NCBI GenBank assembly: GCA_017544005.1 | Contig: JAFYEZ010000037.1 | Location: 62,001-126,000 of the forward strand | DNA: 64,000 bases | Direction: 5' to 3' | Source of the DNA: Bacteroidales bacterium | GTDB lineage: Bacteria; Bacteroidota; Bacteroidia; Bacteroidales; UBA932 | Shown: piece after piece, positions 1-64,000 of the stretch | How positions within the stretch are numbered: position 1 is the first letter of the stretch | How the letters are laid out: every line of letters starts with the position of its first letter | Program-made: the position numbers and the translations under genes | The notes under the pieces: model-generated | Told to the model about the DNA's origin: nothing | Seen by the model: only the letters and a program-made list of their open reading frames with translations | Database searches by the model: none

Positions 1-1486
1 TGTAAGCAGCTACGTTGAAGGAGAAGTCCGTACGGGCAGGAATGACATCATAGGATATACCGTCGGGTTTATAGTATACCTTGAGTCCGTTTTTGAAATC
101 GTCCGGTTGGTTGTAACCCTCACCGAAGTCGTAGATCTTGTTGCCTGCACCGTCGAGGACATAGGAACCGTCGGCCCAGTGGAGGTGGATCGGGTAGGTC
201 GGGACGATCTTCAGCACCACGTGATAGGCGTTCTGACGGTCGTTGGCCGAGGTGGAGAGGTTACCGGACTGGTCACTGACGGAACCCGAAGCGTTGACAC
301 CGAACTTCAGCCATTTCTTTTCGAAGCTGACGTTGGCGCGAGCGGAATAGCGCTCGAAGCCGGTTCCCACCATATAACCCTTGGTGTCCGTGTAGCCGAC
401 GCTGCCGAAGTAAGTGGTGTACTTGCCTTTACCGGAAGCGGAAATACCATAGTCCTGTACCTGGCCCACACGCTCGGTTGCGCCCAGCCAGTCCACGTCG
501 TCCTCATAGAGGAACTTAGCGGCAGGGTTGAACTTACCGTCGGTGCCGACCACGTTGTTGAAAGCAGCACCGGTGAACGGATAAAAATCTTCGCGATAAC
601 CCAGGTTGGTCAGCAGGTCGCCGGAAGCGTTGGTAGCCGCAACATCTGCTGCCTGGCCGTTCAACACGTTCGTGTTATAGAGCTGCTGCCAGTAGTTCTC
701 CATGTAATCCTGGAGGTTCATGGTCTTGTAGTCTTTCTGCTCACGAGTTACGAAACCGTGGGAGATCTTGACATTGATGGACGGGACTTCACCCTTGCCC
801 TGCTTGGTGGTGATCATAATCACACCGTTTGCAGCACGGGACCCGTAAAGAGCGGTGGAAGCCGCATCCTTCAGGACGGTGATGGACTCGATGTCGGATG
901 ACGGGATCGTAGCCAGGTTTCCGGAATAGATCATACCGTCCATGACAATCAGCGGGTCGGTATTACCATTGATGGAGCCGATACCACGTACGGTGATGGT
1001 TGCGTCAGCACCCGGCTGGCCGCCCGCGGAGGTCAGACGAAGACCCGGGGTGGTACCGTTCAGGGTGTTGAGCGGGTTGGTGCTCGGCACGAGTTCGATC
1101 TTCTCGCCGGAGACCTTGCCGGCAGAACCGGTGAAGGAGGTCTTCGTCGCGGAACCGTAGGCCACGACCATCACCTCGTCCAGGGCGGCTGCGTCCGTAG
1201 CGAGGGATACGTTAATCTGAGCGCGGCCGCCGACAGTGACTTCCTGGTTTTCATAACCGACAGCACTGAAGACGAGAACGCTCTTTGCGTTGGGTACGGA
1301 GATGGAATACTTGCCGTCCGCATCCGCAGCGACACCGGTGGTGGTGCCCTTCACGACGACGCTGGCATACGGGATGCCTGCACCGTCCGAAGCGTCGGAA
1401 ACCGTACCGGTGACTTTAATCTGCGCAAAGGCTGAGCCGGCGAGGGTCAGAAATGCGCACATTAAAAACAGAATACGCTTTTTCAT
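1..1486 (-). CDS. SusC/RagA-family TonB-linked outer membrane receptor (N-terminal part, runs off window)
   Basis: Outer-membrane TonB-dependent transporter of the SusC type; such proteins import glycans or peptides with a SusD lipoprotein partner. About 495 residues are visible from the ATG at 1484-1486 and the C-terminal barrel lies beyond position 1. Seen: signal peptide (residues 1-21, ending SAFA-Q), carboxypeptidase-regulatory-like beta-sandwich (about 23-97), TonB-box-like DEVMVVAYG (103-111), plug domain, and the SusC signature LKDAASTALYGSRAANGVI at about 205-223. Barrel strands rich in Gly and aromatic residues follow. A SusD gene would be expected off the left edge. It is divergent from the gene at 1627. 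The substrate cannot be told. Confidence 0.95.
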   Translation of the reverse strand, partial: MKKRILFLMCAFLTLAGSAFAQIKVTGTVSDASDGAGIPYASVVVKGTTTGVAADADGKYSISVPNAKSVLVFSAVGYENQEVTVGGRAQINVSLATDAAALDEVMVVAYGSATKTSFTGSAGKVSGEKIELVPSTNPLNTLNGTTPGLRLTSAGGQPGADATITVRGIGSINGNTDPLIVMDGMIYSGNLATIPSSDIESITVLKDAASTALYGSRAANGVIMITTKQGKGEVPSINVKISHGFVTREQKDYKTMNLQDYMENYWQQLYNTNVLNGQAADVAATNASGDLLTNLGYREDFYPFTGAAFNNVVGTDGKFNPAAKFLYEDDVDWLGATERVGQVQDYGISASGKGKYTTYFGSVGYTDTKGYMVGTGFERYSARANVSFEKKWLKFGVNASGSVSDQSGNLSTSANDRQNAYHVVLKIVPTYPIHLHWADGSYVLDGAGNKIYDFGEGYNQPDDFKNGLKVYYKPDGISYDVIPARTDFSFNVAAY

Positions 1487-1567
1487 AGATTAATTGTTTG
1501 GGGTTGAAGAATGATATACAATTCTTTTGGATAAAAAGATATTGATGCTAATTCGTGCAAATCGCTC

Positions 1568-1599
1568 CAAATTTAGCGCTTTTTTAAAAGATTTGCTAA
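1568..1599 (-). promoter_or_regulatory. Bacteroidota-type promoter of the SusC gene
   Basis: On the minus strand a -7 box TAAATTTG (1568-1575) lies 20 nt downstream of TTAG (1596-1599), a plausible degenerate -33 TTTG. It is interlocked with the plus-strand promoter of the next gene. Confidence 0.5.
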
Positions 1600-1604
1600 T
1601 TTTG
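1572..1604 (+). promoter_or_regulatory. Bacteroidota-type promoter of the GATase/PPC gene
   Basis: TTTAG (1572-1576), a 20-nt spacer and the -7 box TAATTTTG (1597-1604) lie 22 nt before the ATG at 1627. The -33 of each divergent promoter overlaps the -7 of the other. Confidence 0.5.
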
Positions 1605-1626
1605 GGCAAAATTGTTTAGAAAACCT

Positions 1627-2964
1627 ATGAGAAAGGCCCTCCCGCTTGGTTTTTGTCTGCTGTTCTGGCTGACATTCACCCCTTTTCCGGCCGCAGGACA
1701 GTACTATAAGGATATCTTCGTGGATGCCGGCATCCACATGAGCGACTACCACGATTTTCCCGTTGCGCGCCTGCTCGGCCTGAGCTGGGAACGCTTCACC
1801 GCCGGGGAGTATCCCGACCACCTCACGTTGCGCGACACCGTCACGCAACGCGCGCTCTACGAAGGGTCCGAACTCGATGAAAACGGCGTTCTGCTCTATC
1901 CGGACGGGGCTCCTCGCTTCCGGATAGTCTATGTCCACGGCGGCCTGGCCACCCGGCACGGCAATTCGATGGGCGAGCGGGGCCGCGACCATTTCCGTGC
2001 CTTCGTGCGGGGCGGCGGCAGCTATGTCGGCTCCTGCGCCGGAGCGTTCCTCGTATCGATGGGCGGAACGGACTTCGACCCGGAGAAAGGGCGCTGCCGC
2101 GACGATCAGCAGAACTTCGTGAACGACAAATATTTGCATCTGTTCCCAGGACGCACCCTCGAAACCCGGCTGAGCCGGAGCTACGCCGACCTGATCCTGG
2201 AGGAGAACAGCCCGCTGCTGAAGTATTCCGACTTCGGCGGAAGCCGCCGCATCCCGCATGTGCGCCACAGCAACGGCGCCTGCATCGTGGAGAAGGATCC
2301 CCATTTTCCGAAGGGCACCCAGGCGCTGCTGCGCTTTGATTTTCCGGGCGATACGGCCGCCGGCCGTCCCTATCCGCTGACCGGCAAGATCGCCATCTGG
2401 TCGTTCCGCGACAACGATACGTCGGGCCTCGTGATCGCCACCGGCTCACATCCCGAATCCGACCCGCGGGGCATGATCACCGAAGGCCCCTCGCTGAACC
2501 TTTTCTCCGCACTGGTCCGCTACGCCCTGGATGAAACCGGCCCGGCCCGCATCAAGGGGGAACTGCTGCGCGGCGAGCCGCGGGTGATGGACCGCCGCAG
2601 CCAGGATAACGACCCCTCGCATGCCCGGATCGGCGACAAGCAATACCACCACTTCACCGTCCGGATCCCGCGCGGCGCCCGCAACGTGCAGGTAAGCCTC
2701 AAGGGCGGCTATGCGCAGGACGACCTTTGGCTGACCCTCCGCAAAGGGGACTTTGCGTGGGCGCGCGAATCTTTCTATGCCGATTGCGCACAAGGTTGCG
2801 ACAAAACCGCTATCTTTGATACCCTCTCCGAGGGCACCTGGTTCATCGGGGTCTATTGCGACACCACCGTAGATACGGTTCCTACCGACCGGGGCTGCCT
2901 CTACACCGGGCACCAGGAGGTCCTTAACGGCGTACCCTACACGGTCTCCGTAACGTGGGAGTAA
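1627..2964 (+). CDS. Exported class-I GATase-like (BPL_N) protein with C-terminal PPC domain
   Basis: Predicted exported 445-aa protein. I start at the ATG at 1627 (signal peptide, residues 1-24, ending AAGQ) rather than an in-frame TTG at 1612. The first ~330 residues look like the glutamine-amidotransferase/DJ-1-like fold of the BPL_N family: HGG at 104-106, a nucleophile elbow GSCAG with Cys137, and SHPE with His275 and Glu277, giving the class-I Cys-His-Glu triad. Residues ~335-445 resemble a pre-peptidase C-terminal beta-sandwich found on secreted hydrolases. Its substrate is unknown; no ammonia-accepting synthetase domain is visible, so it may be a peptidase or amidase. It is 34 nt upstream of three secreted serine hydrolases and probably co-transcribed with them. 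Confidence 0.75.
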   Translation: MRKALPLGFCLLFWLTFTPFPAAGQYYKDIFVDAGIHMSDYHDFPVARLLGLSWERFTAGEYPDHLTLRDTVTQRALYEGSELDENGVLLYPDGAPRFRIVYVHGGLATRHGNSMGERGRDHFRAFVRGGGSYVGSCAGAFLVSMGGTDFDPEKGRCRDDQQNFVNDKYLHLFPGRTLETRLSRSYADLILEENSPLLKYSDFGGSRRIPHVRHSNGACIVEKDPHFPKGTQALLRFDFPGDTAAGRPYPLTGKIAIWSFRDNDTSGLVIATGSHPESDPRGMITEGPSLNLFSALVRYALDETGPARIKGELLRGEPRVMDRRSQDNDPSHARIGDKQYHHFTVRIPRGARNVQVSLKGGYAQDDLWLTLRKGDFAWARESFYADCAQGCDKTAIFDTLSEGTWFIGVYCDTTVDTVPTDRGCLYTGHQEVLNGVPYTVSVTWE

Positions 2965-2998
2965 CAAGTATTAAGTCATTGTAAATTAGTATAGATTC

Positions 2999-4198
2999 AT
3001 GAAGTTGAAATCATTTTCGGTCTTTCTGCTGGCCGCCCTGCTTGCCTTCCCGACGGTGGGCCGCGCCCAGCGGCTGACCGGAGCCCAGGTGGCCGACAGC
3101 ATCCGCTCCTGGATGGAGGAGTGCCGCACGATGGGCCTTGCCACCGTTCTTTTCAAAGGAAACGATATTCTCTATCAGAACGCTTTTGGCTGGCGCGACA
3201 GAAAGGGCGGGGACAAACTGGAGGTGACCGACATTTTCAAGATCGCCTCGATGTCCAAATCCTTCTCTGCGGTCTCCATCATGCAGCTGGTGGACGAAGG
3301 AAAGCTGTCGCTCGAGGATGACGTGAGCGACCTGATGGGGTTCCCGGTGCGCCACCCCAAGTGGCCCGATATCCCCATCACCCTGCGCATGCTGCTCTCA
3401 CACACCTCGAGCATGAAAGACGGCACCGGCAACGCGCGCTACTGGTCGCCGGCCTGGGTCGATACCACCCTCACGCCGGTCGATTCGATGCTTCGCCGCG
3501 CTTTCTACGACTATGCGCCCGGCCAGGGCTACAACTACTGCAACCGCGGTTTCAATATGCTGGGCAACATCATCGAGCGCGCCTCCGGCGAGCGGTTTGA
3601 CGAATATGTCCGCCACCATATCCTGGATCCTGTCGGGGTCGGTGTAGCGGGCTACAATGTGGATTCGCTCGACGCCGGAAGGCTGGTCACGATGTATGGC
3701 TACAACAAATCCGAAGACAAGCTGCTGCGCAACAACGCCTATGTGCGCAAGAATGAGAAAAAGCTGGAAGAGGGGACCTATGTGATCGGCGAAGACGGCT
3801 GGGCCTGGTCGCCTACCGGCGGCATGAAGATTTCCCTGCCCGACCTGACCAAGTGGCTCATGTGCCTCCGCGACAGCTGTATCACCGCCTCCGGCGAGCG
3901 GCTGATCTCCGCAAAGTCCTACCGCCGCCTCTGGACCCACGTCACCCCGGCCGATCCGGGCACGGAATACTGCCTGGGCGTCCGCACCGAGACCCGCATG
4001 ATCGCGGGCAAGACCCTCCAGGGCCACACCGGATCGCTCCACGGCTACAAGGGCTGCATGTTCTTCGAGCCCACCGAGGGCTGGGGTTTCATCTGCCTCT
4101 GCTCCAGCACCAAACTGGACAAAATCAACGAGGTCTACAAGATCTACTATAAGGTAGCCAACCTCCTCTACGAACAGTATTTAAAACCTACAGAATAA
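2999..4198 (+). CDS. Secreted beta-lactamase-family serine hydrolase, copy 1
   Basis: 399 aa, signal peptide ending GRAQ (residues 1-24). Class C beta-lactamase/DD-peptidase/esterase (S12, EstB-like) fold with all three catalytic motifs: SMSK (Ser84, Lys87), YCN (Tyr180, Asn182) and HTG (343-345). The known family hydrolyses D-amino-acid amides, esters or beta-lactams; the substrate here is open. It is first of three tandem paralogues (2999, 4200, 5409). It and copy 2 keep identical motif positions, so they are recent duplicates. Copy 2 begins one base after this stop codon. Confidence 0.9.
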   Translation: MKLKSFSVFLLAALLAFPTVGRAQRLTGAQVADSIRSWMEECRTMGLATVLFKGNDILYQNAFGWRDRKGGDKLEVTDIFKIASMSKSFSAVSIMQLVDEGKLSLEDDVSDLMGFPVRHPKWPDIPITLRMLLSHTSSMKDGTGNARYWSPAWVDTTLTPVDSMLRRAFYDYAPGQGYNYCNRGFNMLGNIIERASGERFDEYVRHHILDPVGVGVAGYNVDSLDAGRLVTMYGYNKSEDKLLRNNAYVRKNEKKLEEGTYVIGEDGWAWSPTGGMKISLPDLTKWLMCLRDSCITASGERLISAKSYRRLWTHVTPADPGTEYCLGVRTETRMIAGKTLQGHTGSLHGYKGCMFFEPTEGWGFICLCSSTKLDKINEVYKIYYKVANLLYEQYLKPTE

Positions 4199-4199
4199 T

Positions 4200-5402
4200 A
4201 TGAAAAAGACGCTTCTCCTTCTGGCGGCCCTGGTCCTGACGGTGTATTCCGCCGCGCCCGCCCGCGCACAGCAACTTTCCCAGTCGCAGATTGAAGAAAA
4301 GATCCGCGGCTACATGGACGAATGCATGACGGCCGGTATGGCGGTCGTACTGGTCAAAGGCGACAAGATTGTCTATCAGAACGCCTTCGGCGTCCGCGAC
4401 CGCGAAACGGGCGAACCGCTGGAAATCGATGACATCTTCCGGATTGCCTCCATCTCCAAGTCCTTCTCGGGCATGTCCATCATGCAGCTCGTGGAGGCCG
4501 GCAAACTCTCGCTGGACGACGACATCAACGACATCCTCGGGATGAACATCCGCAACCCGCGCTATCCCGACATCCCCATCACCGTCAAGATGCTGCTCTC
4601 GCACACCTCTTCCATGAAGGACGGCGGCGGTGCGGAGAAATACCGCGACCTGACCTATGTGGATGAGAGCAAGACCGATCTCGAGACCATCCGCAACACC
4701 GCCTGGCTGCCCTATCCTCCGGGCCAGGGCTACAAATACTGCAACCGCGCCCTCAACATCATCGGCATCATCATCGAGAAGGTCTCCGGTGAGCGGTTCG
4801 ATGAATACGTCCGCAACCACATCCTGAAGCCCATCGGCGCCGACAATGCCGGCTACAACCTCGACTCGCTGGACAACTCCAAGTTCACGAAACTCTATAT
4901 CTACAACCAGAAAGAGGACCGGCTGGATCCCGGCAAGGGTTATGTCCGCAACAACGAGATCAAACTCGCTGACGGTACCTATGAAATCGGCAAGGACGGA
5001 TGCTACTGGTCGCCTACCGGCGGTATGAAGATTTCCGCCCCGAACCTCGCCAAATGGATGATGACCCTGCGCGACGGCGGCGTGGCCCCGAACGGCAACC
5101 GCATCATCTCCGAGGCGGGCTGCAAGAAGCTGCTGACCCCGGTCACCCCGGCCGATCCCGGCACGCTCTACTGCCTGACCACCCGCACCGAAACCCGCTT
5201 TATCGAGGGTAAGACCCTCAAGGGCCACACAGGCAGCGCCCAGGGCCTCAAGAGCTGCATGTTCTTCTGCCCGGGCGAGGACTGGGGTTTCGTCTGCCTC
5301 TGCTCCAGCACCAAGCTCGACAAGATCAACGAGGTGTACAAGATCTACTACCAGACCATCAACCTCCTCTACGACCAATACATCAAACCGTATAACAATT
5401 AG
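4200..5402 (+). CDS. Secreted beta-lactamase-family serine hydrolase, copy 2
   Basis: 400 aa with signal peptide ending ARAQ. Catalytic motifs SISK (Ser84, Lys87), YCN (Tyr180, Asn182) and HTG (343-345) sit at the same residue numbers as in copy 1, with no gap in register between them. Long identical stretches with copy 1 near the C terminus (for example SSTKLDKINEVYKIYY) show recent duplication. The ATG at 4200 is one base after the previous TAA, so the pair is probably translationally coupled. Predicted periplasmic or secreted; substrate unknown. Confidence 0.9.
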   Translation: MKKTLLLLAALVLTVYSAAPARAQQLSQSQIEEKIRGYMDECMTAGMAVVLVKGDKIVYQNAFGVRDRETGEPLEIDDIFRIASISKSFSGMSIMQLVEAGKLSLDDDINDILGMNIRNPRYPDIPITVKMLLSHTSSMKDGGGAEKYRDLTYVDESKTDLETIRNTAWLPYPPGQGYKYCNRALNIIGIIIEKVSGERFDEYVRNHILKPIGADNAGYNLDSLDNSKFTKLYIYNQKEDRLDPGKGYVRNNEIKLADGTYEIGKDGCYWSPTGGMKISAPNLAKWMMTLRDGGVAPNGNRIISEAGCKKLLTPVTPADPGTLYCLTTRTETRFIEGKTLKGHTGSAQGLKSCMFFCPGEDWGFVCLCSSTKLDKINEVYKIYYQTINLLYDQYIKPYNN

Positions 5403-5408
5403 TTGTTT

Positions 5409-6641
5409 ATGAAACGCTTATTGGGCCTGGTTCTGGCCATCTTCCTCACCGGAGGGCTCTATTCCTGCGGTGCGGTGACACCGGAAGGCCCGGGGACCGG
5501 TACGGATTCCGGCAAGCCCCGGGAGCTGACCCCCGAACAGTTGGCCAAGCTCGACAAGGAGATGGCCGACATCGCGCATGACCACGACGTCGCCTCGATG
5601 CAGGTGGCCTTCGTGATGGGCGACGAGATTGTCTATTCCCACGCGGTCGGGCAGAAGAACCTGGCCGCTCAGGTACCCGCTTCCGTCACGGACCTCTACC
5701 GGATCGCCTCGATTTCCAAGTCCTTTTCCGGCGTTTCTACCATGCAGCTGGTGGAGGCCGGAAAACTCTCGCTGGACGATGATGTAAGCGAGATTGTGGG
5801 CTTTCCCGTGCGCAACCCGCGCTACCCGACGGTTCCCATCACCGTCCGGATGCTGCTCTCGCATACCTCCAGCGTGGTGGACAACTCCAAGGTCTCCTAC
5901 AAGTCCTCTTTTGACGAGACCCTGGATCCCACGACGGCTTCTGCGACCAACGTGGCGGCCTGCTACTCCTCCTATGAACCCGGGACGCACTACCAGTATT
6001 CCAACCGCGGCATCAACCTGCTTGGCGCCGTGATCGAGAAGGTCTCGGGCGAGCGGTTCGACAACTACGTCCGCCAGCATATCCTGCTGCCGCTGGGCAT
6101 CACCGATGCAGGGTTCAACGTGGATTCGCTGGATCGGTCGCGCTTCGCCTCGCTCTATACCATCAGTGACGCCACCGGCGAATTCGTCGAGCAGACCGGG
6201 GCCTACGTGCGCTATCCGCAATACGATACGTATCGCCTGGGAATTGACACTCCGCACTTCTCGCCGGCCGGCGGCATGAAGATTTCCATCCTCGGCCTGG
6301 CCGAATGGATGCTGACCCTCAAGCGGGGCGGCGTTGGCACAAACGGCGTCCGGATCCTCCCGGCAGCGCGCGTCGAGCAGATGTTCCAGAAGGCGACGCC
6401 CGACAACAGCACGGTGAAATACGGCTTCACGCTCTCCCTCTCCAAGTCGCTTCTCGGTTTCCCGATGCGCGGCCACACCGGCAGCGCCTACGGCCTGAAG
6501 AGCGTCATGAACTACAGCCTTGACGAGGATTTCGGCGTTGTGGTCTTCTGCGCCAGCGCCGACGGCGAAAAGGGCGCCCACGGGGGCGTAGCCGCCTACA
6601 GCGAAGCCGCCGAGGTGCTCTACAAAGCGTTTGTGCGGTAG
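5409..6641 (+). CDS. Beta-lactamase-family serine hydrolase, copy 3, lipoprotein
   Basis: 410 aa from the ATG at 5409; an in-frame TTG at 5403 is less likely. Unlike copies 1 and 2 it has a lipoprotein signal with lipobox Cys20 (LYSC) followed by a Gly/Pro/Thr linker, so it should be membrane-anchored, possibly at the surface. Motifs SISK (Ser101, Lys104), YSN (Tyr197, Asn199) and HTG (355-357) are intact. It is more diverged than copies 1 and 2. It begins 6 nt after copy 2 and closes the likely operon from 1627. Same fold and chemistry as its neighbours, different localisation. Confidence 0.88.
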   Translation: MKRLLGLVLAIFLTGGLYSCGAVTPEGPGTGTDSGKPRELTPEQLAKLDKEMADIAHDHDVASMQVAFVMGDEIVYSHAVGQKNLAAQVPASVTDLYRIASISKSFSGVSTMQLVEAGKLSLDDDVSEIVGFPVRNPRYPTVPITVRMLLSHTSSVVDNSKVSYKSSFDETLDPTTASATNVAACYSSYEPGTHYQYSNRGINLLGAVIEKVSGERFDNYVRQHILLPLGITDAGFNVDSLDRSRFASLYTISDATGEFVEQTGAYVRYPQYDTYRLGIDTPHFSPAGGMKISILGLAEWMLTLKRGGVGTNGVRILPAARVEQMFQKATPDNSTVKYGFTLSLSKSLLGFPMRGHTGSAYGLKSVMNYSLDEDFGVVVFCASADGEKGAHGGVAAYSEAAEVLYKAFVR

Positions 6642-6672
6642 GTAGCATTTGTTTTTTGCCATCTTTGCAAGA

Positions 6673-8115
6673 ATGAAACGCGCGATACCGATTTGTATTT
6701 TACTGAGTTCGATGATTGCCTGCTCCGGGGATCCGGAGCCGGCATTTTCTGCGCCGGAAATTACGGAGGTGACCGTAGCGGCGGAGGCGCAGAGCGCCAT
6801 GATCTCTTTCCGGGTGGACAAGGGAAAGGCGACCGCCTGCGGCGTCAATCTGTCGGAGGATACGCCGGGAGCCTCCGTCCTGCGGGTGGAGGGCGACCTC
6901 AACGAGGGGCTGGCCGAGGTGAAACTGAGCCACCTGACAGCCGGTTCGTCCTATTGTTTCATCCCCTGGGCCGAGAACGGCAAGTTTGAAATCAAGGGAG
7001 AGGAACAGCGTTTCTCGACAAAACCGCTCGCCGATGTGCGGATCTATGATTTCCTCTGCTATTCCCCGACGGTCTCTACCATTTCTTTCTCTTTCCAATA
7101 CACCGCTCCGGAGCGTGTGGTTTCCGCCAGTCTCTGGTATTGGCCGGCAGATGCAGCCGGTATTTCCGATCCGGCCGCCCATCAATTGCCCCTCATCGCT
7201 TCTTCTGCCGGAAAGATATCCGGGTCTTTGTCCGGCCTTCAGCAGAATACAGCCTACTGCGCGCAGCCGTTCATCTATACCGAAGCGGGCTATATTGCCG
7301 GTAACGTGCAACAGTTCTCCACGAGTAGCGGCAATATCTCCGTTTCGTGGGACGACCTACATAGCAATGATACCGTCCCCCATGTCCTTATTATCAATTT
7401 TTCCGTCATTGACCACTCCGGGCAGAATACGCCGAAGGCTTATTTTATGGTTCAGGAGGGAGATCGTATCACCTTTGATGAAAACACCCTGATAGACGGT
7501 CCTCATGACATTTCCGGACGACTCAGGGTGATGTACTTATTTGCAAAATCTGGTACACAATATACCGTGTTGCCTTTTGTCCGCAGCGGGCAGGATGATA
7601 TTCTGGGTACGCCCCGTACCCTTACGACCGGGGTAGGCGTGGAGAAGAGCATTAAGCGGAGTTATTTTCGTATATGGGAGTTCAAAAGGAACGTAAAAGA
7701 TGCTGCTCTCCGGAAGTATCTCCTGGAGAGTTTTGACACGGATCAGGACGGGACGCTTAATAACAATGAAATCAATGAGGTCAAACACATCGATTGCCGC
7801 TACCGGGGAATCAAGTCATTGGAAGGTCTTTCGCGTTTTCAGAATGTCATCTCCATCGATTGTTCCGGAAATCCTATCCAGGAAATTGATTTAATCTATC
7901 GCAATGATATTTTCGGTTGGTGTAATTATTGTGCGCCCAGATATCTTAAGTCCTTCACGGCGCTGGATATGAAGGATTCGGAGGGACATAACACGTTAAA
8001 ATACCTGGTTATCGGGAAGCACACCAACACAAAGGTCACCGTACCGGAAGAGTGTGTCGTTCAATACGATGAAACCGGCATGTACTACTACTCTTATTAT
8101 TATACGGATTATTAA
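6673..8115 (+). CDS. Lipoprotein with fibronectin-like repeats, EF-hand and LRR-like tail
   Basis: 480 aa from the ATG at 6673 (an upstream in-frame start at 6649 would bury the signal peptide). Lipobox Cys17 (MIACS). Residues ~25-330 are beta-rich with repeating units of about 100 residues reminiscent of fibronectin-III/BACON modules. A canonical EF-hand loop lies at 355-366 (DTDQDGTLNNNE). It is followed by an LRR-like segment (KSLEGL, then CSGNPIQEIDL) seen in Bacteroidota surface proteins. The extreme C terminus is tyrosine-rich (MYYYSYYYTDY). I infer a calcium-binding surface lipoprotein; function unknown. It converges on the kinase gene with only 9 nt between the stops. Confidence 0.75.
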   Translation: MKRAIPICILLSSMIACSGDPEPAFSAPEITEVTVAAEAQSAMISFRVDKGKATACGVNLSEDTPGASVLRVEGDLNEGLAEVKLSHLTAGSSYCFIPWAENGKFEIKGEEQRFSTKPLADVRIYDFLCYSPTVSTISFSFQYTAPERVVSASLWYWPADAAGISDPAAHQLPLIASSAGKISGSLSGLQQNTAYCAQPFIYTEAGYIAGNVQQFSTSSGNISVSWDDLHSNDTVPHVLIINFSVIDHSGQNTPKAYFMVQEGDRITFDENTLIDGPHDISGRLRVMYLFAKSGTQYTVLPFVRSGQDDILGTPRTLTTGVGVEKSIKRSYFRIWEFKRNVKDAALRKYLLESFDTDQDGTLNNNEINEVKHIDCRYRGIKSLEGLSRFQNVISIDCSGNPIQEIDLIYRNDIFGWCNYCAPRYLKSFTALDMKDSEGHNTLKYLVIGKHTNTKVTVPEECVVQYDETGMYYYSYYYTDY

Positions 8116-8124
8116 CCCGAACCG

Positions 8125-9168
8125 TTAATCCGTCTTCTGTTTGAACAACCCCGTTGCCTCTTTCACGATGCGGTCCACTTCGCTGGCGACCGTGTTCTCG
8201 GTCTCGGCGGCAGAGGGGGCCTCTTCGGGGGCTTTGCGGATGGTCTGACGGGCGGGAGCGGCCGGAGTCGGCGGGACTGCGGAAGCCGGGGTGGCGGACC
8301 CCTCCGGAACGGTTACCGTCGGAACCTCAACAGCCGGCGTTATTTCAGGCGTCGCCCGGTTGTCCGGGCGCAACAGCAGGAAAAACAGCAGGGCAGCCAG
8401 CAAAAGGATGACGGCCGGAATCCAATTCTGCCAAGGGCGGGGTTTTACGACTGCCCGCCGAAGCTCCTCCACCGAACCATAGCGTGCCGCAGGGTCTTCA
8501 CACAGGCATTTCCGGGCCGCGCGGCGCCACCGCTTTCCGAAGAGCAGGAGAATCTTGCCCAGCGACCAGATATCCGCCCGGTTGTCCACCGTCCCGCCCG
8601 CAATCAATTCCGGAGCGGCATATTTCTCGGTTCCCGCAGAGAGTTTCAGAATACTGTACGCATCGTTGTCCGCAAAGCCGAAATCGATAATCTTGATATT
8701 GGCGCCATTGTGGGTGACCAGCAGGTTCGACGGTTTTAAATCCTTGTGAACCACCTGTTTCGAGTGGAAGTAACTCACTGCGTCAAAGAGTTGGTTCAGC
8801 AAGCGGAGTTTCTGGTCGTCGGTCGGAAAGGTCGTCTTCAGGTATTCCTCCAGCGGAATCCCGTCGATCCACTCCATCTCGATACAGCGACCCAATCCCG
8901 GATACTCCAGAAAAGAATAGACTTCACAAATGTAGGGATTGGAGAGAGAATACCCGATCTCATACTCTTTGCGCAGCAGCGCTTCATAGGCCGGCAGGCC
9001 GCGATAGCGGGTTTCCAGACACTTCAACACGCGGCGCTTCCCCGATTTTTCTATCCGGAACAGCGCGCAGATTCCGTTGGTGGAACCGGGAATCCGTTTC
9101 ATGGGCAGCGCTTCCGGCAATGCAGGATCGTCGGGAGAGAAGAAAGAGGATGATTCGTCTGAATACAT
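8125..9168 (-). CDS. Eukaryote-like Ser/Thr protein kinase, single membrane segment, kinase 1
   Basis: 347 aa. Cytoplasmic kinase domain at ~30-245: VLK (Lys49), Glu69, catalytic loop HKDLKPSN (141-148), IDFG (161-164), APE (185-187), DIWSLG (199-204). A membrane helix spans ~249-266 and is followed by an ~80-residue Pro/Thr/Ala-rich extracytoplasmic tail with no folded domain. The Gly-rich ATP loop is poorly kept and the usual HRD Arg is Lys. It aligns without gaps through ~residue 245 with the kinase at 10828-12327, so the two are duplicates with different outer parts. It is divergent from the exported protein at ~9232, with a perfect 15-bp palindrome between them. Confidence 0.9.
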   Translation of the reverse strand: MYSDESSSFFSPDDPALPEALPMKRIPGSTNGICALFRIEKSGKRRVLKCLETRYRGLPAYEALLRKEYEIGYSLSNPYICEVYSFLEYPGLGRCIEMEWIDGIPLEEYLKTTFPTDDQKLRLLNQLFDAVSYFHSKQVVHKDLKPSNLLVTHNGANIKIIDFGFADNDAYSILKLSAGTEKYAAPELIAGGTVDNRADIWSLGKILLLFGKRWRRAARKCLCEDPAARYGSVEELRRAVVKPRPWQNWIPAVILLLAALLFFLLLRPDNRATPEITPAVEVPTVTVPEGSATPASAVPPTPAAPARQTIRKAPEEAPSAAETENTVASEVDRIVKEATGLFKQKTD

Positions 9169-9177
9169 AGGCTATGA

Positions 9178-9210
9178 TTTGCGAAGTTCGCAATAAAAAT
9201 GCTATTATTG
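9178..9210 (+). promoter_or_regulatory. Promoter with palindromic operator-like spacer
   Basis: TTTG (9178-9181), 21 nt, then TATTATTG (9203-9210), one mismatch from TAnnTTTG. The spacer contains most of the perfect palindrome TTGCGAAGTTCGCAA (9179-9193), which could be an operator. If this promoter is real, the ATG at 9199 lies upstream of transcription. Confidence 0.45.
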
Positions 9211-9231
9211 CAAATAAAAGTAAAGAGATCC

Positions 9232-10146
9232 GTGCGTTTCCGTTTTAAGATTCTCATGATTTGCAGTCTCATCCTTTGGGTCTGTGTTCCCGTTTATTCC
9301 CAGACCGGAACGGTGGACAGGGCCCTGGATGAATACGAATCGTTGCTGGTTGAGGCCGTATCGCTGAAACGCAGAAGCCTTGCCGGAGAATCGGTCTTGC
9401 AATACGAACTCTACAACCTCGCCGGGCGGCTGTCCGCCATCCGGAAAACCCTCGGCAGCAGCACGAAAATGACCGGATCGCAAAAGGCGCACATGGCGGC
9501 GCTGCTCAAGTGGTACGACATGGCAGAGAAGGGCTATCCGGGAACCATTGTCTGGGTGGATCCCCTCTATTTCAACCACGACACGCGGGCGGCATCCTGG
9601 TTTCAGCAGCCGGAAACGGTCCGGGAGTCCCTTGTCTGTTCGCCAAGAAAACCCTACCGATGGCATCCTTTCGCTGAAATCCGCCTGGCTGGCTTTGATG
9701 CGGCGATTCCGGGAATCCGTCTGGGTGTTACCTATCAAAAATGGGGCGGATATCTGGCCGCGCAGATGACCGGCGGCCGGAAAACCGCCGATTACACCTG
9801 CCTTTCCGACGGCCGGATACCCTCGGGCGGCGCCATCTATACGAGCGGCGAAAGGGCGGTATTTCATTTCGGGGTATCCGCCGGCGCCCTGTATCTTCCG
9901 CTGCGGCTGGGTGGCCTCGATACCGGCCGCGCCGGGCTGTATGCCGGCCTGGGATACGGCCAGCGTGACCTCTACTGGCAGGATATTGAAAGCCGCTGGG
10001 CACGCGTGTCGGACCGAAGCTGGCGCGGACTCGGCGTAGAAGCAGGGGCCATTCTTTTCTACAAAGCACTCTGTGCCTCCCTGGGACTTCATACCGTCCG
10101 CTTTTCCCACGCGGACTTTGAGGTCGGCATCGGGGTGCGCCTGTAA
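9232..10146 (+). CDS. Exported, probable outer-membrane beta-barrel protein of unknown function
   Basis: The frame is open from an ATG at 9199, but a promoter-like element at 9178-9210 makes that start doubtful. GTG at 9232 (preceded by AAAGTAAAGAG) or ATG at 9256 gives a cleaner signal peptide ending VYSQ; I use 9232 (304 aa). After the signal comes a helical stretch of ~80 residues and then alternating Gly/aromatic strands (for example LRLGGLDTGRAGLYAGLGYG), ending in VGIGVRL. That is typical of a small outer-membrane barrel. I recognise no family. It sits between two kinase genes and is divergent from kinase 1, so it may be under common control or a phosphorylation-linked envelope component; that link is inference. 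Confidence 0.6.
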   Translation: MRFRFKILMICSLILWVCVPVYSQTGTVDRALDEYESLLVEAVSLKRRSLAGESVLQYELYNLAGRLSAIRKTLGSSTKMTGSQKAHMAALLKWYDMAEKGYPGTIVWVDPLYFNHDTRAASWFQQPETVRESLVCSPRKPYRWHPFAEIRLAGFDAAIPGIRLGVTYQKWGGYLAAQMTGGRKTADYTCLSDGRIPSGGAIYTSGERAVFHFGVSAGALYLPLRLGGLDTGRAGLYAGLGYGQRDLYWQDIESRWARVSDRSWRGLGVEAGAILFYKALCASLGLHTVRFSHADFEVGIGVRL

Positions 10147-10174
10147 GACCGTTGGTTCTTATTGGTTCAAAGTT

Positions 10175-10204
10175 TTTGTGGTGTCTTTATATTTTCCATC
10201 TTTG
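10175..10204 (+). promoter_or_regulatory. Bacteroidota-type promoter of the 196-aa gene
   Basis: TTTG (10175-10178), an 18-nt spacer and CATCTTTG (10197-10204), 36 nt before the ATG at 10241. The -7 has C for the first T, a variant also seen at 6660 and 34356. Confidence 0.4.
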
Positions 10205-10240
10205 CATAACGGGAAATAACAGATTGCCCGAAAACTGATT

Positions 10241-10831
10241 ATGGCTGAAGTACAGAACCCATACCACACTCCTGAAATCCAAGCGCTTATGGCGGCCGTA
10301 GAGCAGCGTTTCCAGCGAAAGCCGGAAACGACGATGCACTTTATTGCACTCTCCTATGCCATTGAGAGCGCAACCGGAAACCAGCTTTCTGCCTCCACCC
10401 TGAAGCGGCTTTGGGGCTACGTCAACAACATTCCCGCGCCGCGGGTAACCTCGCTTGATATCCTGTCGCAATACGTCGGGCACAAGTCTTTCCGGGCTTT
10501 TTGTGAGTGGCTCCGCGCCAAGACAGTGGAGACATCGGCCTTTTTCCAGACTTCGTATCTGATTCCGGAAGAACTGACTCCGGGCACCCTCGTGGAGCTG
10601 GGTTGGGAACCGGACCGGCTGGTGCGGGTGGAATATTTGGGCGGACAGAACTTTCGGGTGATTGAGTCGCGGAATTCCAAGCTCCAGAAGGGCGATGTGT
10701 TCGAGGCCTCCTCGCTGATGACGGGCTACCCGCTCTGCCTGAGCGGCGTGCTGCGCGACGGAAAACTCACCTCCCCGTTTGTAGGCGGCAAGAAAGGCGG
10801 CCTGACGATTGTCCGGACCGTTACTGTTTAG
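10241..10831 (+). CDS. Conserved cytoplasmic protein between two kinases, helical N-terminal domain
   Basis: 196 aa, no signal or membrane segment. Residues ~30-90 form a helical, HTH-like block (TGNQLSASTLKRLWGYV, then SLDILSQYVGHKSFRAFCEW). A beta-rich half follows (ELGWEPDRLVRVEYLGGQNFRVI to the end). I have no family name for it; the pattern resembles hypothetical Bacteroidota proteins with a predicted nucleic-acid-binding N terminus. It has its own promoter-like element. It is convergent with the fimbrillin-kinase, the two stop codons overlapping in TTAG at 10828-10831. A role with the kinases (substrate or transcriptional output) is only inferred from position. Confidence 0.6.
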   Translation: MAEVQNPYHTPEIQALMAAVEQRFQRKPETTMHFIALSYAIESATGNQLSASTLKRLWGYVNNIPAPRVTSLDILSQYVGHKSFRAFCEWLRAKTVETSAFFQTSYLIPEELTPGTLVELGWEPDRLVRVEYLGGQNFRVIESRNSKLQKGDVFEASSLMTGYPLCLSGVLRDGKLTSPFVGGKKGGLTIVRTVTV

Positions 10832-12327
10832 CGAAGATCCATCTCAACCGCCGTCATCTCGCCTCGGATAACCTCCACGAGCGAGTCGGCCGGTTGTGTC
10901 CAGGTGAAGATGTCGCCTTCTGCCGTATAGATGGTGGCGGAGAGGTCGGAATAAGTAGTGGGCGGAACGGCTATGAAGAAAGGAACCGGGGTTTCACCGA
11001 CCGGAACCTCCGGACAGGAGAGTTCCAGGTCTCCGCTTCCTTTCCACTTCAATACACAAGCCGAACTCACCGTATAGCGGCCGGTAAGGCCTTTTTCTGA
11101 ATGGAAAACAATCTTTTTGACAAGAATCGGCCGGGATGCGGTCAGGTTGATCCGGATATAGCCACACAGGCTCCTCATTGTAAATTTCGGGGTTAAACGC
11201 CCCTGGTGGTTATACTTATAAAAACCGGCCATCGGGTAGATAGAGGGTCCATCCGGTGTATATTCCTGAACTGCAGGCAGTTTAGTTTTGATCGAGACAG
11301 GATAGAAGGCCCAGAAAGACGTGCTGTCCGGATTGAGCGCAGCGGTGTTTTTCCGGGTGTGGCGGAATCGTACCGTGGCGCCGCTGCCGAGCGCATCATA
11401 CGTAGGGCGGTTCTTTTTGTCCGAAAGATACAACCGGTCGCCCTTGCGCCACCGGTGACACACCGGGGTCTCTTCTACGGTAACGGTAATATACTTGACT
11501 TCGGCAGGGGTTTTCGGCCGCTCGCGGGTCAAGCCTAAAATTGGCAGGATGGACAGTAAAAGAAGTGAAGGCAGAAGCCAGCGCAACCAAGTCCGCCGCG
11601 TGGCGGCAATAGCCTGCTGCAATTCCTGCACGGTTTTGTATCTCCGCTCGGGGTCTACTTGGGAGCACTTACGGATAATACGGCGCCACCCCCGGCCGAA
11701 GAGCGGAAGAATTTTTCCAAGGGAATAAATGTCAGCGCGGTTGTCCACCGGAAGGCCTGCCATCAGCTCGGGTGCCGCGTATTTCTCAGTACCCGCAGAG
11801 AGCTTCAGCTCGCTGTCTGCATCCCTATCCGCAAAGCCAAAATCCAGAATCTTGATATTGGCTCCGTTGTTGGTGACCAGAATATTGGATGGCTTTAAAT
11901 CTTTGTGTACAACCTGTTTGGAGTGGAAGTAGCCCACCGCTTCGAACAATTGGTCCAACAGCCGGTACTTCTGTGCCCGGCCGGGCTGAACGGTTTCCAG
12001 ATACTTATCCAGCGGCAACCCGTCAATCCACTCCATCTCGATACACCACCCCAGGTCTTCGCGCTGCGTAAAACTATAGACTTCACAGATATAGGGACAG
12101 GAGAGCGTATGCCCGATTTCATACTCCTTGCGGAGCAGGGCTTCAAAGGCGGGCTTCCCGCGATGCTTCTCTTTCAGACATTTGAGCACCCGCCGGAGGC
12201 CCTCCTTCTCGATCACATACAGGTCGCAGAGGGCATCCGGAGCGGTTTCAATCTGCTGCATGCTGCTTTCCGGCCGAAGTTTGGGTTCTTCGGCCGAAAA
12301 GAAGCAGGAGGTCTCGACGGCATTCAC
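10828..12327 (-). CDS. Ser/Thr protein kinase fused to an extracytoplasmic fimbrillin-like domain, kinase 2
   Basis: 499 aa, GTG start at 12327. That start is supported because the first 245 residues then align gap-free with kinase 1 (ETSCFFS versus ESSSFFS). Kinase: Lys49, Glu69, HKDLKPSN (141-148), LDFG (161-164), APE (185-187); no Gly-rich loop. A membrane helix lies at ~247-266. Residues ~285-499 have the pattern of a fimbrillin: WRKGDRLYL (293-301), SFWAFYPV (337-344), SLCGYIRINL (386-395), then ELSCPEVPV, FFIAVPP and TAEGD. Fimbrillins are normally secreted pilus subunits, so this looks like a sensor borrowed from one. It follows the C69 dipeptidase by 2 nt and is probably the last gene of that minus-strand operon. 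Confidence 0.88.
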   Translation of the reverse strand: MNAVETSCFFSAEEPKLRPESSMQQIETAPDALCDLYVIEKEGLRRVLKCLKEKHRGKPAFEALLRKEYEIGHTLSCPYICEVYSFTQREDLGWCIEMEWIDGLPLDKYLETVQPGRAQKYRLLDQLFEAVGYFHSKQVVHKDLKPSNILVTNNGANIKILDFGFADRDADSELKLSAGTEKYAAPELMAGLPVDNRADIYSLGKILPLFGRGWRRIIRKCSQVDPERRYKTVQELQQAIAATRRTWLRWLLPSLLLLSILPILGLTRERPKTPAEVKYITVTVEETPVCHRWRKGDRLYLSDKKNRPTYDALGSGATVRFRHTRKNTAALNPDSTSFWAFYPVSIKTKLPAVQEYTPDGPSIYPMAGFYKYNHQGRLTPKFTMRSLCGYIRINLTASRPILVKKIVFHSEKGLTGRYTVSSACVLKWKGSGDLELSCPEVPVGETPVPFFIAVPPTTYSDLSATIYTAEGDIFTWTQPADSLVEVIRGEMTAVEMDLR

Positions 12328-12329
12328 GA

Positions 12330-13610
12330 CTACTTAAACTCGTAGGTGTACGGGAGGTTTTGGTAGAGCGGATTGGCGAGAATCAGAGATTTGACTTGCG
12401 CGTTGATTTCAGCGATGTCTTTCACGTTGCACTTGCCGGCCTTGCGCCACTTCTCCAGGTAGGGCTCGGTGAGGGCGAAGACCGCCTTTTCCGTCGGAGC
12501 GAGCTGCTGCATGTAGCCGTCGCCTTTGATGTTGTAAAGCTTGCGGAAGTTTAAGTAAACCAGCGCGTTGTTTTTATTCGAGAGGTAGATCTGCGTCTTG
12601 AGCTTGAGGGACAGGTCGCAGATCGGGGCGCAGTCATTGTTGGCCGCATCACCGCGAAGGAGCGGGTTGATGCCTTCGCGGCCGCCCTTCACCCAAAGCG
12701 GAATGGCCACGGAGGTGGCGGGACAGCCCAGCGCCGCCCAGATGGTGGTCAGCGAGGGGTCTTCGCCCGGGCGGACACCCACCAGCACGCTGGCCTGATA
12801 AGTACCGTCGTTGCAGATAATATCGTCGAACGGGATGATGCCGGTGCCCAGCTCGATGCCCGCATCCACCAGCGCACGGTGGTCAATTCCCAAGGCGGCA
12901 TTGTAAAAGCCGCGCGAACAGCGGTCCAGGCAGAGCTGCGGGGTGTAGTCGCGGGTCGGAGTGGCTTCTCGGAAAGCCTTGACGGCCGCATCGTGGCGGT
13001 AGTATCCCTTGCCGGTATCCGGGTTGCCGTGTCGGCCGAAGTTGGCATAGACCAACCAGCCGTCGGGGGCCACCTTCGGGTCGTTGACGTCCATCACCCA
13101 GTATTCCACCTTTTCCCCGGCATACTTCACCTCCACATACGCCGCACCGCCATTGGCGTCAATCACGCCATAGTGCGAGGAGACATATTTCTTGGCCAGC
13201 TTAATGGTTCTGGGAATATTGATGGTATCCAGCAGATGGCAGAAATCCGCCAGCGTCACGCAGACGTCCAGCGCCTCTTTCATCAGGAAGCCGTTGTTGA
13301 TCTGCTTGCGCTCTTCGGGATCCCAGATGTGGCTGTATGACATCGTGTTCATGATGGAGAACCCTTTCTCGTTGGTGCCGAACCAGGCGACCTTCGGGTT
13401 GGGAGCGGTCTGGGAAAGGCCTACCCAGGCATATTTGCCTTCATCGTGATACGCATAACGCTGCGAGGAGTACACGCCGGAGCCGTCGGTGTTTTTCCAC
13501 ATCATCGGACGGCCGTCTTGGGTGGCGCGGCCGCTGACCACCACGGAGGTGCAGGCAAAAGCGCCGGTCGTCCCCATCAGGAGCGCCAGCAGAATCAATA
13601 TCCGTTTCAT
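12330..13610 (-). CDS. C69-family dipeptidase / Ntn-hydrolase, copy 1
   Basis: 426 aa. Signal peptide is followed immediately by Cys20 (FACTS), the expected N-terminal nucleophile exposed by processing in C69 dipeptidases and related choloylglycine-hydrolase-fold enzymes. Next come SGRATQDGRPMMWKNTDGSG, typical of the secreted Bacteroidota branch, and later GVIDANGGAAYVEV. It likely cleaves dipeptides or other linear amides in the periplasm or outside. It lies between a D-aminoacylase gene and kinase 2 (2-nt gap), and a distant paralogue lies at 29884. The start is preceded by a 10-bp-phased AAACG repeat also found before aspS. Confidence 0.88.
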   Translation of the reverse strand: MKRILILLALLMGTTGAFACTSVVVSGRATQDGRPMMWKNTDGSGVYSSQRYAYHDEGKYAWVGLSQTAPNPKVAWFGTNEKGFSIMNTMSYSHIWDPEERKQINNGFLMKEALDVCVTLADFCHLLDTINIPRTIKLAKKYVSSHYGVIDANGGAAYVEVKYAGEKVEYWVMDVNDPKVAPDGWLVYANFGRHGNPDTGKGYYRHDAAVKAFREATPTRDYTPQLCLDRCSRGFYNAALGIDHRALVDAGIELGTGIIPFDDIICNDGTYQASVLVGVRPGEDPSLTTIWAALGCPATSVAIPLWVKGGREGINPLLRGDAANNDCAPICDLSLKLKTQIYLSNKNNALVYLNFRKLYNIKGDGYMQQLAPTEKAVFALTEPYLEKWRKAGKCNVKDIAEINAQVKSLILANPLYQNLPYTYEFK

Positions 13611-13640
13611 AATCGTTTCTTTACGTTTATTTCCGTTTAT
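13611..13640 (-). repeat. Three 10-bp units with AAACG in phase, before the C69 start codon
   Basis: Read on the minus strand: ATAAACGGAA, ATAAACGTAA, AGAAACGATT, then ATG. The first unit supplies the TAA stop of the upstream D-aminoacylase gene (13637-13639). Seventeen bases (ATAAACGTAAAGAAACG) are identical to the repeat before aspS at 53103-53142. Confidence 0.8.
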
Positions 13641-15214
13641 TTGACTTCGTGACGGAGCACCATGCCGGAGAGGGTGCCGGTATAGACATCATTCTCCACG
13701 GCGATCTCGCCGTTGACAATCACGTTCTTGAAACCGGTGGCGAAGAGGGTCGGATCTGCGTAGGAGGCGTGCGGCACAACCTCTTCCGGTTTGAAGATGG
13801 TGATGTCGGCGAAGCAACCCTTGCGGAGGAAGCCACGGTTCTTCAGACCGTAGGTTTCAGCCACCTGACCGGTGCTGCGGCGGATGAAGCGGTCCAGCGT
13901 CAGGACGCGTTTCTCCACCACGAACTGCTTGATGAGTTCGGCATAGGTGCCGGCAGCACGCGGGTGGGAGCCGAAGGAGCCGTCCGTGCAGGACATCACC
14001 CAGGGCTGTTTCATATACTTGGTCAGGTCTTCTTCGTTGGCAATGAAGGTGTTGAGGTACGGCGACTTGGTTTTGTCGCTCAGCAGTTCAATGATGGCGT
14101 CCACCGGGCTCTTCTTCATCTTGGCAGCTGCTTCGGCCAGTGTCATCTGGGAATACTCGCCGGCATTCTTGCTGATATAGATGGTCTCGGCACCGCCGCG
14201 CTCGTAGAGGATATCTGGGATTTCCGCTTTGATGCGCGCGAGCAGCTCGGGATCCTTGAAACGCTCACGCATCGCCTTGGTTCCGCCGTCGCGGCACCAG
14301 GCCGGAGTCAGGGCGGAAGCCATGCCGATACCGGAAGCCAGGTAAGGATACTGGTCTGCGGTGACCTTCATGCCCTGCTGCTGGTAGGACTCAATCAGGC
14401 TGATCACGCTGTCGGCCTTGTACCACTCGGAACGGCCCAGGCACTTGATGTGCGAAATGTTGACCGGCACACCGGCCGCCTTGCCGATTTCGAGGGCTTC
14501 GCGGATGGAGTTGACCAGGCCGATATTGAATTTGTTCTCGTTGCGCACGTGCGTGGTGTACATACCGCCCATCTTGCCCATCTCTTTCATCAGTTCCACG
14601 ACTTCAGAGGTTTCACTGAAGCAACCGGGAACATAGAAAAGACCGGTGGAAAGGCCCAGGCTGCCGTCGCGCATCTCCTGGCGGACGAGTTCCTTCATCT
14701 TTTCCACCTCTTCCGGGGTGGCATAGCGCGCCTCGTCGCCCATCACCTGCTCACGGATGGTGTTGTGACCCGTGAAGCTGGCCACGTTGGTGCCGATGCC
14801 CTGCTCCTCGAGTTTGGCGAAGAAGTCACCGATCGGGTAACGGCTGCCGCCGCACATACCCGGAATGACGGTCGTGACACCCATCCGGAGGTAGGATTCG
14901 TTGGCGCGGTCCTTCAAAAGGGTCGGCTCAAGGTGGTCATGCGGGTCAATAAAGCCCGGGCAGACGACATAACCCTCGGCGTTGATGGTCCGCTTGGCAG
15001 CGCAGCGGTTGACGATGTCCGCTTTGGCCGGAGCGACATAGACAATTTTATTTCCGACCACGGCGATATCGGCCTTGACCGGGCTCTTTTCGGAGCCGTC
15101 ATAGACCGTTCCGCCGGTAATCAGGAGGTCTGCGGTCTTCGGAAGACGCTGACCGCACGAAAAAACGAGTAACAAACTGGTTAAAAACGCAGCTACAGAT
15201 ACAAATTTCTTCAT
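13637..15214 (-). CDS. D-aminoacylase / N-acyl-D-amino-acid amidohydrolase, lipoprotein
   Basis: 525 aa from the ATG at 15214; an in-frame start 11 codons upstream overlaps glyS and lacks a signal. Lipobox Cys20 (LVFSC). Amidohydrolase superfamily: DLLITGGTVYDG at the start, metal-binding DPHDH after VCPGFI, then HNTIREQVMG, TTHVRNE, ISHIKCLG and DQYPY, the arrangement of N-acyl-D-amino-acid deacylases. The reaction is hydrolysis of an N-acyl-D-amino acid to a D-amino acid plus a carboxylate. The enzyme should face the periplasm. It begins 1 nt after the glyS stop, so it belongs to that operon, and is followed by the C69 dipeptidase. Confidence 0.9.
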   Translation of the reverse strand: MKKFVSVAAFLTSLLLVFSCGQRLPKTADLLITGGTVYDGSEKSPVKADIAVVGNKIVYVAPAKADIVNRCAAKRTINAEGYVVCPGFIDPHDHLEPTLLKDRANESYLRMGVTTVIPGMCGGSRYPIGDFFAKLEEQGIGTNVASFTGHNTIREQVMGDEARYATPEEVEKMKELVRQEMRDGSLGLSTGLFYVPGCFSETSEVVELMKEMGKMGGMYTTHVRNENKFNIGLVNSIREALEIGKAAGVPVNISHIKCLGRSEWYKADSVISLIESYQQQGMKVTADQYPYLASGIGMASALTPAWCRDGGTKAMRERFKDPELLARIKAEIPDILYERGGAETIYISKNAGEYSQMTLAEAAAKMKKSPVDAIIELLSDKTKSPYLNTFIANEEDLTKYMKQPWVMSCTDGSFGSHPRAAGTYAELIKQFVVEKRVLTLDRFIRRSTGQVAETYGLKNRGFLRKGCFADITIFKPEEVVPHASYADPTLFATGFKNVIVNGEIAVENDVYTGTLSGMVLRHEVK

Positions 15215-15215
15215 A

Positions 15216-16766
15216 TTATTGAACTTTATGGATGTTTCTGAGGACACTTGTCATGCTAATCTTCTTGGAAACGACGTCGTGAAGGGTGGAAATCGGGATT
15301 CTTTCCTGCTCCATGGTGTCTCTATCGCGGATTGTAACACAATTGTCACTTAGGGTATCGTGGTCAATCGTAATACAGTAGGGAGTACCAATGGCATCCT
15401 GGCGGCGATAGCGCTTGCCGATAGAGTCCTTCTCGTCATACTGGCAGTTGAAGTCAAATCGCAGCATATCAAGGATTTCGCGGGCTTTTTCAGGCAATCC
15501 GTCCTTCTTGACGAGGGGCAAAATTGCGAGCTTGACCGGGGCGATGCAGGCCGGCAGACGGAGCACGACGCGCTCCTCGCCGTCGGCGAGTTTCTCCTCC
15601 GTGTAGGCAGCGGAAAGGATGGCCAGGAACATGCGATCCAGACCGATCGAAGTCTCGATGACGTACGGCGTGTAGCTCTCTCCGGTCTCCGGATCGAAGT
15701 ACTGGATCTTGCGGCCGCTGAACTTCTGGTGCTGCCCCAGGTCGAAGTCGGTACGGGAGTGGATACCCTCAAGCTCCTTGAAGCCGAAGGGGAACTCAAA
15801 TTCGATGTCGGTAGCGGCGTTGGCGTAGTGGGCCAGCTTCTCGTGGTCGTGGAAACGGTATTTCTGGTCGCCGAGGCCGAGGGCCTTGTGCCAGGAGAGG
15901 CGGGTCTCCTTCCAGGCCTTGAACCAGCGCATCTCCTCGCCCGGACGGACAAAGAACTGCATTTCCATCTGCTCAAACTCGCGCATACGGAAGATAAACT
16001 GCCGCGCCACGATCTCGTTGCGGAAGGCCTTTCCGATCTGTGCGATACCGAAAGGAATCTTCATGCGGCCGGTCTTCTGGACGTTCAGGAAGTTGACAAA
16101 AATGCCCTGGGCGGTCTCAGGACGCAGATAAATGGTTCCTACGCCACCATCTACATTGCCCAGCTGCGTGCTGAACATCAGGTTGAACTGACGCACTTCC
16201 GTCCAGTTCTTGGTACCGGAAATCGGGCAGGCAATCTCACAGTCGATGATAATCTGGCGCAGCTCGGCAAGATCGTTTTTGCCCAGCGCCTCGGTCATCC
16301 GGGTGTGCACCTCGTCCCATTTGGCCTGGTTGCGGATCACATTCGGGTTGGTGGCACGGAACTGCGCCTCGTCAAACGCATCGCCGAAACGCTTGCGGCC
16401 CTTCTCGACCTCCTTGTTGTTCTTTTCCTCGAGTTTGGCCAGATAATCCTCGATCAGGACGTCTGCACGGTATCTTTTCTTGGAATCCTTGTTGTCAATC
16501 AGCGGGTCATTGAAGGCGCTCACGTGGCCCGAGGCCTCCCAAATACGGGGATGCATGAAGATGGCCGAGTCGATTCCGACGATGTTGTCGTTCAGGTGAA
16601 CCATCGACTCCCACCAGTATTTCTTGATGTTGTTCTTCATCTCCACGCCGTTCTGGCCGTAGTCATACACGGCGCTCAGACCGTCGTAGATCTCGCTGGA
16701 GGGGAACACGAATCCGTATTCCTTGGCGTGCGCCACGAGATTCTTAAAAGCTTCTTCCTGTGTCAT
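15216..16766 (-). CDS. glyS: Glycine--tRNA ligase, alpha2 (single-chain) type
   Basis: 516 aa class II aminoacyl-tRNA synthetase charging tRNA-Gly. The single-chain form is recognised by the N-terminal GFVFPSSEIYDG and MVHLNDNIVGIDSAIFMHP, motif 2 around FRNEIVARQFIFRMREFEQME, and motif 3 GLDRMFLAIL, then a C-terminal anticodon-binding domain. Length is usual for the bacterial alpha2 enzyme. Its ATG overlaps the folK stop (ATGA at 16763-16766) and the D-aminoacylase follows after 1 nt. It is a housekeeping gene embedded in a mixed operon. Confidence 0.97.
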   Translation of the reverse strand: MTQEEAFKNLVAHAKEYGFVFPSSEIYDGLSAVYDYGQNGVEMKNNIKKYWWESMVHLNDNIVGIDSAIFMHPRIWEASGHVSAFNDPLIDNKDSKKRYRADVLIEDYLAKLEEKNNKEVEKGRKRFGDAFDEAQFRATNPNVIRNQAKWDEVHTRMTEALGKNDLAELRQIIIDCEIACPISGTKNWTEVRQFNLMFSTQLGNVDGGVGTIYLRPETAQGIFVNFLNVQKTGRMKIPFGIAQIGKAFRNEIVARQFIFRMREFEQMEMQFFVRPGEEMRWFKAWKETRLSWHKALGLGDQKYRFHDHEKLAHYANAATDIEFEFPFGFKELEGIHSRTDFDLGQHQKFSGRKIQYFDPETGESYTPYVIETSIGLDRMFLAILSAAYTEEKLADGEERVVLRLPACIAPVKLAILPLVKKDGLPEKAREILDMLRFDFNCQYDEKDSIGKRYRRQDAIGTPYCITIDHDTLSDNCVTIRDRDTMEQERIPISTLHDVVSKKISMTSVLRNIHKVQ

Positions 16767-17194
16767 AGGTTATTGCGTTGTTTGATATTGTCTAACAAGG
16801 TCCGGACGAAAGGCCGCGACTGCACCTGGGGATGCGGGAGGGTCAATCGGTCGGTATGATATTCCAAATCGTTGTAAATCAGAATGTCTATGTCGATTGT
16901 GCGGTTGTTGTACAAGCGTCGGCCCGTGGCGGGGTCATACGTAGCCGCGTGACGGGGACGCCCGAGTTTTTCTTCAATCTCCTGGCAGCGGTCCAGCAGC
17001 GCCTCCGGCGCGATATCGCTCTCAAAACCAATTACTTGGTTTAGAAAAGCGGGACCCTCAAACCCGATGGCATCCGTTTCCAACACCGCGGAACACACCG
17101 GTTCCGCCTGCAGCGCCTCTGCGAGCAACTCCCTGGCAACGCGCAGATTTTCAGCGCGATCACCCAGATTGGAGCCCAGAGAGAGATAGATCAT
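16763..17194 (-). CDS. folK: 2-amino-4-hydroxy-6-hydroxymethyldihydropteridine pyrophosphokinase (HPPK)
   Basis: 143 aa from the ATG at 17194 (MIYLSLGSNLGDR); the longer open frame upstream adds unrelated residues. It transfers pyrophosphate from ATP to hydroxymethyldihydropterin in folate synthesis. Family marks: YLSLGSNLGDR at the N terminus, RPRHAATYDPATGRR, then NNRTIDIDILIYND with the two Asp residues that bind Mg-ATP, and LPHPQ. Its stop overlaps the glyS start by 4 nt. thyA and folA of the same one-carbon metabolism lie elsewhere in the window (47905-49187). Confidence 0.95.
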   Translation of the reverse strand: MIYLSLGSNLGDRAENLRVARELLAEALQAEPVCSAVLETDAIGFEGPAFLNQVIGFESDIAPEALLDRCQEIEEKLGRPRHAATYDPATGRRLYNNRTIDIDILIYNDLEYHTDRLTLPHPQVQSRPFVRTLLDNIKQRNNL

Positions 17195-17205
17195 TCCTGA
17201 AAGAA

Positions 17206-17532
17206 TTAATACATATTCAGCATCAGCTTGGCCTCCTCGCTCATCCGCTCGGGGGTCCATTCCGGCTCAAAAACCAGCGCAACATCCACATCCTGAACCC
17301 CTTTCACCGCCCAGATACCGTTGCGCACCTGCTCCACCACCTCGTCGGCAATCGGGCAGTTGGGCGCGGTGAGCGTCATCGTCACGGAAACCTTCGACCC
17401 CTCAATTTTGATGTCGTAAATCAAGCCCAACTCGTACACATCCACGGGAATTTCCGGGTCATAGACCTGCTTGAGGGCCGCTACCACGTCGTCCCGGTTG
17501 ATGGCTTCTGCGGGTGTATTATTTTGATTCAT
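17206..17532 (-). CDS. DUF59/MIP18-family Fe-S cluster assembly protein (SufT-like)
   Basis: 108 aa. MIP18/DUF59 family: VYDPEIPVDVYELGLIYDI, then the cysteine motif TAPNCPIAD with Cys59, and WTPERMSEEAKLMLNMY at the end. Relatives assist maturation of Fe-S proteins; close homologues are also found as PaaD-like proteins of phenylacetate oxygenase, but the suf neighbours decide for Fe-S assembly. Its start overlaps the sufE 3' end by 14 nt, suggesting translational coupling. Confidence 0.92.
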   Translation of the reverse strand: MNQNNTPAEAINRDDVVAALKQVYDPEIPVDVYELGLIYDIKIEGSKVSVTMTLTAPNCPIADEVVEQVRNGIWAVKGVQDVDVALVFEPEWTPERMSEEAKLMLNMY

Positions 17533-17947
17533 AGCCTAATGCGTAGAGTTTGATTTGTTTGATCATCGCCACCAGGCCGCCGGCGCGCGTGGGAGAAAGG
17601 TTCTCTTTCAGGCCAATCCGGTCGATAAAAGAAAAATCGGAGGCGAGGATATCGGCCGGCCGCTGGCCGCTGTAAACCCGGATCAGCAGCGAAATGATGC
17701 CTTTCGTGATGATAGCGTCGCTGTCCGCCTTGAAATAGAGGCGTCCCTCCTGCATGGTGCAGGCGAGCCAGACGCGCGACTGGCAACCGTTGATCAGGTT
17801 GTCGTCGATCTTGTCCTTCTCGTCGATCAGCGGCAGGGATTTGCCCAGTTCGATGATGTATTCGTATTTGTCCAGCCATTCGTCGAAGACAGAAAACTCT
17901 TCGATGACCTCGGCCGACAGTTCTTCTATGGTTTTTATATTGCTCAT
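17519..17947 (-). CDS. sufE: SufE-family sulfur acceptor / cysteine desulfurase activator
   Basis: 142 aa cytoplasmic protein. SufE takes persulfide sulfur from SufS through its conserved Cys, here Cys55 in NGCQSRVW. LIxKGI-type and DFSFIDRIGL segments are as in the family, and the length is normal. It lies 6 nt downstream of sufS and overlaps the DUF59 gene. The scaffold genes sufBCD are not in this cluster. Confidence 0.95.
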   Translation of the reverse strand: MSNIKTIEELSAEVIEEFSVFDEWLDKYEYIIELGKSLPLIDEKDKIDDNLINGCQSRVWLACTMQEGRLYFKADSDAIITKGIISLLIRVYSGQRPADILASDFSFIDRIGLKENLSPTRAGGLVAMIKQIKLYALGYESK

Positions 17948-17953
17948 TTTCAG

Positions 17954-19189
17954 TTATTTCAACATCTTGACAGCGCGTTTTAGTCCCGCCACGAAGGCTT
18001 CCGCTTCGCTGAGCGTATTATAAGGAAGGAGGGAGGCGCGCAGCATGCCGCGGTCGGAAAAACGGCGCACCAGCGGCTCGGCGCACATCCACCCGGAGCG
18101 TACGGCGATTCCCAACTTGTCCAGAATCTGCGCCAGGTCGGAGGGGTGCGTTCCCTCGACGGTCAGCGAGAAGAGCGGAATTTTGGTCTCCAGATTGGCC
18201 GGAAGGCCCCAAAGGTGAAGGCCGTCGATCCGCGGGAGCTCCTCAGCCAGATAGCGGACAAGGGCGCGCTCCTGTGCCTTGACTTCTTGATTATTTCTCA
18301 AAGATTCAGCCAGTTCCAACGCCGGTACGAAGCAGGCCTGTCCCGTGAAGTTCGGGGTTCCCGCCTCATATTTGAGCGGCAGCGCATTGTAGGTGGTCTT
18401 TTCAAAGGAAACCGTATCCACCATGTCGCCACCTCCCATGTAGGGTGGCATTTCGTCCAGAAAACAGCGCTTTCCGTAGAGAATTCCCGTGCCGGTGGGT
18501 GCATAAATCTTGTGGCCGGAGAAGATATAGAAATCACAGTCCAGCGCCTGCACGTCGGAGTCTGCATGCACGATACCCTGGGCGCCGTCAACGGCCACCG
18601 GGATGCCCTTTGCATGCGCTGCAGCAATGATTTCCCGCACCGGGTTTATAACACCCAAGACGTTGGTTATCTGCGCGATAGAAACCAGTTTTACGCGACC
18701 GTTCAGCCGTTTTTCAACCTCCGCCACAGACAGCGTACCGTCGGCTTCCACCGGAACGACCACCAGTTCCGCACCCACTCTTTCGCAGGCCAGCTGCCAG
18801 GGCACGATGTTGGAATGGTGCTCCGCCTGGCTGATGAGAATCTGATCGCCTTTATGCAGGTAACGCGCTGAAAAACAATTGGCAAGCAGGTTGAAAGCCG
18901 CCGTGGCGCCGCTCGTGAAAACCACACACCCCGTCTCCGAATCCACGTTCAGAAAGCGCTCCACCGCCCGGCGGCCCGCTTCATACCGATCCGTGGCATC
19001 CTGCGAGAGCTTATGCACGGCCCGATGCACGTTGGCATTCTCCTTCTCGCTGAGAAGCGCCTGCAATTCAATTACTTTCGCAGGGCGCTGCGAGGTGGCA
19101 GCATTGTCCAGATACACCAGCGGACGGCCATAAACCGTGCTGCTGAGCGCTGGAAAGAGGCTTCGGATATCGGATGCGAGGTTCTCCAT
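17954..19189 (-). CDS. sufS: Cysteine desulfurase, SufS family
   Basis: 411 aa from the ATG at 19189; the frame stays open far upstream, but that part overlaps ruvA on the other strand. PLP enzyme removing sulfur from cysteine for Fe-S assembly. Seen: YLDNAATSQRP (26-36), QAEHHSNIVPW (121-131), DGAQGIVH, the PLP lysine in FSGHK (Lys227), and the persulfide Cys369 in RSGWMCAEP. The last motif differs from the common RTGHHCAQP, but the Cys is kept. First gene of the suf-folK-glyS run and divergent from ruvA. Confidence 0.95.
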   Translation of the reverse strand: MENLASDIRSLFPALSSTVYGRPLVYLDNAATSQRPAKVIELQALLSEKENANVHRAVHKLSQDATDRYEAGRRAVERFLNVDSETGCVVFTSGATAAFNLLANCFSARYLHKGDQILISQAEHHSNIVPWQLACERVGAELVVVPVEADGTLSVAEVEKRLNGRVKLVSIAQITNVLGVINPVREIIAAAHAKGIPVAVDGAQGIVHADSDVQALDCDFYIFSGHKIYAPTGTGILYGKRCFLDEMPPYMGGGDMVDTVSFEKTTYNALPLKYEAGTPNFTGQACFVPALELAESLRNNQEVKAQERALVRYLAEELPRIDGLHLWGLPANLETKIPLFSLTVEGTHPSDLAQILDKLGIAVRSGWMCAEPLVRRFSDRGMLRASLLPYNTLSEAEAFVAGLKRAVKMLK

Positions 19190-19216
19190 ATAAACTGCGA
19201 AGTTAGCAATTTTCGC

Positions 19217-19224
19217 TATATTTG
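19217..19224 (+). promoter_or_regulatory. -7 box of ruvA
   Basis: TATATTTG matches TAnnTTTG and lies 22 nt before the ruvA ATG. On the other strand TAACTTCG (19199-19206), 9 nt before the sufS ATG, may be the diverging -7 box. Confidence 0.45.
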
Positions 19225-19246
19225 TGGACCAATCCAAACAGGTATT

Positions 19247-19843
19247 ATGTACGAATACATCACCGGACGAATGACCGACCTGAACCCCGACGATGCGATC
19301 GTCGAGGCGGGCGGAATCGGCTACAAGGTTCTGATCTCCCTCACCACCTATGAGAAGTTGAACAAAGCCGGCTCGGAAGCCGTTAAACTCTATCTGTATC
19401 ACCAAGTTAAGGAAGATGATGAAAACCTGTTCGGATTCTATGACAAACACGAACGCGCCCTCTTTCTGCTGTTGATTTCGGTCTCCGGCGTGGGGGCCGC
19501 CACCGCCTGCAGCATCCTCTCCGCCCTGACGGCGGAAGAGTTGACGGAAGCCATTGTCACCCAGGATGTCGGACGGATCAAAAAGGTCAAGGGAATCGGT
19601 CTGAAGACCGCGCAGCGCCTGATTCTGGAGCTGAAAGACAAACTTTCCGCCGGAGCGGCAGGCGAATTCCGGTTCGGCGAAGCCGGCGGCAAGCCCAATC
19701 CGGTGCGCGACGAAGCCTGCGGCGCCCTCTCGATGCTCGGCTACCAAAAGGCTGCTGCAGAGAAAGTTGTGGACGCAGTTCTCAAAGAAAGCCCGGGAAT
19801 CACGGTGGAGGAAGTCATCAAGCGGAGCTTGAAAATGCTCTAA
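19247..19843 (+). CDS. ruvA: Holliday junction branch migration protein RuvA
   Basis: 198 aa from the ATG at 19247 (MYEYITGRM); the frame is open further upstream but that part is antisense to sufS. RuvA binds four-way junctions and loads RuvB. N-terminal OB fold ends near 65; two helix-hairpin-helix motifs are visible (SGVGAATACSIL and VKGIGLKTAQRLILELKDK), then a flexible acidic linker and the C-terminal RuvB-binding three-helix domain (DEACGALSMLGYQKAAAEKVV). Length is typical. ruvB is 9 kb away at 28846. Confidence 0.97.
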   Translation: MYEYITGRMTDLNPDDAIVEAGGIGYKVLISLTTYEKLNKAGSEAVKLYLYHQVKEDDENLFGFYDKHERALFLLLISVSGVGAATACSILSALTAEELTEAIVTQDVGRIKKVKGIGLKTAQRLILELKDKLSAGAAGEFRFGEAGGKPNPVRDEACGALSMLGYQKAAAEKVVDAVLKESPGITVEEVIKRSLKML

Positions 19844-19858
19844 TGCCGGGTTTTTTTG

Positions 19859-19866
19859 TACATTTG
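19859..19866 (+). promoter_or_regulatory. -7 box of gcvH
   Basis: TACATTTG fits TAnnTTTG and lies 39 nt before the gcvH ATG. No clear -33 TTTG at the usual spacing. Confidence 0.4.
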
Positions 19867-19905
19867 CCCGTCTATTTACTAACGAACTAATTAATAGATC
19901 TTATT

Positions 19906-20280
19906 ATGAACGTTCCTACCAATCTCAAGTACACCAACGATCACGAATGGGTGAAAGTTGATGGCAATGTTGCTACTGTCGGTATCACGGATTTCGCGCA
20001 GAGCGAACTCGGTGACATCGTTTTCGTGGACATCCAGACCGAAGGCGAAGAACTCGGTAAAGGCGAAGTTTTCGGCGCTATCGAGGCTGTAAAAACCGTT
20101 GCTGACGCTTTCATGCCGGTTTCCGGTAAGGTCATCGAGGTCAATGCCGACCTGGAAGGTGCTCCCGAAACGGTCAACAGTGATCCGTACGGCGCAGGCT
20201 GGATGATCAAGGTTGAAATATCCAACGCCGCTGAACTTGACGAACTGCTCGACGCTGCACAGTATCAGCAAATTATCTAA
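19906..20280 (+). CDS. gcvH: Glycine cleavage system H protein
   Basis: 124 aa lipoyl carrier shuttling the aminomethyl group between the P, T and L proteins of glycine cleavage. The lipoylated lysine is Lys63 in [19 protein letters not shown] near the N terminus and [12 protein letters not shown] near the end are typical. The other gcv genes are not in the window. Followed after 15 nt by an acyl-CoA ligase, probably co-transcribed. Confidence 0.97.
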
Positions 20281-20295
20281 TTATCAACATTTTAC

Positions 20296-22065
20296 ATGGA
20301 AATTACTCGCGTTTTCGATTACCTCGAAAACCTGAAGAAATTTGCCCCGTGTGATGATATCCTTGCCCGCAAATACCAGGGCAAGTGGATCAAATACAGT
20401 ATCGATGAATACATCGAGAATTCACACCTGGTGGCATGCGGTCTTCTGGCTTTGGGGTATAAAGAGGGCACGAAAGTGGTCTCTCTTTGCAACAACCGCC
20501 CCGAGTGGAACTTCCTGGATATGGGTGTAACGCTGGCTCACATGATCCACGTCCCCGTATACAGCAACCTCAGCGCGGATGAATACAGCTATATTTTTGA
20601 CCATTCCGATGCGGAGGTTATCGTGATCGGCAACCTGAACCTGTATAAGAAGGTGATTCCGGTGGTCGAGAAGATGACCCGCGAGGTGAAGGTGATCCTC
20701 ATGGATTCCGCCGACAGCCTCTTCTGCTTCCAGGATCTCTACGAAAAAGGCCGCGAGAACCGCAAGGCCGGCGAAGAGATTATCGCAAAGAATATCAAGG
20801 AGATAAGCCCGGACGAAGTGGCCAGCATCATCTATACTTCCGGTACCACCGGCACGCCGAAAGGCGTCATGCTGACCCACCGCAACCTTACCTTCAACGC
20901 CCACTCTCACGCCATTCGCCAGACCAAGAACAACAGCCATATCATGGTTAGCTTCCTGCCGCTCTGTCACGCGTACGAGCGCACGATGAACTATGAGTAT
21001 CAGGAACTTGGCATCCGTATCTACTATGCCGAGAGCCTCGCTACGGTGGCTGCCGACCTGAATGATTGCCATGCAGACGGCTTCTGCGCCGTGCCGCGCG
21101 TGCTGGAAATGATGTACGGCAAGTTCGAGGCGGCCGCCAAGAACCTCAAGGGAATCACCAAAAAGATTTACCTGATGGCCTGGGATTATGCCAACAATTT
21201 TGACAACTACAACACGAAATGGTGGTATCTCAAGAAGCAGAAAATCTTTGATAAACTGGTCTACAGCAAGTGGAGAGCCAATATTGGCGGCCACGAAATG
21301 CTGGTCGTTTCCGGCGGTTCTTCCATCCAGGGCAAGATTGTCCGCACCTTCAATGCCGCAAAATTGTTCATTTTTGAAGGCTATGGCATGACCGAGGCCT
21401 CCCCGGTGATTGCCGTCAACAGCCCGGCCGACAAATACAACAAAATCGGTACGGTAGGTAAGGCAATCGATGGTTCCGAACTGGGTTTTGCTCCCGATGG
21501 AGAAATCCTGACCCGCGGCCCGCACGTCATGAAAGGCTACTACAAAGATCCGGAAGCTACGAAGGCTGTAATTGATGAAGAAGGCTGGCTCCACACCGGC
21601 GATATCGGTTATCTGGTAGAGGGTGAATACCTCAAGATTACCGACCGCAAGAAGGAGATTTTCAAGCTCTCATCGGGCAAATATGTGGCTCCGCAGACCA
21701 TTGAAACGCAGCTCAAGACCTCTCCGTTCGTGGATAATGCCATTATTATCGGTGAAAATCAGAAGCTCGTTGCAGCCATCATTATCCCGAACTTCAGCCG
21801 CCTGAAAGACTTTGCGCAGGAGCATAAGATCACCTTCAGCAACAATGAAGATCTCCTCACCAAGGCTGAGATCATTCAGCAGATGCGCAATGTTGTGGAT
21901 AGCGTCAACGCAGGTCTGGCTCCGCACGAGAACATCAAGAAGTACCGTCTGATCAACGACGAGTGGACGCCCGGCAATAATATGCTGTCGCAGACGCTCA
22001 AGCTGAAGCGCCGCAATATCGTGGCCAAATACAAGACGGTGATTGAAGAATTGTTCGCGAATTAA
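20296..22065 (+). CDS. AMP-forming long-chain acyl-CoA synthetase
   Basis: 589 aa adenylate-forming enzyme (ANL superfamily) activating long-chain fatty acids to acyl-CoA via acyl-AMP. Phosphate-binding motif YTSGTTGTPKGV lies at about residues 180-191. The adenine-binding GYGMTEASPV, the hinge motif GDIGYLVEGEYLKITDRKKE and the C-terminal KFVAP-like Lys region (KYVAPQTIE) are all present. No signal; cytoplasmic or membrane-associated. It converges on mnmG, separated by a hairpin that can act as a terminator. The exact chain length used cannot be told. Confidence 0.93.
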   Translation: MEITRVFDYLENLKKFAPCDDILARKYQGKWIKYSIDEYIENSHLVACGLLALGYKEGTKVVSLCNNRPEWNFLDMGVTLAHMIHVPVYSNLSADEYSYIFDHSDAEVIVIGNLNLYKKVIPVVEKMTREVKVILMDSADSLFCFQDLYEKGRENRKAGEEIIAKNIKEISPDEVASIIYTSGTTGTPKGVMLTHRNLTFNAHSHAIRQTKNNSHIMVSFLPLCHAYERTMNYEYQELGIRIYYAESLATVAADLNDCHADGFCAVPRVLEMMYGKFEAAAKNLKGITKKIYLMAWDYANNFDNYNTKWWYLKKQKIFDKLVYSKWRANIGGHEMLVVSGGSSIQGKIVRTFNAAKLFIFEGYGMTEASPVIAVNSPADKYNKIGTVGKAIDGSELGFAPDGEILTRGPHVMKGYYKDPEATKAVIDEEGWLHTGDIGYLVEGEYLKITDRKKEIFKLSSGKYVAPQTIETQLKTSPFVDNAIIIGENQKLVAAIIIPNFSRLKDFAQEHKITFSNNEDLLTKAEIIQQMRNVVDSVNAGLAPHENIKKYRLINDEWTPGNNMLSQTLKLKRRNIVAKYKTVIEELFAN

Positions 22066-22094
22066 GCCGTTTTAGGCGCTTCTAACAGCGATTT

Positions 22095-22127
22095 GAGGGT
22101 TCTACGATCCACGTGGAACCCTCTTGT
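22095..22127. terminator. Hairpin between convergent acyl-CoA ligase and mnmG genes
   Basis: Perfect 8-bp stem GAGGGTTC (22095-22102) / GAACCCTC (22116-22123) with a 13-nt loop and TTGTTT following on the plus strand. A parS-like palindrome (22105-22120) overlaps it with a different centre of symmetry. Confidence 0.55.
22105..22120. other. parS-like ParB-binding palindrome, site 1
   Basis: CGATCCACGTGGAACC matches the general parS pattern nGTTnCACGTGnAACn at all fixed positions but one. It is intergenic, just beyond the mnmG stop codon. Confidence 0.45.
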
Positions 22128-24134
22128 TTAGCGCCCAAAATAGACGAGGAGAACGGCTATATCGGCAGGAGAAACACCGGAAATACGGGAGGCTTGTGCG
22201 ATGGTTTTGGGGCGGTAGCGCTCAAGTTTGATCCGGCATTCGATCGAGAGCGCAGTCAATTTGGAAAAGTCGAAATCATCCGGAATGGAGACATGCTCCA
22301 GGCGAAGAATCTTATCGGCAAGCCGCCTCTCGCGCTCAATATAGCCACGGTATTTGATCGCAATTTCTGCTGCCTCCAGAATCTCATCTGCGAGCTGTGA
22401 GCGCCGGAAATCGTTAGAAACCGCTTGTTCTCCGCGGAAAGGAAGGGCTTTCAACAAAGCGAGAGAAGTCTCCTCTGCGGAAGGATTTCCGATTTCGGAA
22501 TCCAGCCGTTTTTGAAGATCTTCCTGCGTGGTTGAAAATGTTCCACGGGGAACAATTCTTAAAATTTCACGCATAGAGACGTCTGGACGCGTTAAAATCT
22601 CATCAGATTTCTTAGAAACCGTGAGCGGCGCGGAACCAATGGATTTCAAATAATCATTGATCTGATCCGGCTTTAAAGAAGTGGTTTCGGCAGCTGAAAT
22701 AAACGATTGGACACTGTCATATTTCATCCGCATCACATCATAGCGGTATTGATCCGCCAATCCAATCTGATACGATTTCTCTGTTAATCGCAAATCGGCA
22801 TCATCCTGACGCAGCAGAATCCGATATTCAGCCCGCGAAGTAAACATGCGATACGGCTCATCGACGCCCTTCGTTATCAGGTCGTCAATCAGCACGCCGA
22901 TATACGCTTCGTCTCGCTTAAGGATGAACGGATCGCGCCCGGAGACCTTCAGGGCAGCGTTAATACCCGCCATCAACCCCTGGGCTGCAGCCTCTTCGTA
23001 ACCCGTCGTACCATTGACCTGGCCTGCCAGAAAGAGGTTTTCTACCACCCGCGACTCCAGGGTTGCCGAGAGTTGAGTGGGGTCAAAAAAGTCATATTCT
23101 ACGGCATACGCCGGGCGGAAAATGCGGATATTTTCAAATCCTTTAATGGCCCTCAGCGCCCGCATTTGGATGTCGAGCGGGAGAGAAGAGGAGAAACCCT
23201 GCAGGTAATATTCATGGGTATCCCAGCCTTCCGGCTCAAGGAACAGCTGGTGTGAGTCTTTACCGGCAAAAGTCCGGAGTTTGTCTTCAATTGAAGGGCA
23301 GTAGCGAGGTCCGATTCCGGTAATCTTTCCGGAAAAAAGCGGCGAATCGGCAAAACCGCTTTCCAGAATGGCGTGCACCTCCGGGTTGGTGTGCACGATG
23401 TAGCAGTTTTTCTGCGGCCGGCCGGATTGAATGGCACTCGGATAGGGAAGATAGGAAAAGCGTGCGGGAGCAGCGTCGCCCTCTTGAGGCTCGAGCCGGG
23501 AGAGATCAATCGAGCGAACGTCAACCCGGGGCGGGGTGCCGGTCTTCATCCGGTCCGAACGGATGCCGAGCGAAACCAGTTGTTCGGTCAGATCATGGGA
23601 GGCAAGCTCCCCGATCCGTCCTCCTTCGGCATCTTCATGACCGATAAAAAGTCGGCCGTTCAGGAAGGTTCCGGCGGTCAGAATCACTATTTTGGCCTCA
23701 AATTCTGCGCCCATCGACACGCGAACACCGGAAATTTTGGATTCTCGGAAGGTTATCGCGGTAACAAAATCTTGCCAAATATCTAATTTACAGGTATTTT
23801 CAAGGACGTAGCGCCAATTCAGCGAAAACCGCATTTTGTCGCACTGGGCGCGCGGGCTCCACATGGCCGGACCCTTCGATCGGTTCAGCATCCGGAACTG
23901 GAGCGTAGAGGCGTCAGTCACCAGGCCACTCCATCCGCCGAGCGCATCTATCTCCCTCACAATCTGTCCCTTGGCAATTCCACCCATCGCCGGATTGCAG
24001 GACATCTGTGCCGTCTTGTTCATATCCATCGTGATGAGCAGGACGTGCGAACCCAGGCGGGCCGCCGCAACCGCAGCCTCACATCCGGCATGGCCGGCGC
24101 CAATGACGATAATATCGTAGGTGGCGGAGATCAT
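22128..24134 (-). CDS. mnmG: tRNA uridine-5-carboxymethylaminomethyl(34) synthesis enzyme MnmG (GidA)
   Basis: 668 aa FAD enzyme which, with MnmE, makes the xm5U34 modification in tRNA. FAD-binding GAGHAGCEAA (12-21), CNPAMGGIAKG (46-56) and GQVNGTTGYEEAAAQG (371-386) are all characteristic. The usual length is ~620-630. The surplus of ~35-40 residues seems to sit near residues 525-585, between the C-terminal helical subdomain and YRGYIERE. This segment holds a second parS-like palindrome in its DNA. It is followed on the minus strand from ybeY by only 3 nt, so the two are an operon. Confidence 0.96.
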   Translation of the reverse strand: MISATYDIIVIGAGHAGCEAAVAAARLGSHVLLITMDMNKTAQMSCNPAMGGIAKGQIVREIDALGGWSGLVTDASTLQFRMLNRSKGPAMWSPRAQCDKMRFSLNWRYVLENTCKLDIWQDFVTAITFRESKISGVRVSMGAEFEAKIVILTAGTFLNGRLFIGHEDAEGGRIGELASHDLTEQLVSLGIRSDRMKTGTPPRVDVRSIDLSRLEPQEGDAAPARFSYLPYPSAIQSGRPQKNCYIVHTNPEVHAILESGFADSPLFSGKITGIGPRYCPSIEDKLRTFAGKDSHQLFLEPEGWDTHEYYLQGFSSSLPLDIQMRALRAIKGFENIRIFRPAYAVEYDFFDPTQLSATLESRVVENLFLAGQVNGTTGYEEAAAQGLMAGINAALKVSGRDPFILKRDEAYIGVLIDDLITKGVDEPYRMFTSRAEYRILLRQDDADLRLTEKSYQIGLADQYRYDVMRMKYDSVQSFISAAETTSLKPDQINDYLKSIGSAPLTVSKKSDEILTRPDVSMREILRIVPRGTFSTTQEDLQKRLDSEIGNPSAEETSLALLKALPFRGEQAVSNDFRRSQLADEILEAAEIAIKYRGYIERERRLADKILRLEHVSIPDDFDFSKLTALSIECRIKLERYRPKTIAQASRISGVSPADIAVLLVYFGR
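22539..22554. other. parS-like palindrome, site 2 (inside mnmG)
   Basis: TGTTCCACGGGGAACA fits nGTTnCACGTGnAACn except one central base (GGGG for GTGG). It lies in the coding region for residues ~527-532 of MnmG, 434 bp from site 1. Confidence 0.45.
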
Positions 24135-24137
24135 TTG

Positions 24138-24590
24138 CTAAAGCGCATGGCGAAGTTGGGTCAGAAGATCAAGTGCGGCATTCTCCTGTGCGCGCATCTT
24201 TTTCTGCTGGGCCGGGGTGGTATCGTCATACCCGATCAGATGAAGCAGCCCATGCGCAATGACGCGATGCAGCTCGCGGTCGAATCCCTCCCCATATTCC
24301 TGCCCGTTGAAACGGACTGTATCGATGCTGATATAGATATCGCCCGAAAGGGCTCCATCTGGGTATTGACCAACGTAATCTTCTGAATTATCGAAAGTTA
24401 TAATATCCGTCAGATAATCGTGCCCCAGAAACTGCCTGTTTATTTCCAGAAGATAGGGATCGCTGCAGAAAATATAATTCAGCGCACCGACCGTTCGGCC
24501 ATTGCGGGTGGCTATTTCCTTCAACCATTTGGATACCAAGCGTTTTGCCGGGAGCGAAAATTTTGTGTCTTCGGAGAAATAGGTAATCAT
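24138..24590 (-). CDS. ybeY: Endoribonuclease YbeY (rRNA maturation factor)
   Basis: 150 aa from the ATG at 24590 (MITYF); a longer frame upstream is AT-rich and not conserved. Single-strand RNase with a Zn site, acting in 16S 3'-end maturation and ribosome quality control. The metal motif HGLLHLIGYDD (HxxxHxxGxD) is clear, preceded by LTDIITFDNSE and LSGDIYIS. Upstream of mnmG in the same transcript. Confidence 0.95.
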   Translation of the reverse strand: MITYFSEDTKFSLPAKRLVSKWLKEIATRNGRTVGALNYIFCSDPYLLEINRQFLGHDYLTDIITFDNSEDYVGQYPDGALSGDIYISIDTVRFNGQEYGEGFDRELHRVIAHGLLHLIGYDDTTPAQQKKMRAQENAALDLLTQLRHAL

Positions 24591-24608
24591 AAACAGACTA
24601 TTCTGGCA

Positions 24609-24616
24609 CAAAATTA
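24609..24616 (-). promoter_or_regulatory. -7 box of ybeY-mnmG
   Basis: TAATTTTG on the minus strand, 18 nt before the ybeY ATG. The divergent tonB promoter lies at 24637-24667. Confidence 0.45.
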
Positions 24617-24636
24617 GCAAGTTTATCAACAAAAAG

Positions 24637-24667
24637 TTGTTGAAAAGAGTTTTAATTCGTACTTTTG
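24637..24667 (+). promoter_or_regulatory. Bacteroidota-type promoter of the TonB-family gene
   Basis: TTG (24637-24639), 20-nt spacer, TACTTTTG (24660-24667), then 40 nt to the ATG. A CAAC-AAAAA-GTTG dyad (24627-24639) overlaps the -33. Confidence 0.5.
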
Positions 24668-24707
24668 GACACTTAAAAGTCCAAGACTACAAAAATTACA
24701 CAATACT

Positions 24708-25400
24708 ATGGAAGTCAAGAAAACCCCCAAAGCCGATCTTCAGAATAAGAAGACGCTTTTCCGTGAAATCGGACTCGTTGCCGTTCTGGGTATCCTTCTG
24801 CTCGCTTTCGAGTGGTCCACTTCTGAGAAGAAAGAGACCATAGATCTGACGCAGGAAGCAGTCGCCGTGGAAGAGGAAATCATCCCGATCACCCAGGAAC
24901 AGCAGGAACTTCCTCCGGAGATGCCCAAGATTCCGGTACTTTCCGACGTCATCGACATTGTGGACGATGATATCGAAATCAAAGACGACCTCCTGATCAA
25001 CCTCGAGGACAACGCAAACCTGGGTGTCGAAATCCAGGACTACGTGGCCGAAGTTGTAGAGGAAGTGGTTGAAGAAGAAGCTATTCCGTTTGCATTGGTG
25101 GAGGAGAAACCGGGCTTCCAGGGTGGTGACCCGAACGCTTTCTCCAAGTGGGTCAACAGCCGTCTGGTCTATCCGGAAATCGCCAAGGAAAACGGTGTGC
25201 AGGGCAAAGTAACCCTTCAGTTTACCGTGAATACGGACGGTTCCGTCAGCAACGTAAAAGTCCTCCGTGGTGTGGACCCTTCGCTCGACAAAGAGGCTGT
25301 GCGTATCGTCTCGAGCTCCCCGAAGTGGACTCCGGGCAAGCAGCGTGACAAACCCGTCAAGGTTACTTACACCTTCCCTGTGATCTTCCAGCTGCGATAA
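24708..25400 (+). CDS. TonB-family energy transducer
   Basis: 230 aa. Short cytoplasmic N terminus, one membrane helix (~21-37), a long periplasmic linker and a TonB C-terminal domain (~135-230: VNSRLVYPEIAKENGVQGKV, then VSSSPKWTPGKQRDKPVKVTYTFPV). It couples the proton motive force to outer-membrane receptors such as SusC. Odd: the linker is strongly acidic (Glu/Asp/Ile/Val runs around 50-125) rather than the usual Pro/Lys-rich linker of E. coli TonB; similar acidic forms occur in Bacteroidota. No exbB/exbD here. Its stop is 1 nt from that of the convergent peptidase gene. Confidence 0.92.
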   Translation: MEVKKTPKADLQNKKTLFREIGLVAVLGILLLAFEWSTSEKKETIDLTQEAVAVEEEIIPITQEQQELPPEMPKIPVLSDVIDIVDDDIEIKDDLLINLEDNANLGVEIQDYVAEVVEEVVEEEAIPFALVEEKPGFQGGDPNAFSKWVNSRLVYPEIAKENGVQGKVTLQFTVNTDGSVSNVKVLRGVDPSLDKEAVRIVSSSPKWTPGKQRDKPVKVTYTFPVIFQLR

Positions 25401-25401
25401 G

Positions 25402-26529
25402 CTATTTAGCAGCGGATTGTTTGAGAAGCTCTACCACCTCCGGGACCGGTAGAGCTTTTATTGTAGTCCGATATCCTTTGACATCCTTGCCCGCGAAGAG
25501 AGAATTCCAGAGCGCCTCTTCGGTGGCTTCTACCGCCGCCTCAAACAGGGGCGACATATCGTTGTTGTGCAGCAGCGTAGGATAGTACATCGGAGTGTTT
25601 TCATTGATGAGATTATCCGGGTAGTTGGAGATAGCGATTACATAGTCGCCGCTGCCGTTGGAGGCAAAGGAACCCGTCTTGGCCAGCCCCATGAAAACGC
25701 GTTTGGCGAGGCGCTCCAGGTTGCGGGCATCCACCGGCGCATTGGTAATCAAAACCATCATACAGGAGCCGTCAGGGTTGTTTTGGTCCTCAGATTCTAC
25801 ATTTGCCTTATAGCTGTATTCGCCCAGTGCACGTCCCACGTGGACCCCGTTGATTTCCAAAATGCCGCCATAATTGGACTGCACCAGTACGCCCACCGTA
25901 TAGCCGCCCAGCGATGCGGGAAGCACGCGGGAAGAGGTGCCGATTCCGCCCTTAAAACCAAAGCATACAGTGCCTGTTCCCGCTCCGACGGGGCCTTCTT
26001 CCACCGGCCCGCTTTTGGCCCGCGAAATGGCCTCTAAAACGTGTTTCTGCGTGACGATGCGGGCGCGGATATTGTTCAGTTTTCCGTCATTCGTTTCGCC
26101 CACCACCGCGTTCAGCGAGCGCACCTTTTCATTGCCTTTCTGTTTTAAGGTATAGGTGATGATTCCCTCGATTCCCTGCGCCACCGAGAGGGTGTTTGTC
26201 AGCACCACCGGAGTCTCGATATTGCCCAGTTCCTGGATCTGGGTGACTCCTGCCATCTTGCCGAAACCATTGCCTACAAAGACCGCTGCCGGGCATTTCC
26301 GCTGAAAAAGATTGCCCTCATGCGGCAGAATGGCCGTTACGCCGGTATGGAATTCTTCTCCCTTTTCAATCGTCACATGACCTACGCGGACGCCTGGAAC
26401 ATCGGTGATGGCGTTGTATTCGCCGGGTTGAAAAATACCCGGGCATATACCATAGTCGCGCAGACGACCCTCAGAAAAACAACTGATACTGAACGATAAA
26501 CAGAGTACGGAAAGCAGAATTCTCTTCAT
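25402..26529 (-). CDS. P1-family (DmpA-like) aminopeptidase, exported
   Basis: 375 aa with an N-terminal signal (SISCFS). Ntn-type DmpA/BapA aminopeptidase family (S58): ITDVPGVRVGHVTI near residue 41, NTLSVAQGIEGI, VVGETNDGKLN, and the autocleavage/nucleophile segment FKGGIGTSSR with Ser199 as the likely catalytic residue. Relatives cleave D-amino-acid amides or beta-peptides; substrate not shown here. A Cys at residue 17 is possibly a lipobox (SISCFS), but the context is weak. Divergent from hflX. A weak parS-like site (25832-25847) lies in the coding region. Confidence 0.9.
   Translation of the reverse strand: MKRILLSVLCLSFSISCFSEGRLRDYGICPGIFQPGEYNAITDVPGVRVGHVTIEKGEEFHTGVTAILPHEGNLFQRKCPAAVFVGNGFGKMAGVTQIQELGNIETPVVLTNTLSVAQGIEGIITYTLKQKGNEKVRSLNAVVGETNDGKLNNIRARIVTQKHVLEAISRAKSGPVEEGPVGAGTGTVCFGFKGGIGTSSRVLPASLGGYTVGVLVQSNYGGILEINGVHVGRALGEYSYKANVESEDQNNPDGSCMMVLITNAPVDARNLERLAKRVFMGLAKTGSFASNGSGDYVIAISNYPDNLINENTPMYYPTLLHNNDMSPLFEAAVEATEEALWNSLFAGKDVKGYRTTIKALPVPEVVELLKQSAAK
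25832..25847. other. Weak parS-like palindrome, site 3
   Basis: CGTCCCACGTGGACCC keeps the CACGTG core and matches nGTTnCACGTGnAACn with two mismatches. It lies inside the P1 peptidase gene, 3.3 kb from site 2. Confidence 0.25.
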
Positions 26530-26556
26530 AACGGTTTTCGGATAGAGTTATAAATA

Positions 26557-26577
26557 CAAAGTTAAGTACTAATTTTG
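26557..26577. promoter_or_regulatory. Divergent -7 boxes between P1 peptidase and hflX
   Basis: Minus strand TAACTTTG (26557-26564) precedes the peptidase gene; plus strand TAATTTTG (26570-26577) precedes hflX by 14 nt. Both fit TAnnTTTG; no convincing -33 elements. Confidence 0.45.
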
Positions 26578-26591
26578 TAAAAAATTTCCGC

Positions 26592-27746
26592 GTGGAAGAA
26601 ATTAAAGACAAAAATGAGACCGCTGTTTTCGTGGCGGTGAGCCCGGGAATCCAGAGCGACCGGCAGGTCAACGAATATCTGGATGAATTGGTGTTTCTGG
26701 CTACCACCGCCGGGGTTACGGGAGAAAAACGCTTCATCCAGCACCTGGATCACGCCAATTCCCGCACCTTTGTGGGCCCTGGTAAACTGGAGGAGATCAA
26801 ACAGTACGTCCAGGAGAACGAAATCACCTATATTATATTCGACGATGAACTCTCTCCTTCCCAGATGCGCAACATCGAGAAGGAGGTGGGTTGTCAGGTG
26901 GTGGACCGTACCGGACTGATTCTCGATATTTTTGCCCAGCGGGCCCAGACCGCCTATGCAAAAACACAGGTAGAACTTGCTCAATATCAGTATCTTCTTC
27001 CGCGACTGACCGGTATGTGGACCCACCTCGAGCGGCAGCGCGGCGGCAAGGGTGGTTTGAATATGCGCGGTCCGGGTGAGAGTCAACTGGAGATAGACCG
27101 CCGAATCGTGCTGGACAAAATCAAGAAGTTGAAACTTCAGCTGGGCAAGATCGACCGGCAGATGATCTCGCAGCGCAGCAACCGCGGCGCCCTGAAACGG
27201 GTGGCGCTTGTAGGATATACCAACGTCGGCAAAAGCACCCTGATGAACCAGCTCGCAAAAAGTGACGTTTTTGCTGAAAATAAGCTCTTTGCCACGCTGG
27301 ATACCACCGTGCGCAAGGTGGTGATTGACAACACCCCTTTCCTGCTGAGCGATACGGTCGGCTTCATCCGCAAACTTCCCACCCAGCTGATTGAATCGTT
27401 CAAAAGCACGCTGGATGAAGTGCGGGAAGCGGACCTCCTGCTCCATGTGGTGGATATCTCCCATCCAGGCTTTGAAGACCAGATCAACGTTGTCAATAAA
27501 ACCCTGCTGGAAATTGGCGCAGGCAATAAGCCTTGTCTAATGATTTTCAACAAGATAGATGCCTATACCTTTGAAGAATACGACGAGTTTTCCCTCGAGG
27601 AGCGCACTTCGCGGAACTTCACCCTGGAAGAGTTCAAGAATTCCTGGATGTCTAAAGAGAATTCTCCCAGCATTTTCATTTCCGCCCGCGACCGGATCAA
27701 CCTGGATGAGTTGCGCGCAACCCTGCTGCGCATGCTGACACAATAA
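26592..27746 (+). CDS. hflX: GTPase HflX
   Basis: 384 aa, GTG start at 26592. No ATG is available before conserved sequence, and the -7 box at 26570-26577 limits the 5' side. HflX is a ribosome-associated GTPase that rescues stalled or 70S ribosomes under stress. Seen: N-terminal glycine-rich HflX domain with FVGPGKLEEI, LDIFAQRAQT, GPGESQLEIDRR, G1 GYTNVGKST (about 208-216), G3 DTVGF, G4 NKID. Length is normal for Bacteroidota. A strong bidirectional terminator follows. Confidence 0.96.
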   Translation: MEEIKDKNETAVFVAVSPGIQSDRQVNEYLDELVFLATTAGVTGEKRFIQHLDHANSRTFVGPGKLEEIKQYVQENEITYIIFDDELSPSQMRNIEKEVGCQVVDRTGLILDIFAQRAQTAYAKTQVELAQYQYLLPRLTGMWTHLERQRGGKGGLNMRGPGESQLEIDRRIVLDKIKKLKLQLGKIDRQMISQRSNRGALKRVALVGYTNVGKSTLMNQLAKSDVFAENKLFATLDTTVRKVVIDNTPFLLSDTVGFIRKLPTQLIESFKSTLDEVREADLLLHVVDISHPGFEDQINVVNKTLLEIGAGNKPCLMIFNKIDAYTFEEYDEFSLEERTSRNFTLEEFKNSWMSKENSPSIFISARDRINLDELRATLLRMLTQ

Positions 27747-27820
27747 CCAATAATGAATAAATAGATTTATTTAAAAAAATTCTGGTTTATTATTGTCGTG
27801 TTGAAATGTTAATAACGCTT

Positions 27821-27856
27821 AAAAAGCCTTTTCCAAGATACTGGAGAAGGCTTTTT
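27821..27856. terminator. Bidirectional rho-independent terminator between hflX and the alpha/beta hydrolase
   Basis: AAAAAGCCTTTTCC (27821-27834) pairs with GGAGAAGGCTTTTT (27843-27856), one mismatch, 8-nt loop, with A-tract and T-tract on either side. It serves both convergent genes. I see nothing else in 27747-27941. Confidence 0.85.
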
Positions 27857-27941
27857 GTTTAATGAAAAATGTTGATGGATTCGTGGAAAAACGCTGAAAA
27901 CAAAAAGACCGGATACGGTTTTACACGTTTTTAACAATGCT

Positions 27942-28769
27942 TCAACCAAGAAATGAACAAACTTGTTGATAAGTCTCCTCCTCGGCTTCCACAAAACACA
28001 GGTGTCCGGTGCCGGGTAGCAGTACAAACTGAACCTTGGGATAATCGGCCTGCATTTTTTCAAATACCGGCAGCGGAATGAACGGATCCGCATCGCCACC
28101 AATCATTAATACAGGTGTATCGGTGGTTTTGAGCCATTCTTCCTGGGAAGGGCGGACCATCATACCGAGCAGCGATGCCACGATTCCTTCCGGAAAATGG
28201 GTTTCGCAAAGTTCCAGGGTTTCCCGAATTTTATCATCGTTTTTGCGCAGCAGGTCCGGATGATACATTTTGGGAATGGAATAATCGGCCAGCAATTCCA
28301 GTTTTCCTTTGCGGATCAGGTCAATCTCGCGCTTGCGGTCGGCCACCTTTTCTTCGGGATCCGGGAAGGGATGGGAATTGAACAGAATCAGCTTTTCAAA
28401 GCGCTGCGGATAGAGGCGGCAGCACATCATGGAGATATAACCACCAAGTGAGTGGCCCCCGATAAAAGCCTTGTCTATGTGGCACTTATCGAGAATACCG
28501 ACGATCACGTCCGCACAGAATTCCATCGTATTGACGCTCTTTCCGTCTTCGCCTGCGGGTGCATAATCCGTCAGTCCGTGACCGGGCAAATCGAGCGTAA
28601 TGACCCGATAATTATGTTCGAGCAACGCGGCAAATTCGTTCCAGATAGTCATGGTTTCCAGATATCCGTGCAGCAAAATCAGCGCCGGTTTGGCAGCTGC
28701 TTTTTGCGGATGATCTTCAGAATCGCACAGGTGGACGGTAATCCCGCCGGCAGTTGCGAAATACTCCAT
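27942..28769 (-). CDS. Alpha/beta-fold hydrolase
   Basis: 275 aa, no signal. Alpha/beta hydrolase with LLHGYLETMTIW (oxyanion HG), TLDLPGHGLTDY, nucleophile elbow GGHSLGG (Ser107), acid in MIGGDADPFIP and His in GTGHLCFVE. Resembles esterases/lactonases of the general Abhydrolase_1 group; substrate unknown. Divergent from ruvB with overlapping promoter regions: TAACTTTG on the minus strand at 28802-28809. Confidence 0.9.
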   Translation of the reverse strand: MEYFATAGGITVHLCDSEDHPQKAAAKPALILLHGYLETMTIWNEFAALLEHNYRVITLDLPGHGLTDYAPAGEDGKSVNTMEFCADVIVGILDKCHIDKAFIGGHSLGGYISMMCCRLYPQRFEKLILFNSHPFPDPEEKVADRKREIDLIRKGKLELLADYSIPKMYHPDLLRKNDDKIRETLELCETHFPEGIVASLLGMMVRPSQEEWLKTTDTPVLMIGGDADPFIPLPVFEKMQADYPKVQFVLLPGTGHLCFVEAEEETYQQVCSFLG

Positions 28770-28801
28770 ATTAATCGGTGTTTGAAGTTTCTCTATAAAG
28801 G

Positions 28802-28829
28802 CAAAGTTAAAACTAATTTCCTAAATTTG
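28802..28829. promoter_or_regulatory. Divergent -7 boxes between the alpha/beta hydrolase and ruvB
   Basis: Minus strand TAACTTTG (28802-28809) lies 32 nt before the hydrolase ATG. Plus strand TAAATTTG (28822-28829) lies 16 nt before the ruvB ATG. Confidence 0.45.
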
Positions 28830-28845
28830 CGTATCGATAGAAGTT

Positions 28846-29868
28846 ATGGAAGAAGAGAAATTCAATCCCCGGACCGAGTCGGCGCTGAAAGATAACAACT
28901 ACGAGGGACAGATCCGTCCCAAGGAATTTTCGGAGTTTGCCGGTCAGGACAAGAATCTAGAAAACCTCAAGATTTTTGTCAAAGCGGCCCTGCTGCGCGG
29001 CGAGGCGCTGGATCATATTCTGTTTCACGGGCCTCCGGGTCTGGGAAAGACGACGCTGGCCAACATTGTGGCCAACGAACTGGGTGTCAACATGAAAGTT
29101 ACTTCCGGACCGGTGCTCGACAAGCCGGGCGACCTGGCCGGACTGCTCACTTCACTCGACGAGGGAGATGTGCTGTTTATCGATGAAATCCATCGGCTTT
29201 CGCCCATCATCGAGGAATACCTGTATTCTGCCATGGAAGATTATCGCATTGATATCATGGTAGATAAGGGTCCGGGTGCCCACAGCGTACAGATCAATAT
29301 CAATCCCTTCACCCTGATTGGTGCCACCACCCGCGTCTCGATGCTGACCTCTCCGCTGCGCGCCCGCTTCGGCATCACCTGCCACCTGGAATACTACGAC
29401 GCGGATGTGCTCTTCAAGATTGTCCGGCGTTCGGCCGGTATCCTGGATATTGAAATCGAAGATCAGGCCGCTCAGGAAATCGCACTTCGCAGCCGCGGAA
29501 CCCCGCGTATTGCCAACGCCCTGTTGCGCCGCGTCCGGGATTTTGCCCAGGTGAAAGGCAATGGTGTGATTACCAAAGACATAGCCAAGATGGCGCTGGA
29601 TGCGCTCAATATTGATAAACGGGGGTTGGATTCGATCGACAACAAGATTCTGACCACCCTGATTGAAAAATTCAAAGGCGGTCCGGTGGGACTTGGAACC
29701 CTGGCAACTTCCATCAGTGAGGAGCCGGAAACCCTGGAGGAGGTCTATGAGCCGTTCCTGATCAAAGAGGGTTTCCTGCAGCGAACGCCGCGGGGAAGAG
29801 TTGTTACTGATTTGGCATACAAGCATTTAGGTTTAAACCGAAGCGAGGCTGACGCCATGCTTTTTTAA
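28846..29868 (+). CDS. ruvB: Holliday junction branch migration helicase RuvB
   Basis: 340 aa AAA+ motor driving branch migration with RuvA. Walker [10 protein letters not shown], Walker B FIDEIHR, sensor GATTR, arginine finger region LRARFG, and the C-terminal winged helix ([18 protein letters not shown]). Length normal. Followed after 15 nt by a C69 peptidase gene and then mfd. Confidence 0.98.
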
Positions 29869-29883
29869 AAAACAGAGACGAAG

Positions 29884-31095
29884 ATGAAAAAAATGGTTTT
29901 TCTGCTGACGCTGGTCAGCTCCCTTTGGATGGCGCTCCTCCCCGAGAGCCGTGCCTGCACCTCCGCCATTATTTCCGGCAGGTTGACCCCCGATGGCCGC
30001 CCGCTGCTCTGGAAACACCGCGATACCCAGGAACTGAACAACCGGGTGGACTATATTTCGCGTAACAAAAATGTTAAATACGCATTTATAGCCGTTGTCA
30101 ACGCATCTCGAGAAGAAGGAGAATCCTGGATGGGCGTCAACGAAGCCGGATTTGCCATCATCAATACCGCCTCGTCCAACATGCGCAAGTATCCGGAGGA
30201 CGAGAACGATCAGGAAGGAAAGGTGATGTACAAGGCCCTGGCGAGCTGCCGGACCCTGGCTGACTTTGAGAACTTCCTGAACAAGAACAAACCCCTTGGC
30301 GTCGAGACCAATTTTGGCGTCATTGATGCGCAGGGCGGTGCCGCTTACTATGAAACCAACAGCTACAACTGGACCAAGCAGGACATCAACGATCCCACGG
30401 TGGCCCCGCTGGGTTATAAGGTCTATACCAATTTTTCACCGACCGGAACGGTGGACGGCGGCGGTGGTTACATCCGCTATGCCACGGCGGACAATACCTT
30501 CCGCACCCGCGTGCTGAGCGGCGGCCAGATAACCCCGCAGTGGGTTTTCAACAACCTTTCCCGCAATTATTCGCATCCGATTCTCGGGGTGGATCTCCGC
30601 AAGGATCTCTCCGCCGCGCCGAATGGCTGGACCTATGACATGGACTTCATTCCCCGCAAATCAACCGCCTCTTCCGCGGTGATCAAAGGGGTGAAAAACG
30701 GGGAAAACCCGCTGCTCTCCGTGATGTGGGTCGTATTGGGTTATCCGCCTGTCTCCGTGGCGGTTCCGACGATGGTTGCTGCGGGTGCAGATCAGCCCGC
30801 CGTGACTTCCCGCATCAGCGAAACCGACGGCACCTGCCCGGTGAGCAACGCCGCAATGGCGCGCCGCGCCAAGGTCTTCCCGATCAAGCGGGGCAGCGGT
30901 CCGAACTACGTCCACTTTGCCGAAGTGTGTAATGCGGAAGGGTCGGGCTATCTGCAGCGGCTCGCCCCGGTGGAGCAGGCCGTCTTTGAAGCGTTTGACC
31001 AGGAGTCGGCCCGCTGGTATGCCTCCGGCAAGCCCGATGCGGCAGCACTGAAGGCCCTCTACGGCTCTCTCGATTTCGGTTTGGATGTCCGATAA
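29884..31095 (+). CDS. C69-family dipeptidase / Ntn-hydrolase, copy 2
   Basis: 403 aa. Signal peptide ends just before Cys25 (SRACTSAII), the expected N-terminal nucleophile. SGRLTPDGRPLLWKHRDTQ, GVNEAGFAIINT and FGVIDAQGGAAYYET match the choloylglycine-hydrolase-like branch. Distant paralogue of the protein at 12330-13610. The enzyme probably hydrolyses amides or dipeptides outside the cytoplasm. Its 3' end overlaps the start of mfd by 11 nt, so mfd may be translationally coupled to it, an odd pairing of a secreted enzyme with a repair helicase. Confidence 0.87.
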   Translation: MKKMVFLLTLVSSLWMALLPESRACTSAIISGRLTPDGRPLLWKHRDTQELNNRVDYISRNKNVKYAFIAVVNASREEGESWMGVNEAGFAIINTASSNMRKYPEDENDQEGKVMYKALASCRTLADFENFLNKNKPLGVETNFGVIDAQGGAAYYETNSYNWTKQDINDPTVAPLGYKVYTNFSPTGTVDGGGGYIRYATADNTFRTRVLSGGQITPQWVFNNLSRNYSHPILGVDLRKDLSAAPNGWTYDMDFIPRKSTASSAVIKGVKNGENPLLSVMWVVLGYPPVSVAVPTMVAAGADQPAVTSRISETDGTCPVSNAAMARRAKVFPIKRGSGPNYVHFAEVCNAEGSGYLQRLAPVEQAVFEAFDQESARWYASGKPDAAALKALYGSLDFGLDVR

Positions 31096-34000
31096 GTCGA
31101 TCACAGCCCCGCATATTGACGCCTTCACCCTTTCCGCGAAGGCGGTTTGGATTGCTTCCGTGCTGATGGCGCACCGGCAGCCGCGCCTGCATGTGCTGGT
31201 GGCCTCCGACAAGAAGAGCGCCTATTTCCTCTCCAGCGACCTTTACAACTGGTTTGACGACAACACTGTCTATCTCTTTCCGGCCTCTACCGACAAGTCG
31301 GAGATGAAAACGGCCACCGCCAAGGTGCAGCGCACCGCCGCCATCTCCATGCTTACCAATCTGGCCGGCGAGCGGGATTCGGCGGATTTCGAAGCGGCGC
31401 TGCAGCAGGCGACCTTTGATCTGGCCACGCTGCCCACCCCCGGAACGACCCCTGCGAAGCTCCTCGTGAGCTATCCGGAGGCGCTGGCGGAAAAAGTGCT
31501 CAAAAAGGGCGCCACACAGGCGGCAGTTTTGCAAATTTCCCGCGGAGATAAGCTTTCACATAGTTTTGTAACAGACTTGTTGTTTGAAAATGGCTTTCAT
31601 CGGGCCGATTTTGTCTCCGAACCGGGCGAATTCGCGGTCCGGGGCGGCCTGATCGACATTTTTTCCTATTCTGACAACCAACCTTACCGGATTGACTTTT
31701 TCGGAGAGGAGGTGGATTCCATCCGTCGTTTCGACGTCAACACCCAGTTCTCCACGGCCGAGCTGGAGCGGGTGGAAATCTTTCCGGACCTCTCGCAGAA
31801 CCACGCCGATTCGGAGTACGTAGCCCTCGAAGAGATCCTCCCGGAGGGCACCGTCCGCTGGGATTTGACGGAAGCGACCCTGGCTCCCGCCGGCGAAGGA
31901 AACGTCGTTCCCCAGCCGACCTTCAACAAGAATTTTGAAATCCTGGCCCGCGACATCGAAGAGAAAACGGCGTCCGGATACAAGGTGACCATTCTCAGCC
32001 CCAACGAGTCGCAGACCCTCCGCCTCCAGCAGATTCTGCGCGATATCGGCAGCGGCGTGCGCCCCGCCTTCCTTCCGCTTTCCCTTCACGAAGGATTTAT
32101 CGACAAGGCTTCCCGCACCTGTTTCTATACCGACCACCAGATCTTCGAACGCTACCACAAGATCAAGATCCGCCGCCGCGTGGAAAAAAGCGAGCGGCTG
32201 ACTATCAACGATTTGACTTCGATGCAGATCGGCGACTATGTGGTGCATATCGACCACGGTGTGGGCCGGTTCGGCGGTCTGGTCAAAACCCATATCGGCG
32301 GCCGTGTGCAGGAGGCCATCAAACTGGAGTACCGGGACAATGATGTGATCTTCGTCTCCATCCATGGCATCCACCGCATCTCCAAATATCGCTCGCGCGA
32401 CGACGAGCCTCCCAAGATCTACAAGCTCGGCACCAAAGCCTGGGAAAACCTGAAGGCCGCCACCAAGGCCAAGGTCAAGGATATCGCCAAAGACCTGATC
32501 CAGCTCTATTCCCAGCGGCAGCAGTCGCAGGGGTTCGCCTTCTCGGGCGATACCTATCTCCAGCAGGAGCTGGAAAGTTCCTTCCTGTTCGAGGACACCC
32601 CCGATCAGGTCAAGGCGACCCTCGCCGTCAAGGAGGATATGGAGAGCATCCACCCGATGGACCGCCTCATCTGCGGCGACGTGGGTTTCGGCAAAACCGA
32701 AATCGCCATCCGGGCCGCCTTCAAGGCGGTTTGCGACAGCAAGCAGGTGGCTGTGCTCGTGCCGACCACTATCCTGGCGCTGCAGCACTACAAAACCTTC
32801 TCCGAGCGCCTCAAGGGGTTCCCGTGCCGCACGGATTACCTGAGCCGTCTGCGTACCGCAAAGGATATCAAGCAGTTACAGGAAGACCTGGCGGCCGGAA
32901 AGATCGATATCATCATCGGCACCCACCGACTACTTAATAAAACTGTTAAATTCAAAGATCTGGGGCTCCTGATCATCGATGAGGAGCAAAAATTCGGCGT
33001 TACCGCCAAGGAGCGGCTGCGTCAGCTGAAGGCCACGGTGGACACCCTCACCCTGACCGCCACCCCGATCCCCCGTACACTGCAGTTCTCCCTGCTGGGG
33101 GCGCGCGACCTTTCAATCATCAACACCCCGCCGCCGAACCGCCTGCCGGTCTATACGGAAGTGATCCATTTTGACGACGAGACCATCGCCGACATCATCT
33201 CCCGCGAGATGGAGCGCGGCGGCCAGGTCTTCTTCGTCCACAACCGGATTGAGGACATCCTCTCCATCCGCGAAATCCTGCACCGGCTCGTTCCCGAGGC
33301 CGAAATCTGCGTGGCCCACGGCCAGATGGACCCGCAGGAGCTGGAGCAGCGGATGCTGGATTTCATCAACGGTGAGTACGACATCCTACTCTCGACCTCC
33401 ATCATGGAGAACGGCATCGATATCCCCAACGCCAATACCATCATCATCAACCAGGCGCAGCGCTTCGGCCTCTCCGACCTGCACCAGCTGCGGGGCCGCG
33501 TGGGGCGCAGCAACGTGAAGGCCTACTGCTACCTGGTGGTGCCTTCAATGGACGGCATCACCGAGGAGGCGCGCCGCCGCATCAAGGCCATTGAAGCCTT
33601 TTCCGACCTGGGAAGCGGCTTCAATATCGCCATGCAGGATCTGGATATCCGCGGTGCGGGCAATCTGCTGGGCGCGGAGCAGAGCGGCTTCATTGCGGAA
33701 ATGGGCTTCGAAACCTACATGCGGATCCTGAGCGAAGCGATGTCCGAGCTGCCGGAAATGATCCGTCAGGAGGAGCAGGAGAACATCCAGCACCGCAAAG
33801 AGGGCATCACGGCCGCCGATCTGCCTGTGCTTGCGGCCACCGTCGATACGCAGGTGGAGACCGACATGGAAATCCTCATTCCGGACGACTATGTCAATGT
33901 TCCCTCCGAGAAGATCCGGCTTTACAAGGAACTCGACTCGCTGAGCCGCGAGGCCGACCTGGAACGGTTCGCCAAGGGGCTGGAAGACCGCTTCGGGCCG

Positions 34001-34330
34001 ATGCCGCAGCCGGTGGTGGCGCTCATGGATGTGGTCCGCCTGCGGAGGGAAGCCCAGCGGATCGGCATCGAGCGGGTGGTGCTCAAGAAGAACATCATGC
34101 TGGCCTACTTTATCCAGAATCCGATGGCCAAATTCTTCGAAACCAAGACATTCGATCGCGTGATGGCCAACATTCTCGCCGCCGGCCGGCGCTACAGCGT
34201 AGTGCAGAACGAGACGCGGCTCTATATCAAATGTGAAGGAGTGACGACCGTTTCGCGGGCCGTGCAGCTGATCCACAACCTTGCCGAAGGCACCGGGAAC
34301 GCGGCCGCAACGGCACAAAGTTTGAATTAA
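31085..34330 (+). CDS. mfd: Transcription-repair coupling factor Mfd
   Basis: 1081 aa. Mfd removes stalled RNA polymerase and recruits UvrA. Domain order: UvrB-like N-terminal part, RNAP-interacting CarD-like domain (~370-440, IGDYVVHIDHGVGRFGGL), SF2 translocase with Walker A GDVGFGKTEIA (~531) and DEEQ box (~633), second RecA domain with GRVGRSNVKAYCYL, and TRCF domain at the C terminus. A little shorter than E. coli Mfd (1148 aa), as usual for Bacteroidota. Start ATG lies inside the preceding gene. Confidence 0.97.
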   Translation: MSDKSITAPHIDAFTLSAKAVWIASVLMAHRQPRLHVLVASDKKSAYFLSSDLYNWFDDNTVYLFPASTDKSEMKTATAKVQRTAAISMLTNLAGERDSADFEAALQQATFDLATLPTPGTTPAKLLVSYPEALAEKVLKKGATQAAVLQISRGDKLSHSFVTDLLFENGFHRADFVSEPGEFAVRGGLIDIFSYSDNQPYRIDFFGEEVDSIRRFDVNTQFSTAELERVEIFPDLSQNHADSEYVALEEILPEGTVRWDLTEATLAPAGEGNVVPQPTFNKNFEILARDIEEKTASGYKVTILSPNESQTLRLQQILRDIGSGVRPAFLPLSLHEGFIDKASRTCFYTDHQIFERYHKIKIRRRVEKSERLTINDLTSMQIGDYVVHIDHGVGRFGGLVKTHIGGRVQEAIKLEYRDNDVIFVSIHGIHRISKYRSRDDEPPKIYKLGTKAWENLKAATKAKVKDIAKDLIQLYSQRQQSQGFAFSGDTYLQQELESSFLFEDTPDQVKATLAVKEDMESIHPMDRLICGDVGFGKTEIAIRAAFKAVCDSKQVAVLVPTTILALQHYKTFSERLKGFPCRTDYLSRLRTAKDIKQLQEDLAAGKIDIIIGTHRLLNKTVKFKDLGLLIIDEEQKFGVTAKERLRQLKATVDTLTLTATPIPRTLQFSLLGARDLSIINTPPPNRLPVYTEVIHFDDETIADIISREMERGGQVFFVHNRIEDILSIREILHRLVPEAEICVAHGQMDPQELEQRMLDFINGEYDILLSTSIMENGIDIPNANTIIINQAQRFGLSDLHQLRGRVGRSNVKAYCYLVVPSMDGITEEARRRIKAIEAFSDLGSGFNIAMQDLDIRGAGNLLGAEQSGFIAEMGFETYMRILSEAMSELPEMIRQEEQENIQHRKEGITAADLPVLAATVDTQVETDMEILIPDDYVNVPSEKIRLYKELDSLSREADLERFAKGLEDRFGPMPQPVVALMDVVRLRREAQRIGIERVVLKKNIMLAYFIQNPMAKFFETKTFDRVMANILAAGRRYSVVQNETRLYIKCEGVTTVSRAVQLIHNLAEGTGNAAATAQSLN

Positions 34331-34332
34331 AG

Positions 34333-34363
34333 TTGCTGTAGTCGCTCAAAATTATCATCTTTG
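34333..34363 (+). promoter_or_regulatory. Bacteroidota-type promoter of the OMPP1-like gene
   Basis: TTG (34333-34335), 20-nt spacer, CATCTTTG (34356-34363), 20 nt before the ATG. Confidence 0.45.
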
Positions 34364-34383
34364 CAATTCTAAATTGCTCGAAA

Positions 34384-35712
34384 ATGAAGCGCAACGGACG
34401 TCTGATTCTCCCGGTTTTGCTCCTGGTTCTGCTCGGAGCGCCCGCACTTTCCGCCCAGGAAGTGTTGGCCGATACCGGGTATTCGCCCTACTCGCTCTTC
34501 GGTTTCGGACAGCTCTCCGGCGCGGGAACCACCTATAACGCCACGATGGGCGGCATCGGTCTGGCTGATCGCAACGTCCGCTTTATCAATGTGTTGAATC
34601 CCGCAGCCGTCACCGCGCGAGAGGCCAAATCCTTCATGATGGATTTCGGCGTGCTCTCCAATAACGTGATCTATTCGGCCGATGCGGCCACGAGCGGCAC
34701 GCCGGGCGCAACCGGCACACTCCGCTCCGCCAACAATACCTTCAATATGAACCACATCGTCTTCTCGTTCCCGATGTGGAAGAATTCGGCCTTCAAGGCG
34801 GGTATCATGCCCTACAGTTCGGTAGGCTACAGCCTCCGGTCTTATGAACAGTCGGAAGAGCTGCTCGCAGCGCTGGGCGACATCCAGTACTTCCGTCAGG
34901 GTCAGGGTGGCCTCTACAAAGCCTTCCTGGGCGCAGGCGTCACCCTCTGGGATTGCCTGAGCGTGGGCGTGGACGGGCAGTATTATTTTGGAAACATCAA
35001 CCGCTACAGCTACGCGCTCTTCACCTCGAGCTCGGTGTACCGCTCCATCAATTCCGGCTGGGACGACTACCTGAGCGGCATCAACGCCAAGTTCGGCCTG
35101 CAGTATGAGCAGAAGCTGGGCAGGAAGACGGCCCTGACCGTGGGCGCCACCTACCAGCTGGGGACCACCCTCTCCGGCGAGGAACGACGCTTTGCCTACG
35201 GTGTGGCCTCTGCCACCGATACCATCACCGACGTCACAACGCCCCTGGCGGGTTACAAGATGCCGGCAGAAATCGGTGCAGGCCTCACGCTGCGGAGCGC
35301 GGACGGCTGGATGATCGGATTCGACTATACCCGTCAGGACTGGCGGAACAGCAACTTTGCGGCGACCCCGGGCGTCAACTTCACCCCGTGCTGCCAGCAG
35401 TCATTCCGCCTGGGCGGCGAGCTGACGCCGAACCGCTACGACATCCGCTATTTCTTCAAGCGCCTGACCTACCACGGCGGCCTCTTCTACGAGCGGAGCT
35501 ACCTCTCCCTCAACGGCCACCAGGTAACCGACCGCGGACTCACGCTGGGCGTCTCGATCCCCGTGTCAAGATACTATAATGCTATCAATCTGGGATTTAC
35601 GGCCGGACAGCGCGGCACGACGGAAGATCAATTAATCCGAGAAACCTACTTTACGTTCCATATTTCGTTCAGTTTGCACGATATTTGGTTCCTCAAACAG
35701 TTGTACGAATAA
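34384..35712 (+). CDS. OMPP1/FadL-like outer membrane barrel protein
   Basis: 442 aa with signal peptide ending LSAQ. The N-terminal YSPYSLFGFGQL, ATMGGIGLADR and FINVLNPAAVTA, then ~14 amphipathic strands, resemble the outer-membrane transport protein family (OMPP1/FadL/TodX) as found in Bacteroidota, usually next to a TPR protein and lptC. Such proteins move hydrophobic compounds across the outer membrane; the substrate is not known. It heads a set of envelope genes continuing to 39782. Confidence 0.8.
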   Translation: MKRNGRLILPVLLLVLLGAPALSAQEVLADTGYSPYSLFGFGQLSGAGTTYNATMGGIGLADRNVRFINVLNPAAVTAREAKSFMMDFGVLSNNVIYSADAATSGTPGATGTLRSANNTFNMNHIVFSFPMWKNSAFKAGIMPYSSVGYSLRSYEQSEELLAALGDIQYFRQGQGGLYKAFLGAGVTLWDCLSVGVDGQYYFGNINRYSYALFTSSSVYRSINSGWDDYLSGINAKFGLQYEQKLGRKTALTVGATYQLGTTLSGEERRFAYGVASATDTITDVTTPLAGYKMPAEIGAGLTLRSADGWMIGFDYTRQDWRNSNFAATPGVNFTPCCQQSFRLGGELTPNRYDIRYFFKRLTYHGGLFYERSYLSLNGHQVTDRGLTLGVSIPVSRYYNAINLGFTAGQRGTTEDQLIRETYFTFHISFSLHDIWFLKQLYE

Positions 35713-35728
35713 TTTTTAACTTTGTGGT

Positions 35729-37039
35729 ATGAAAAAAGCAGCAGTAATCCTTCTCGCACTCGTTCTGAGCGCCTCCGTGTTTGCACAAGGTAAATTCGGT
35801 GCAGACAGCGCCGAGTGCATCAAGTACCTGTCGTACTATTCGGAATACATGAAGCAGAACAATATCGCCGAGGCGACTCCGATGTGGCGCAAAGCCATCT
35901 CGCTCTGCCCGCCGACCGCGAACCAGAACATGCTCATCAACGGCCAGAAAATCCTGCGCCGCGAGATTTCCCTCAACCAGAAGGATCCCGTTCGCCGTCA
36001 GGAACTGCTCGACTCCCTGCTCTGGCTGCACGACGTTCGTGCTGAATACTATCCGACCTATCGCAACGCTTCGTTCAACAATAAGGCCATCGATATCATC
36101 AACTATTTCAAGGCTGACAAGAAGAAGGGCTACGACATGCTCAAGCCGCTGGTTTCCACCGTCGGCGCCGCTTGCTCCCCTTCGGTTTTCGTCAACTACA
36201 TGCAGATGTCGGTAGACCTCTACAAGAGCGGAGCCCTGATGGCGGACGAAGTCATGGCGGGCTACACCGAGATCGCCGAGTATATGGAGAACAGCAAAGC
36301 CAAGGATATCGCTTCCGCCAAGTCAGCCGTCGAACAGCTGTTGATTGACAGCGGTGTGGCATCCTGCGACAACCTGATCGCCCTCTTCACCCCGCGCTAC
36401 GAAGCCAACCCGACCGACAAGGCGCTGCTTGCCAACATGGTGAAGATGCTCGCAACCTCCGATTGCGTGGATACCGACCTCTACCTGAAAGCTGTCGAAT
36501 CCCTCAACGAAGTGGATCCTTCTCCGCAGTCCGCATACTACCTCTACAAGCTCTACTCTGCCCGTGACGAGAACGCAGCTGCCGCCAAGGCGCTTTCCCA
36601 CGCCATCGACCAGCTCGACGCCACCAACCCGGACGATGTGCTCCGCATCGCAGACTACAAGCTCGAGCTGGCAACCTTCACCTTTAAGAAGGTCGGCAAG
36701 AGCGCGGATGCTGTCGCACTGGCCAAGCAGGTTCCGGAACTCAATGCCAACCTTGCCGGGAAGGCATACTTCCTGATCGGCACCATCTGGGGCTCGCAGA
36801 AATGCTCGGGCAATGAGGTTGAGGTTCGCGCACCGTACTGGGTGGCAGTGGATTACATGCGCAAGGCCAAAGAGGCTGACGCTTCCCTCGAGGCCGAGGC
36901 CAACAACCTGATTGCACAGTACTCCCGTTACTTCCCGAATTCGGCAGACGCCTTCATGTATGACGTGGTGGACGGCAACTCCTACACCGTCAACTGCGGC
37001 GGCATGCGCGAGGCGACCCGCGTCCGTACCTCCAAGTAA
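35729..37039 (+). CDS. Exported TPR protein of the lptC-linked envelope cluster
   Basis: 436 aa, signal peptide ending SVFAQ. Helical repeats of TPR type throughout (for example PQSAYYLYKLYSARDENAAAAKAL). The C-terminal motif FPNSADAFMYDVVDGNSYTVNCGGMREATRVRTSK is a conserved ending in Bacteroidota relatives. Role unknown; by position with an OMP and LptC it is likely an envelope assembly factor. TAACTTTG (35717-35724) lies only 4 nt before the ATG. Its stop codon overlaps the lptC start (TAATG at 37037-37041). Confidence 0.85.
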   Translation: MKKAAVILLALVLSASVFAQGKFGADSAECIKYLSYYSEYMKQNNIAEATPMWRKAISLCPPTANQNMLINGQKILRREISLNQKDPVRRQELLDSLLWLHDVRAEYYPTYRNASFNNKAIDIINYFKADKKKGYDMLKPLVSTVGAACSPSVFVNYMQMSVDLYKSGALMADEVMAGYTEIAEYMENSKAKDIASAKSAVEQLLIDSGVASCDNLIALFTPRYEANPTDKALLANMVKMLATSDCVDTDLYLKAVESLNEVDPSPQSAYYLYKLYSARDENAAAAKALSHAIDQLDATNPDDVLRIADYKLELATFTFKKVGKSADAVALAKQVPELNANLAGKAYFLIGTIWGSQKCSGNEVEVRAPYWVAVDYMRKAKEADASLEAEANNLIAQYSRYFPNSADAFMYDVVDGNSYTVNCGGMREATRVRTSK

Positions 37040-37677
37040 TGCGCCGCTTTGCTGGACACCAAGTACTTTGCGTTATAGCCGCCTGCGCGGCTATAACGCT
37101 TTTTTATAACTGTTCCGGACAGCCGGAATCCACCCCGATCGACTTCGAACTGACCCCGATGCAGGTGGTCTATAACATGGAAATCGTGCAGTCGGAGAAG
37201 GGGGCCGTCACGATGCGGATGACCGCGCCGGTGATGCAGCACTTCGAGTTCCGCAAAGACTCCCTGGACCAGTCCTACGACCACTACCCCCAGGGAATTC
37301 ACGTGGATGCCTATACGGCCGACGGGGCCCTGGAGACCACGGTCGATGCCGACGAGGCGCGCCACATCACCACGGTGGGCCGCGAGGAGTGGAAGGCCTA
37401 CGGCAACGTGACCATCGTCAACATTCCCAAGCGCGAGCGGATGGTCTCCGATACGATGTACTGGGTGCAGGATGAAAAACGGATCTATACGGATTGTTAC
37501 GTAAAAATCACCTCGCCGCAGGGGATCATGCAGGGATACGGCATGGAGTCCGACGAGCGGGCCAACTTTACCGTCATCCTCAAGCCGTTCGACTCTTTTT
37601 CACGCATATCCGATTCCACGGAAGTGGTCATCGACTCGGCGAACTTTATCGGTCCGCTTCTTTTTAAAGAAAATTGA
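37039..37677 (+). CDS. lptC: LPS export ABC transporter periplasmic protein LptC
   Basis: 212 aa. LptC links the inner-membrane LptBFG complex to the LPS bridge. Hydrophobic N terminus with possible lipobox Cys25 (LFYNC), then a beta-jellyroll: DGALETTVDADEARH, GNVTIVN, MVSDTMYWVQDEKRIYTDCYVKI, and QGIMQGYGMESDERANFTVILKP near the end, the usual LptC arrangement. Start overlaps the TPR stop. A 13-bp perfect hairpin with T-tract (37070-37105) lies within the codons for the signal region. The next in-frame ATG would lose the signal, so the hairpin is probably translated. Confidence 0.9.
   Translation: MRRFAGHQVLCVIAACAAITLFYNCSGQPESTPIDFELTPMQVVYNMEIVQSEKGAVTMRMTAPVMQHFEFRKDSLDQSYDHYPQGIHVDAYTADGALETTVDADEARHITTVGREEWKAYGNVTIVNIPKRERMVSDTMYWVQDEKRIYTDCYVKITSPQGIMQGYGMESDERANFTVILKPFDSFSRISDSTEVVIDSANFIGPLLFKEN
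37070..37105 (+). terminator. Terminator-like hairpin inside the 5' end of lptC (possible attenuator)
   Basis: GCGTTATAGCCGC (37070-37082), 4-nt loop CTGC, GCGGCTATAACGC (37087-37099), then TTTTTT (37100-37105): a perfect 13-bp intrinsic terminator, but within the lptC reading frame. Confidence 0.75.
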
Positions 37678-37678
37678 T

Positions 37679-37686
37679 TATTTTTG
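37679..37686 (+). promoter_or_regulatory. -7 box of the PpiD-like gene
   Basis: TATTTTTG fits TAnnTTTG, 41 nt before the ATG at 37728. No clear -33. Confidence 0.4.
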
Positions 37687-37727
37687 CACCCCTAACTGAA
37701 AACGCAAAACATTAAATAATTAGCAAT

Positions 37728-39782
37728 ATGGCGGTATTAGAGAAAATCCGTGTAAAATTCGGGATTTTGATTACCATCCTCGTCGCACTGGCGCTGCTGT
37801 CGTTCATTATCGACCCGCAGACCCTGCAGTCGGCATTCCAGATGATGTCTTCCGACAACAAAGTGGGCGAGATGAACGGCAAGAACATTAATTACAGGGA
37901 ATTCTACGAGGACTACGACAACTACGTCAAGCTCTATGGCATGATGGGCCAGAACACCAACAGCGAGCAGGCGCAGGCTTCGATCCGCGACATCACCTGG
38001 CAGGACTACTACACCGACCTCGTCTTCGCCCCCAAGGCGGAGAAGGCCGGCATCTATGTTGGCAACCAGGAGATGTTCGACCTGACCCAGGGCGAGAACA
38101 TCTCGCCAGTGCTGCTCCAGCAGCGGATCTTCGCAGACGAGAGCGGCGCGTTCAACCGCGGCGCCCTGCTGAACTTCGTGCAGTCGATTGACGACGACGC
38201 GTCGGGTCAGTCCGCAGCGTACTGGAACCTCCTCGAGAAGAACATCTATGACGCGCAGCTCTACAGCAAATATGCAGCCCTGATCCACGCCACCTCGCTC
38301 GAGAACAATGTTGAGAAGGCCGCGCTCGTGGCTGAGAACAATACCACCTACGACGTTGACTACGTGACGATTCCGCTCGGTTTCGAACCGGACAGCACCG
38401 TGACCGTAAGCGACGCGGAAGTCAAGGCTTACTACAATGCCCGCAAGGACAACCTCAAGCAGCCGGCCAACCGCGACATCGAATATGTGATGTTCGAGGT
38501 GGAGCCGAGCCAGGCTGATATCGAGGCCAAGCGCGAGGCGTTCGACGAGGTGTACGAAGGTTTCAAGACCGCCGACAACCTCAAGAACTATATCGCCCTG
38601 CACTCCGATGCCAAGTGGGACAACACCTGGTATGCCAAGGATGAGCTCGAGGGTGAACCCGAGTTCCAGGCTGTGGCATTCGGCCGCGGCGCCAAGGTGA
38701 GCGAGATCCGCGAGGACGGCAACACCTTCTCCGCAGTCCGCGTGGCAGACCGGGGCCAGGTGGCAGACTCGGCACACGTCTATTATGCCGCATTCGCCCT
38801 CAATGACGAGGCAGGCGCTGACGAACTGGTCAAGACCGCCAAGGCTTCCCGCACCGTTCCGGAGGCCTTCAACGAGATGGGCTGGCTTACCCAGCAGATC
38901 ACCGCAGCCAACGGCCTGAGCGACTTCGACGTGGTCTTTGCGCCGAACGCCGGCAAAGTGGTGAAGGTCCGCAGCATCAACGCGCAGACGCTCTTCGTGC
39001 TCTATGTCACCGAGCGTACCCGCGCCAAGGAGAAGGTTCAGCTCGCCCGCCTGGTGGGCAACATTCTCCCTTCGGAAGAGACCTACCGCGACTTCCTGAT
39101 GAAGGCAACCGAGCTTTCCGACAAGTCGAACGGCAAGTATGAGAAATTCGCCGAGGTCTGCCGCGAGGAGAACCTCCCGGTCATCCCGGTTCAGAACGTG
39201 ACCGAATCGACCCGCCGGATCGGTGTGGTGGAGAACGCACGCGAACTGGTCCGCTGGGTGTTCGAGAAGAAGACCAAGAAGAACAGCGTTTCCGATGTCA
39301 TCATCGTGGATAACAAGTACTATTTCGTGGCTGCTGTCACCGAGGTCCGCAAGGAAGGTACGGTGGCGCTGCAGGATGTGGCAGAGCAGTTTGCTTTTGC
39401 CATCCGTTCCGACAAGAGCCTCGAAAATCTCCGCGCCAAAGTGGCTGAGGAGATCAAGGATTGCGCAACCCTGCAGGATGTGGCAGCACACTACAACCTG
39501 ACCATCAACCACGGAAACGGCATGTCGTTCGGCTCCCAGTACCAGAGCGGTGCCCTGCTCGGTGCGGTGGTCAATGCACCGGAAGGCAAGCTCTGCGGTC
39601 CGGTCAAGGCTGAGTACGGCGTGACGGTCTTCCAGGTTACCGGCAAGAACACCGGTACCTACTTCCTGGAGGACGACGTGGACACCCGCGTCAGCCAGCG
39701 TGCAGACTACGCGCTCCAGGTGCTCGACCCCGTGATTTCCACCGAGGCGAACATCAAGGATTACCGCGCACGCTTCTTCTAG
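37728..39782 (+). CDS. PpiD/SurA-like periplasmic folding factor, membrane-anchored
   Basis: 684 aa. One N-terminal membrane helix (~11-28) in MAVLEKIRVKFGILITIL, the hallmark of PpiD-type proteins, then a SurA_N-like chaperone domain (NKVGEMNGKNINYREFYEDYDNYV) and a long periplasmic part with parvulin-like segments. PpiD-type proteins assist folding of outer-membrane and periplasmic proteins; a functional isomerase site is not evident to me. Its stop codon overlaps that of the convergent permease gene (CTAG at 39779-39782). Confidence 0.85.
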   Translation: MAVLEKIRVKFGILITILVALALLSFIIDPQTLQSAFQMMSSDNKVGEMNGKNINYREFYEDYDNYVKLYGMMGQNTNSEQAQASIRDITWQDYYTDLVFAPKAEKAGIYVGNQEMFDLTQGENISPVLLQQRIFADESGAFNRGALLNFVQSIDDDASGQSAAYWNLLEKNIYDAQLYSKYAALIHATSLENNVEKAALVAENNTTYDVDYVTIPLGFEPDSTVTVSDAEVKAYYNARKDNLKQPANRDIEYVMFEVEPSQADIEAKREAFDEVYEGFKTADNLKNYIALHSDAKWDNTWYAKDELEGEPEFQAVAFGRGAKVSEIREDGNTFSAVRVADRGQVADSAHVYYAAFALNDEAGADELVKTAKASRTVPEAFNEMGWLTQQITAANGLSDFDVVFAPNAGKVVKVRSINAQTLFVLYVTERTRAKEKVQLARLVGNILPSEETYRDFLMKATELSDKSNGKYEKFAEVCREENLPVIPVQNVTESTRRIGVVENARELVRWVFEKKTKKNSVSDVIIVDNKYYFVAAVTEVRKEGTVALQDVAEQFAFAIRSDKSLENLRAKVAEEIKDCATLQDVAAHYNLTINHGNGMSFGSQYQSGALLGAVVNAPEGKLCGPVKAEYGVTVFQVTGKNTGTYFLEDDVDTRVSQRADYALQVLDPVISTEANIKDYRARFF

Positions 39783-41017
39783 AAATCGCCTTCCGGGCTG
39801 ATGAGAGCCACGGCGGGATGCATCTTTGCGGCCGAGATGGCGGGAGCCATTCCGGCCGCAATTCCTATCAATAAGGCCACCGTCAAGCCGGCTGCGATAT
39901 GCCCGCCGGAGAGTACGAACGGAACGGGACTGCGGCGCAGCAGCAGGGTGATGAGCGCCACGCCGACGAGTCCGATGGCGCCGCCCGCGGCCGAGAGGGC
40001 GGCCGCCTCCGTGAGGAACTGCAGGGAGATCCGGCCGCGCGTAGCTCCCAGAGCCTTCTGGATCCCGATCTGCCGCGTCCGCTCCCGGACGGCCACAAAG
40101 AGAATGTTGGCGATCCCGAAGCCGCCGACCAGCAGCGAGAAGAGGCCCACGATCCAGCCGATGGTATCCACCAGCGAGAAGAGTTCCGCTATCTCTTTTG
40201 CAATCAATGAGAAGCGGTTGAGGGCGAAGTTGTCTTCCGCCTGCGGGTCGAGGTGCCGCACCTGGCGCAGCAGTCGCCGGAGCTCCGCATCAAAGGCGGC
40301 CTCGGAAACCCCGGCCACCGGCCGCGCAGCCAGCACGCACCGGGCCTCGGCGGCCGAAGGGAGCCTGCGGGCTGCCTCCTCGGGAATCACCACCGCCGCG
40401 TCGATATCGGCCAGGGAAACGGCGCTCACGCCGCTTCGCGCGAAGGTGCCAATCACGTCAAACCGCCGGCCGTCGATCGAGAGGGTCTTCTCTCCCGGGT
40501 GGGCCTTGGCATAATCTGCCCCGACCACGGCCACGGCGGCTCCACCCGAGAGTTCTGCGGCGGAAAAGGCGCGGCCCGTCTGGATGGGGTTGCGAACAAC
40601 CAGTTTCCAGTCACCTATAACGCCGATAATAACATCGTTGTTAAAATAACAAGAATAGCACAATTCGTTGATTGTTTCTCCATGGTCCGCCAGAAAGCGG
40701 TACTCCTCCCGTGTGACCGGTGGCCGGGAAATGTAGTTCCACCAGCGGAAGGTTCCCTCCTCGTCGAGGTCCGGCTCCAGCGGAATCTGTTCCACCAGGA
40801 CGACATCCTTTCCAAAGTCGGAAAGGCCGTCGTTCATGGTGCGCTCCAGGGAATCCACCACCGTCAGCGCGCCCACCGTCGAGAAGATGCCGATGGCGAT
40901 CCCCGCGAGGGAGAGCCCGGTCCGGAAGCGGTCGTTTTTGAATTGCGAAGCGGCCATCGCCACGCTTTCGAGGGCGGTCCTGAGCAGGCCGCCGGCGCGT
41001 TTGAAAAGTCCCTTCAT
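39779..41017 (-). CDS. MacB/FtsX-type ABC transporter permease
   Basis: 412 aa with the MacB architecture: N-terminal helix (~32-52), large periplasmic MacB_PCD domain (~53-255), then three helices at the C terminus. The FtsX signature RERTRQIGIQKALGATRGRI lies before the second helix. It would export a lipoprotein, peptide or drug with a partner ATPase, but no ATPase gene is adjacent. It follows mutS with a strong Shine-Dalgarno (AGGAGG at 41021-41026) overlapping the mutS stop, so the two are co-transcribed. Confidence 0.9.
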   Translation of the reverse strand: MKGLFKRAGGLLRTALESVAMAASQFKNDRFRTGLSLAGIAIGIFSTVGALTVVDSLERTMNDGLSDFGKDVVLVEQIPLEPDLDEEGTFRWWNYISRPPVTREEYRFLADHGETINELCYSCYFNNDVIIGVIGDWKLVVRNPIQTGRAFSAAELSGGAAVAVVGADYAKAHPGEKTLSIDGRRFDVIGTFARSGVSAVSLADIDAAVVIPEEAARRLPSAAEARCVLAARPVAGVSEAAFDAELRRLLRQVRHLDPQAEDNFALNRFSLIAKEIAELFSLVDTIGWIVGLFSLLVGGFGIANILFVAVRERTRQIGIQKALGATRGRISLQFLTEAAALSAAGGAIGLVGVALITLLLRRSPVPFVLSGGHIAAGLTVALLIGIAAGMAPAISAAKMHPAVALISPEGDF

Positions 41018-41025
41018 GTCTCCTC

Positions 41026-43653
41026 CTACAGTCCGATTTTGTTCTTGAGTTCTCTGATCAGATCAAATGCATCCAGGGGCGACATCGCGTTGAGGTTCGC
41101 CTCTTTGAGTTGTTTCTTGATATCCAGCAGCAACGGGTCGTCGAGCTGGTACAGGGAGAGTTGCATCGGCCTGGCAGCAGGTTTTTTCGGAGCGGATCCG
41201 CTTTGGGACGGGGCCGCGTTCTCGAGTTCCTTCAGTTTGCGTTCCGCCGCCGCGACGACTGCCTGCGGCATGCCGGCGAGCCGGGCGACATGGATACCGA
41301 AACTGTGGGAAACACCTCCCTCGCACAACTTGCGGAGGAAAATGACCTTACCGTCGATCTCCTTGACCGAGATATGGAAGTTATGAACCCGTTTGTACAG
41401 GTTCTCGAGTTCGTTCAGTTCGTGATAATGGGTGGCGAAGAGCGTCTTGGGCCGCTGGTCGGTGGGGCGGTTGTCGCCGTGGAGGTATTCCACGATTCCC
41501 CAGGCGATGGACATGCCGTCGAAGGTGCTGGTTCCGCGCCCGATCTCGTCCAGCAGCACCAGCGACCGCGGCGAGAGGTTGTTCAGGATGGTGGCCGTCT
41601 CGAGCATCTCCACCATGAAGGTAGATTCGCCGCGCGAGATGTTGTCGGAGGCGCCCACGCGCGTGAAGAGCTTGTCCACCAGGCCGATCCGGGCGGCAGA
41701 GGCCGGCACGTAGGAGCCGATCTGCGCGAGAAGCACAATCAGCGCGCTCTGCCGCAGGAAGGCCGATTTACCGGCCATGTTCGGACCGGTCAGAATCATG
41801 ATCTGCCGGTCTTCATTGTTGAGGTAGAGGTTGTTGGCGATATAGGCCTCGCCCGGCGGCATCAGGGTTTCGATTACCGGATGTCTTCCGTCCGTAATCT
41901 CCAGCGCCAGCGAATCGTTCACCTCGGGGCGGCAGTAGTGATTGGTGCGGGCCAGGTCGGCGAAGGAGGCGAGGCAGTCCAGCCGTGCCACCACCGCGGC
42001 ATCCTCCTGCAGCATCGGAATCAGCTCCTGAATATGGCGGACCACCTCGGCGTAAAGGGCGGCCTCCAGCTGAAGAATCCGCTCTTCTGCGCCCGTGATC
42101 TTCTCTTCGTACTGCTTGAGTTCTTCGGTAATGTAGCGCTCCGCGCCGACGAGCGTCTGCTTGCGGATCCACTCCGGCGGCACTTTGTCCTTGAAGGTAT
42201 TGCGCACTTCGAGGTAGTACCCGAAAACGTTGTTGAACCCGATACGGAGCGAAGCGATTCCGGTGCGCTCCTTCTCGGCTTCCTGGATTTGCAGCAGGAT
42301 CTGCTTGCCGTCCGTGCGGATACGGCGCAGTTCGTCGAGTTCTTCCGACACGCCGGCGGCGATCACTTCGCCCTTGCCGACGGCCGCTGCTGCTTCCGGA
42401 AGAATCGTGCTGGTAATCAGGGTATAAAGATCGGTGCAGATATCGAGCCTTTGGGCTTGTTCCTTCAGGGGTGCCTCCGTAAGTTGCTGTTTGATGGCTT
42501 CGATGGCATGCAGGCCGCGGGCCAGCTGCAGGGCTTCGCGCGGCGCGATCCGGCCGGCCGCCGCCTTGGAAATGATCCGCTCCAGGTCGCCGATCTCTCC
42601 GATCTTTTCGCGGACGGCATCCAGCCGCTCCGCTTGGGCCAGAAAGGCCTCCACCGCATCGTGGCGTTCCCGGATCCGGGCGCAATCCTTAAGCGGCATC
42701 GCGAGCCACTGCCGGAGCAGGCGGGCGCCCATCGGCGAGCAGCAGCGATCGATCACCTGCAGCAGTGAAACCCCTTCCGGGCCGCCCAGCGGGGCGAACA
42801 GCTCCAGGTTGCGCATCGTAAAGCGGTCCATCCAGACGAAGTCGTTCTCGTCAATCCGCCCGATCGAGCGGATGTGGCCCAGCTCCGTGTGGCAGGTCAT
42901 CTCCATATAGAAGAGCTCCGCGCCGGCGGCGGTGATACCCAGGGGAATATCCTCAATGCCAAAGCCTTTCAGTGTATCGGTGCCGAAGCGCTCGAGCAAC
43001 TTGCGGCGGCAGGATTCTCCCACGAAGGCCCACTCGTCCATCGTGGTGACGAAAGCCTTGGTGTTGAAGCGCCTGCGGAAGCCCTCGAGGAAACTGCGCT
43101 CCACGAGAATCTCTTTGGGGGCAAAGTCGGAGAGCAGGACCTCGATATAGTCCAGCGAACCTTGCGCCACCCGGAAGGTGCCGGTGGAGATATCCAGAAA
43201 CGCGACACCCGCCGCACCCTGGCCGTCGCTGCGGCTGCTCTCGTCGAAAGCCACCGCCGCCAGGAAGTTGTTCTCCTTCTGCGTGAGCAGGTTATCGTTA
43301 TAAGCCACACCCGGCGTGACGAGTTCCGTGACGCCGCGCTTGACCAGTTTTTTGGTGAGTTTCGGGTCTTCCAGCTGGTCGCAGACGGCCACCTTGAAGC
43401 CGGCCTGCACCAGGCGGGGCAGGTAGTTGTCGATGGCGTGGTAGGGAATGCCGGCCAGCGGGGTGTAGCTGCCCGCACCGCTCGCGCGCCGCGTCAACAC
43501 GATTCCCAGCGTCTTGCTCACCGTTACGGCATCCTCTCCGAAGGTCTCATAGAAATCACCTACCCGGTAGAGCAGGATTGTATCGGGGTACTGCGCCTTG
43601 ACGGCGTTCCACTGCGCGATGAGCGGCGATTCCTTTGTTTTTTTCTCGGCCAT
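41026..43653 (-). CDS. mutS: DNA mismatch repair ATPase MutS
   Basis: 875 aa from the ATG at 43653 (MAEKKTKESPL); upstream in-frame codons are not conserved. Recognises mismatches. N-terminal mismatch-binding domain with YRVGDFYETFGEDAV (the Phe-x-Glu wedge) and LTRR, core and clamp helices, C-terminal ATPase with Walker A GPNMAGKSAFLRQ, signature DNISRGESTFMVEM, and Walker B VLLDEIGRGTSTFDG. MutS1 length. TACTTTTG on the minus strand (43661-43668) is 7 nt before the ATG. Confidence 0.98.
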   Translation of the reverse strand: MAEKKTKESPLIAQWNAVKAQYPDTILLYRVGDFYETFGEDAVTVSKTLGIVLTRRASGAGSYTPLAGIPYHAIDNYLPRLVQAGFKVAVCDQLEDPKLTKKLVKRGVTELVTPGVAYNDNLLTQKENNFLAAVAFDESSRSDGQGAAGVAFLDISTGTFRVAQGSLDYIEVLLSDFAPKEILVERSFLEGFRRRFNTKAFVTTMDEWAFVGESCRRKLLERFGTDTLKGFGIEDIPLGITAAGAELFYMEMTCHTELGHIRSIGRIDENDFVWMDRFTMRNLELFAPLGGPEGVSLLQVIDRCCSPMGARLLRQWLAMPLKDCARIRERHDAVEAFLAQAERLDAVREKIGEIGDLERIISKAAAGRIAPREALQLARGLHAIEAIKQQLTEAPLKEQAQRLDICTDLYTLITSTILPEAAAAVGKGEVIAAGVSEELDELRRIRTDGKQILLQIQEAEKERTGIASLRIGFNNVFGYYLEVRNTFKDKVPPEWIRKQTLVGAERYITEELKQYEEKITGAEERILQLEAALYAEVVRHIQELIPMLQEDAAVVARLDCLASFADLARTNHYCRPEVNDSLALEITDGRHPVIETLMPPGEAYIANNLYLNNEDRQIMILTGPNMAGKSAFLRQSALIVLLAQIGSYVPASAARIGLVDKLFTRVGASDNISRGESTFMVEMLETATILNNLSPRSLVLLDEIGRGTSTFDGMSIAWGIVEYLHGDNRPTDQRPKTLFATHYHELNELENLYKRVHNFHISVKEIDGKVIFLRKLCEGGVSHSFGIHVARLAGMPQAVVAAAERKLKELENAAPSQSGSAPKKPAARPMQLSLYQLDDPLLLDIKKQLKEANLNAMSPLDAFDLIRELKNKIGL

Positions 43654-43660
43654 ACTTGTG

Positions 43661-43688
43661 CAAAAGTACCAATTTTTCTCTACATTTG
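43661..43688. promoter_or_regulatory. Divergent -7 boxes between mutS and the serine-hydrolase-like gene
   Basis: Minus strand TACTTTTG (43661-43668) for mutS, plus strand TACATTTG (43681-43688) for the gene at 43710. The two start codons are only 56 bp apart. Confidence 0.45.
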
Positions 43689-43709
43689 TAGAATCTAACA
43701 CACTGCATT

Positions 43710-44882
43710 ATGATCAAGAAAATTGCTTTTGTCGCTGTAGCTGCCGCTGCATTGCTCATGTGCCTCCCCGTTTCCGCCAAGCCCAAACGGGACAAGAAAG
43801 CGGAGAAGTTTGAAAAAGAAGTTGCTGCCATTGTGAATGATCAGGAAATCGTTGGCGCCAACGTGATCCTCCTGCGTGACAACGATATCGTTCTTTCCAA
43901 ATCGTATGGTGTCTCCAACCTGAAGAAGGGCACCGAGATGACCACGTCCCATATTTTCCGGCTGGGCGCCGTCGTCCGTCCGTTCGCCGTGGTGGCCACC
44001 ATGCAACTGGTGGAGCAGGGCAAGATCAGCCTGACGGGCGATATCTCCGACTACCTGGGCTTCAAGGTGCGCAACCCGCGCTACCCGGATCTGCCGATCA
44101 CCATCAAGATGCTGCTGACCAACACCTCTACGATCGGTGAACCCAAGGAGTTCCTCTCCATCGAATACATGAACCCCGACAAGAACCCCGATGCGGCCAA
44201 CATTTTCCGCCCCACCGGCAAGCCGGGTGTCGCTTATTTCGCAACGGGCCGCAACGCCCTCATCCTGGCAGCCATCGTGGAGAAGGTGACCGGCCAGCGC
44301 TATGACGAATATCTGAAAGCCAACGTTTTCGAGCCGCTGGAGCTGGAAGGTGCCATCTTCGATCCCGGGAAGACGGACCGCACGCTGCTGACCGCCGGCT
44401 ACAACTGGTCGCAGGACAAGAACGACTATCTGGTCAATGTCGCCAATATTTACAAGAACCACGACTGGAGCGATTATGAGATCGGCGAAGATACCTTCAA
44501 GCTCGCCGGCACGCCGGGTCTGGGCATGTCCACCAACGACCTCGCCCGCTTCGTGGCCACGATGATGAACGGCGGTGTCTGCCCGTTCAACCAGGCACGC
44601 ATCCTGAGCGCTGCCAGCGTCCAGGAAATCCTGCGCCTGCAGGTTCACAAGAAACGTTCCGGCATGTTCTTCGGCACCAACTCGACGGATGTGGAAGGTT
44701 ACACCGTGTATCTCTCGACGGGTGTGACCTATGGTCTCTCCACGATGTTTGCCTTCAACCTGGAGGACAATATCGCCGTGATCGCTTCCTGCACCGGCGG
44801 CAAGAATCCGGAGGCTCCCAAGGGCCGCAACACCTTCAACCGCGATGTCCGCAAGGCTTTCGTAACGGTGTACGCCAACTAA
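43710..44882 (+). CDS. Secreted beta-lactamase-fold protein lacking catalytic residues (pseudoenzyme)
   Basis: 390 aa with a signal peptide ending VSAK. Clearly homologous to the hydrolases at 2999-6641: the same NPRYPDLPITIKMLL and MQLVEQGKISL segments and similar length. But all three motifs are gone: SxxK is AVVR (87-90), so nucleophile Ser and general base Lys are both replaced; YxN is ATG (178-180); HTG is STG (336-338). The fold and the secretion signal are kept and the frame is intact over 390 codons, so it is not an ordinary decaying pseudogene. Likely a binding or regulatory role; unknown. A terminator follows. Confidence 0.9.
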   Translation: MIKKIAFVAVAAAALLMCLPVSAKPKRDKKAEKFEKEVAAIVNDQEIVGANVILLRDNDIVLSKSYGVSNLKKGTEMTTSHIFRLGAVVRPFAVVATMQLVEQGKISLTGDISDYLGFKVRNPRYPDLPITIKMLLTNTSTIGEPKEFLSIEYMNPDKNPDAANIFRPTGKPGVAYFATGRNALILAAIVEKVTGQRYDEYLKANVFEPLELEGAIFDPGKTDRTLLTAGYNWSQDKNDYLVNVANIYKNHDWSDYEIGEDTFKLAGTPGLGMSTNDLARFVATMMNGGVCPFNQARILSAASVQEILRLQVHKKRSGMFFGTNSTDVEGYTVYLSTGVTYGLSTMFAFNLEDNIAVIASCTGGKNPEAPKGRNTFNRDVRKAFVTVYAN

Positions 44883-44895
44883 GATTTTACTTTCG

Positions 44896-44930
44896 ACGGG
44901 CGGCGGAACTTCTGCCGCCCGTATTGTTTT
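44896..44930 (+). terminator. Rho-independent terminator after the pseudoenzyme gene
   Basis: ACGGGCGGC (44896-44904), 9-nt loop, GCCGCCCGT (44914-44922), then ATTGTTTT. A 9-bp GC-rich perfect stem. Confidence 0.75.
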
Positions 44931-44969
44931 CAGACCGCGCCTGCGGTTTTACGCCCCCGCCCAACAGCC

Positions 44970-45782
44970 ATGGATGTCCGCCCCAAGAAAGCCCTCGGCC
45001 AACATTTTCTGACCGACCAGTCGATCGCCCGCGCCATCGTCGATTCCCTCTCGGCGACGCCCCGCATCCTGGAGGTCGGCCCCGGCATGGGGGTCCTCAC
45101 GCAGTATCTCCTGCAGCGGACGGCCCCGGCAGCCCCGTCTCAGGCGACGCTCAAGGTGGTCGAGATCGACGGGGAATCGGTGGTTTACCTGCGGGAACAC
45201 TATCCGGCGCTGGCCCCCGGACTGCTTCAGGCGGACTTCCTGAAATTGCCGCTGGACAAGATCTTCGCGGAGCCGTTTTCCGTGATTGGGAACTTCCCGT
45301 ACAACATCTCCTCCCAGATTTTCTTCCATATCCTGGATTATCGCGAGCTCGTTCCGGAGGTGGTCTGCATGATCCAGAAGGAGGTCGCCGAACGGCTTGC
45401 GGCCGGGCCGGGGAACAAGACCTATGGTATTCTTTCCGTGCTGCTGCAGATGTGGTACGATATAGAATACCGGTTCACGGTGGGCGAGGGGGCTTTCGTG
45501 CCGCCGCCCAAGGTCAAGTCGGCCGTCATCCGCCTGTCGCGCAACGCCCGCGTGGAGGCCGGCTGCGACGAAGCGCTGCTGCGACGGATCGTCAAGGCCA
45601 CCTTCGGCCTGCGCCGCAAAACCCTGCGTAATTCCCTGCGCAGCATCGGCATCGCCGGCGACGACCTGCCCTTCCTCGACGAGCGCCCCGAGCGCCTCTC
45701 CGTGGAGGATTTCATCGCCCTCACCCGCGCCGTCAGTGCCTCGCGAGCCGGGACGATGCCCCCAAAGGGAGGAGCACGATAA
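44970..45782 (+). CDS. rsmA: 16S rRNA dimethyladenosine methyltransferase RsmA (KsgA)
   Basis: 270 aa SAM-dependent enzyme making m6,2A on two adjacent A residues of the 16S 3' hairpin. N-terminal KKALGQHFLTD, SAM motif LEVGPGMGVLTQYL, ID box VVEIDGES, catalytic NFPYNIS, and VPPPKVKSAVIRL. Length typical. The terminator before it indicates separate transcription, though I saw no good -7 box. Confidence 0.97.
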   Translation: MDVRPKKALGQHFLTDQSIARAIVDSLSATPRILEVGPGMGVLTQYLLQRTAPAAPSQATLKVVEIDGESVVYLREHYPALAPGLLQADFLKLPLDKIFAEPFSVIGNFPYNISSQIFFHILDYRELVPEVVCMIQKEVAERLAAGPGNKTYGILSVLLQMWYDIEYRFTVGEGAFVPPPKVKSAVIRLSRNARVEAGCDEALLRRIVKATFGLRRKTLRNSLRSIGIAGDDLPFLDERPERLSVEDFIALTRAVSASRAGTMPPKGGAR

Positions 45783-45835
45783 ATTGCTCAGGGATAGAGA
45801 ATGATAGCTTTTATATACACAAAAAACATGCTCCT

Positions 45836-46285
45836 ATGAAAAAGTACTTTTTCCTCATGTTGGTTCTGATGACCGTTGCCGGGCTGGCCGGCGCGCAGAC
45901 CATCGCCGAACGGCTTCCCGCGCAGAACTCTACCGTTCAGGAACGACTCTCTGACGGCACGGCGCTGCCGAATCCCGAACAGCAGTTCCAGAATATGCAG
46001 TACGTGGATCTCTTGAACCGGCAGAACGACCTGCTTTCTGACCGGGTGATTGCCCTCAGCCTCTCGATAGGCGGAGGATTCCTCTCCGGCGTCATGACTT
46101 CCCTGGCGCAGAGCGGTTACACGAATTCCGCCGTAGCCACGTTGTTGGTCGTTTCCTTGACGACGTCCCTGGTTGGCGGTGTCTGGATGATCATCAATGA
46201 GTACCAGCTCATTAGCAATCGGAAGAAGATCAACAACAACCTGACCCTCCGCTACGGACCCACCGGCGTGGCTCTGCAGTTCTAA
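45836..46285 (+). CDS. Small exported/membrane protein of unknown function
   Basis: 149 aa. Signal peptide ending GAQT (residues 1-21), a hydrophilic Gln/Asn-rich stretch (22-68), two adjacent membrane helices (about 74-93 and 100-122) and a basic C terminus. No family recognised. Its TAA overlaps the stop of the convergent fRMsr gene (CTAA at 46282-46285). Frame and hydrophobic pattern argue for a real gene. Confidence 0.65.
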   Translation: MKKYFFLMLVLMTVAGLAGAQTIAERLPAQNSTVQERLSDGTALPNPEQQFQNMQYVDLLNRQNDLLSDRVIALSLSIGGGFLSGVMTSLAQSGYTNSAVATLLVVSLTTSLVGGVWMIINEYQLISNRKKINNNLTLRYGPTGVALQF

Positions 46286-46803
46286 AGGAGCGCGACAAGC
46301 TGCTCGAGATAGCGGGCGTCTGTGTCATCGAAGGTGGCCAGGCGCTCGCTGTCTATATCCAGGACGGCGATGACCGGGATTTGCGTGCCGGTGGCCGGGG
46401 TGCCCGGAGTAGGGCGGGCGAAGATGGGGACGACGATCTCGCTGCGGGAGAGCGCGCTGCAGGCGATGTGGCCGGGGAAGGCCTCGACGTCGGGGACGAC
46501 AATCGTGCGGCGTTCCTTCCAGGCGGTGCCGCAGACTCCGCGCCCATAGGCGATGCGCATGCAGGCGACCGGGCCCTGGAACGGCCCGAGCAGCAAAACG
46601 GGGGTCTCTCCGGTTTCCGTTCCGGAAAGCGGCGCAGGCGAGACCCGGTAGAAGCCGGTCCACCAGAAACCGAACGTGGTGTGAATCAAGGCGGCGAGGT
46701 TGGCCATCCGGGCCACCGGGTCGCTCTCGCCCTCGAGCAGGGCTTTGGCCTGAGCCAACAGGGTTTCGTATCGCTCTTGCTTGGCGCTCATGAAGTAAGC
46801 CAT
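46282..46803 (-). CDS. Free methionine-(R)-sulfoxide reductase, GAF-domain (fRMsr)
   Basis: 173 aa from the ATG at 46803, chosen because GGAGG (46810-46814) lies 6 nt upstream. A single GAF domain with the fRMsr hallmarks: WTGFYRV, GPFQGPVACMRIAYGRGVCGTAW (both catalytic-type Cys), VVPDVEAFPGHIACSALSRSEIVVP. Reduces free Met-R-sulfoxide, an oxidative-stress role in the cytoplasm. TACTTTTG on the minus strand (46816-46823) suggests a very short leader. Confidence 0.92.
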   Translation of the reverse strand: MAYFMSAKQERYETLLAQAKALLEGESDPVARMANLAALIHTTFGFWWTGFYRVSPAPLSGTETGETPVLLLGPFQGPVACMRIAYGRGVCGTAWKERRTIVVPDVEAFPGHIACSALSRSEIVVPIFARPTPGTPATGTQIPVIAVLDIDSERLATFDDTDARYLEQLVALL

Positions 46804-46862
46804 TGTTTTCCTCCACAAAAGTAAGGAAAAACAAAACAGCGCGCAAGTGAGGCGAAATTCGG

Positions 46863-46894
46863 TTTGGAAGGGAGCCCCAGAAATCCTATCTTTG
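46863..46894 (+). promoter_or_regulatory. Consensus Bacteroidota promoter of the EEP gene
   Basis: TTTG (46863-46866), exactly 20 nt, TATCTTTG (46887-46894), then 27 nt with AGGAGG (46911-46916) before the ATG. The best match to TTTG-20-TAnnTTTG in the window. Confidence 0.7.
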
Positions 46895-46921
46895 CTTCAG
46901 ACATACAATGAGGAGGTAGCG

Positions 46922-47848
46922 ATGTGCCGAATGAATTTTCTGATGCTCGGGGCAGCCCTTCTGGTACGCTCCGTTTTGTTGTTCTGGAACCTGGAGAACG
47001 CGTTCGATCCCTATGACGATCCGCTGACGCGCGACGAGGAGTTTACGCCCGGCGGGGCCCGCCACTGGACGTGGAAAAAGATGGACCGAAAGCTGATCGG
47101 GGTGGCCAAAACCATCCTGGTGGCGGCGGACACCTATGGGGAGGTGCCGGTGCTGATCGGGCTGTGTGAGGTAGAGAACGCCACCGTGGTCCGGCGCCTG
47201 GCGGAAAAGACCCCGCTGGCTGCCTACGATTATGGTTGGATTCACCGCGATTCGCCGGACGGGCGGGGAATCGACGTGGCGCTGCTCTTCCGGCGCGATG
47301 CCTTTCAGGTGCTGCGCGTGGAGGCCGTTCCGGTTGCCACGGACCCGCCGACGCGGGACATATTATATGTAAAAGGGGTGCTGTGGCGGGATACCGTCCA
47401 TGTGTTCGTGAACCACTGGCCGTCGAAGCTGGGCGGGGCGGCGGGCCGCTCGCGGCGTGACGCCGCGGCGGAGGCGCTCCGCGCCTGCGTCGATTCCATC
47501 GACGCCGCCGCCAGCCCCGCAGGGCGGGAGCCCCTCATCGTCTGCGGGGACTTCAACGCTACGCCGGCGGAGATCGACCTGCCGATCCCCGGGCTGGTGA
47601 ATCTTGCCGCACCCCTTGCGGCCGCCGGGGAGGGCTCCATCAAGTATCGCGGCACCTGGGAGCTGATCGACCAGTTCTTCGTTCGGGGATATGCCGCCGG
47701 GCCGGGACCCAGCATGGAAATATTCCGGCCGCCGTTCCTGTTGGAGCCCGATGGGAGCTACACCGGCGACAAACCCCTCCGCACCTGGTCCGGTCCCCAC
47801 TACAAGGGCGGCCTCAGCGACCACCTTCCCGTCGTTCTGATCCTTTGA
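46922..47848 (+). CDS. Endonuclease/exonuclease/phosphatase-family protein
   Basis: 308 aa from the ATG at 46922, set by AGGAGG 5 nt upstream and by the promoter that would exclude an earlier in-frame ATG at 46847. EEP fold: [14 protein letters not shown] (metal-binding Asn and Glu), [39 protein letters not shown], and C-terminal LSDHLPVV with the catalytic Asp-His. The N terminus (residues 1-22) is hydrophobic, so it may be exported. Bacteroidota relatives are annotated only as EEP family; nuclease or phosphatase activity is open. Confidence 0.88.
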
Positions 47849-47877
47849 TTCCCCGCGAAGTGAAAGCCAAAAATGAC

Positions 47878-47885
47878 TATCTTTG
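47878..47885 (+). promoter_or_regulatory. -7 box of the thyA operon
   Basis: TATCTTTG fits TAnnTTTG, 19 nt before the thyA ATG. No good -33. Confidence 0.45.
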
Positions 47886-47904
47886 TGATTGTAAACCATC
47901 ACCT

Positions 47905-48699
47905 ATGAAACAATACCTCGAGCTGCTGCGGCATATCCGGACGAACGGTGTCTTCAAGGAGGACCGGACCGGGACGGGAACGCAAAGTGTCTTCGGCTAC
48001 CAGATGCGGTTCAACCTGGCCGACGGATTCCCGCTGCTGACCACCAAGAAGGTCCACCTGAAATCCATCATCTACGAACTTCTCTGGTTTATCGCCGGCG
48101 ATACCAACATCAAGTATCTCAAGGATCACGGCGTCTCCATCTGGGACGAGTGGGCCGACGAGAACGGCGACCTGGGTCCGGTTTACGGCCATCAGTGGCG
48201 CAGCTTTCCGACCCCGGACGGCGGCCATGTGGACCAGCTCAAAAACGTCGTGGAGCAGCTGAAGAAGAACCCGGACAGCCGCCGGCATATTGTCTGCGCC
48301 TGGAATCCGGCCGAGGTGGACCAGATGGCCCTGCCGCCCTGCCACGCTCTTTTCCAGTTCTATGTGGCAAACAACCGCCTCTCCTGCCAGCTCTATCAGC
48401 GCAGCGCCGACGTCTTCCTGGGCGTGCCCTTCAATATCGCCTCCTACGCGCTGCTGACCCTGATGATTGCGCAGGTCTGCGGCTATGAGCCGGGCGAGTT
48501 CGTCCACACCTTCGGCGACGTCCATATCTACCGCAACCACTTCGACCAGGTGGAACTCCAGCTCTCCCGGACGCCGCGTGCGCTGCCAACCATGAAGCTC
48601 AATCCTGCGAAGAAAGACCTCTTCGCCTTTGAATACGAAGATTTTACCCTCGAAAACTACGACCCCTGGCCCGCCATCAAAGCCCCCGTTGCCGTATGA
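47905..48699 (+). CDS. thyA: Thymidylate synthase ThyA
   Basis: 264 aa from the ATG at 47905, the same length as E. coli ThyA. Methylates dUMP to dTMP with methylene-THF. Family marks: [29 protein letters not shown], the catalytic Cys in [10 protein letters not shown] (Cys146), [34 protein letters not shown]. Its stop overlaps the folA ATG (ATGA, 48696-48699), coupling it to the reductase that regenerates THF. Confidence 0.98.
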
Positions 48700-49187
48700 A
48701 AACAGTCAGCATCATCGCCGCCGCTGCGGAGAACAACGCAATCGGCCGCAAGGGAGAGATTCCCTGGCACATCTCGGAAGATTTCAAGTATTTCAAACGC
48801 ATCACCAGCGGCCATCCGGTCATCATGGGCTACATGACCTGGGTCTCGCTGCCCAACAAACCCCTGCCCAAACGGGAAAACATCATCATCAGCATCTTCC
48901 CGATGGAGCGCCCGCCCTTCGACAACGTCCGGGTGGTCTCCTCGCTGGAAGAGGCGCTCGAAGGGGCTGAGGAGCCCTTCGTCATCGGCGGCGGCTACAC
49001 CTACCACCAGGCCCTCCCGCTGGCTGACCGCGTCTATCTCACCCGCGTCCATACCGTCATCCCGGATGCCGACACCTTCTTTCCGGAGCTTCCGGAAAGC
49101 GAGTGGCGCAAGGTCTCCACAGACGGCCCGCATACAGACGAACCTTCCGGTTTAACCTTTGATTTTGAAGTCTATGAGCGCATCTGA
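48696..49187 (+). CDS. folA: Dihydrofolate reductase
   Basis: 163 aa. Reduces DHF produced by Thy[33 protein letters not shown] at the N terminus, [10 protein letters not shown] (cofactor site), then [27 protein letters not shown]. Trp/Asp of the active site appear as WHISED. Overlaps thyA by 4 nt and the following transporter by 14 nt. Confidence 0.97.
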
Positions 49188-50526
49188 AAGAGGGAGCTTC
49201 TCCTCATCGTTCGGCGTGATCGTGGCCATGGCCGGCTCCGCGGTCGGCCTGGGCAACATGTGGCGCTTCCCCTATCTCGTGGGGGAAAACGGCGGCGCCG
49301 CCTTTATCCTGATCTACCTGATCTTCGTGCTGGTTTTCTGCCTGCCGGTGATGCTGTGCGAGTTCGTGATCGGCCGCCGCGGCGGAGCCAACGCCGTCAA
49401 ATCGTTCGCCCTCCTGGCGCCGAAATCCGCCTGGCCGCTGGCCGGCGTGCTGGGCATTCTGGCCGCCATCTTCATCATGGCCTTCTATCCGGTGATTGGC
49501 GGATGGGGTGTAAATTACCTGGTTAAAGCGCTGAATTTCACCTTCTCCCGCGCGGGTGAAATCGACTATGGTGCCCTGTTCAACAGTTCCGTTTCCTCCA
49601 CCGTTCCGCCGCTGATCTACATGGCCATCTTCCTGCTGGCCAGCGTGGCGGTGGTGGCCTTCGGCGTGAAGAACGGTATCGAAAAATGCTCGAAGGTGAT
49701 GATGCCGGTGCTCTTCTTCCTGGTGTTGGGCATCGCCATCTATGCAATGTGTCTGCCGGGCGCGGGCGACGGCATCCGCTACCTCTTCCGCCCCGATTTT
49801 TCCGCGGTGACCGGCAAGACCGTGGCGGCCGCCATGGGCCAGGCCTTCTTCTCGCTTTCACTCGGCATGGGCGCGGTCATCACCTACGCCTCGTATGCCG
49901 GAAAGAATACCTCCATCCTGCGGGAGAGCATCGCCACGGTGAGCGCCGACACGGTGTTCGCCATCATTGCCGGCTGTGCCATCATGCCGGCCGTCTTTGC
50001 CTTCGGCTATAGCCCGGAACAGGGCCCCGGCCTGGTCTTCGTGACGCTGCCGGCCCTCTTTGCCGATATGCCGGGCGGCGGCATCATCGCCATCCTCTTC
50101 TTTATCGCCTTCCTGCTGGCGGCCATCACATCGGCCATCTCGCTGCTGGAGGTGATGGTGGCCTATTTCTCTGAGCGACTGAAGATTTCGCGCGGCTGGA
50201 CCCTGGCCATCCTGACCATTTTCCTGCTGGGCCTCTGCACCCTCAGCTCGCTGGCGAACGGCCCGCTCGCGGATCGGAAGATCTTCGGCATGGACCTGAT
50301 GACCTTCTTCGACTACACCTCGGCCAACTTCATGATGACCCTCGGCGCGCTGCTGATCGTGCTCTTCGTGGGCTGGAAGATCGGCAAGACGGTCTATGTG
50401 GAAGAACTGACCAACGGCGGCAAGATCCGGGTTCCCCGCTGGCTGCTGGACGGAACTTTCTTCGTGATCAAATATATCGCGCCGCCCGTGATCGTGGCCA
50501 TCGTGCTGGTCTCCATTCTCGGGTAG
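49174..50526 (+). CDS. Neurotransmitter:sodium symporter (SNF) family transporter
   Basis: 450 aa integral membrane protein from the ATG at 49174 (an in-frame start at 49159 is less good). Helix 1 carries the family motif GSAVGLGNMWRFPYLVGENGGAAF with Na+-site residues; ~11-12 membrane helices in all. Sodium-coupled uptake of amino acids or related compounds is typical; the substrate cannot be told. Start lies inside folA (14-nt overlap), suggesting translational coupling to folate genes. Confidence 0.92.
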   Translation: MSASERGSFSSSFGVIVAMAGSAVGLGNMWRFPYLVGENGGAAFILIYLIFVLVFCLPVMLCEFVIGRRGGANAVKSFALLAPKSAWPLAGVLGILAAIFIMAFYPVIGGWGVNYLVKALNFTFSRAGEIDYGALFNSSVSSTVPPLIYMAIFLLASVAVVAFGVKNGIEKCSKVMMPVLFFLVLGIAIYAMCLPGAGDGIRYLFRPDFSAVTGKTVAAAMGQAFFSLSLGMGAVITYASYAGKNTSILRESIATVSADTVFAIIAGCAIMPAVFAFGYSPEQGPGLVFVTLPALFADMPGGGIIAILFFIAFLLAAITSAISLLEVMVAYFSERLKISRGWTLAILTIFLLGLCTLSSLANGPLADRKIFGMDLMTFFDYTSANFMMTLGALLIVLFVGWKIGKTVYVEELTNGGKIRVPRWLLDGTFFVIKYIAPPVIVAIVLVSILG

Positions 50527-50538
50527 CGGGAAAATTAC

Positions 50539-50546
50539 TACTTTTG
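50539..50546 (+). promoter_or_regulatory. -7 box of ychF
   Basis: TACTTTTG, 23 nt before the ychF ATG, fits TAnnTTTG. Confidence 0.4.
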
Positions 50547-50569
50547 CAGGTTGTTAAAACGCGAAAAAC

Positions 50570-51673
50570 ATGTCATTGAAGTGCGGCATCGTCGGCCTTC
50601 CCAACGTAGGTAAATCGACCCTTTTCAACTGCATCAGCTCCTCCCGTGCGCAGGCGGCCAATTTCCCGTTCTGCACCATCGAACCCAATATCGGCTCCAC
50701 CACGGTGCCCGACGAGCGGCTCAATGTGCTGACGGAGATGTGCCACCCCAAGCGCACCATTCCCGCCACGGTGGAAATCGTGGATATCGCGGGCCTGGTG
50801 AAGGGAGCCAGTCAGGGCGAAGGCCTGGGCAATCAGTTCCTGGCCAATATCCGCGAGACCGACGCCATCCTGCATGTGCTGCGCTGTTTTGACGATCCGA
50901 ACGTCACCCACGTGGACGGCTCCGTGGACCCGGTCCGCGATAAGGAGGTGATCGATACTGAACTGCAGATCAAGGACCTGGACACGGTTACCAACCGCAT
51001 AGCCAAGGTGCAGAAACAGGCGCAGACGGGCGGCGACAAGCAGGCCAAAAAGGCGCTGGAGGTGCTGCTCCGCTACAAGGAGGTGCTCGAGCAGGGCCGC
51101 AACGCCCGCGAGGTCTCCTTCGACACGCCGGACGAGCGCAAGATCGCGCGCGAGTTCTGCCTGCTCACCGACAAGCCGGTGCTCTATGTCTGCAACGTGG
51201 ACGAGGCGGCTGCCGCTTCGGGCAATGCCTATGTTGAGGCGGTCCGCCAGGCCGTCGCAGCGGAAAATGCGCAGATTCTGGTGATTTCTGCCAAGATTGA
51301 ATCCGAGATTGCGGAGCTGGAAGATCCCGACGAGCGGGCGATGTTCCTCGAGGAGATCGGCCTGAAGGAGTCGGGCGTGGTGCGGCTGATCCAGGCCACC
51401 TACGCGCTGCTCGGGCTGCGCACCTTCTTTACGGCCGGGGCCGACGAATGCCGTGCCTGGACCATCCGGGTGGGCGACAAGGCGCCGCAGGCCGCCGGTG
51501 TCATCCACACCGATTTTGAAAAAGGGTTCATCCGTGCCGAGGTAATCAAATATGCCGACTTCGTGGAGCTGGGCTCCGAAGCGGCCTGCCGGGCTGCCGG
51601 CCGACTGGGCAGCGAAGGCAAGGATTATGTGGTGCAGGACGGCGACATCATGCACTTCCTCTTCAATGTCTAG
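50570..51673 (+). CDS. ychF: Redox-responsive ATPase/GTPase YchF (Obg-family)
   Basis: 367 aa. OBG-like P-loop protein: G1 GLPNVGKSTLFN (8-19), DIAGLVKGASQGEGLGNQFL (G3 region), long coiled-coil insert, and a C-terminal TGS domain (RTFFTAGADECRAWTIRVGDKAPQAAGVIHTDFEKGFIRAEV). YchF usually prefers ATP and binds ribosomes in stress responses. Length typical. A lipoprotein gene begins 1 nt after its stop. Confidence 0.97.
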   Translation: MSLKCGIVGLPNVGKSTLFNCISSSRAQAANFPFCTIEPNIGSTTVPDERLNVLTEMCHPKRTIPATVEIVDIAGLVKGASQGEGLGNQFLANIRETDAILHVLRCFDDPNVTHVDGSVDPVRDKEVIDTELQIKDLDTVTNRIAKVQKQAQTGGDKQAKKALEVLLRYKEVLEQGRNAREVSFDTPDERKIAREFCLLTDKPVLYVCNVDEAAAASGNAYVEAVRQAVAAENAQILVISAKIESEIAELEDPDERAMFLEEIGLKESGVVRLIQATYALLGLRTFFTAGADECRAWTIRVGDKAPQAAGVIHTDFEKGFIRAEVIKYADFVELGSEAACRAAGRLGSEGKDYVVQDGDIMHFLFNV

Positions 51674-51674
51674 T

Positions 51675-53114
51675 ATGCGACGGATTCTTCTGATGGCTTC
51701 GCTGTTGTTTCCCCTTTGCTGCGGCTGTTCGCGGACCGTTCCGGATCCGGGCATCACGCCGGAGGATTGTGTGCTGCTGGGGGACGATGTGCTGGCGGGT
51801 GGCCTTTGGGCGGAGATCTTCGAGACGACCCACGTCAAGAACCGCGGCGTAGCGGGCGAAGGCATCGCTGAGGTTCGCCGGCGGGCCGACGCCATTGCGG
51901 CCGCGCATCCTAAGAAACTCTTTATCAGCGTAGGAATCAACGATTATGCGCGCCAGACCGAGGTCCTCCGAGAGCAGATGCTGACCCGGGCCAAAGGGAC
52001 GCGGCGCAGCATGGCCCGCAGCGCGGGAGGCTATGTGGATCCCGCGATTCTGGAGGCATGGGGTGAAAATCCGATTCTGCGCATCTCCGATTTCCGGGAA
52101 TTCACCGACCGCTTTGTGGGCGAGACAAAGCGGCTCTTCAAGCGGCTCCACCGCATCTCGCCCGAGACCGAGCTCTACTGGGTGACGATGTTCCACCGGG
52201 AGTACCTGGATCCGTCGGCCATGGCGGCCTCCAAGAAGGCCAACCGCGACCTCACGGAATTTGGTCACCGGAGCGGCCTCTTCAAGACGGTTGACCTTGA
52301 TTTGCATATGAGCCAGGCCATCGTGGAGCGGACCTATTCCTACTCGGAAGGCCGTTGGCTGAACGATGCCGGCTACGCCAAACTGGCGGGCCTGCTCGGC
52401 TGGCAGATGGGGCTCAAGACGGCCATGGCGACGACCTCCGCCCGTTTCAGCGAGGCGCAGTTCGAGAGCGTGCGCCACTGGAACGGTTCTTACAATCCGA
52501 ACGGCCGGATGGCCGAATACTACTACGACCGCCTCTCGCAGTTCCTCTCGATGCCGCGGGGCAAGGGGGGCGTGGTGCTCTTCGGCGACAGCATGATCGA
52601 CTTCGGCCCCTGGGATGAACTCCTGGCAGAGTACCCCGTGCACATGCGCGGCATCGCAGGCGACCAGCTGATGGGCTATACCGCCCGCGTGGACGAGATA
52701 GCCTCACAGAACCCCGCTGCGATCGTTCTTATCGGGGGTTGTAACAATTTAGTTAAGAATCCGGATCTCTCGCCTGAGGCCATTTGGCCCGACTACGAAG
52801 CGCTGCTGAAGGCCCTTCGCGCCGCCCTGCCGGAGGTCCCGCTCTTTGTGGAAAGCATCCTGCCGCTCAACAGAAAGGATGCCGATGAATATGAAGGATT
52901 CAACGCCCGCGCCGCCGCCCTGAACGAGCGGATTGCGGCCGCGGCCGAACCCTACCATTTCCGCTACCTGGATCTGGCTTCGCTGGTGCGCGACGCCGGG
53001 GGCGACCTGCGGGACGACCTGACCACCGACGGCTGCCACCTCAACGCGGCGGGCTACCGCATCTGGGCGGACCAGCTGAAGGCGGCGCTCGGAGACGAGT
53101 TTAAACGTAAGTAA
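51675..53114 (+). CDS. Lipoprotein with two tandem SGNH/GDSL-like domains
   Basis: 479 aa; lipobox Cys18 (CCGCS). Two successive SGNH-hydrolase-like halves. The C-terminal half has the full set: FGDSMID (nucleophile Ser), GIAGDQ (Gly), IGGCNN (Asn), and TDGCHLN (Asp-His). The N-terminal half keeps the layout (LLGDDVLAGG, GVAGEG, SVGINDY, EGRWLNDAGY) but has Asp for the nucleophile Ser and Trp for the catalytic His, so it is probably inactive. Relatives act on acetyl groups of glycans or lipids. Start chosen at the ATG just after ychF; an in-frame ATG at 51666 is possible. Confidence 0.8.
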   Translation: MRRILLMASLLFPLCCGCSRTVPDPGITPEDCVLLGDDVLAGGLWAEIFETTHVKNRGVAGEGIAEVRRRADAIAAAHPKKLFISVGINDYARQTEVLREQMLTRAKGTRRSMARSAGGYVDPAILEAWGENPILRISDFREFTDRFVGETKRLFKRLHRISPETELYWVTMFHREYLDPSAMAASKKANRDLTEFGHRSGLFKTVDLDLHMSQAIVERTYSYSEGRWLNDAGYAKLAGLLGWQMGLKTAMATTSARFSEAQFESVRHWNGSYNPNGRMAEYYYDRLSQFLSMPRGKGGVVLFGDSMIDFGPWDELLAEYPVHMRGIAGDQLMGYTARVDEIASQNPAAIVLIGGCNNLVKNPDLSPEAIWPDYEALLKALRAALPEVPLFVESILPLNRKDADEYEGFNARAAALNERIAAAAEPYHFRYLDLASLVRDAGGDLRDDLTTDGCHLNAAGYRIWADQLKAALGDEFKRK

Positions 53115-53142
53115 ACGATTATAAACGTAAAGAAACGTAACG
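53103..53142 (+). repeat. 10-bp-phased AAACG repeat before aspS
   Basis: AAACG begins at 53103, 53113, 53123 and 53133, exactly 10 bp apart, then TAACG and ATG at 53145. The second unit supplies the TAA stop (53112-53114) of the upstream gene. Seventeen bases are shared with 13611-13640. Confidence 0.85.
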
Positions 53143-53144
53143 AT

Positions 53145-54914
<1,770 letters not shown>

Positions 54915-54946
54915 AAACGCCTCCAGCGCACCCTCCTTGTTTATAA

Positions 54947-54966
54947 GTTGTTAATTATTTAACAAC
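54947..54966. promoter_or_regulatory. Perfect inverted repeat upstream of the fimbrial operon
   Basis: GTTGTTAATTATTTAACAAC: 8-bp arms, 4-bp centre, ending 15 bp before the -7 box at 54982. It covers the -33 region, so it could be an operator. AT-only centre and no T-tract make a terminator unlikely. Confidence 0.5.
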
Positions 54967-54981
54967 ATTGGCTCTTTTTTG

Positions 54982-54989
54982 TACCTTTG
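54982..54989 (+). promoter_or_regulatory. -7 box of the fimbrial operon
   Basis: TACCTTTG fits TAnnTTTG, 46 nt before the ATG at 55036. Confidence 0.5.
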
Positions 54990-55035
54990 CCCCGTCAAAC
55001 GACTATTTGGTTTTTCCATTTGAAACAAATAGCGT

Positions 55036-56433
55036 ATGAGAAAACGGGGTAAAATACTACTAACCAGTGCGCTGCTGGTTCTTTCGGCAGCTGCTTTTCC
55101 GCTTCGCGCGGAGACGGCCCGCGCCGTTCGCATCCCCGTTCACTTCCGTATCAACGAGATTCAATACGACCCTTCTTACGCCTCCAACCAGGCGGCGATG
55201 GATTCGGTGTTCCGTCTGATCGAGAGTATCGGGCTGGACCGGATCGAGGGAATTGAGGTAACCGGTTTTTCCTCTCCGGAAGGTGTCTTTGAGTATAACC
55301 GCAACGTCAGTCTCCACCGCGCCCGCAGCGTGGCGAAGATCTTGCGCGCCCGCTATGCGCCTATTGCTACGCGTGTGCGTGTGGACGCGGGCGGAGAAGC
55401 CTGGGAAGCCCTGCGCGAACGAATCGAGGCTGAGGTGCGGATCACCGCAGCTTCGCGCGATCGGATCCTGCGCATCCTGGATGATAAGACCATTTCCAAC
55501 GACACCCGTAAATGGCGGCTGGCCAACCGCTTGGGCAACGATCCGAAGGTAGGTCCGCTCTATCCCTGGATGCTTCGCAACCACCACCGCAAACTGCGCT
55601 ACGGCGTGGTGGTGATGGTCTATGAAAAGGCCCCCGAACAGCCGGATGTCCAGACGGAAGAAAAACCTGTTCCGACGCCCGAGACGGTGGTGGCGGAACC
55701 GCAACCTGTCAAATCGGATCCCCTCAAATCCCTGCCCGAAACCGTGGTCGGAGCCAGGGACTCAATTCCCGCTCCGGTCGAATCCTTTGCGATCTCGACC
55801 GGTACCATACCTTCCCTTGTTGAAGACGCTGTCGTAGAGCTTCCGGCCCGGACCATTCGCCCCGTTATCGGTCTGAGTACGAACCTGCTCTACGATGTTA
55901 CGTATATTCCCGGCTATGGCATGACCTCCATCCCGAGCCTCGGGCTGGAGTACTATCCGCTCGTGGGTCACTGGACCTACGGCGTGGATGTGGAGTGGCC
56001 CATGTGGAAACACTGGGACACCCACCGTTTCATGCAGATCCAGAATATCACCCTTTCCGGCCGCCGCTACTTCCGGCCGATGTTCCTCCGCTACGGTGGT
56101 CCGTATGTCGTGGGCAACCTGAACATGGCCCGCTACGGTATCGGCTTCAACAACAAGGGCTGGCAGGGTGAGGGAATCGGCCTCTCGGCAGGTGCGGGCT
56201 ACAAGTGGCTGCTGGGCAAGCGGTTCTACATTGATCTGGGCATCACGGTCGGCGCCTTCTATTCCGCCTACGACCCGTATGTCTATGAAGACAACGCGCT
56301 GGGCTGGTACTACTACGACTATGCCGGCAAGCCGGAGGATTTCGTGCCGCGCAACAACCGCTGGATCTGGGGTGGCCCGACCCGTATCTGGGCCTCCTTC
56401 GGAATCGATCTTTTTAACAGGAGGGTGAAGTGA
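55036..56433 (+). CDS. Fimbrial-locus protein with OmpA-like N-terminal part and DUF3575 barrel
   Basis: 465 aa, signal peptide ending LRAE. Residues ~35-125 resemble an OmpA-type periplasmic domain (VTGFSSPEG, then LHRARSVAKIL). A Pro/Glu/Thr linker spans ~200-270. Residues ~275-465 match DUF3575 (LSTNLLYD, LGLEYYPLVGHW, GAGYKWLLGKRFYIDLGITVGA, PTRIWASFGI), a family found in Bacteroidota fimbrial loci. I infer an outer-membrane component for anchoring or assembly. First gene of the operon; its stop overlaps the next start codon. Confidence 0.82.
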   Translation: MRKRGKILLTSALLVLSAAAFPLRAETARAVRIPVHFRINEIQYDPSYASNQAAMDSVFRLIESIGLDRIEGIEVTGFSSPEGVFEYNRNVSLHRARSVAKILRARYAPIATRVRVDAGGEAWEALRERIEAEVRITAASRDRILRILDDKTISNDTRKWRLANRLGNDPKVGPLYPWMLRNHHRKLRYGVVVMVYEKAPEQPDVQTEEKPVPTPETVVAEPQPVKSDPLKSLPETVVGARDSIPAPVESFAISTGTIPSLVEDAVVELPARTIRPVIGLSTNLLYDVTYIPGYGMTSIPSLGLEYYPLVGHWTYGVDVEWPMWKHWDTHRFMQIQNITLSGRRYFRPMFLRYGGPYVVGNLNMARYGIGFNNKGWQGEGIGLSAGAGYKWLLGKRFYIDLGITVGAFYSAYDPYVYEDNALGWYYYDYAGKPEDFVPRNNRWIWGGPTRIWASFGIDLFNRRVK

Positions 56434-57575
56434 TGAACGCATTGAAACGGATCTTCCTCCTCCCGCTGCTGGCGCTGACGGTCGTCTCCTGCACGATCGA
56501 TCCGCCGCTGCACCTGCGCGCCACTGCCGAGACCGAAATGGTCCTCGTGACCGACATCACCACCGACCTCTACTGGCAGGCAGACTGGGCAACGCAGTGG
56601 CAGTTCGGCTGGGCCGCCTCCGTGCTGGGCCCGGTGGGCTACACCATGCCGAAGTACGTCCGTATGCACGACTACACCCTCGGTGAGAATTATGAGCCCA
56701 TCCGCCACGACTTCTACAACTTCAACGGCACCTACGGCACCACCCACCTCTTCCTGGGCGTCCACAACCTCCTCTTCCACAACCTGGGCTCCGAGGTGGT
56801 CCTCTTCCGTTCGGAAACCGACCTCTCCGACCTCCACGCCTATACCCGCATCATTTCCAGCGGCTTGAAGAGCTCCACGCCGGTGATGACCGCCGCCCAG
56901 AAAGCGGCCGCCGCCACCCGTGCGGACGACATCCAGATTGAGGAACCCGTGGCCCTGGCGCCGGACGACCTCTTCACGGTCTACGACTACCACCGCGAAA
57001 TCACCGACAACCTGGACGACTACGAATTCATAGACGGCAAATACGTCCTCAAGATCCAGGGCGACCTGACCCCGGTGACTTTCATCTACCTGGTGCAGAT
57101 CAAGCTGCTCAACAACCTCGGGCGCGTGATCGGCAGCGCCGGCGGTCTGGCCCTGACCGGCATGGCGGACGATGTCAACCTGCCGCAGCGGATGAACAGC
57201 ACCTCTACGGTCAGCGTCCCGACGGATCTCTATATCAACCCGGCCGACAACCCCGACCTGTTGGGTGCACGCGTGATGACCTTCGGCATTCCGGGCTGCT
57301 GCCCGACCGATCCCGCCAGCGTGGCGGCCGCACCCTCCGGCAAGCACTATGTGGTGGCAAGCATCAGCTTCGCCACCGGCAAGTATAAGAATATCAGTAT
57401 CGATGTCACGGACCAGGTCCGCGCCCTCCCGATGGGTGGCGTCATTACCCTGGAGGTTGACGTCAACGACTTTCCGCCTGAAGATATCGACCCGCCCATC
57501 AGCGGTGGCGGCGGTTTCGACGCCCTTGTCTCCGGATGGGGCGATATCACGGGTGGCATAACAATTGGAAACTAA
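56433..57575 (+). CDS. Fimbrial-locus lipoprotein, DUF5119-like
   Basis: 380 aa from the ATG at 56433 (overlapping TGATG), with AGGAGGG at 56419-56425. Lipobox Cys20 (VVSC). Beta-rich protein ending in a Gly-rich tail (DPPISGGGGFD). Pattern and position suit the DUF5119 family of Mfa/Fim loci, but I am not certain of the family. Probably an accessory or anchoring surface lipoprotein acting with the fimbrillins. Confidence 0.6.
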   Translation: MNALKRIFLLPLLALTVVSCTIDPPLHLRATAETEMVLVTDITTDLYWQADWATQWQFGWAASVLGPVGYTMPKYVRMHDYTLGENYEPIRHDFYNFNGTYGTTHLFLGVHNLLFHNLGSEVVLFRSETDLSDLHAYTRIISSGLKSSTPVMTAAQKAAAATRADDIQIEEPVALAPDDLFTVYDYHREITDNLDDYEFIDGKYVLKIQGDLTPVTFIYLVQIKLLNNLGRVIGSAGGLALTGMADDVNLPQRMNSTSTVSVPTDLYINPADNPDLLGARVMTFGIPGCCPTDPASVAAAPSGKHYVVASISFATGKYKNISIDVTDQVRALPMGGVITLEVDVNDFPPEDIDPPISGGGGFDALVSGWGDITGGITIGN

Positions 57576-57618
57576 TTTTTTAATCAACTTATTTATTCAC
57601 TTTTCAAAACCAATGCGT

Positions 57619-58749
57619 ATGAAAAAATTTCTGATCCTCGCTGCTACGGTTGCCCTGAGCGCAGCCTGCAGCCACAACTACGAGGTGACCCCCGTCGTGA
57701 AAGACGCCGGTCAGATCGCTTTCGGTTCCTGGGCAGACAACCTGACCCGCGCCGAGGCCCGCGTACAGGGCACCAACGACTGGCTCGCTGGTGACACCTT
57801 TGCTGTTTATGGTGCTAAGACCGACACCGATCCGGATCCGGATGTGACCACCACCGTTTTCGACGATGTCGTCGTCACCGCTTCCGGCAGCCCCGTTACC
57901 TGGGACTATGAGAATCACCGTTTCTGGGATTTGAACTGCGAAAGCTACACCTTCTATGCCATCTCCCCCTCTGCAGTGGGAACGGCAGCTACCGTAACGC
58001 CTGCTACGGGTGAAATCACGAGCGCTTCCATCACCTTCGCCGGCAATGACAACGACATCCTCGTTGCAGACAAGAAGGTGGTTCTCAAGGGTAGCGAACC
58101 GTATTTCAATAACTTTGGTACTGTTCCGTTGACTTTCAACCACATCGCTTCCCTCTTCGACCTCATCGTCAAGAAGACCAACACGATCACCGCAACGGTC
58201 GCTGTCACTGCGGTTAGTCTCACCAACATGGATGCAACGGGTACCTTCTCAGTCAGCGATGCATACAATTCCACCGCTTACAACGGGGCATCCGGACTTG
58301 CTCCGGTCGTGACCTGGAACGTTCCCACTCCGGCTACCGGTACCTATACCAACGCCAGCGGCGTGGGCGGAACGGTGACACTCCCGACCGACGTTACGGG
58401 TGTGGCAACCATCGATGACAGCACCAAAGCAGCTGGCGACACCCTGATCAGAAAACTTGTGATCATGCCGCAGACACTCCGCAACGATGCCAATGTCCAG
58501 ACGCTGAACATCACCTACACCATCCAGCCGACCGGCGGTGACCTGACGACAAACACGGTCGCCATCCCGCTCTACGACTTCGACATCAGCCACGACACGG
58601 CCAACGACGGCACTGCTGTTGACACCCACAAGTTCCTGACCGGTAAGCATTATACCTTCTACGTCACCCTCGACGCACACGCGATCATGTTTACCGCCAC
58701 CATCAACGACTGGACGGCACAGCCGGGTTACTACTACCTGATGAACTAA
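57619..58749 (+). CDS. Fimbrillin-family lipoprotein, subunit 1
   Basis: 376 aa from the ATG at 57619; an ATG two codons earlier is possible. Lipobox Cys17 (LSAACS) as in FimA/Mfa1-type precursors, which are lipidated, then cleaved by an Arg-gingipain-like protease before strand exchange. An Arg lies at residue 44 (NLTRAE), a possible cleavage site. Fimbrillin pattern: WLAGDTFAVYG, HRFWDLNCESYTFYAISP, PLTFNHIASLFDLIV. Likely shaft subunit. 43 nt after the previous gene. Confidence 0.85.
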   Translation: MKKFLILAATVALSAACSHNYEVTPVVKDAGQIAFGSWADNLTRAEARVQGTNDWLAGDTFAVYGAKTDTDPDPDVTTTVFDDVVVTASGSPVTWDYENHRFWDLNCESYTFYAISPSAVGTAATVTPATGEITSASITFAGNDNDILVADKKVVLKGSEPYFNNFGTVPLTFNHIASLFDLIVKKTNTITATVAVTAVSLTNMDATGTFSVSDAYNSTAYNGASGLAPVVTWNVPTPATGTYTNASGVGGTVTLPTDVTGVATIDDSTKAAGDTLIRKLVIMPQTLRNDANVQTLNITYTIQPTGGDLTTNTVAIPLYDFDISHDTANDGTAVDTHKFLTGKHYTFYVTLDAHAIMFTATINDWTAQPGYYYLMN

Positions 58750-58767
58750 CCCATTGGCTTTCATCCA

Positions 58768-59826
58768 ATGAAAAACGTCATCATACGCATCGCGGCAATC
58801 TTCGCCGGAGCAGTCCTGGTTACGGGCTGCTTCGGCGAGATCGGCCCGAGGCCTGCGCCTGCCGCTTCGCCGATCCGGTTCGAAGCGGGGACCTCGCCGC
58901 TGCTGCAGGATGACGACACGCGGGTAACCCCGCTCCATCCGGCCTATTTCGAGGCAACCGATGATTTTTCAGTCTTCTCGCTGTACAACAACCAGGAAGC
59001 AGATCCGGTTTTTGACGGAGCTGTCATCACGTATAATGGCACAGCGTGGAACTACGCCAATCTCTCCGAGGCCAAGGACTGGGCCTGGAACCAGAATGAA
59101 GACCGCTACGACTTCGTCGCCGTTTCTCCCGCCTCGGCGGGCGCTACCCGACTGGTGGGCGCACCGGGCCGTCTGACCGTCACGGCCGATTACGACCTCA
59201 CGGCGGACGGCCACGACCTGATGGCGGCCGCCTATTCCCGTACAGGGGAATCGGGCCTGGTGATTAGAACCGCTCCGGTCCCGATGACCTTCAAGCACAT
59301 GCTGTCTGCGGTGCGCGTGGATTTCCACAACATTTCCGGTGAAGGAAACTTTACCGTAAACAGCTACTGCTTTAAGAATATCGTCAACCGGTCCACCCTG
59401 AAGGCCACCCTGACCTCCGCCAGCAAAGAGAGTTTCGTTTGGATCAACTCCGAATCGAGCACGGCGGCGGTACGTCAGGAGAATCCCGCTGCGGGAGCGC
59501 ACAATCCGGTCGCTCCCGGCGACTCGCTGATTGGGGCCGGGTTCAACCTGGTGATTCCGCAGCGACTGGACGCAGGGGTAAATCTTCCCGCCCTCGAAAT
59601 AACCTACACACCCGCTTCCACCGGAGTTCCGGTGACACCGCCGCTGATCCCGCTTGAGGAGATTCTGCGCTTTGCGGACGATCAGCCGATTCTCGAGTGG
59701 AACATGGGCGTTGCTTACGTTTATAAAGTATTTATCCGGCTCGACGGCGGCGTTGAAGTCCGCGTCGTGACCACAGAGTGGGATGAGGTGGTCTATGAAA
59801 CGCCGGGTATTATGATTCCCGCTTAA
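58768..59826 (+). CDS. Fimbrillin-family lipoprotein, subunit 2
   Basis: 352 aa. Lipobox Cys21 (VTGC). Fimbrillin pattern: DFSVFSLYNNQ, RYDFVAVSPASAG, VPMTFKHMLSAVRVDF, AGFNLVIPQRLD, ending with VRVVTTEWDEV. Paralogue of subunit 1, more diverged at the N terminus. Could be a second shaft or an adaptor subunit. 18 nt downstream of subunit 1. Confidence 0.83.
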   Translation: MKNVIIRIAAIFAGAVLVTGCFGEIGPRPAPAASPIRFEAGTSPLLQDDDTRVTPLHPAYFEATDDFSVFSLYNNQEADPVFDGAVITYNGTAWNYANLSEAKDWAWNQNEDRYDFVAVSPASAGATRLVGAPGRLTVTADYDLTADGHDLMAAAYSRTGESGLVIRTAPVPMTFKHMLSAVRVDFHNISGEGNFTVNSYCFKNIVNRSTLKATLTSASKESFVWINSESSTAAVRQENPAAGAHNPVAPGDSLIGAGFNLVIPQRLDAGVNLPALEITYTPASTGVPVTPPLIPLEEILRFADDQPILEWNMGVAYVYKVFIRLDGGVEVRVVTTEWDEVVYETPGIMIPA

Positions 59827-59841
59827 TTCTTCGGCACAGGA

Positions 59842-60918
59842 ATGAAGATAATAAGCTGCATAAAAGGATTTGCGACACTGCTGCTGCTCGCGTTCTGCTG
59901 CTCCTGCATCCCGCAGGAGGGACCGCAGGGTACGGGCGACGTTTCGCTGGTCTTCAGTGCAGCTTCCCTGACCCGCGCCGAAGTACCGGGCGACGGCACG
60001 GCGGCCGACGGCGGCGGAATAGCCCGCCGCACTGACGACGCCACCCTGCCCGATCTGTGGATCTTCCTCGTCAACAACAGCACCGAAGCTGTGGCAGCCC
60101 GCTATCCGGGCGCAGCCGCAACGGACGGCGAGTTGCATCCGGATTTTACCGCCCTGCGCGACACCGTCTCGTTCCAGGGCCTCGAAGCCGGAGAATACAC
60201 CGTTTATGCCTTTGCCAACACAGAAGGCCTCGCGCTGGCGGGTTCGCCCGATTTGAGCACCATCGATTCCAAGACCGCACTAGACGGCCTGCTCTTTGCG
60301 ACGCTGGCCGGAGATGCGGCCATTTCGCTTGGCAACAGCCGGCTTCCGCTGGCGGCCACGGCACCGCTGACGGTTACCGCAAACCACAACGGTACGGCCA
60401 ATGTAGAGCTGCTTCGCTGCCTGGCCAAGATCACGGTGGAACTCATCAACCAGACGGAGGAAACCCTCAGTATGCCGGAGAATTCCGGCGATCCGGGATT
60501 GAGTTTAACCCTGCACAACATCAATCCGAACCAGGGTTACGTGTTTGCGAACGACCCGGACATTCCTTCGGGTGCCTATACGCCGGGAACCCCGCCTACG
60601 AGCCGCAGTCTCGCCATTACGGAGAATCCCAGCATCGTCGCGAAGGATACCCTGAAACTCACCCGGTTTGTCTTCCCGAGCGACACCCTGCGCTGCGGCG
60701 CCTATACGGTGGATGTCTCGTTCTACCTCGCAGCGGACGACGCAACGTATTCCTACGCGGGCCTGCCGATCCTGGACTACCGCGCCCGGAATCTTACGTT
60801 CCTCAAGCGCAACCAACATCTGCGTCTTCAGATCCGAATCAGCCGCGAGCGGCGCGTCTCCTTCAACTTCCGGGTGGAAGAATGGGACGAAAAAACAGAA
60901 TACATCACATTTGAATAA
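59842..60918 (+). CDS. FimB/Mfa2-family fimbrial anchor-like lipoprotein
   Basis: 358 aa. Lipobox Cys22 (CCSC). Beta-sandwich pattern of FimB/Mfa2 anchors: DLWIFLVNNS, FQGLEAGEYTVYAFANTEGL, ELLRCLAKITVELI, and RNQHLRLQIRIS-type end with FRVEEWDE. Such proteins hold the fimbria in the outer membrane or limit its length. TAATG overlaps the next gene's first ATG. Confidence 0.75.
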   Translation: MKIISCIKGFATLLLLAFCCSCIPQEGPQGTGDVSLVFSAASLTRAEVPGDGTAADGGGIARRTDDATLPDLWIFLVNNSTEAVAARYPGAAATDGELHPDFTALRDTVSFQGLEAGEYTVYAFANTEGLALAGSPDLSTIDSKTALDGLLFATLAGDAAISLGNSRLPLAATAPLTVTANHNGTANVELLRCLAKITVELINQTEETLSMPENSGDPGLSLTLHNINPNQGYVFANDPDIPSGAYTPGTPPTSRSLAITENPSIVAKDTLKLTRFVFPSDTLRCGAYTVDVSFYLAADDATYSYAGLPILDYRARNLTFLKRNQHLRLQIRISRERRVSFNFRVEEWDEKTEYITFE

Positions 60919-60923
60919 TGCCC

Positions 60924-63900
60924 ATGAAAAGAATCGTTCCTCTGTTGATCCTCTCCGCACTGCTGCTTCTGAGCGGCTGTCGCCACGAAGACTGGGGCCG
61001 AATTTCTCCGGTTCCGGACGGGACTCCCATCACGATGCGCCTTGAATTCGGGGCGCCGGCGATTCCAGTTGTTGAGATGGGCACGCGTGCGGAAGCGACG
61101 GAAGTGGACGAATCGCATGTGCACGATCTTTATGTGATGATTTTCAACCCGGATGCAGACAGTTCGAAACTCTATGGCCGCTACTTCAGCTACGAGCACC
61201 AGGTCACCAAGAGAGAACTGGACGATGCGGAGCGGGAATGCTGGTTTGTGGAGAATCAGACCATCCCCGGCGCCCCCAATCCGGTGGCCCAGACGCGCGG
61301 TGCGGTGAAGATATCCACCGCCGCCAAAGAGAATGCCGTGGTCATTGTGCTGGCCAACATCTCCAACACCCTGACGCTGCTCGATGGGGAGGAACCCATC
61401 GAGCGTCTGAACGCGATTCGGACACTGGAAGAGCTCAAGAGCGTCAAGGTACAACTCTCGCAGGATGTAGTGACCCGCAAGGATTACTTCCTGATGATGA
61501 GCGTCAAACGCGGCGTCAATACGGGCGAAATGCGCTGGAACCAGGCGTCGCCCAACGAGACCCAGTACAATGATGCCTACCGCATGGATCTCAAGCGGAT
61601 GGACGCCAAGGTGAAGTTCCGCATTAAGGCCAACACTTATAACATCTCCAAGATTACCCCGCGTTTCTGGCAGGTCTGCAAGGCACCGACGGGGTGTTAT
61701 CTGTTCGATGTTGAAAACGGAGGCCCGGATGTCAATGCCGATCAGACGGCATTCAACTACTTCGACACCGAGGAAACCTATTTCGACGGCACTTGGACCG
61801 ATCCTGGAACCGGCGATGTCTATCAGGAGTTTACCTTCTACATGCTTGAGAACACGCTGCGGCCGATCCGCAGCGCCGACCAGTACAGCCGCCGGGAGGA
61901 GCAGGTCAAGGAAGAAGATGCCAGTCGTCCTGGCTACGTGAAGAACGGAGCCTGGAAGTATGCAAACGCAAATTCGACTTACGTCCGCTTCGACGTAATC
62001 CTGACCCTGAACAAGGAGGCCATTCTGGCACTCGATCCGGATGCCAACCAGGCCATGACCACCGATGTGGCCTTTGTCGTGCACCTGGGCGACTTTGTCC
62101 ACTCGAACCGGAATGATGAAGTCGGAACGACGCGTTTCGACGATTACAATACCCTGCGGGGTACCTGTTACACGTATAACGTAACCATCGTCAACTCCAC
62201 AAGTATTCATACGGAAGTGGAGTTGGGTACGGAAATCGATCCGGCACAGGAGGGATTCCTGTTGCTGATTAAAGACGGCGTCATCAACTGCGACGCCCAT
62301 TACGAATACCGGAGCATGGTCTTCAATTTCCGTCCGGGTCTCAACCCGAACGTTTTCTCCTGGTATGTGAAGACCCCCTTCGGCGAAGGCGGCGCCTCTC
62401 CGCAGGAAGTCGATGCGGCAAATGGAGTCTATTACTATCCCCCGACCTCGGGCATTTATGACTACAAGTGGGTGCTCTTTGCGCTCAACAGGGATGCCGA
62501 AAGCGGAGAAGACAACTACCAGGCCGGCAAGCGGATTTATTCCAAGAACCGCCGTGCCTTCCCGGGCACAGGTGCCTACCGTCCGGGCTGGAAACTGGGC
62601 GCAGGCGCCGCTGCGGCCGACAGCGCGGCGACCCGTCCTGAACTGCTGGATATCAGCCAGCTGATCAGTTTCATCTTCTACGAACAGGCCAAAGAGACGA
62701 ATACGCCCGGCAGCAGCCTCTTCGACCAATCGGATTCCTGCCAGATCCGCCTGACTGCCTACGTCAACGAGTATTATTACGAAACCCATCCGGAAACCGG
62801 GGAGGTAGACAAGGAACTCTGGCGCAAGTTTGTGAACGCCAAGCCGCGCGAGATGCACATCCTCTCCGATACCAAGACCAGTCTCGACCAGAAGAGTGAC
62901 GTCATCACGTCCAGCCAGTCCATCATTCAGCAGTCCATCCAGACCATTTACAATGTGTACGACCATGAGCTCTCCTCCATCTGGGGTACCGAACATAAGG
63001 ATGAGATGCGTGAGCTGGCGGGCGAATATGGCTGGGGTTTCGGAACTCCCGAGGCGACGGGTAATGATAAAGAGAATGGCCGTCAGAATACGGCCAAAAT
63101 GTGGGGAGCCAACGGTTCCCGCCCGGATTGGAGCGATTATGTCAACTATGAGGTTGACAACGATATGCCCGAATTGCGCGGAGACAACGGCCACCAGGCG
63201 ATGGCCTTCTCCTGTATGACGCGTAACCGCGACAATAACGGAAACGGAAAGATTGATCCTGAGGAGGTACGCTGGTATCTGGCGTCTATCAACCAGCTGA
63301 TCGGCATGTATATCGGCGGCGACGCCCTCTCCCAGACCGCCCGGCTTTATCAGCCGTTCCAAGGTCAGTGGCGTGCGCATATCGTTTCCAGTACTTACCC
63401 GAACGTGCTGACTTCCGAAGAGGGAATCGCCTACTATAATATGACCGATAACTGGATGAATTACAAGGACTCCTCCTCGACGGGCGGTCCGACTATAGAT
63501 GAGCAGCGGAACCGGGTTCGTTCCGTCCGGTGTATTCGCAATATTGGAACCTACGAGCAAACCGGCGTGCGGAGGGATATCAGTGAAGCTCCGCTCAGCC
63601 AGATTCCTGACCGGTATTTTACGGTCGACACGACAGGCACGGGAGATTCCGCATACTATACATTCCGCTTCAACCGTCTGGATCCCAAAGCGCTGCGTCC
63701 GCTTACCCAGGGCGAACTCCCTTATCACAACGAGCGCTCCACCCACAATCGCATGTATCTCGAGATGATTACGCAGAGCAAAGATCAGGCGATTTCCGTC
63801 CCGGCGGACAAGCAGATGAAAGATATCAACCCTGAGATTACAAGTGCGGGAGTGAACCCCTATTGTCCTCCGGGCTACAGGGTTCCCAATCAGGTTGAGA

Positions 63901-64000
63901 TGGCACTGATGTCGGCCGTCCTGCCCAAGAGTTATTTTCCGGGAGGAAGCCCCTGCATGATTTGCAGGACCTATTACTCGAGAGGGTACTACGGCATACC
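60924..64000 (+). CDS. Large fimbrial lipoprotein, DUF4906-like tip/adhesin candidate (3' end off window)
   Basis: Open from the ATG at 60924 (or 60918, in TAATG) to the window end, ~1025 residues so far, no stop seen. Lipobox Cys19 (LSGC). N-terminal FimB-like module, a central DUF4906-like region, an EF-hand loop DNNGNGKIDPEE at 770-781 followed by VRWYLASINQL, and toward the edge NPYCPPGYRVPNQVEMALM, which resembles the Cys-rich fibrobacter-like paralogous (FISUMP) ending. Probably the fimbrial tip protein or adhesin. A long open frame on the other strand here is a shadow. Confidence 0.8.
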   Translation, partial: MKRIVPLLILSALLLLSGCRHEDWGRISPVPDGTPITMRLEFGAPAIPVVEMGTRAEATEVDESHVHDLYVMIFNPDADSSKLYGRYFSYEHQVTKRELDDAERECWFVENQTIPGAPNPVAQTRGAVKISTAAKENAVVIVLANISNTLTLLDGEEPIERLNAIRTLEELKSVKVQLSQDVVTRKDYFLMMSVKRGVNTGEMRWNQASPNETQYNDAYRMDLKRMDAKVKFRIKANTYNISKITPRFWQVCKAPTGCYLFDVENGGPDVNADQTAFNYFDTEETYFDGTWTDPGTGDVYQEFTFYMLENTLRPIRSADQYSRREEQVKEEDASRPGYVKNGAWKYANANSTYVRFDVILTLNKEAILALDPDANQAMTTDVAFVVHLGDFVHSNRNDEVGTTRFDDYNTLRGTCYTYNVTIVNSTSIHTEVELGTEIDPAQEGFLLLIKDGVINCDAHYEYRSMVFNFRPGLNPNVFSWYVKTPFGEGGASPQEVDAANGVYYYPPTSGIYDYKWVLFALNRDAESGEDNYQAGKRIYSKNRRAFPGTGAYRPGWKLGAGAAAADSAATRPELLDISQLISFIFYEQAKETNTPGSSLFDQSDSCQIRLTAYVNEYYYETHPETGEVDKELWRKFVNAKPREMHILSDTKTSLDQKSDVITSSQSIIQQSIQTIYNVYDHELSSIWGTEHKDEMRELAGEYGWGFGTPEATGNDKENGRQNTAKMWGANGSRPDWSDYVNYEVDNDMPELRGDNGHQAMAFSCMTRNRDNNGNGKIDPEEVRWYLASINQLIGMYIGGDALSQTARLYQPFQGQWRAHIVSSTYPNVLTSEEGIAYYNMTDNWMNYKDSSSTGGPTIDEQRNRVRSVRCIRNIGTYEQTGVRRDISEAPLSQIPDRYFTVDTTGTGDSAYYTFRFNRLDPKALRPLTQGELPYHNERSTHNRMYLEMITQSKDQAISVPADKQMKDINPEITSAGVNPYCPPGYRVPNQVEMALMSAVLPKSYFPGGSPCMICRTYYSRGYYGI

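Follow-up and report, generated by a model that had tools for sequence, protein, structure and literature searches.

The locus analysed here raises the question of what a transmembrane Ser/Thr kinase could sense with an outer part apparently built like a pilus subunit, and to which protein it could pass the signal. The window, that is, the whole stretch of 64,000 nucleotides of Bacteroidales DNA under analysis, carries on its minus strand a single open frame that fills the span from 12327 to 10828 (10828..12327), starts with GTG and encodes 499 aa. Its description as a kinase with a fimbrillin-type C-terminal domain relies on the reading frame and its translation, on a Pkinase match and on 13 database proteins built in the same way. 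The kinase domain (11593..12222, minus strand; about residues 36–245) matches PF00069 over residues 45–207 with an E-value of 4.3e-31 and 108.7 bits, the curated cut-off being 31.7. The catalytic set is complete: K49, E68, HKDLKPSN (141–148), DFG (162–164) and APE (185–187). A motif check found VLK, HKDLKPSN, DFG and APE in all 14 fusion kinases (the window kinase plus the 13 database proteins), and K49, E68, D143, N148 and D162 are invariant in the 47 kinases of the class defined below. No GxGxxG of a glycine-rich ATP loop is present in the window protein, and the match begins at position 26 of the 263 of the Pkinase profile. With a Pkinase match above the cut-off and the catalytic Lys, Glu, HxD, Asn, DFG and APE in place, the protein is, judged by its sequence, a Hanks-type Ser/Thr kinase. 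The hydropathy maximum lies directly after this domain, at residues 247–266, and defines a predicted membrane helix (11530..11589, minus strand). A preliminary description had already noted a kinase, a helix and a fimbrillin-like outer part, and this observation is confirmed.

Such a layout, with a cytoplasmic Hanks kinase, one membrane helix and an extracytoplasmic C-terminal domain, is that of the PASTA-type transmembrane Ser/Thr kinases PknB, PrkC and Stk1. The top NCBIfam match of the window kinase, NF033483, covers only the kinase part and stays below its cut-off. No PASTA family appears among the 10 Pfam matches obtained up to E 10, and the C-terminal half has no Pfam match up to that value. 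In contrast to the PASTA kinases, the outer part is a fimbrillin-type domain (10831..11496, minus strand; residues 278–499; predicted periplasmic), as indicated by AlphaFold2, by PDB matches and by homology to the N-domains of lipoproteins. The AlphaFold2 model of residues 268–499 alone is a fimbrillin-type beta-sandwich with a pLDDT of 95.1, and its PDB matches belong to the fimbrillin superfamily, the two-part beta-sandwich spanning the whole domain. The same fold is found in FimA, in Mfa1–4 and in Bacteroidales structures such as 3t2l, 4k4k and 3ufi. The outer domain is therefore predicted with high confidence to have the FimA/Mfa type of fold, as the preliminary description had proposed. 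The resemblance lies in the fold, and the search for an Mfa_like or fimbrillin family match by sequence was negative. No match to Mfa_like_1 or to any other fimbrillin model was obtained for the domain of the window kinase at E-values up to 1, Mfa_like_1 is reached by one of the 43 members of alignment A2 (E 0.037), and hhalign detected no sequence relation to a set of ten Mfa_like_1 proteins that includes two of the window (probability 0.6%). The lipidated N-terminal Cys that is a trait of pilus subunits is absent too, the domain coming after the kinase and the membrane helix.

Its sequence places the outer domain together with the N-terminal domains of DUF285/BspA-type LRR lipoproteins from the same genus. 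It matches six other places in the window's genome, in open frames of 594–939 aa, and many further matches were found in a set of 41 genomes, those to the outer domain all lying within the same genus; the kinase-domain profile detects the domain in nine of the 40 genus genomes at E 1e-10. The homology is clear (best phmmer E 1.8e-36 in a local set; best profile match E 5.7e-60 in one genome). According to a pattern search, the domain follows a likely lipobox cysteine in the lipoprotein copies used, and Pfam placed DUF285 LRRs after it in four of six copies; the remaining two carry Laminin_G_3 with GDPD in one case, and BPL_N with a sub-threshold PPC in the other. In a tree of 53 domain copies, the ten kinase copies form one clade (100/100), which is joined by four LRR lipoproteins at 98/86 and by a fifth at 89/29. 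The kinase copies differ from these nearest relatives in that they are preceded by a membrane helix and not by a lipobox, have no LRR and are 9–12 residues shorter after the first strand. Two of the five nearest lipoproteins, those of the fusion-kinase genomes G000 and G010, adjoin TonB-dependent receptor genes with TonB-receptor plug and CarbopepD_reg domains (SusC type), and the SusD gene beside the G010 lipoprotein was confirmed by Pfam; no SusC-type gene was seen in the gene listing beside the G013 and G047 copies. These few cases hint at an association of the lipoproteins with SusC-type receptors. One lipoprotein (L050:773-3706) apparently has two tandem fimbrillin-type domains, followed by a BPL_N-like domain. 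The fimbrillin-type N-domain is matched 20–23 times in the genome G021, in which Pkinase has no match, so that the main job of the module would not be related to kinases.

The fold itself invites the proposal that the kinase monitors fimbrial assembly, its domain entering into donor-strand exchange with the cell's own fimbrillins, and the preliminary description had suggested such contact with those of the window. With 9 and 12 matches to Mfa_like_1, the genomes with the fusion kinase do rank near the top of 25 genus genomes, but G021 has nine such matches and no Pkinase match, and the sequence kinship of the domain lies with the LRR lipoproteins, not with the window fimbrillins. According to excerpts of two papers on shaft and tip fimbrillins, proteases cut an exposed Arg in the loop between the first and second strands and the first strand is lost, and in the anchor Mfa2, which is without such an Arg, the strand is retained (PMC5789003, PMC4789730). 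In the model of the window copy the first beta strand (11476..11493, minus strand; residues 279–284; model strand E12–17) is present and tethered to the membrane helix, and the chain stops at the last strand. The insert that follows the first strand in the lipoproteins is missing from the kinase copies, where it leaves a 13-column gap in alignment A2. It bears T-R or a variant in all 41 lipoprotein copies (Arg in 38, Lys in 3) and is absent from all 14 fusion kinases, whose segment has 14 residues compared with 23–26 in the lipoproteins. The exposed Arg or Lys that marks the β1–β2 loop of pilus subunits was thus not found in the fusion kinases, and because of this the kinase copies resemble the anchor state; cleavage and strand donation both look implausible for them. 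The short segment, including the first strand, holds one basic residue in seven of the 14 fusion kinases (in the window copy R292, immediately before the conserved Trp) and none in the other seven; a cut there is conceivable in the former. The outer domain likely keeps its first strand, unlike a pilin, and is neither cleaved nor polymerised. Donor-strand sensing is accordingly unlikely, and a monitor of fimbrial assembly is in our judgement highly improbable.

The fusion recurs outside the window. A search for kinase relatives scored 7,996 candidates and gave at least 665 matches; among the best 120 of these 665, 13 proteins (P0002–P0014) carry it, P0006 and P0014 with a partial domain, and P0015–P0121 are without it. 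It is present in two of the 40 genus genomes (G000, G010) and in none of the 35 order-wide partner-linked kinases examined. P0007 and P0013 are mosaic, their first part being nearly identical to one fusion subfamily and the remainder to another, by recombination or chimeric assembly. Among literature titles and abstract openings, no fusion of a fimbrillin-type domain with a Ser/Thr kinase was found.

The surroundings of the gene are also shared between the two genomes. Directly upstream of the kinase, with a gap of 2 nt, lies a C45/AAT-like hydrolase gene (12330..13610, minus strand; PF03417 and PF02275 above cut-off), which is likely co-transcribed with it. An amidohydrolase gene (13637..15247, minus strand) follows upstream in the same run; it was assigned from a match to subfamily NF006560 below the cut-off and from synteny, and we take it to be D-aminoacylase-like. 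The synthetase gene that heads the conserved run is presumably a glycyl-tRNA synthetase. The order synthetase, amidohydrolase, C45-type hydrolase, fusion kinase and partner gene is common to the window and to G010 (locus L119), and the 2-nt gap between hydrolase and kinase and the 4-nt tail-to-tail overlap between kinase and partner are identical in both. The sibling kinase described below is not at the corresponding place in G010. Two adjacent class-C beta-lactamase/AmpH-like hydrolase genes occupy positions 4200–6641 of the window (plus strand), with NCBIfam scores far below the cut-offs, and similar genes lie near the kinase in L119. Given the upstream hydrolases, a sensor of a small ligand is conceivable, one for a periplasmic peptide, D-amino acid or glycan product tied to their activity, which would parallel the sensing of muropeptides by PASTA kinases. 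The retention of the run in both genomes, with its 2-nt gap, speaks for such a sensor, as do the beta-lactamase/AmpH-like genes on the far side. However, a profile of the kinase class finds a member at only two of 30 C45 loci of the genus (with flanks mostly shorter than in the order-wide set below), both being the fusion kinase, so that the link between hydrolase and kinase looks young; the hydrolase matches, moreover, are below NCBIfam cut-offs, and we consider a small-ligand sensor rather doubtful.

On its other side, the kinase gene overlaps by 4 nt, tail to tail, a gene of the plus strand (10241..10831; 196 aa), which is called here the partner gene because of its repeated pairing with such kinases. 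Relatives of the partner amount to 13 genes in 12 of the 40 genus genomes; each of them has a Pkinase match no more than 1.5 kb away, and all 13 loci match the profile of this kinase class. Since 23 genus genomes contain 38 Pkinase matches and only 14 of these sit at a partner locus, the pairing is specific to one kinase class and does not extend to all kinases. Across 295 Bacteroidales genomes, a kinase of the class is found in the fetched flank of 36 of 45 near-full-length partner genes (matches outside G000 with E ≤ 2.2e-31). In 35 of the 36 pairs the two genes are within 209 nt, and the orientations are the same strand in 20, divergent in 11 and convergent in five. These 36 cases represent 35 kinases, as two partner genes, one of them 4.8 kb away, share the L213 kinase; the other nine partner genes have no class kinase in the flank, one of them being at a contig end. 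Weaker partner matches hit mainly the N-terminal domain, mostly in larger frames, and six such loci were fetched. At control loci of the genus, with flanks mostly shorter than in the order-wide set, the kinase-class profile matched none of 20 lipoprotein loci and none of 30 Mfa_like loci. Compared with these controls, the locus counts make the partner protein, and not the fimbrillins, the usual companion of the class.

The AlphaFold2 model of the partner (pLDDT 85.6) has an N-terminal helical, HTH-like domain and a C-terminal beta domain. Its residues S50 and T53, which might serve as phosphorylation sites, are conserved without exception in an alignment of 13 partner proteins. The N-terminal domain is found elsewhere before Kelch repeats, with a hydrophobic segment in between (L257), and before a NACHT-type NTPase (L256), combinations that fit the expectation for a signalling output domain. 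Structural support for a helix-turn-helix is weak and the beta domain makes up half of the protein, so the product of the neighbour gene might instead regulate the kinase or serve it as an adaptor and not be a transcription factor, which we regard as unlikely. According to excerpts of a review, the genes of PASTA kinases generally adjoin a phosphatase gene (PMC6213207); the window kinase gene adjoins the gene of a predicted DNA-binding protein instead.

The class also varies in what it carries outside the membrane. Alignment A6 comprises 47 kinases, 46 from partner loci and the sibling, and was obtained from 51 frames by removing five (two repeats of the window kinase and three fragments truncated where a locus ends) and adding the window reference; two members, from G013 and G017, are incomplete. 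BspA-type LRR_5 matches occur in seven of the 47 and the fimbrillin-type domain in two. The partner-linked kinases of L229, L236 and L244 have BspA-type LRRs after the membrane helix, the layout of an LRR receptor kinase in a bacterium, and those of L014 and L015 (G013, G017) have long outer parts of surface-protein type, in frames of 786 and 778 aa. LRRs and fimbrillin-type domain being the two halves of the lipoproteins, the kinase family appears to borrow surface-lipoprotein modules, and the class kinases appear, from their domain composition, to carry exchangeable outer parts drawn from them.

The sibling kinase (8125..9168, minus strand; 347 aa) belongs to the same class, with 62% identity over query residues 5–286, and has a short tail in place of the fimbrillin-type domain; it is the sole other Pkinase match in the window's genome (assembly 86% complete). 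It shares with its relatives P0015–P0024 a variable linker followed by a conserved SEVDRIVKEATGLF-like tail, which is absent from the fusion kinases. Six genus relatives, the sibling included, have only 24–80 residues outside (24–50 in the five others), which would be consistent with a domain that acts purely as a dimeriser or spacer of the kinase, with no specific sensing role. However, even diverged fusion kinases have kept the domain (of 255 alignment columns, 70 are invariant across six sequences), and a pure scaffold is therefore improbable.

The best explanation, to which we assign a probability of roughly 40%, is that of a receptor kinase whose predicted periplasmic fimbrillin-type domain passes an envelope signal to the adjacent predicted DNA-binding protein. 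To this extent, the earlier idea that a pilus-subunit fold was recruited as a sensor finds support as an inference. The outer domain would be a copy of the surface-lipoprotein module, retained at the inner membrane, and would recognise any component that handles this module or attaches to it, be it a partner in export or at the outer membrane, the lipoprotein itself or the lipoprotein's ligand. Such binding would alter how the kinases meet within the membrane, the kinase would phosphorylate the partner protein, and the N-terminal helical domain of the latter would bind DNA and alter envelope gene expression. Gene position shows the pairing of kinase and partner; phosphorylation, DNA binding, orientation and ligand are putative.

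The arrangement resembles that of two-component systems, in which the gene of a membrane sensor kinase likewise adjoins that of a single predicted DNA-binding output protein, but the kinase domain is of the Ser/Thr type, neither protein has a His kinase or receiver domain in its Pfam list, and phosphotransfer is here putative. It is possible, and is put forward tentatively, that Bacteroidales possess a Ser/Thr counterpart of such systems, made of a membrane Hanks kinase and a dedicated adjacent transcription factor, with sensors (BspA-type LRR or fimbrillin-type) taken from their own surface lipoproteins and reading in the periplasm what these lipoproteins meet or how they are exported. Hanks-type kinase systems have no dedicated transcription factors according to excerpts of the review mentioned above (PMC6213207), and the pairing, if confirmed, would contradict that statement. 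Should this reading hold, it would mean that the fold of a pilus subunit has become that of a receptor domain and, on a broader scale, that there is one output protein for each kinase in a family of Bacteroidales Hanks kinases, which the pairing makes directly testable in those Bacteroidales that carry both genes. It would also open a way to study how the cell monitors its surface lipoproteins and SusCD-linked systems.
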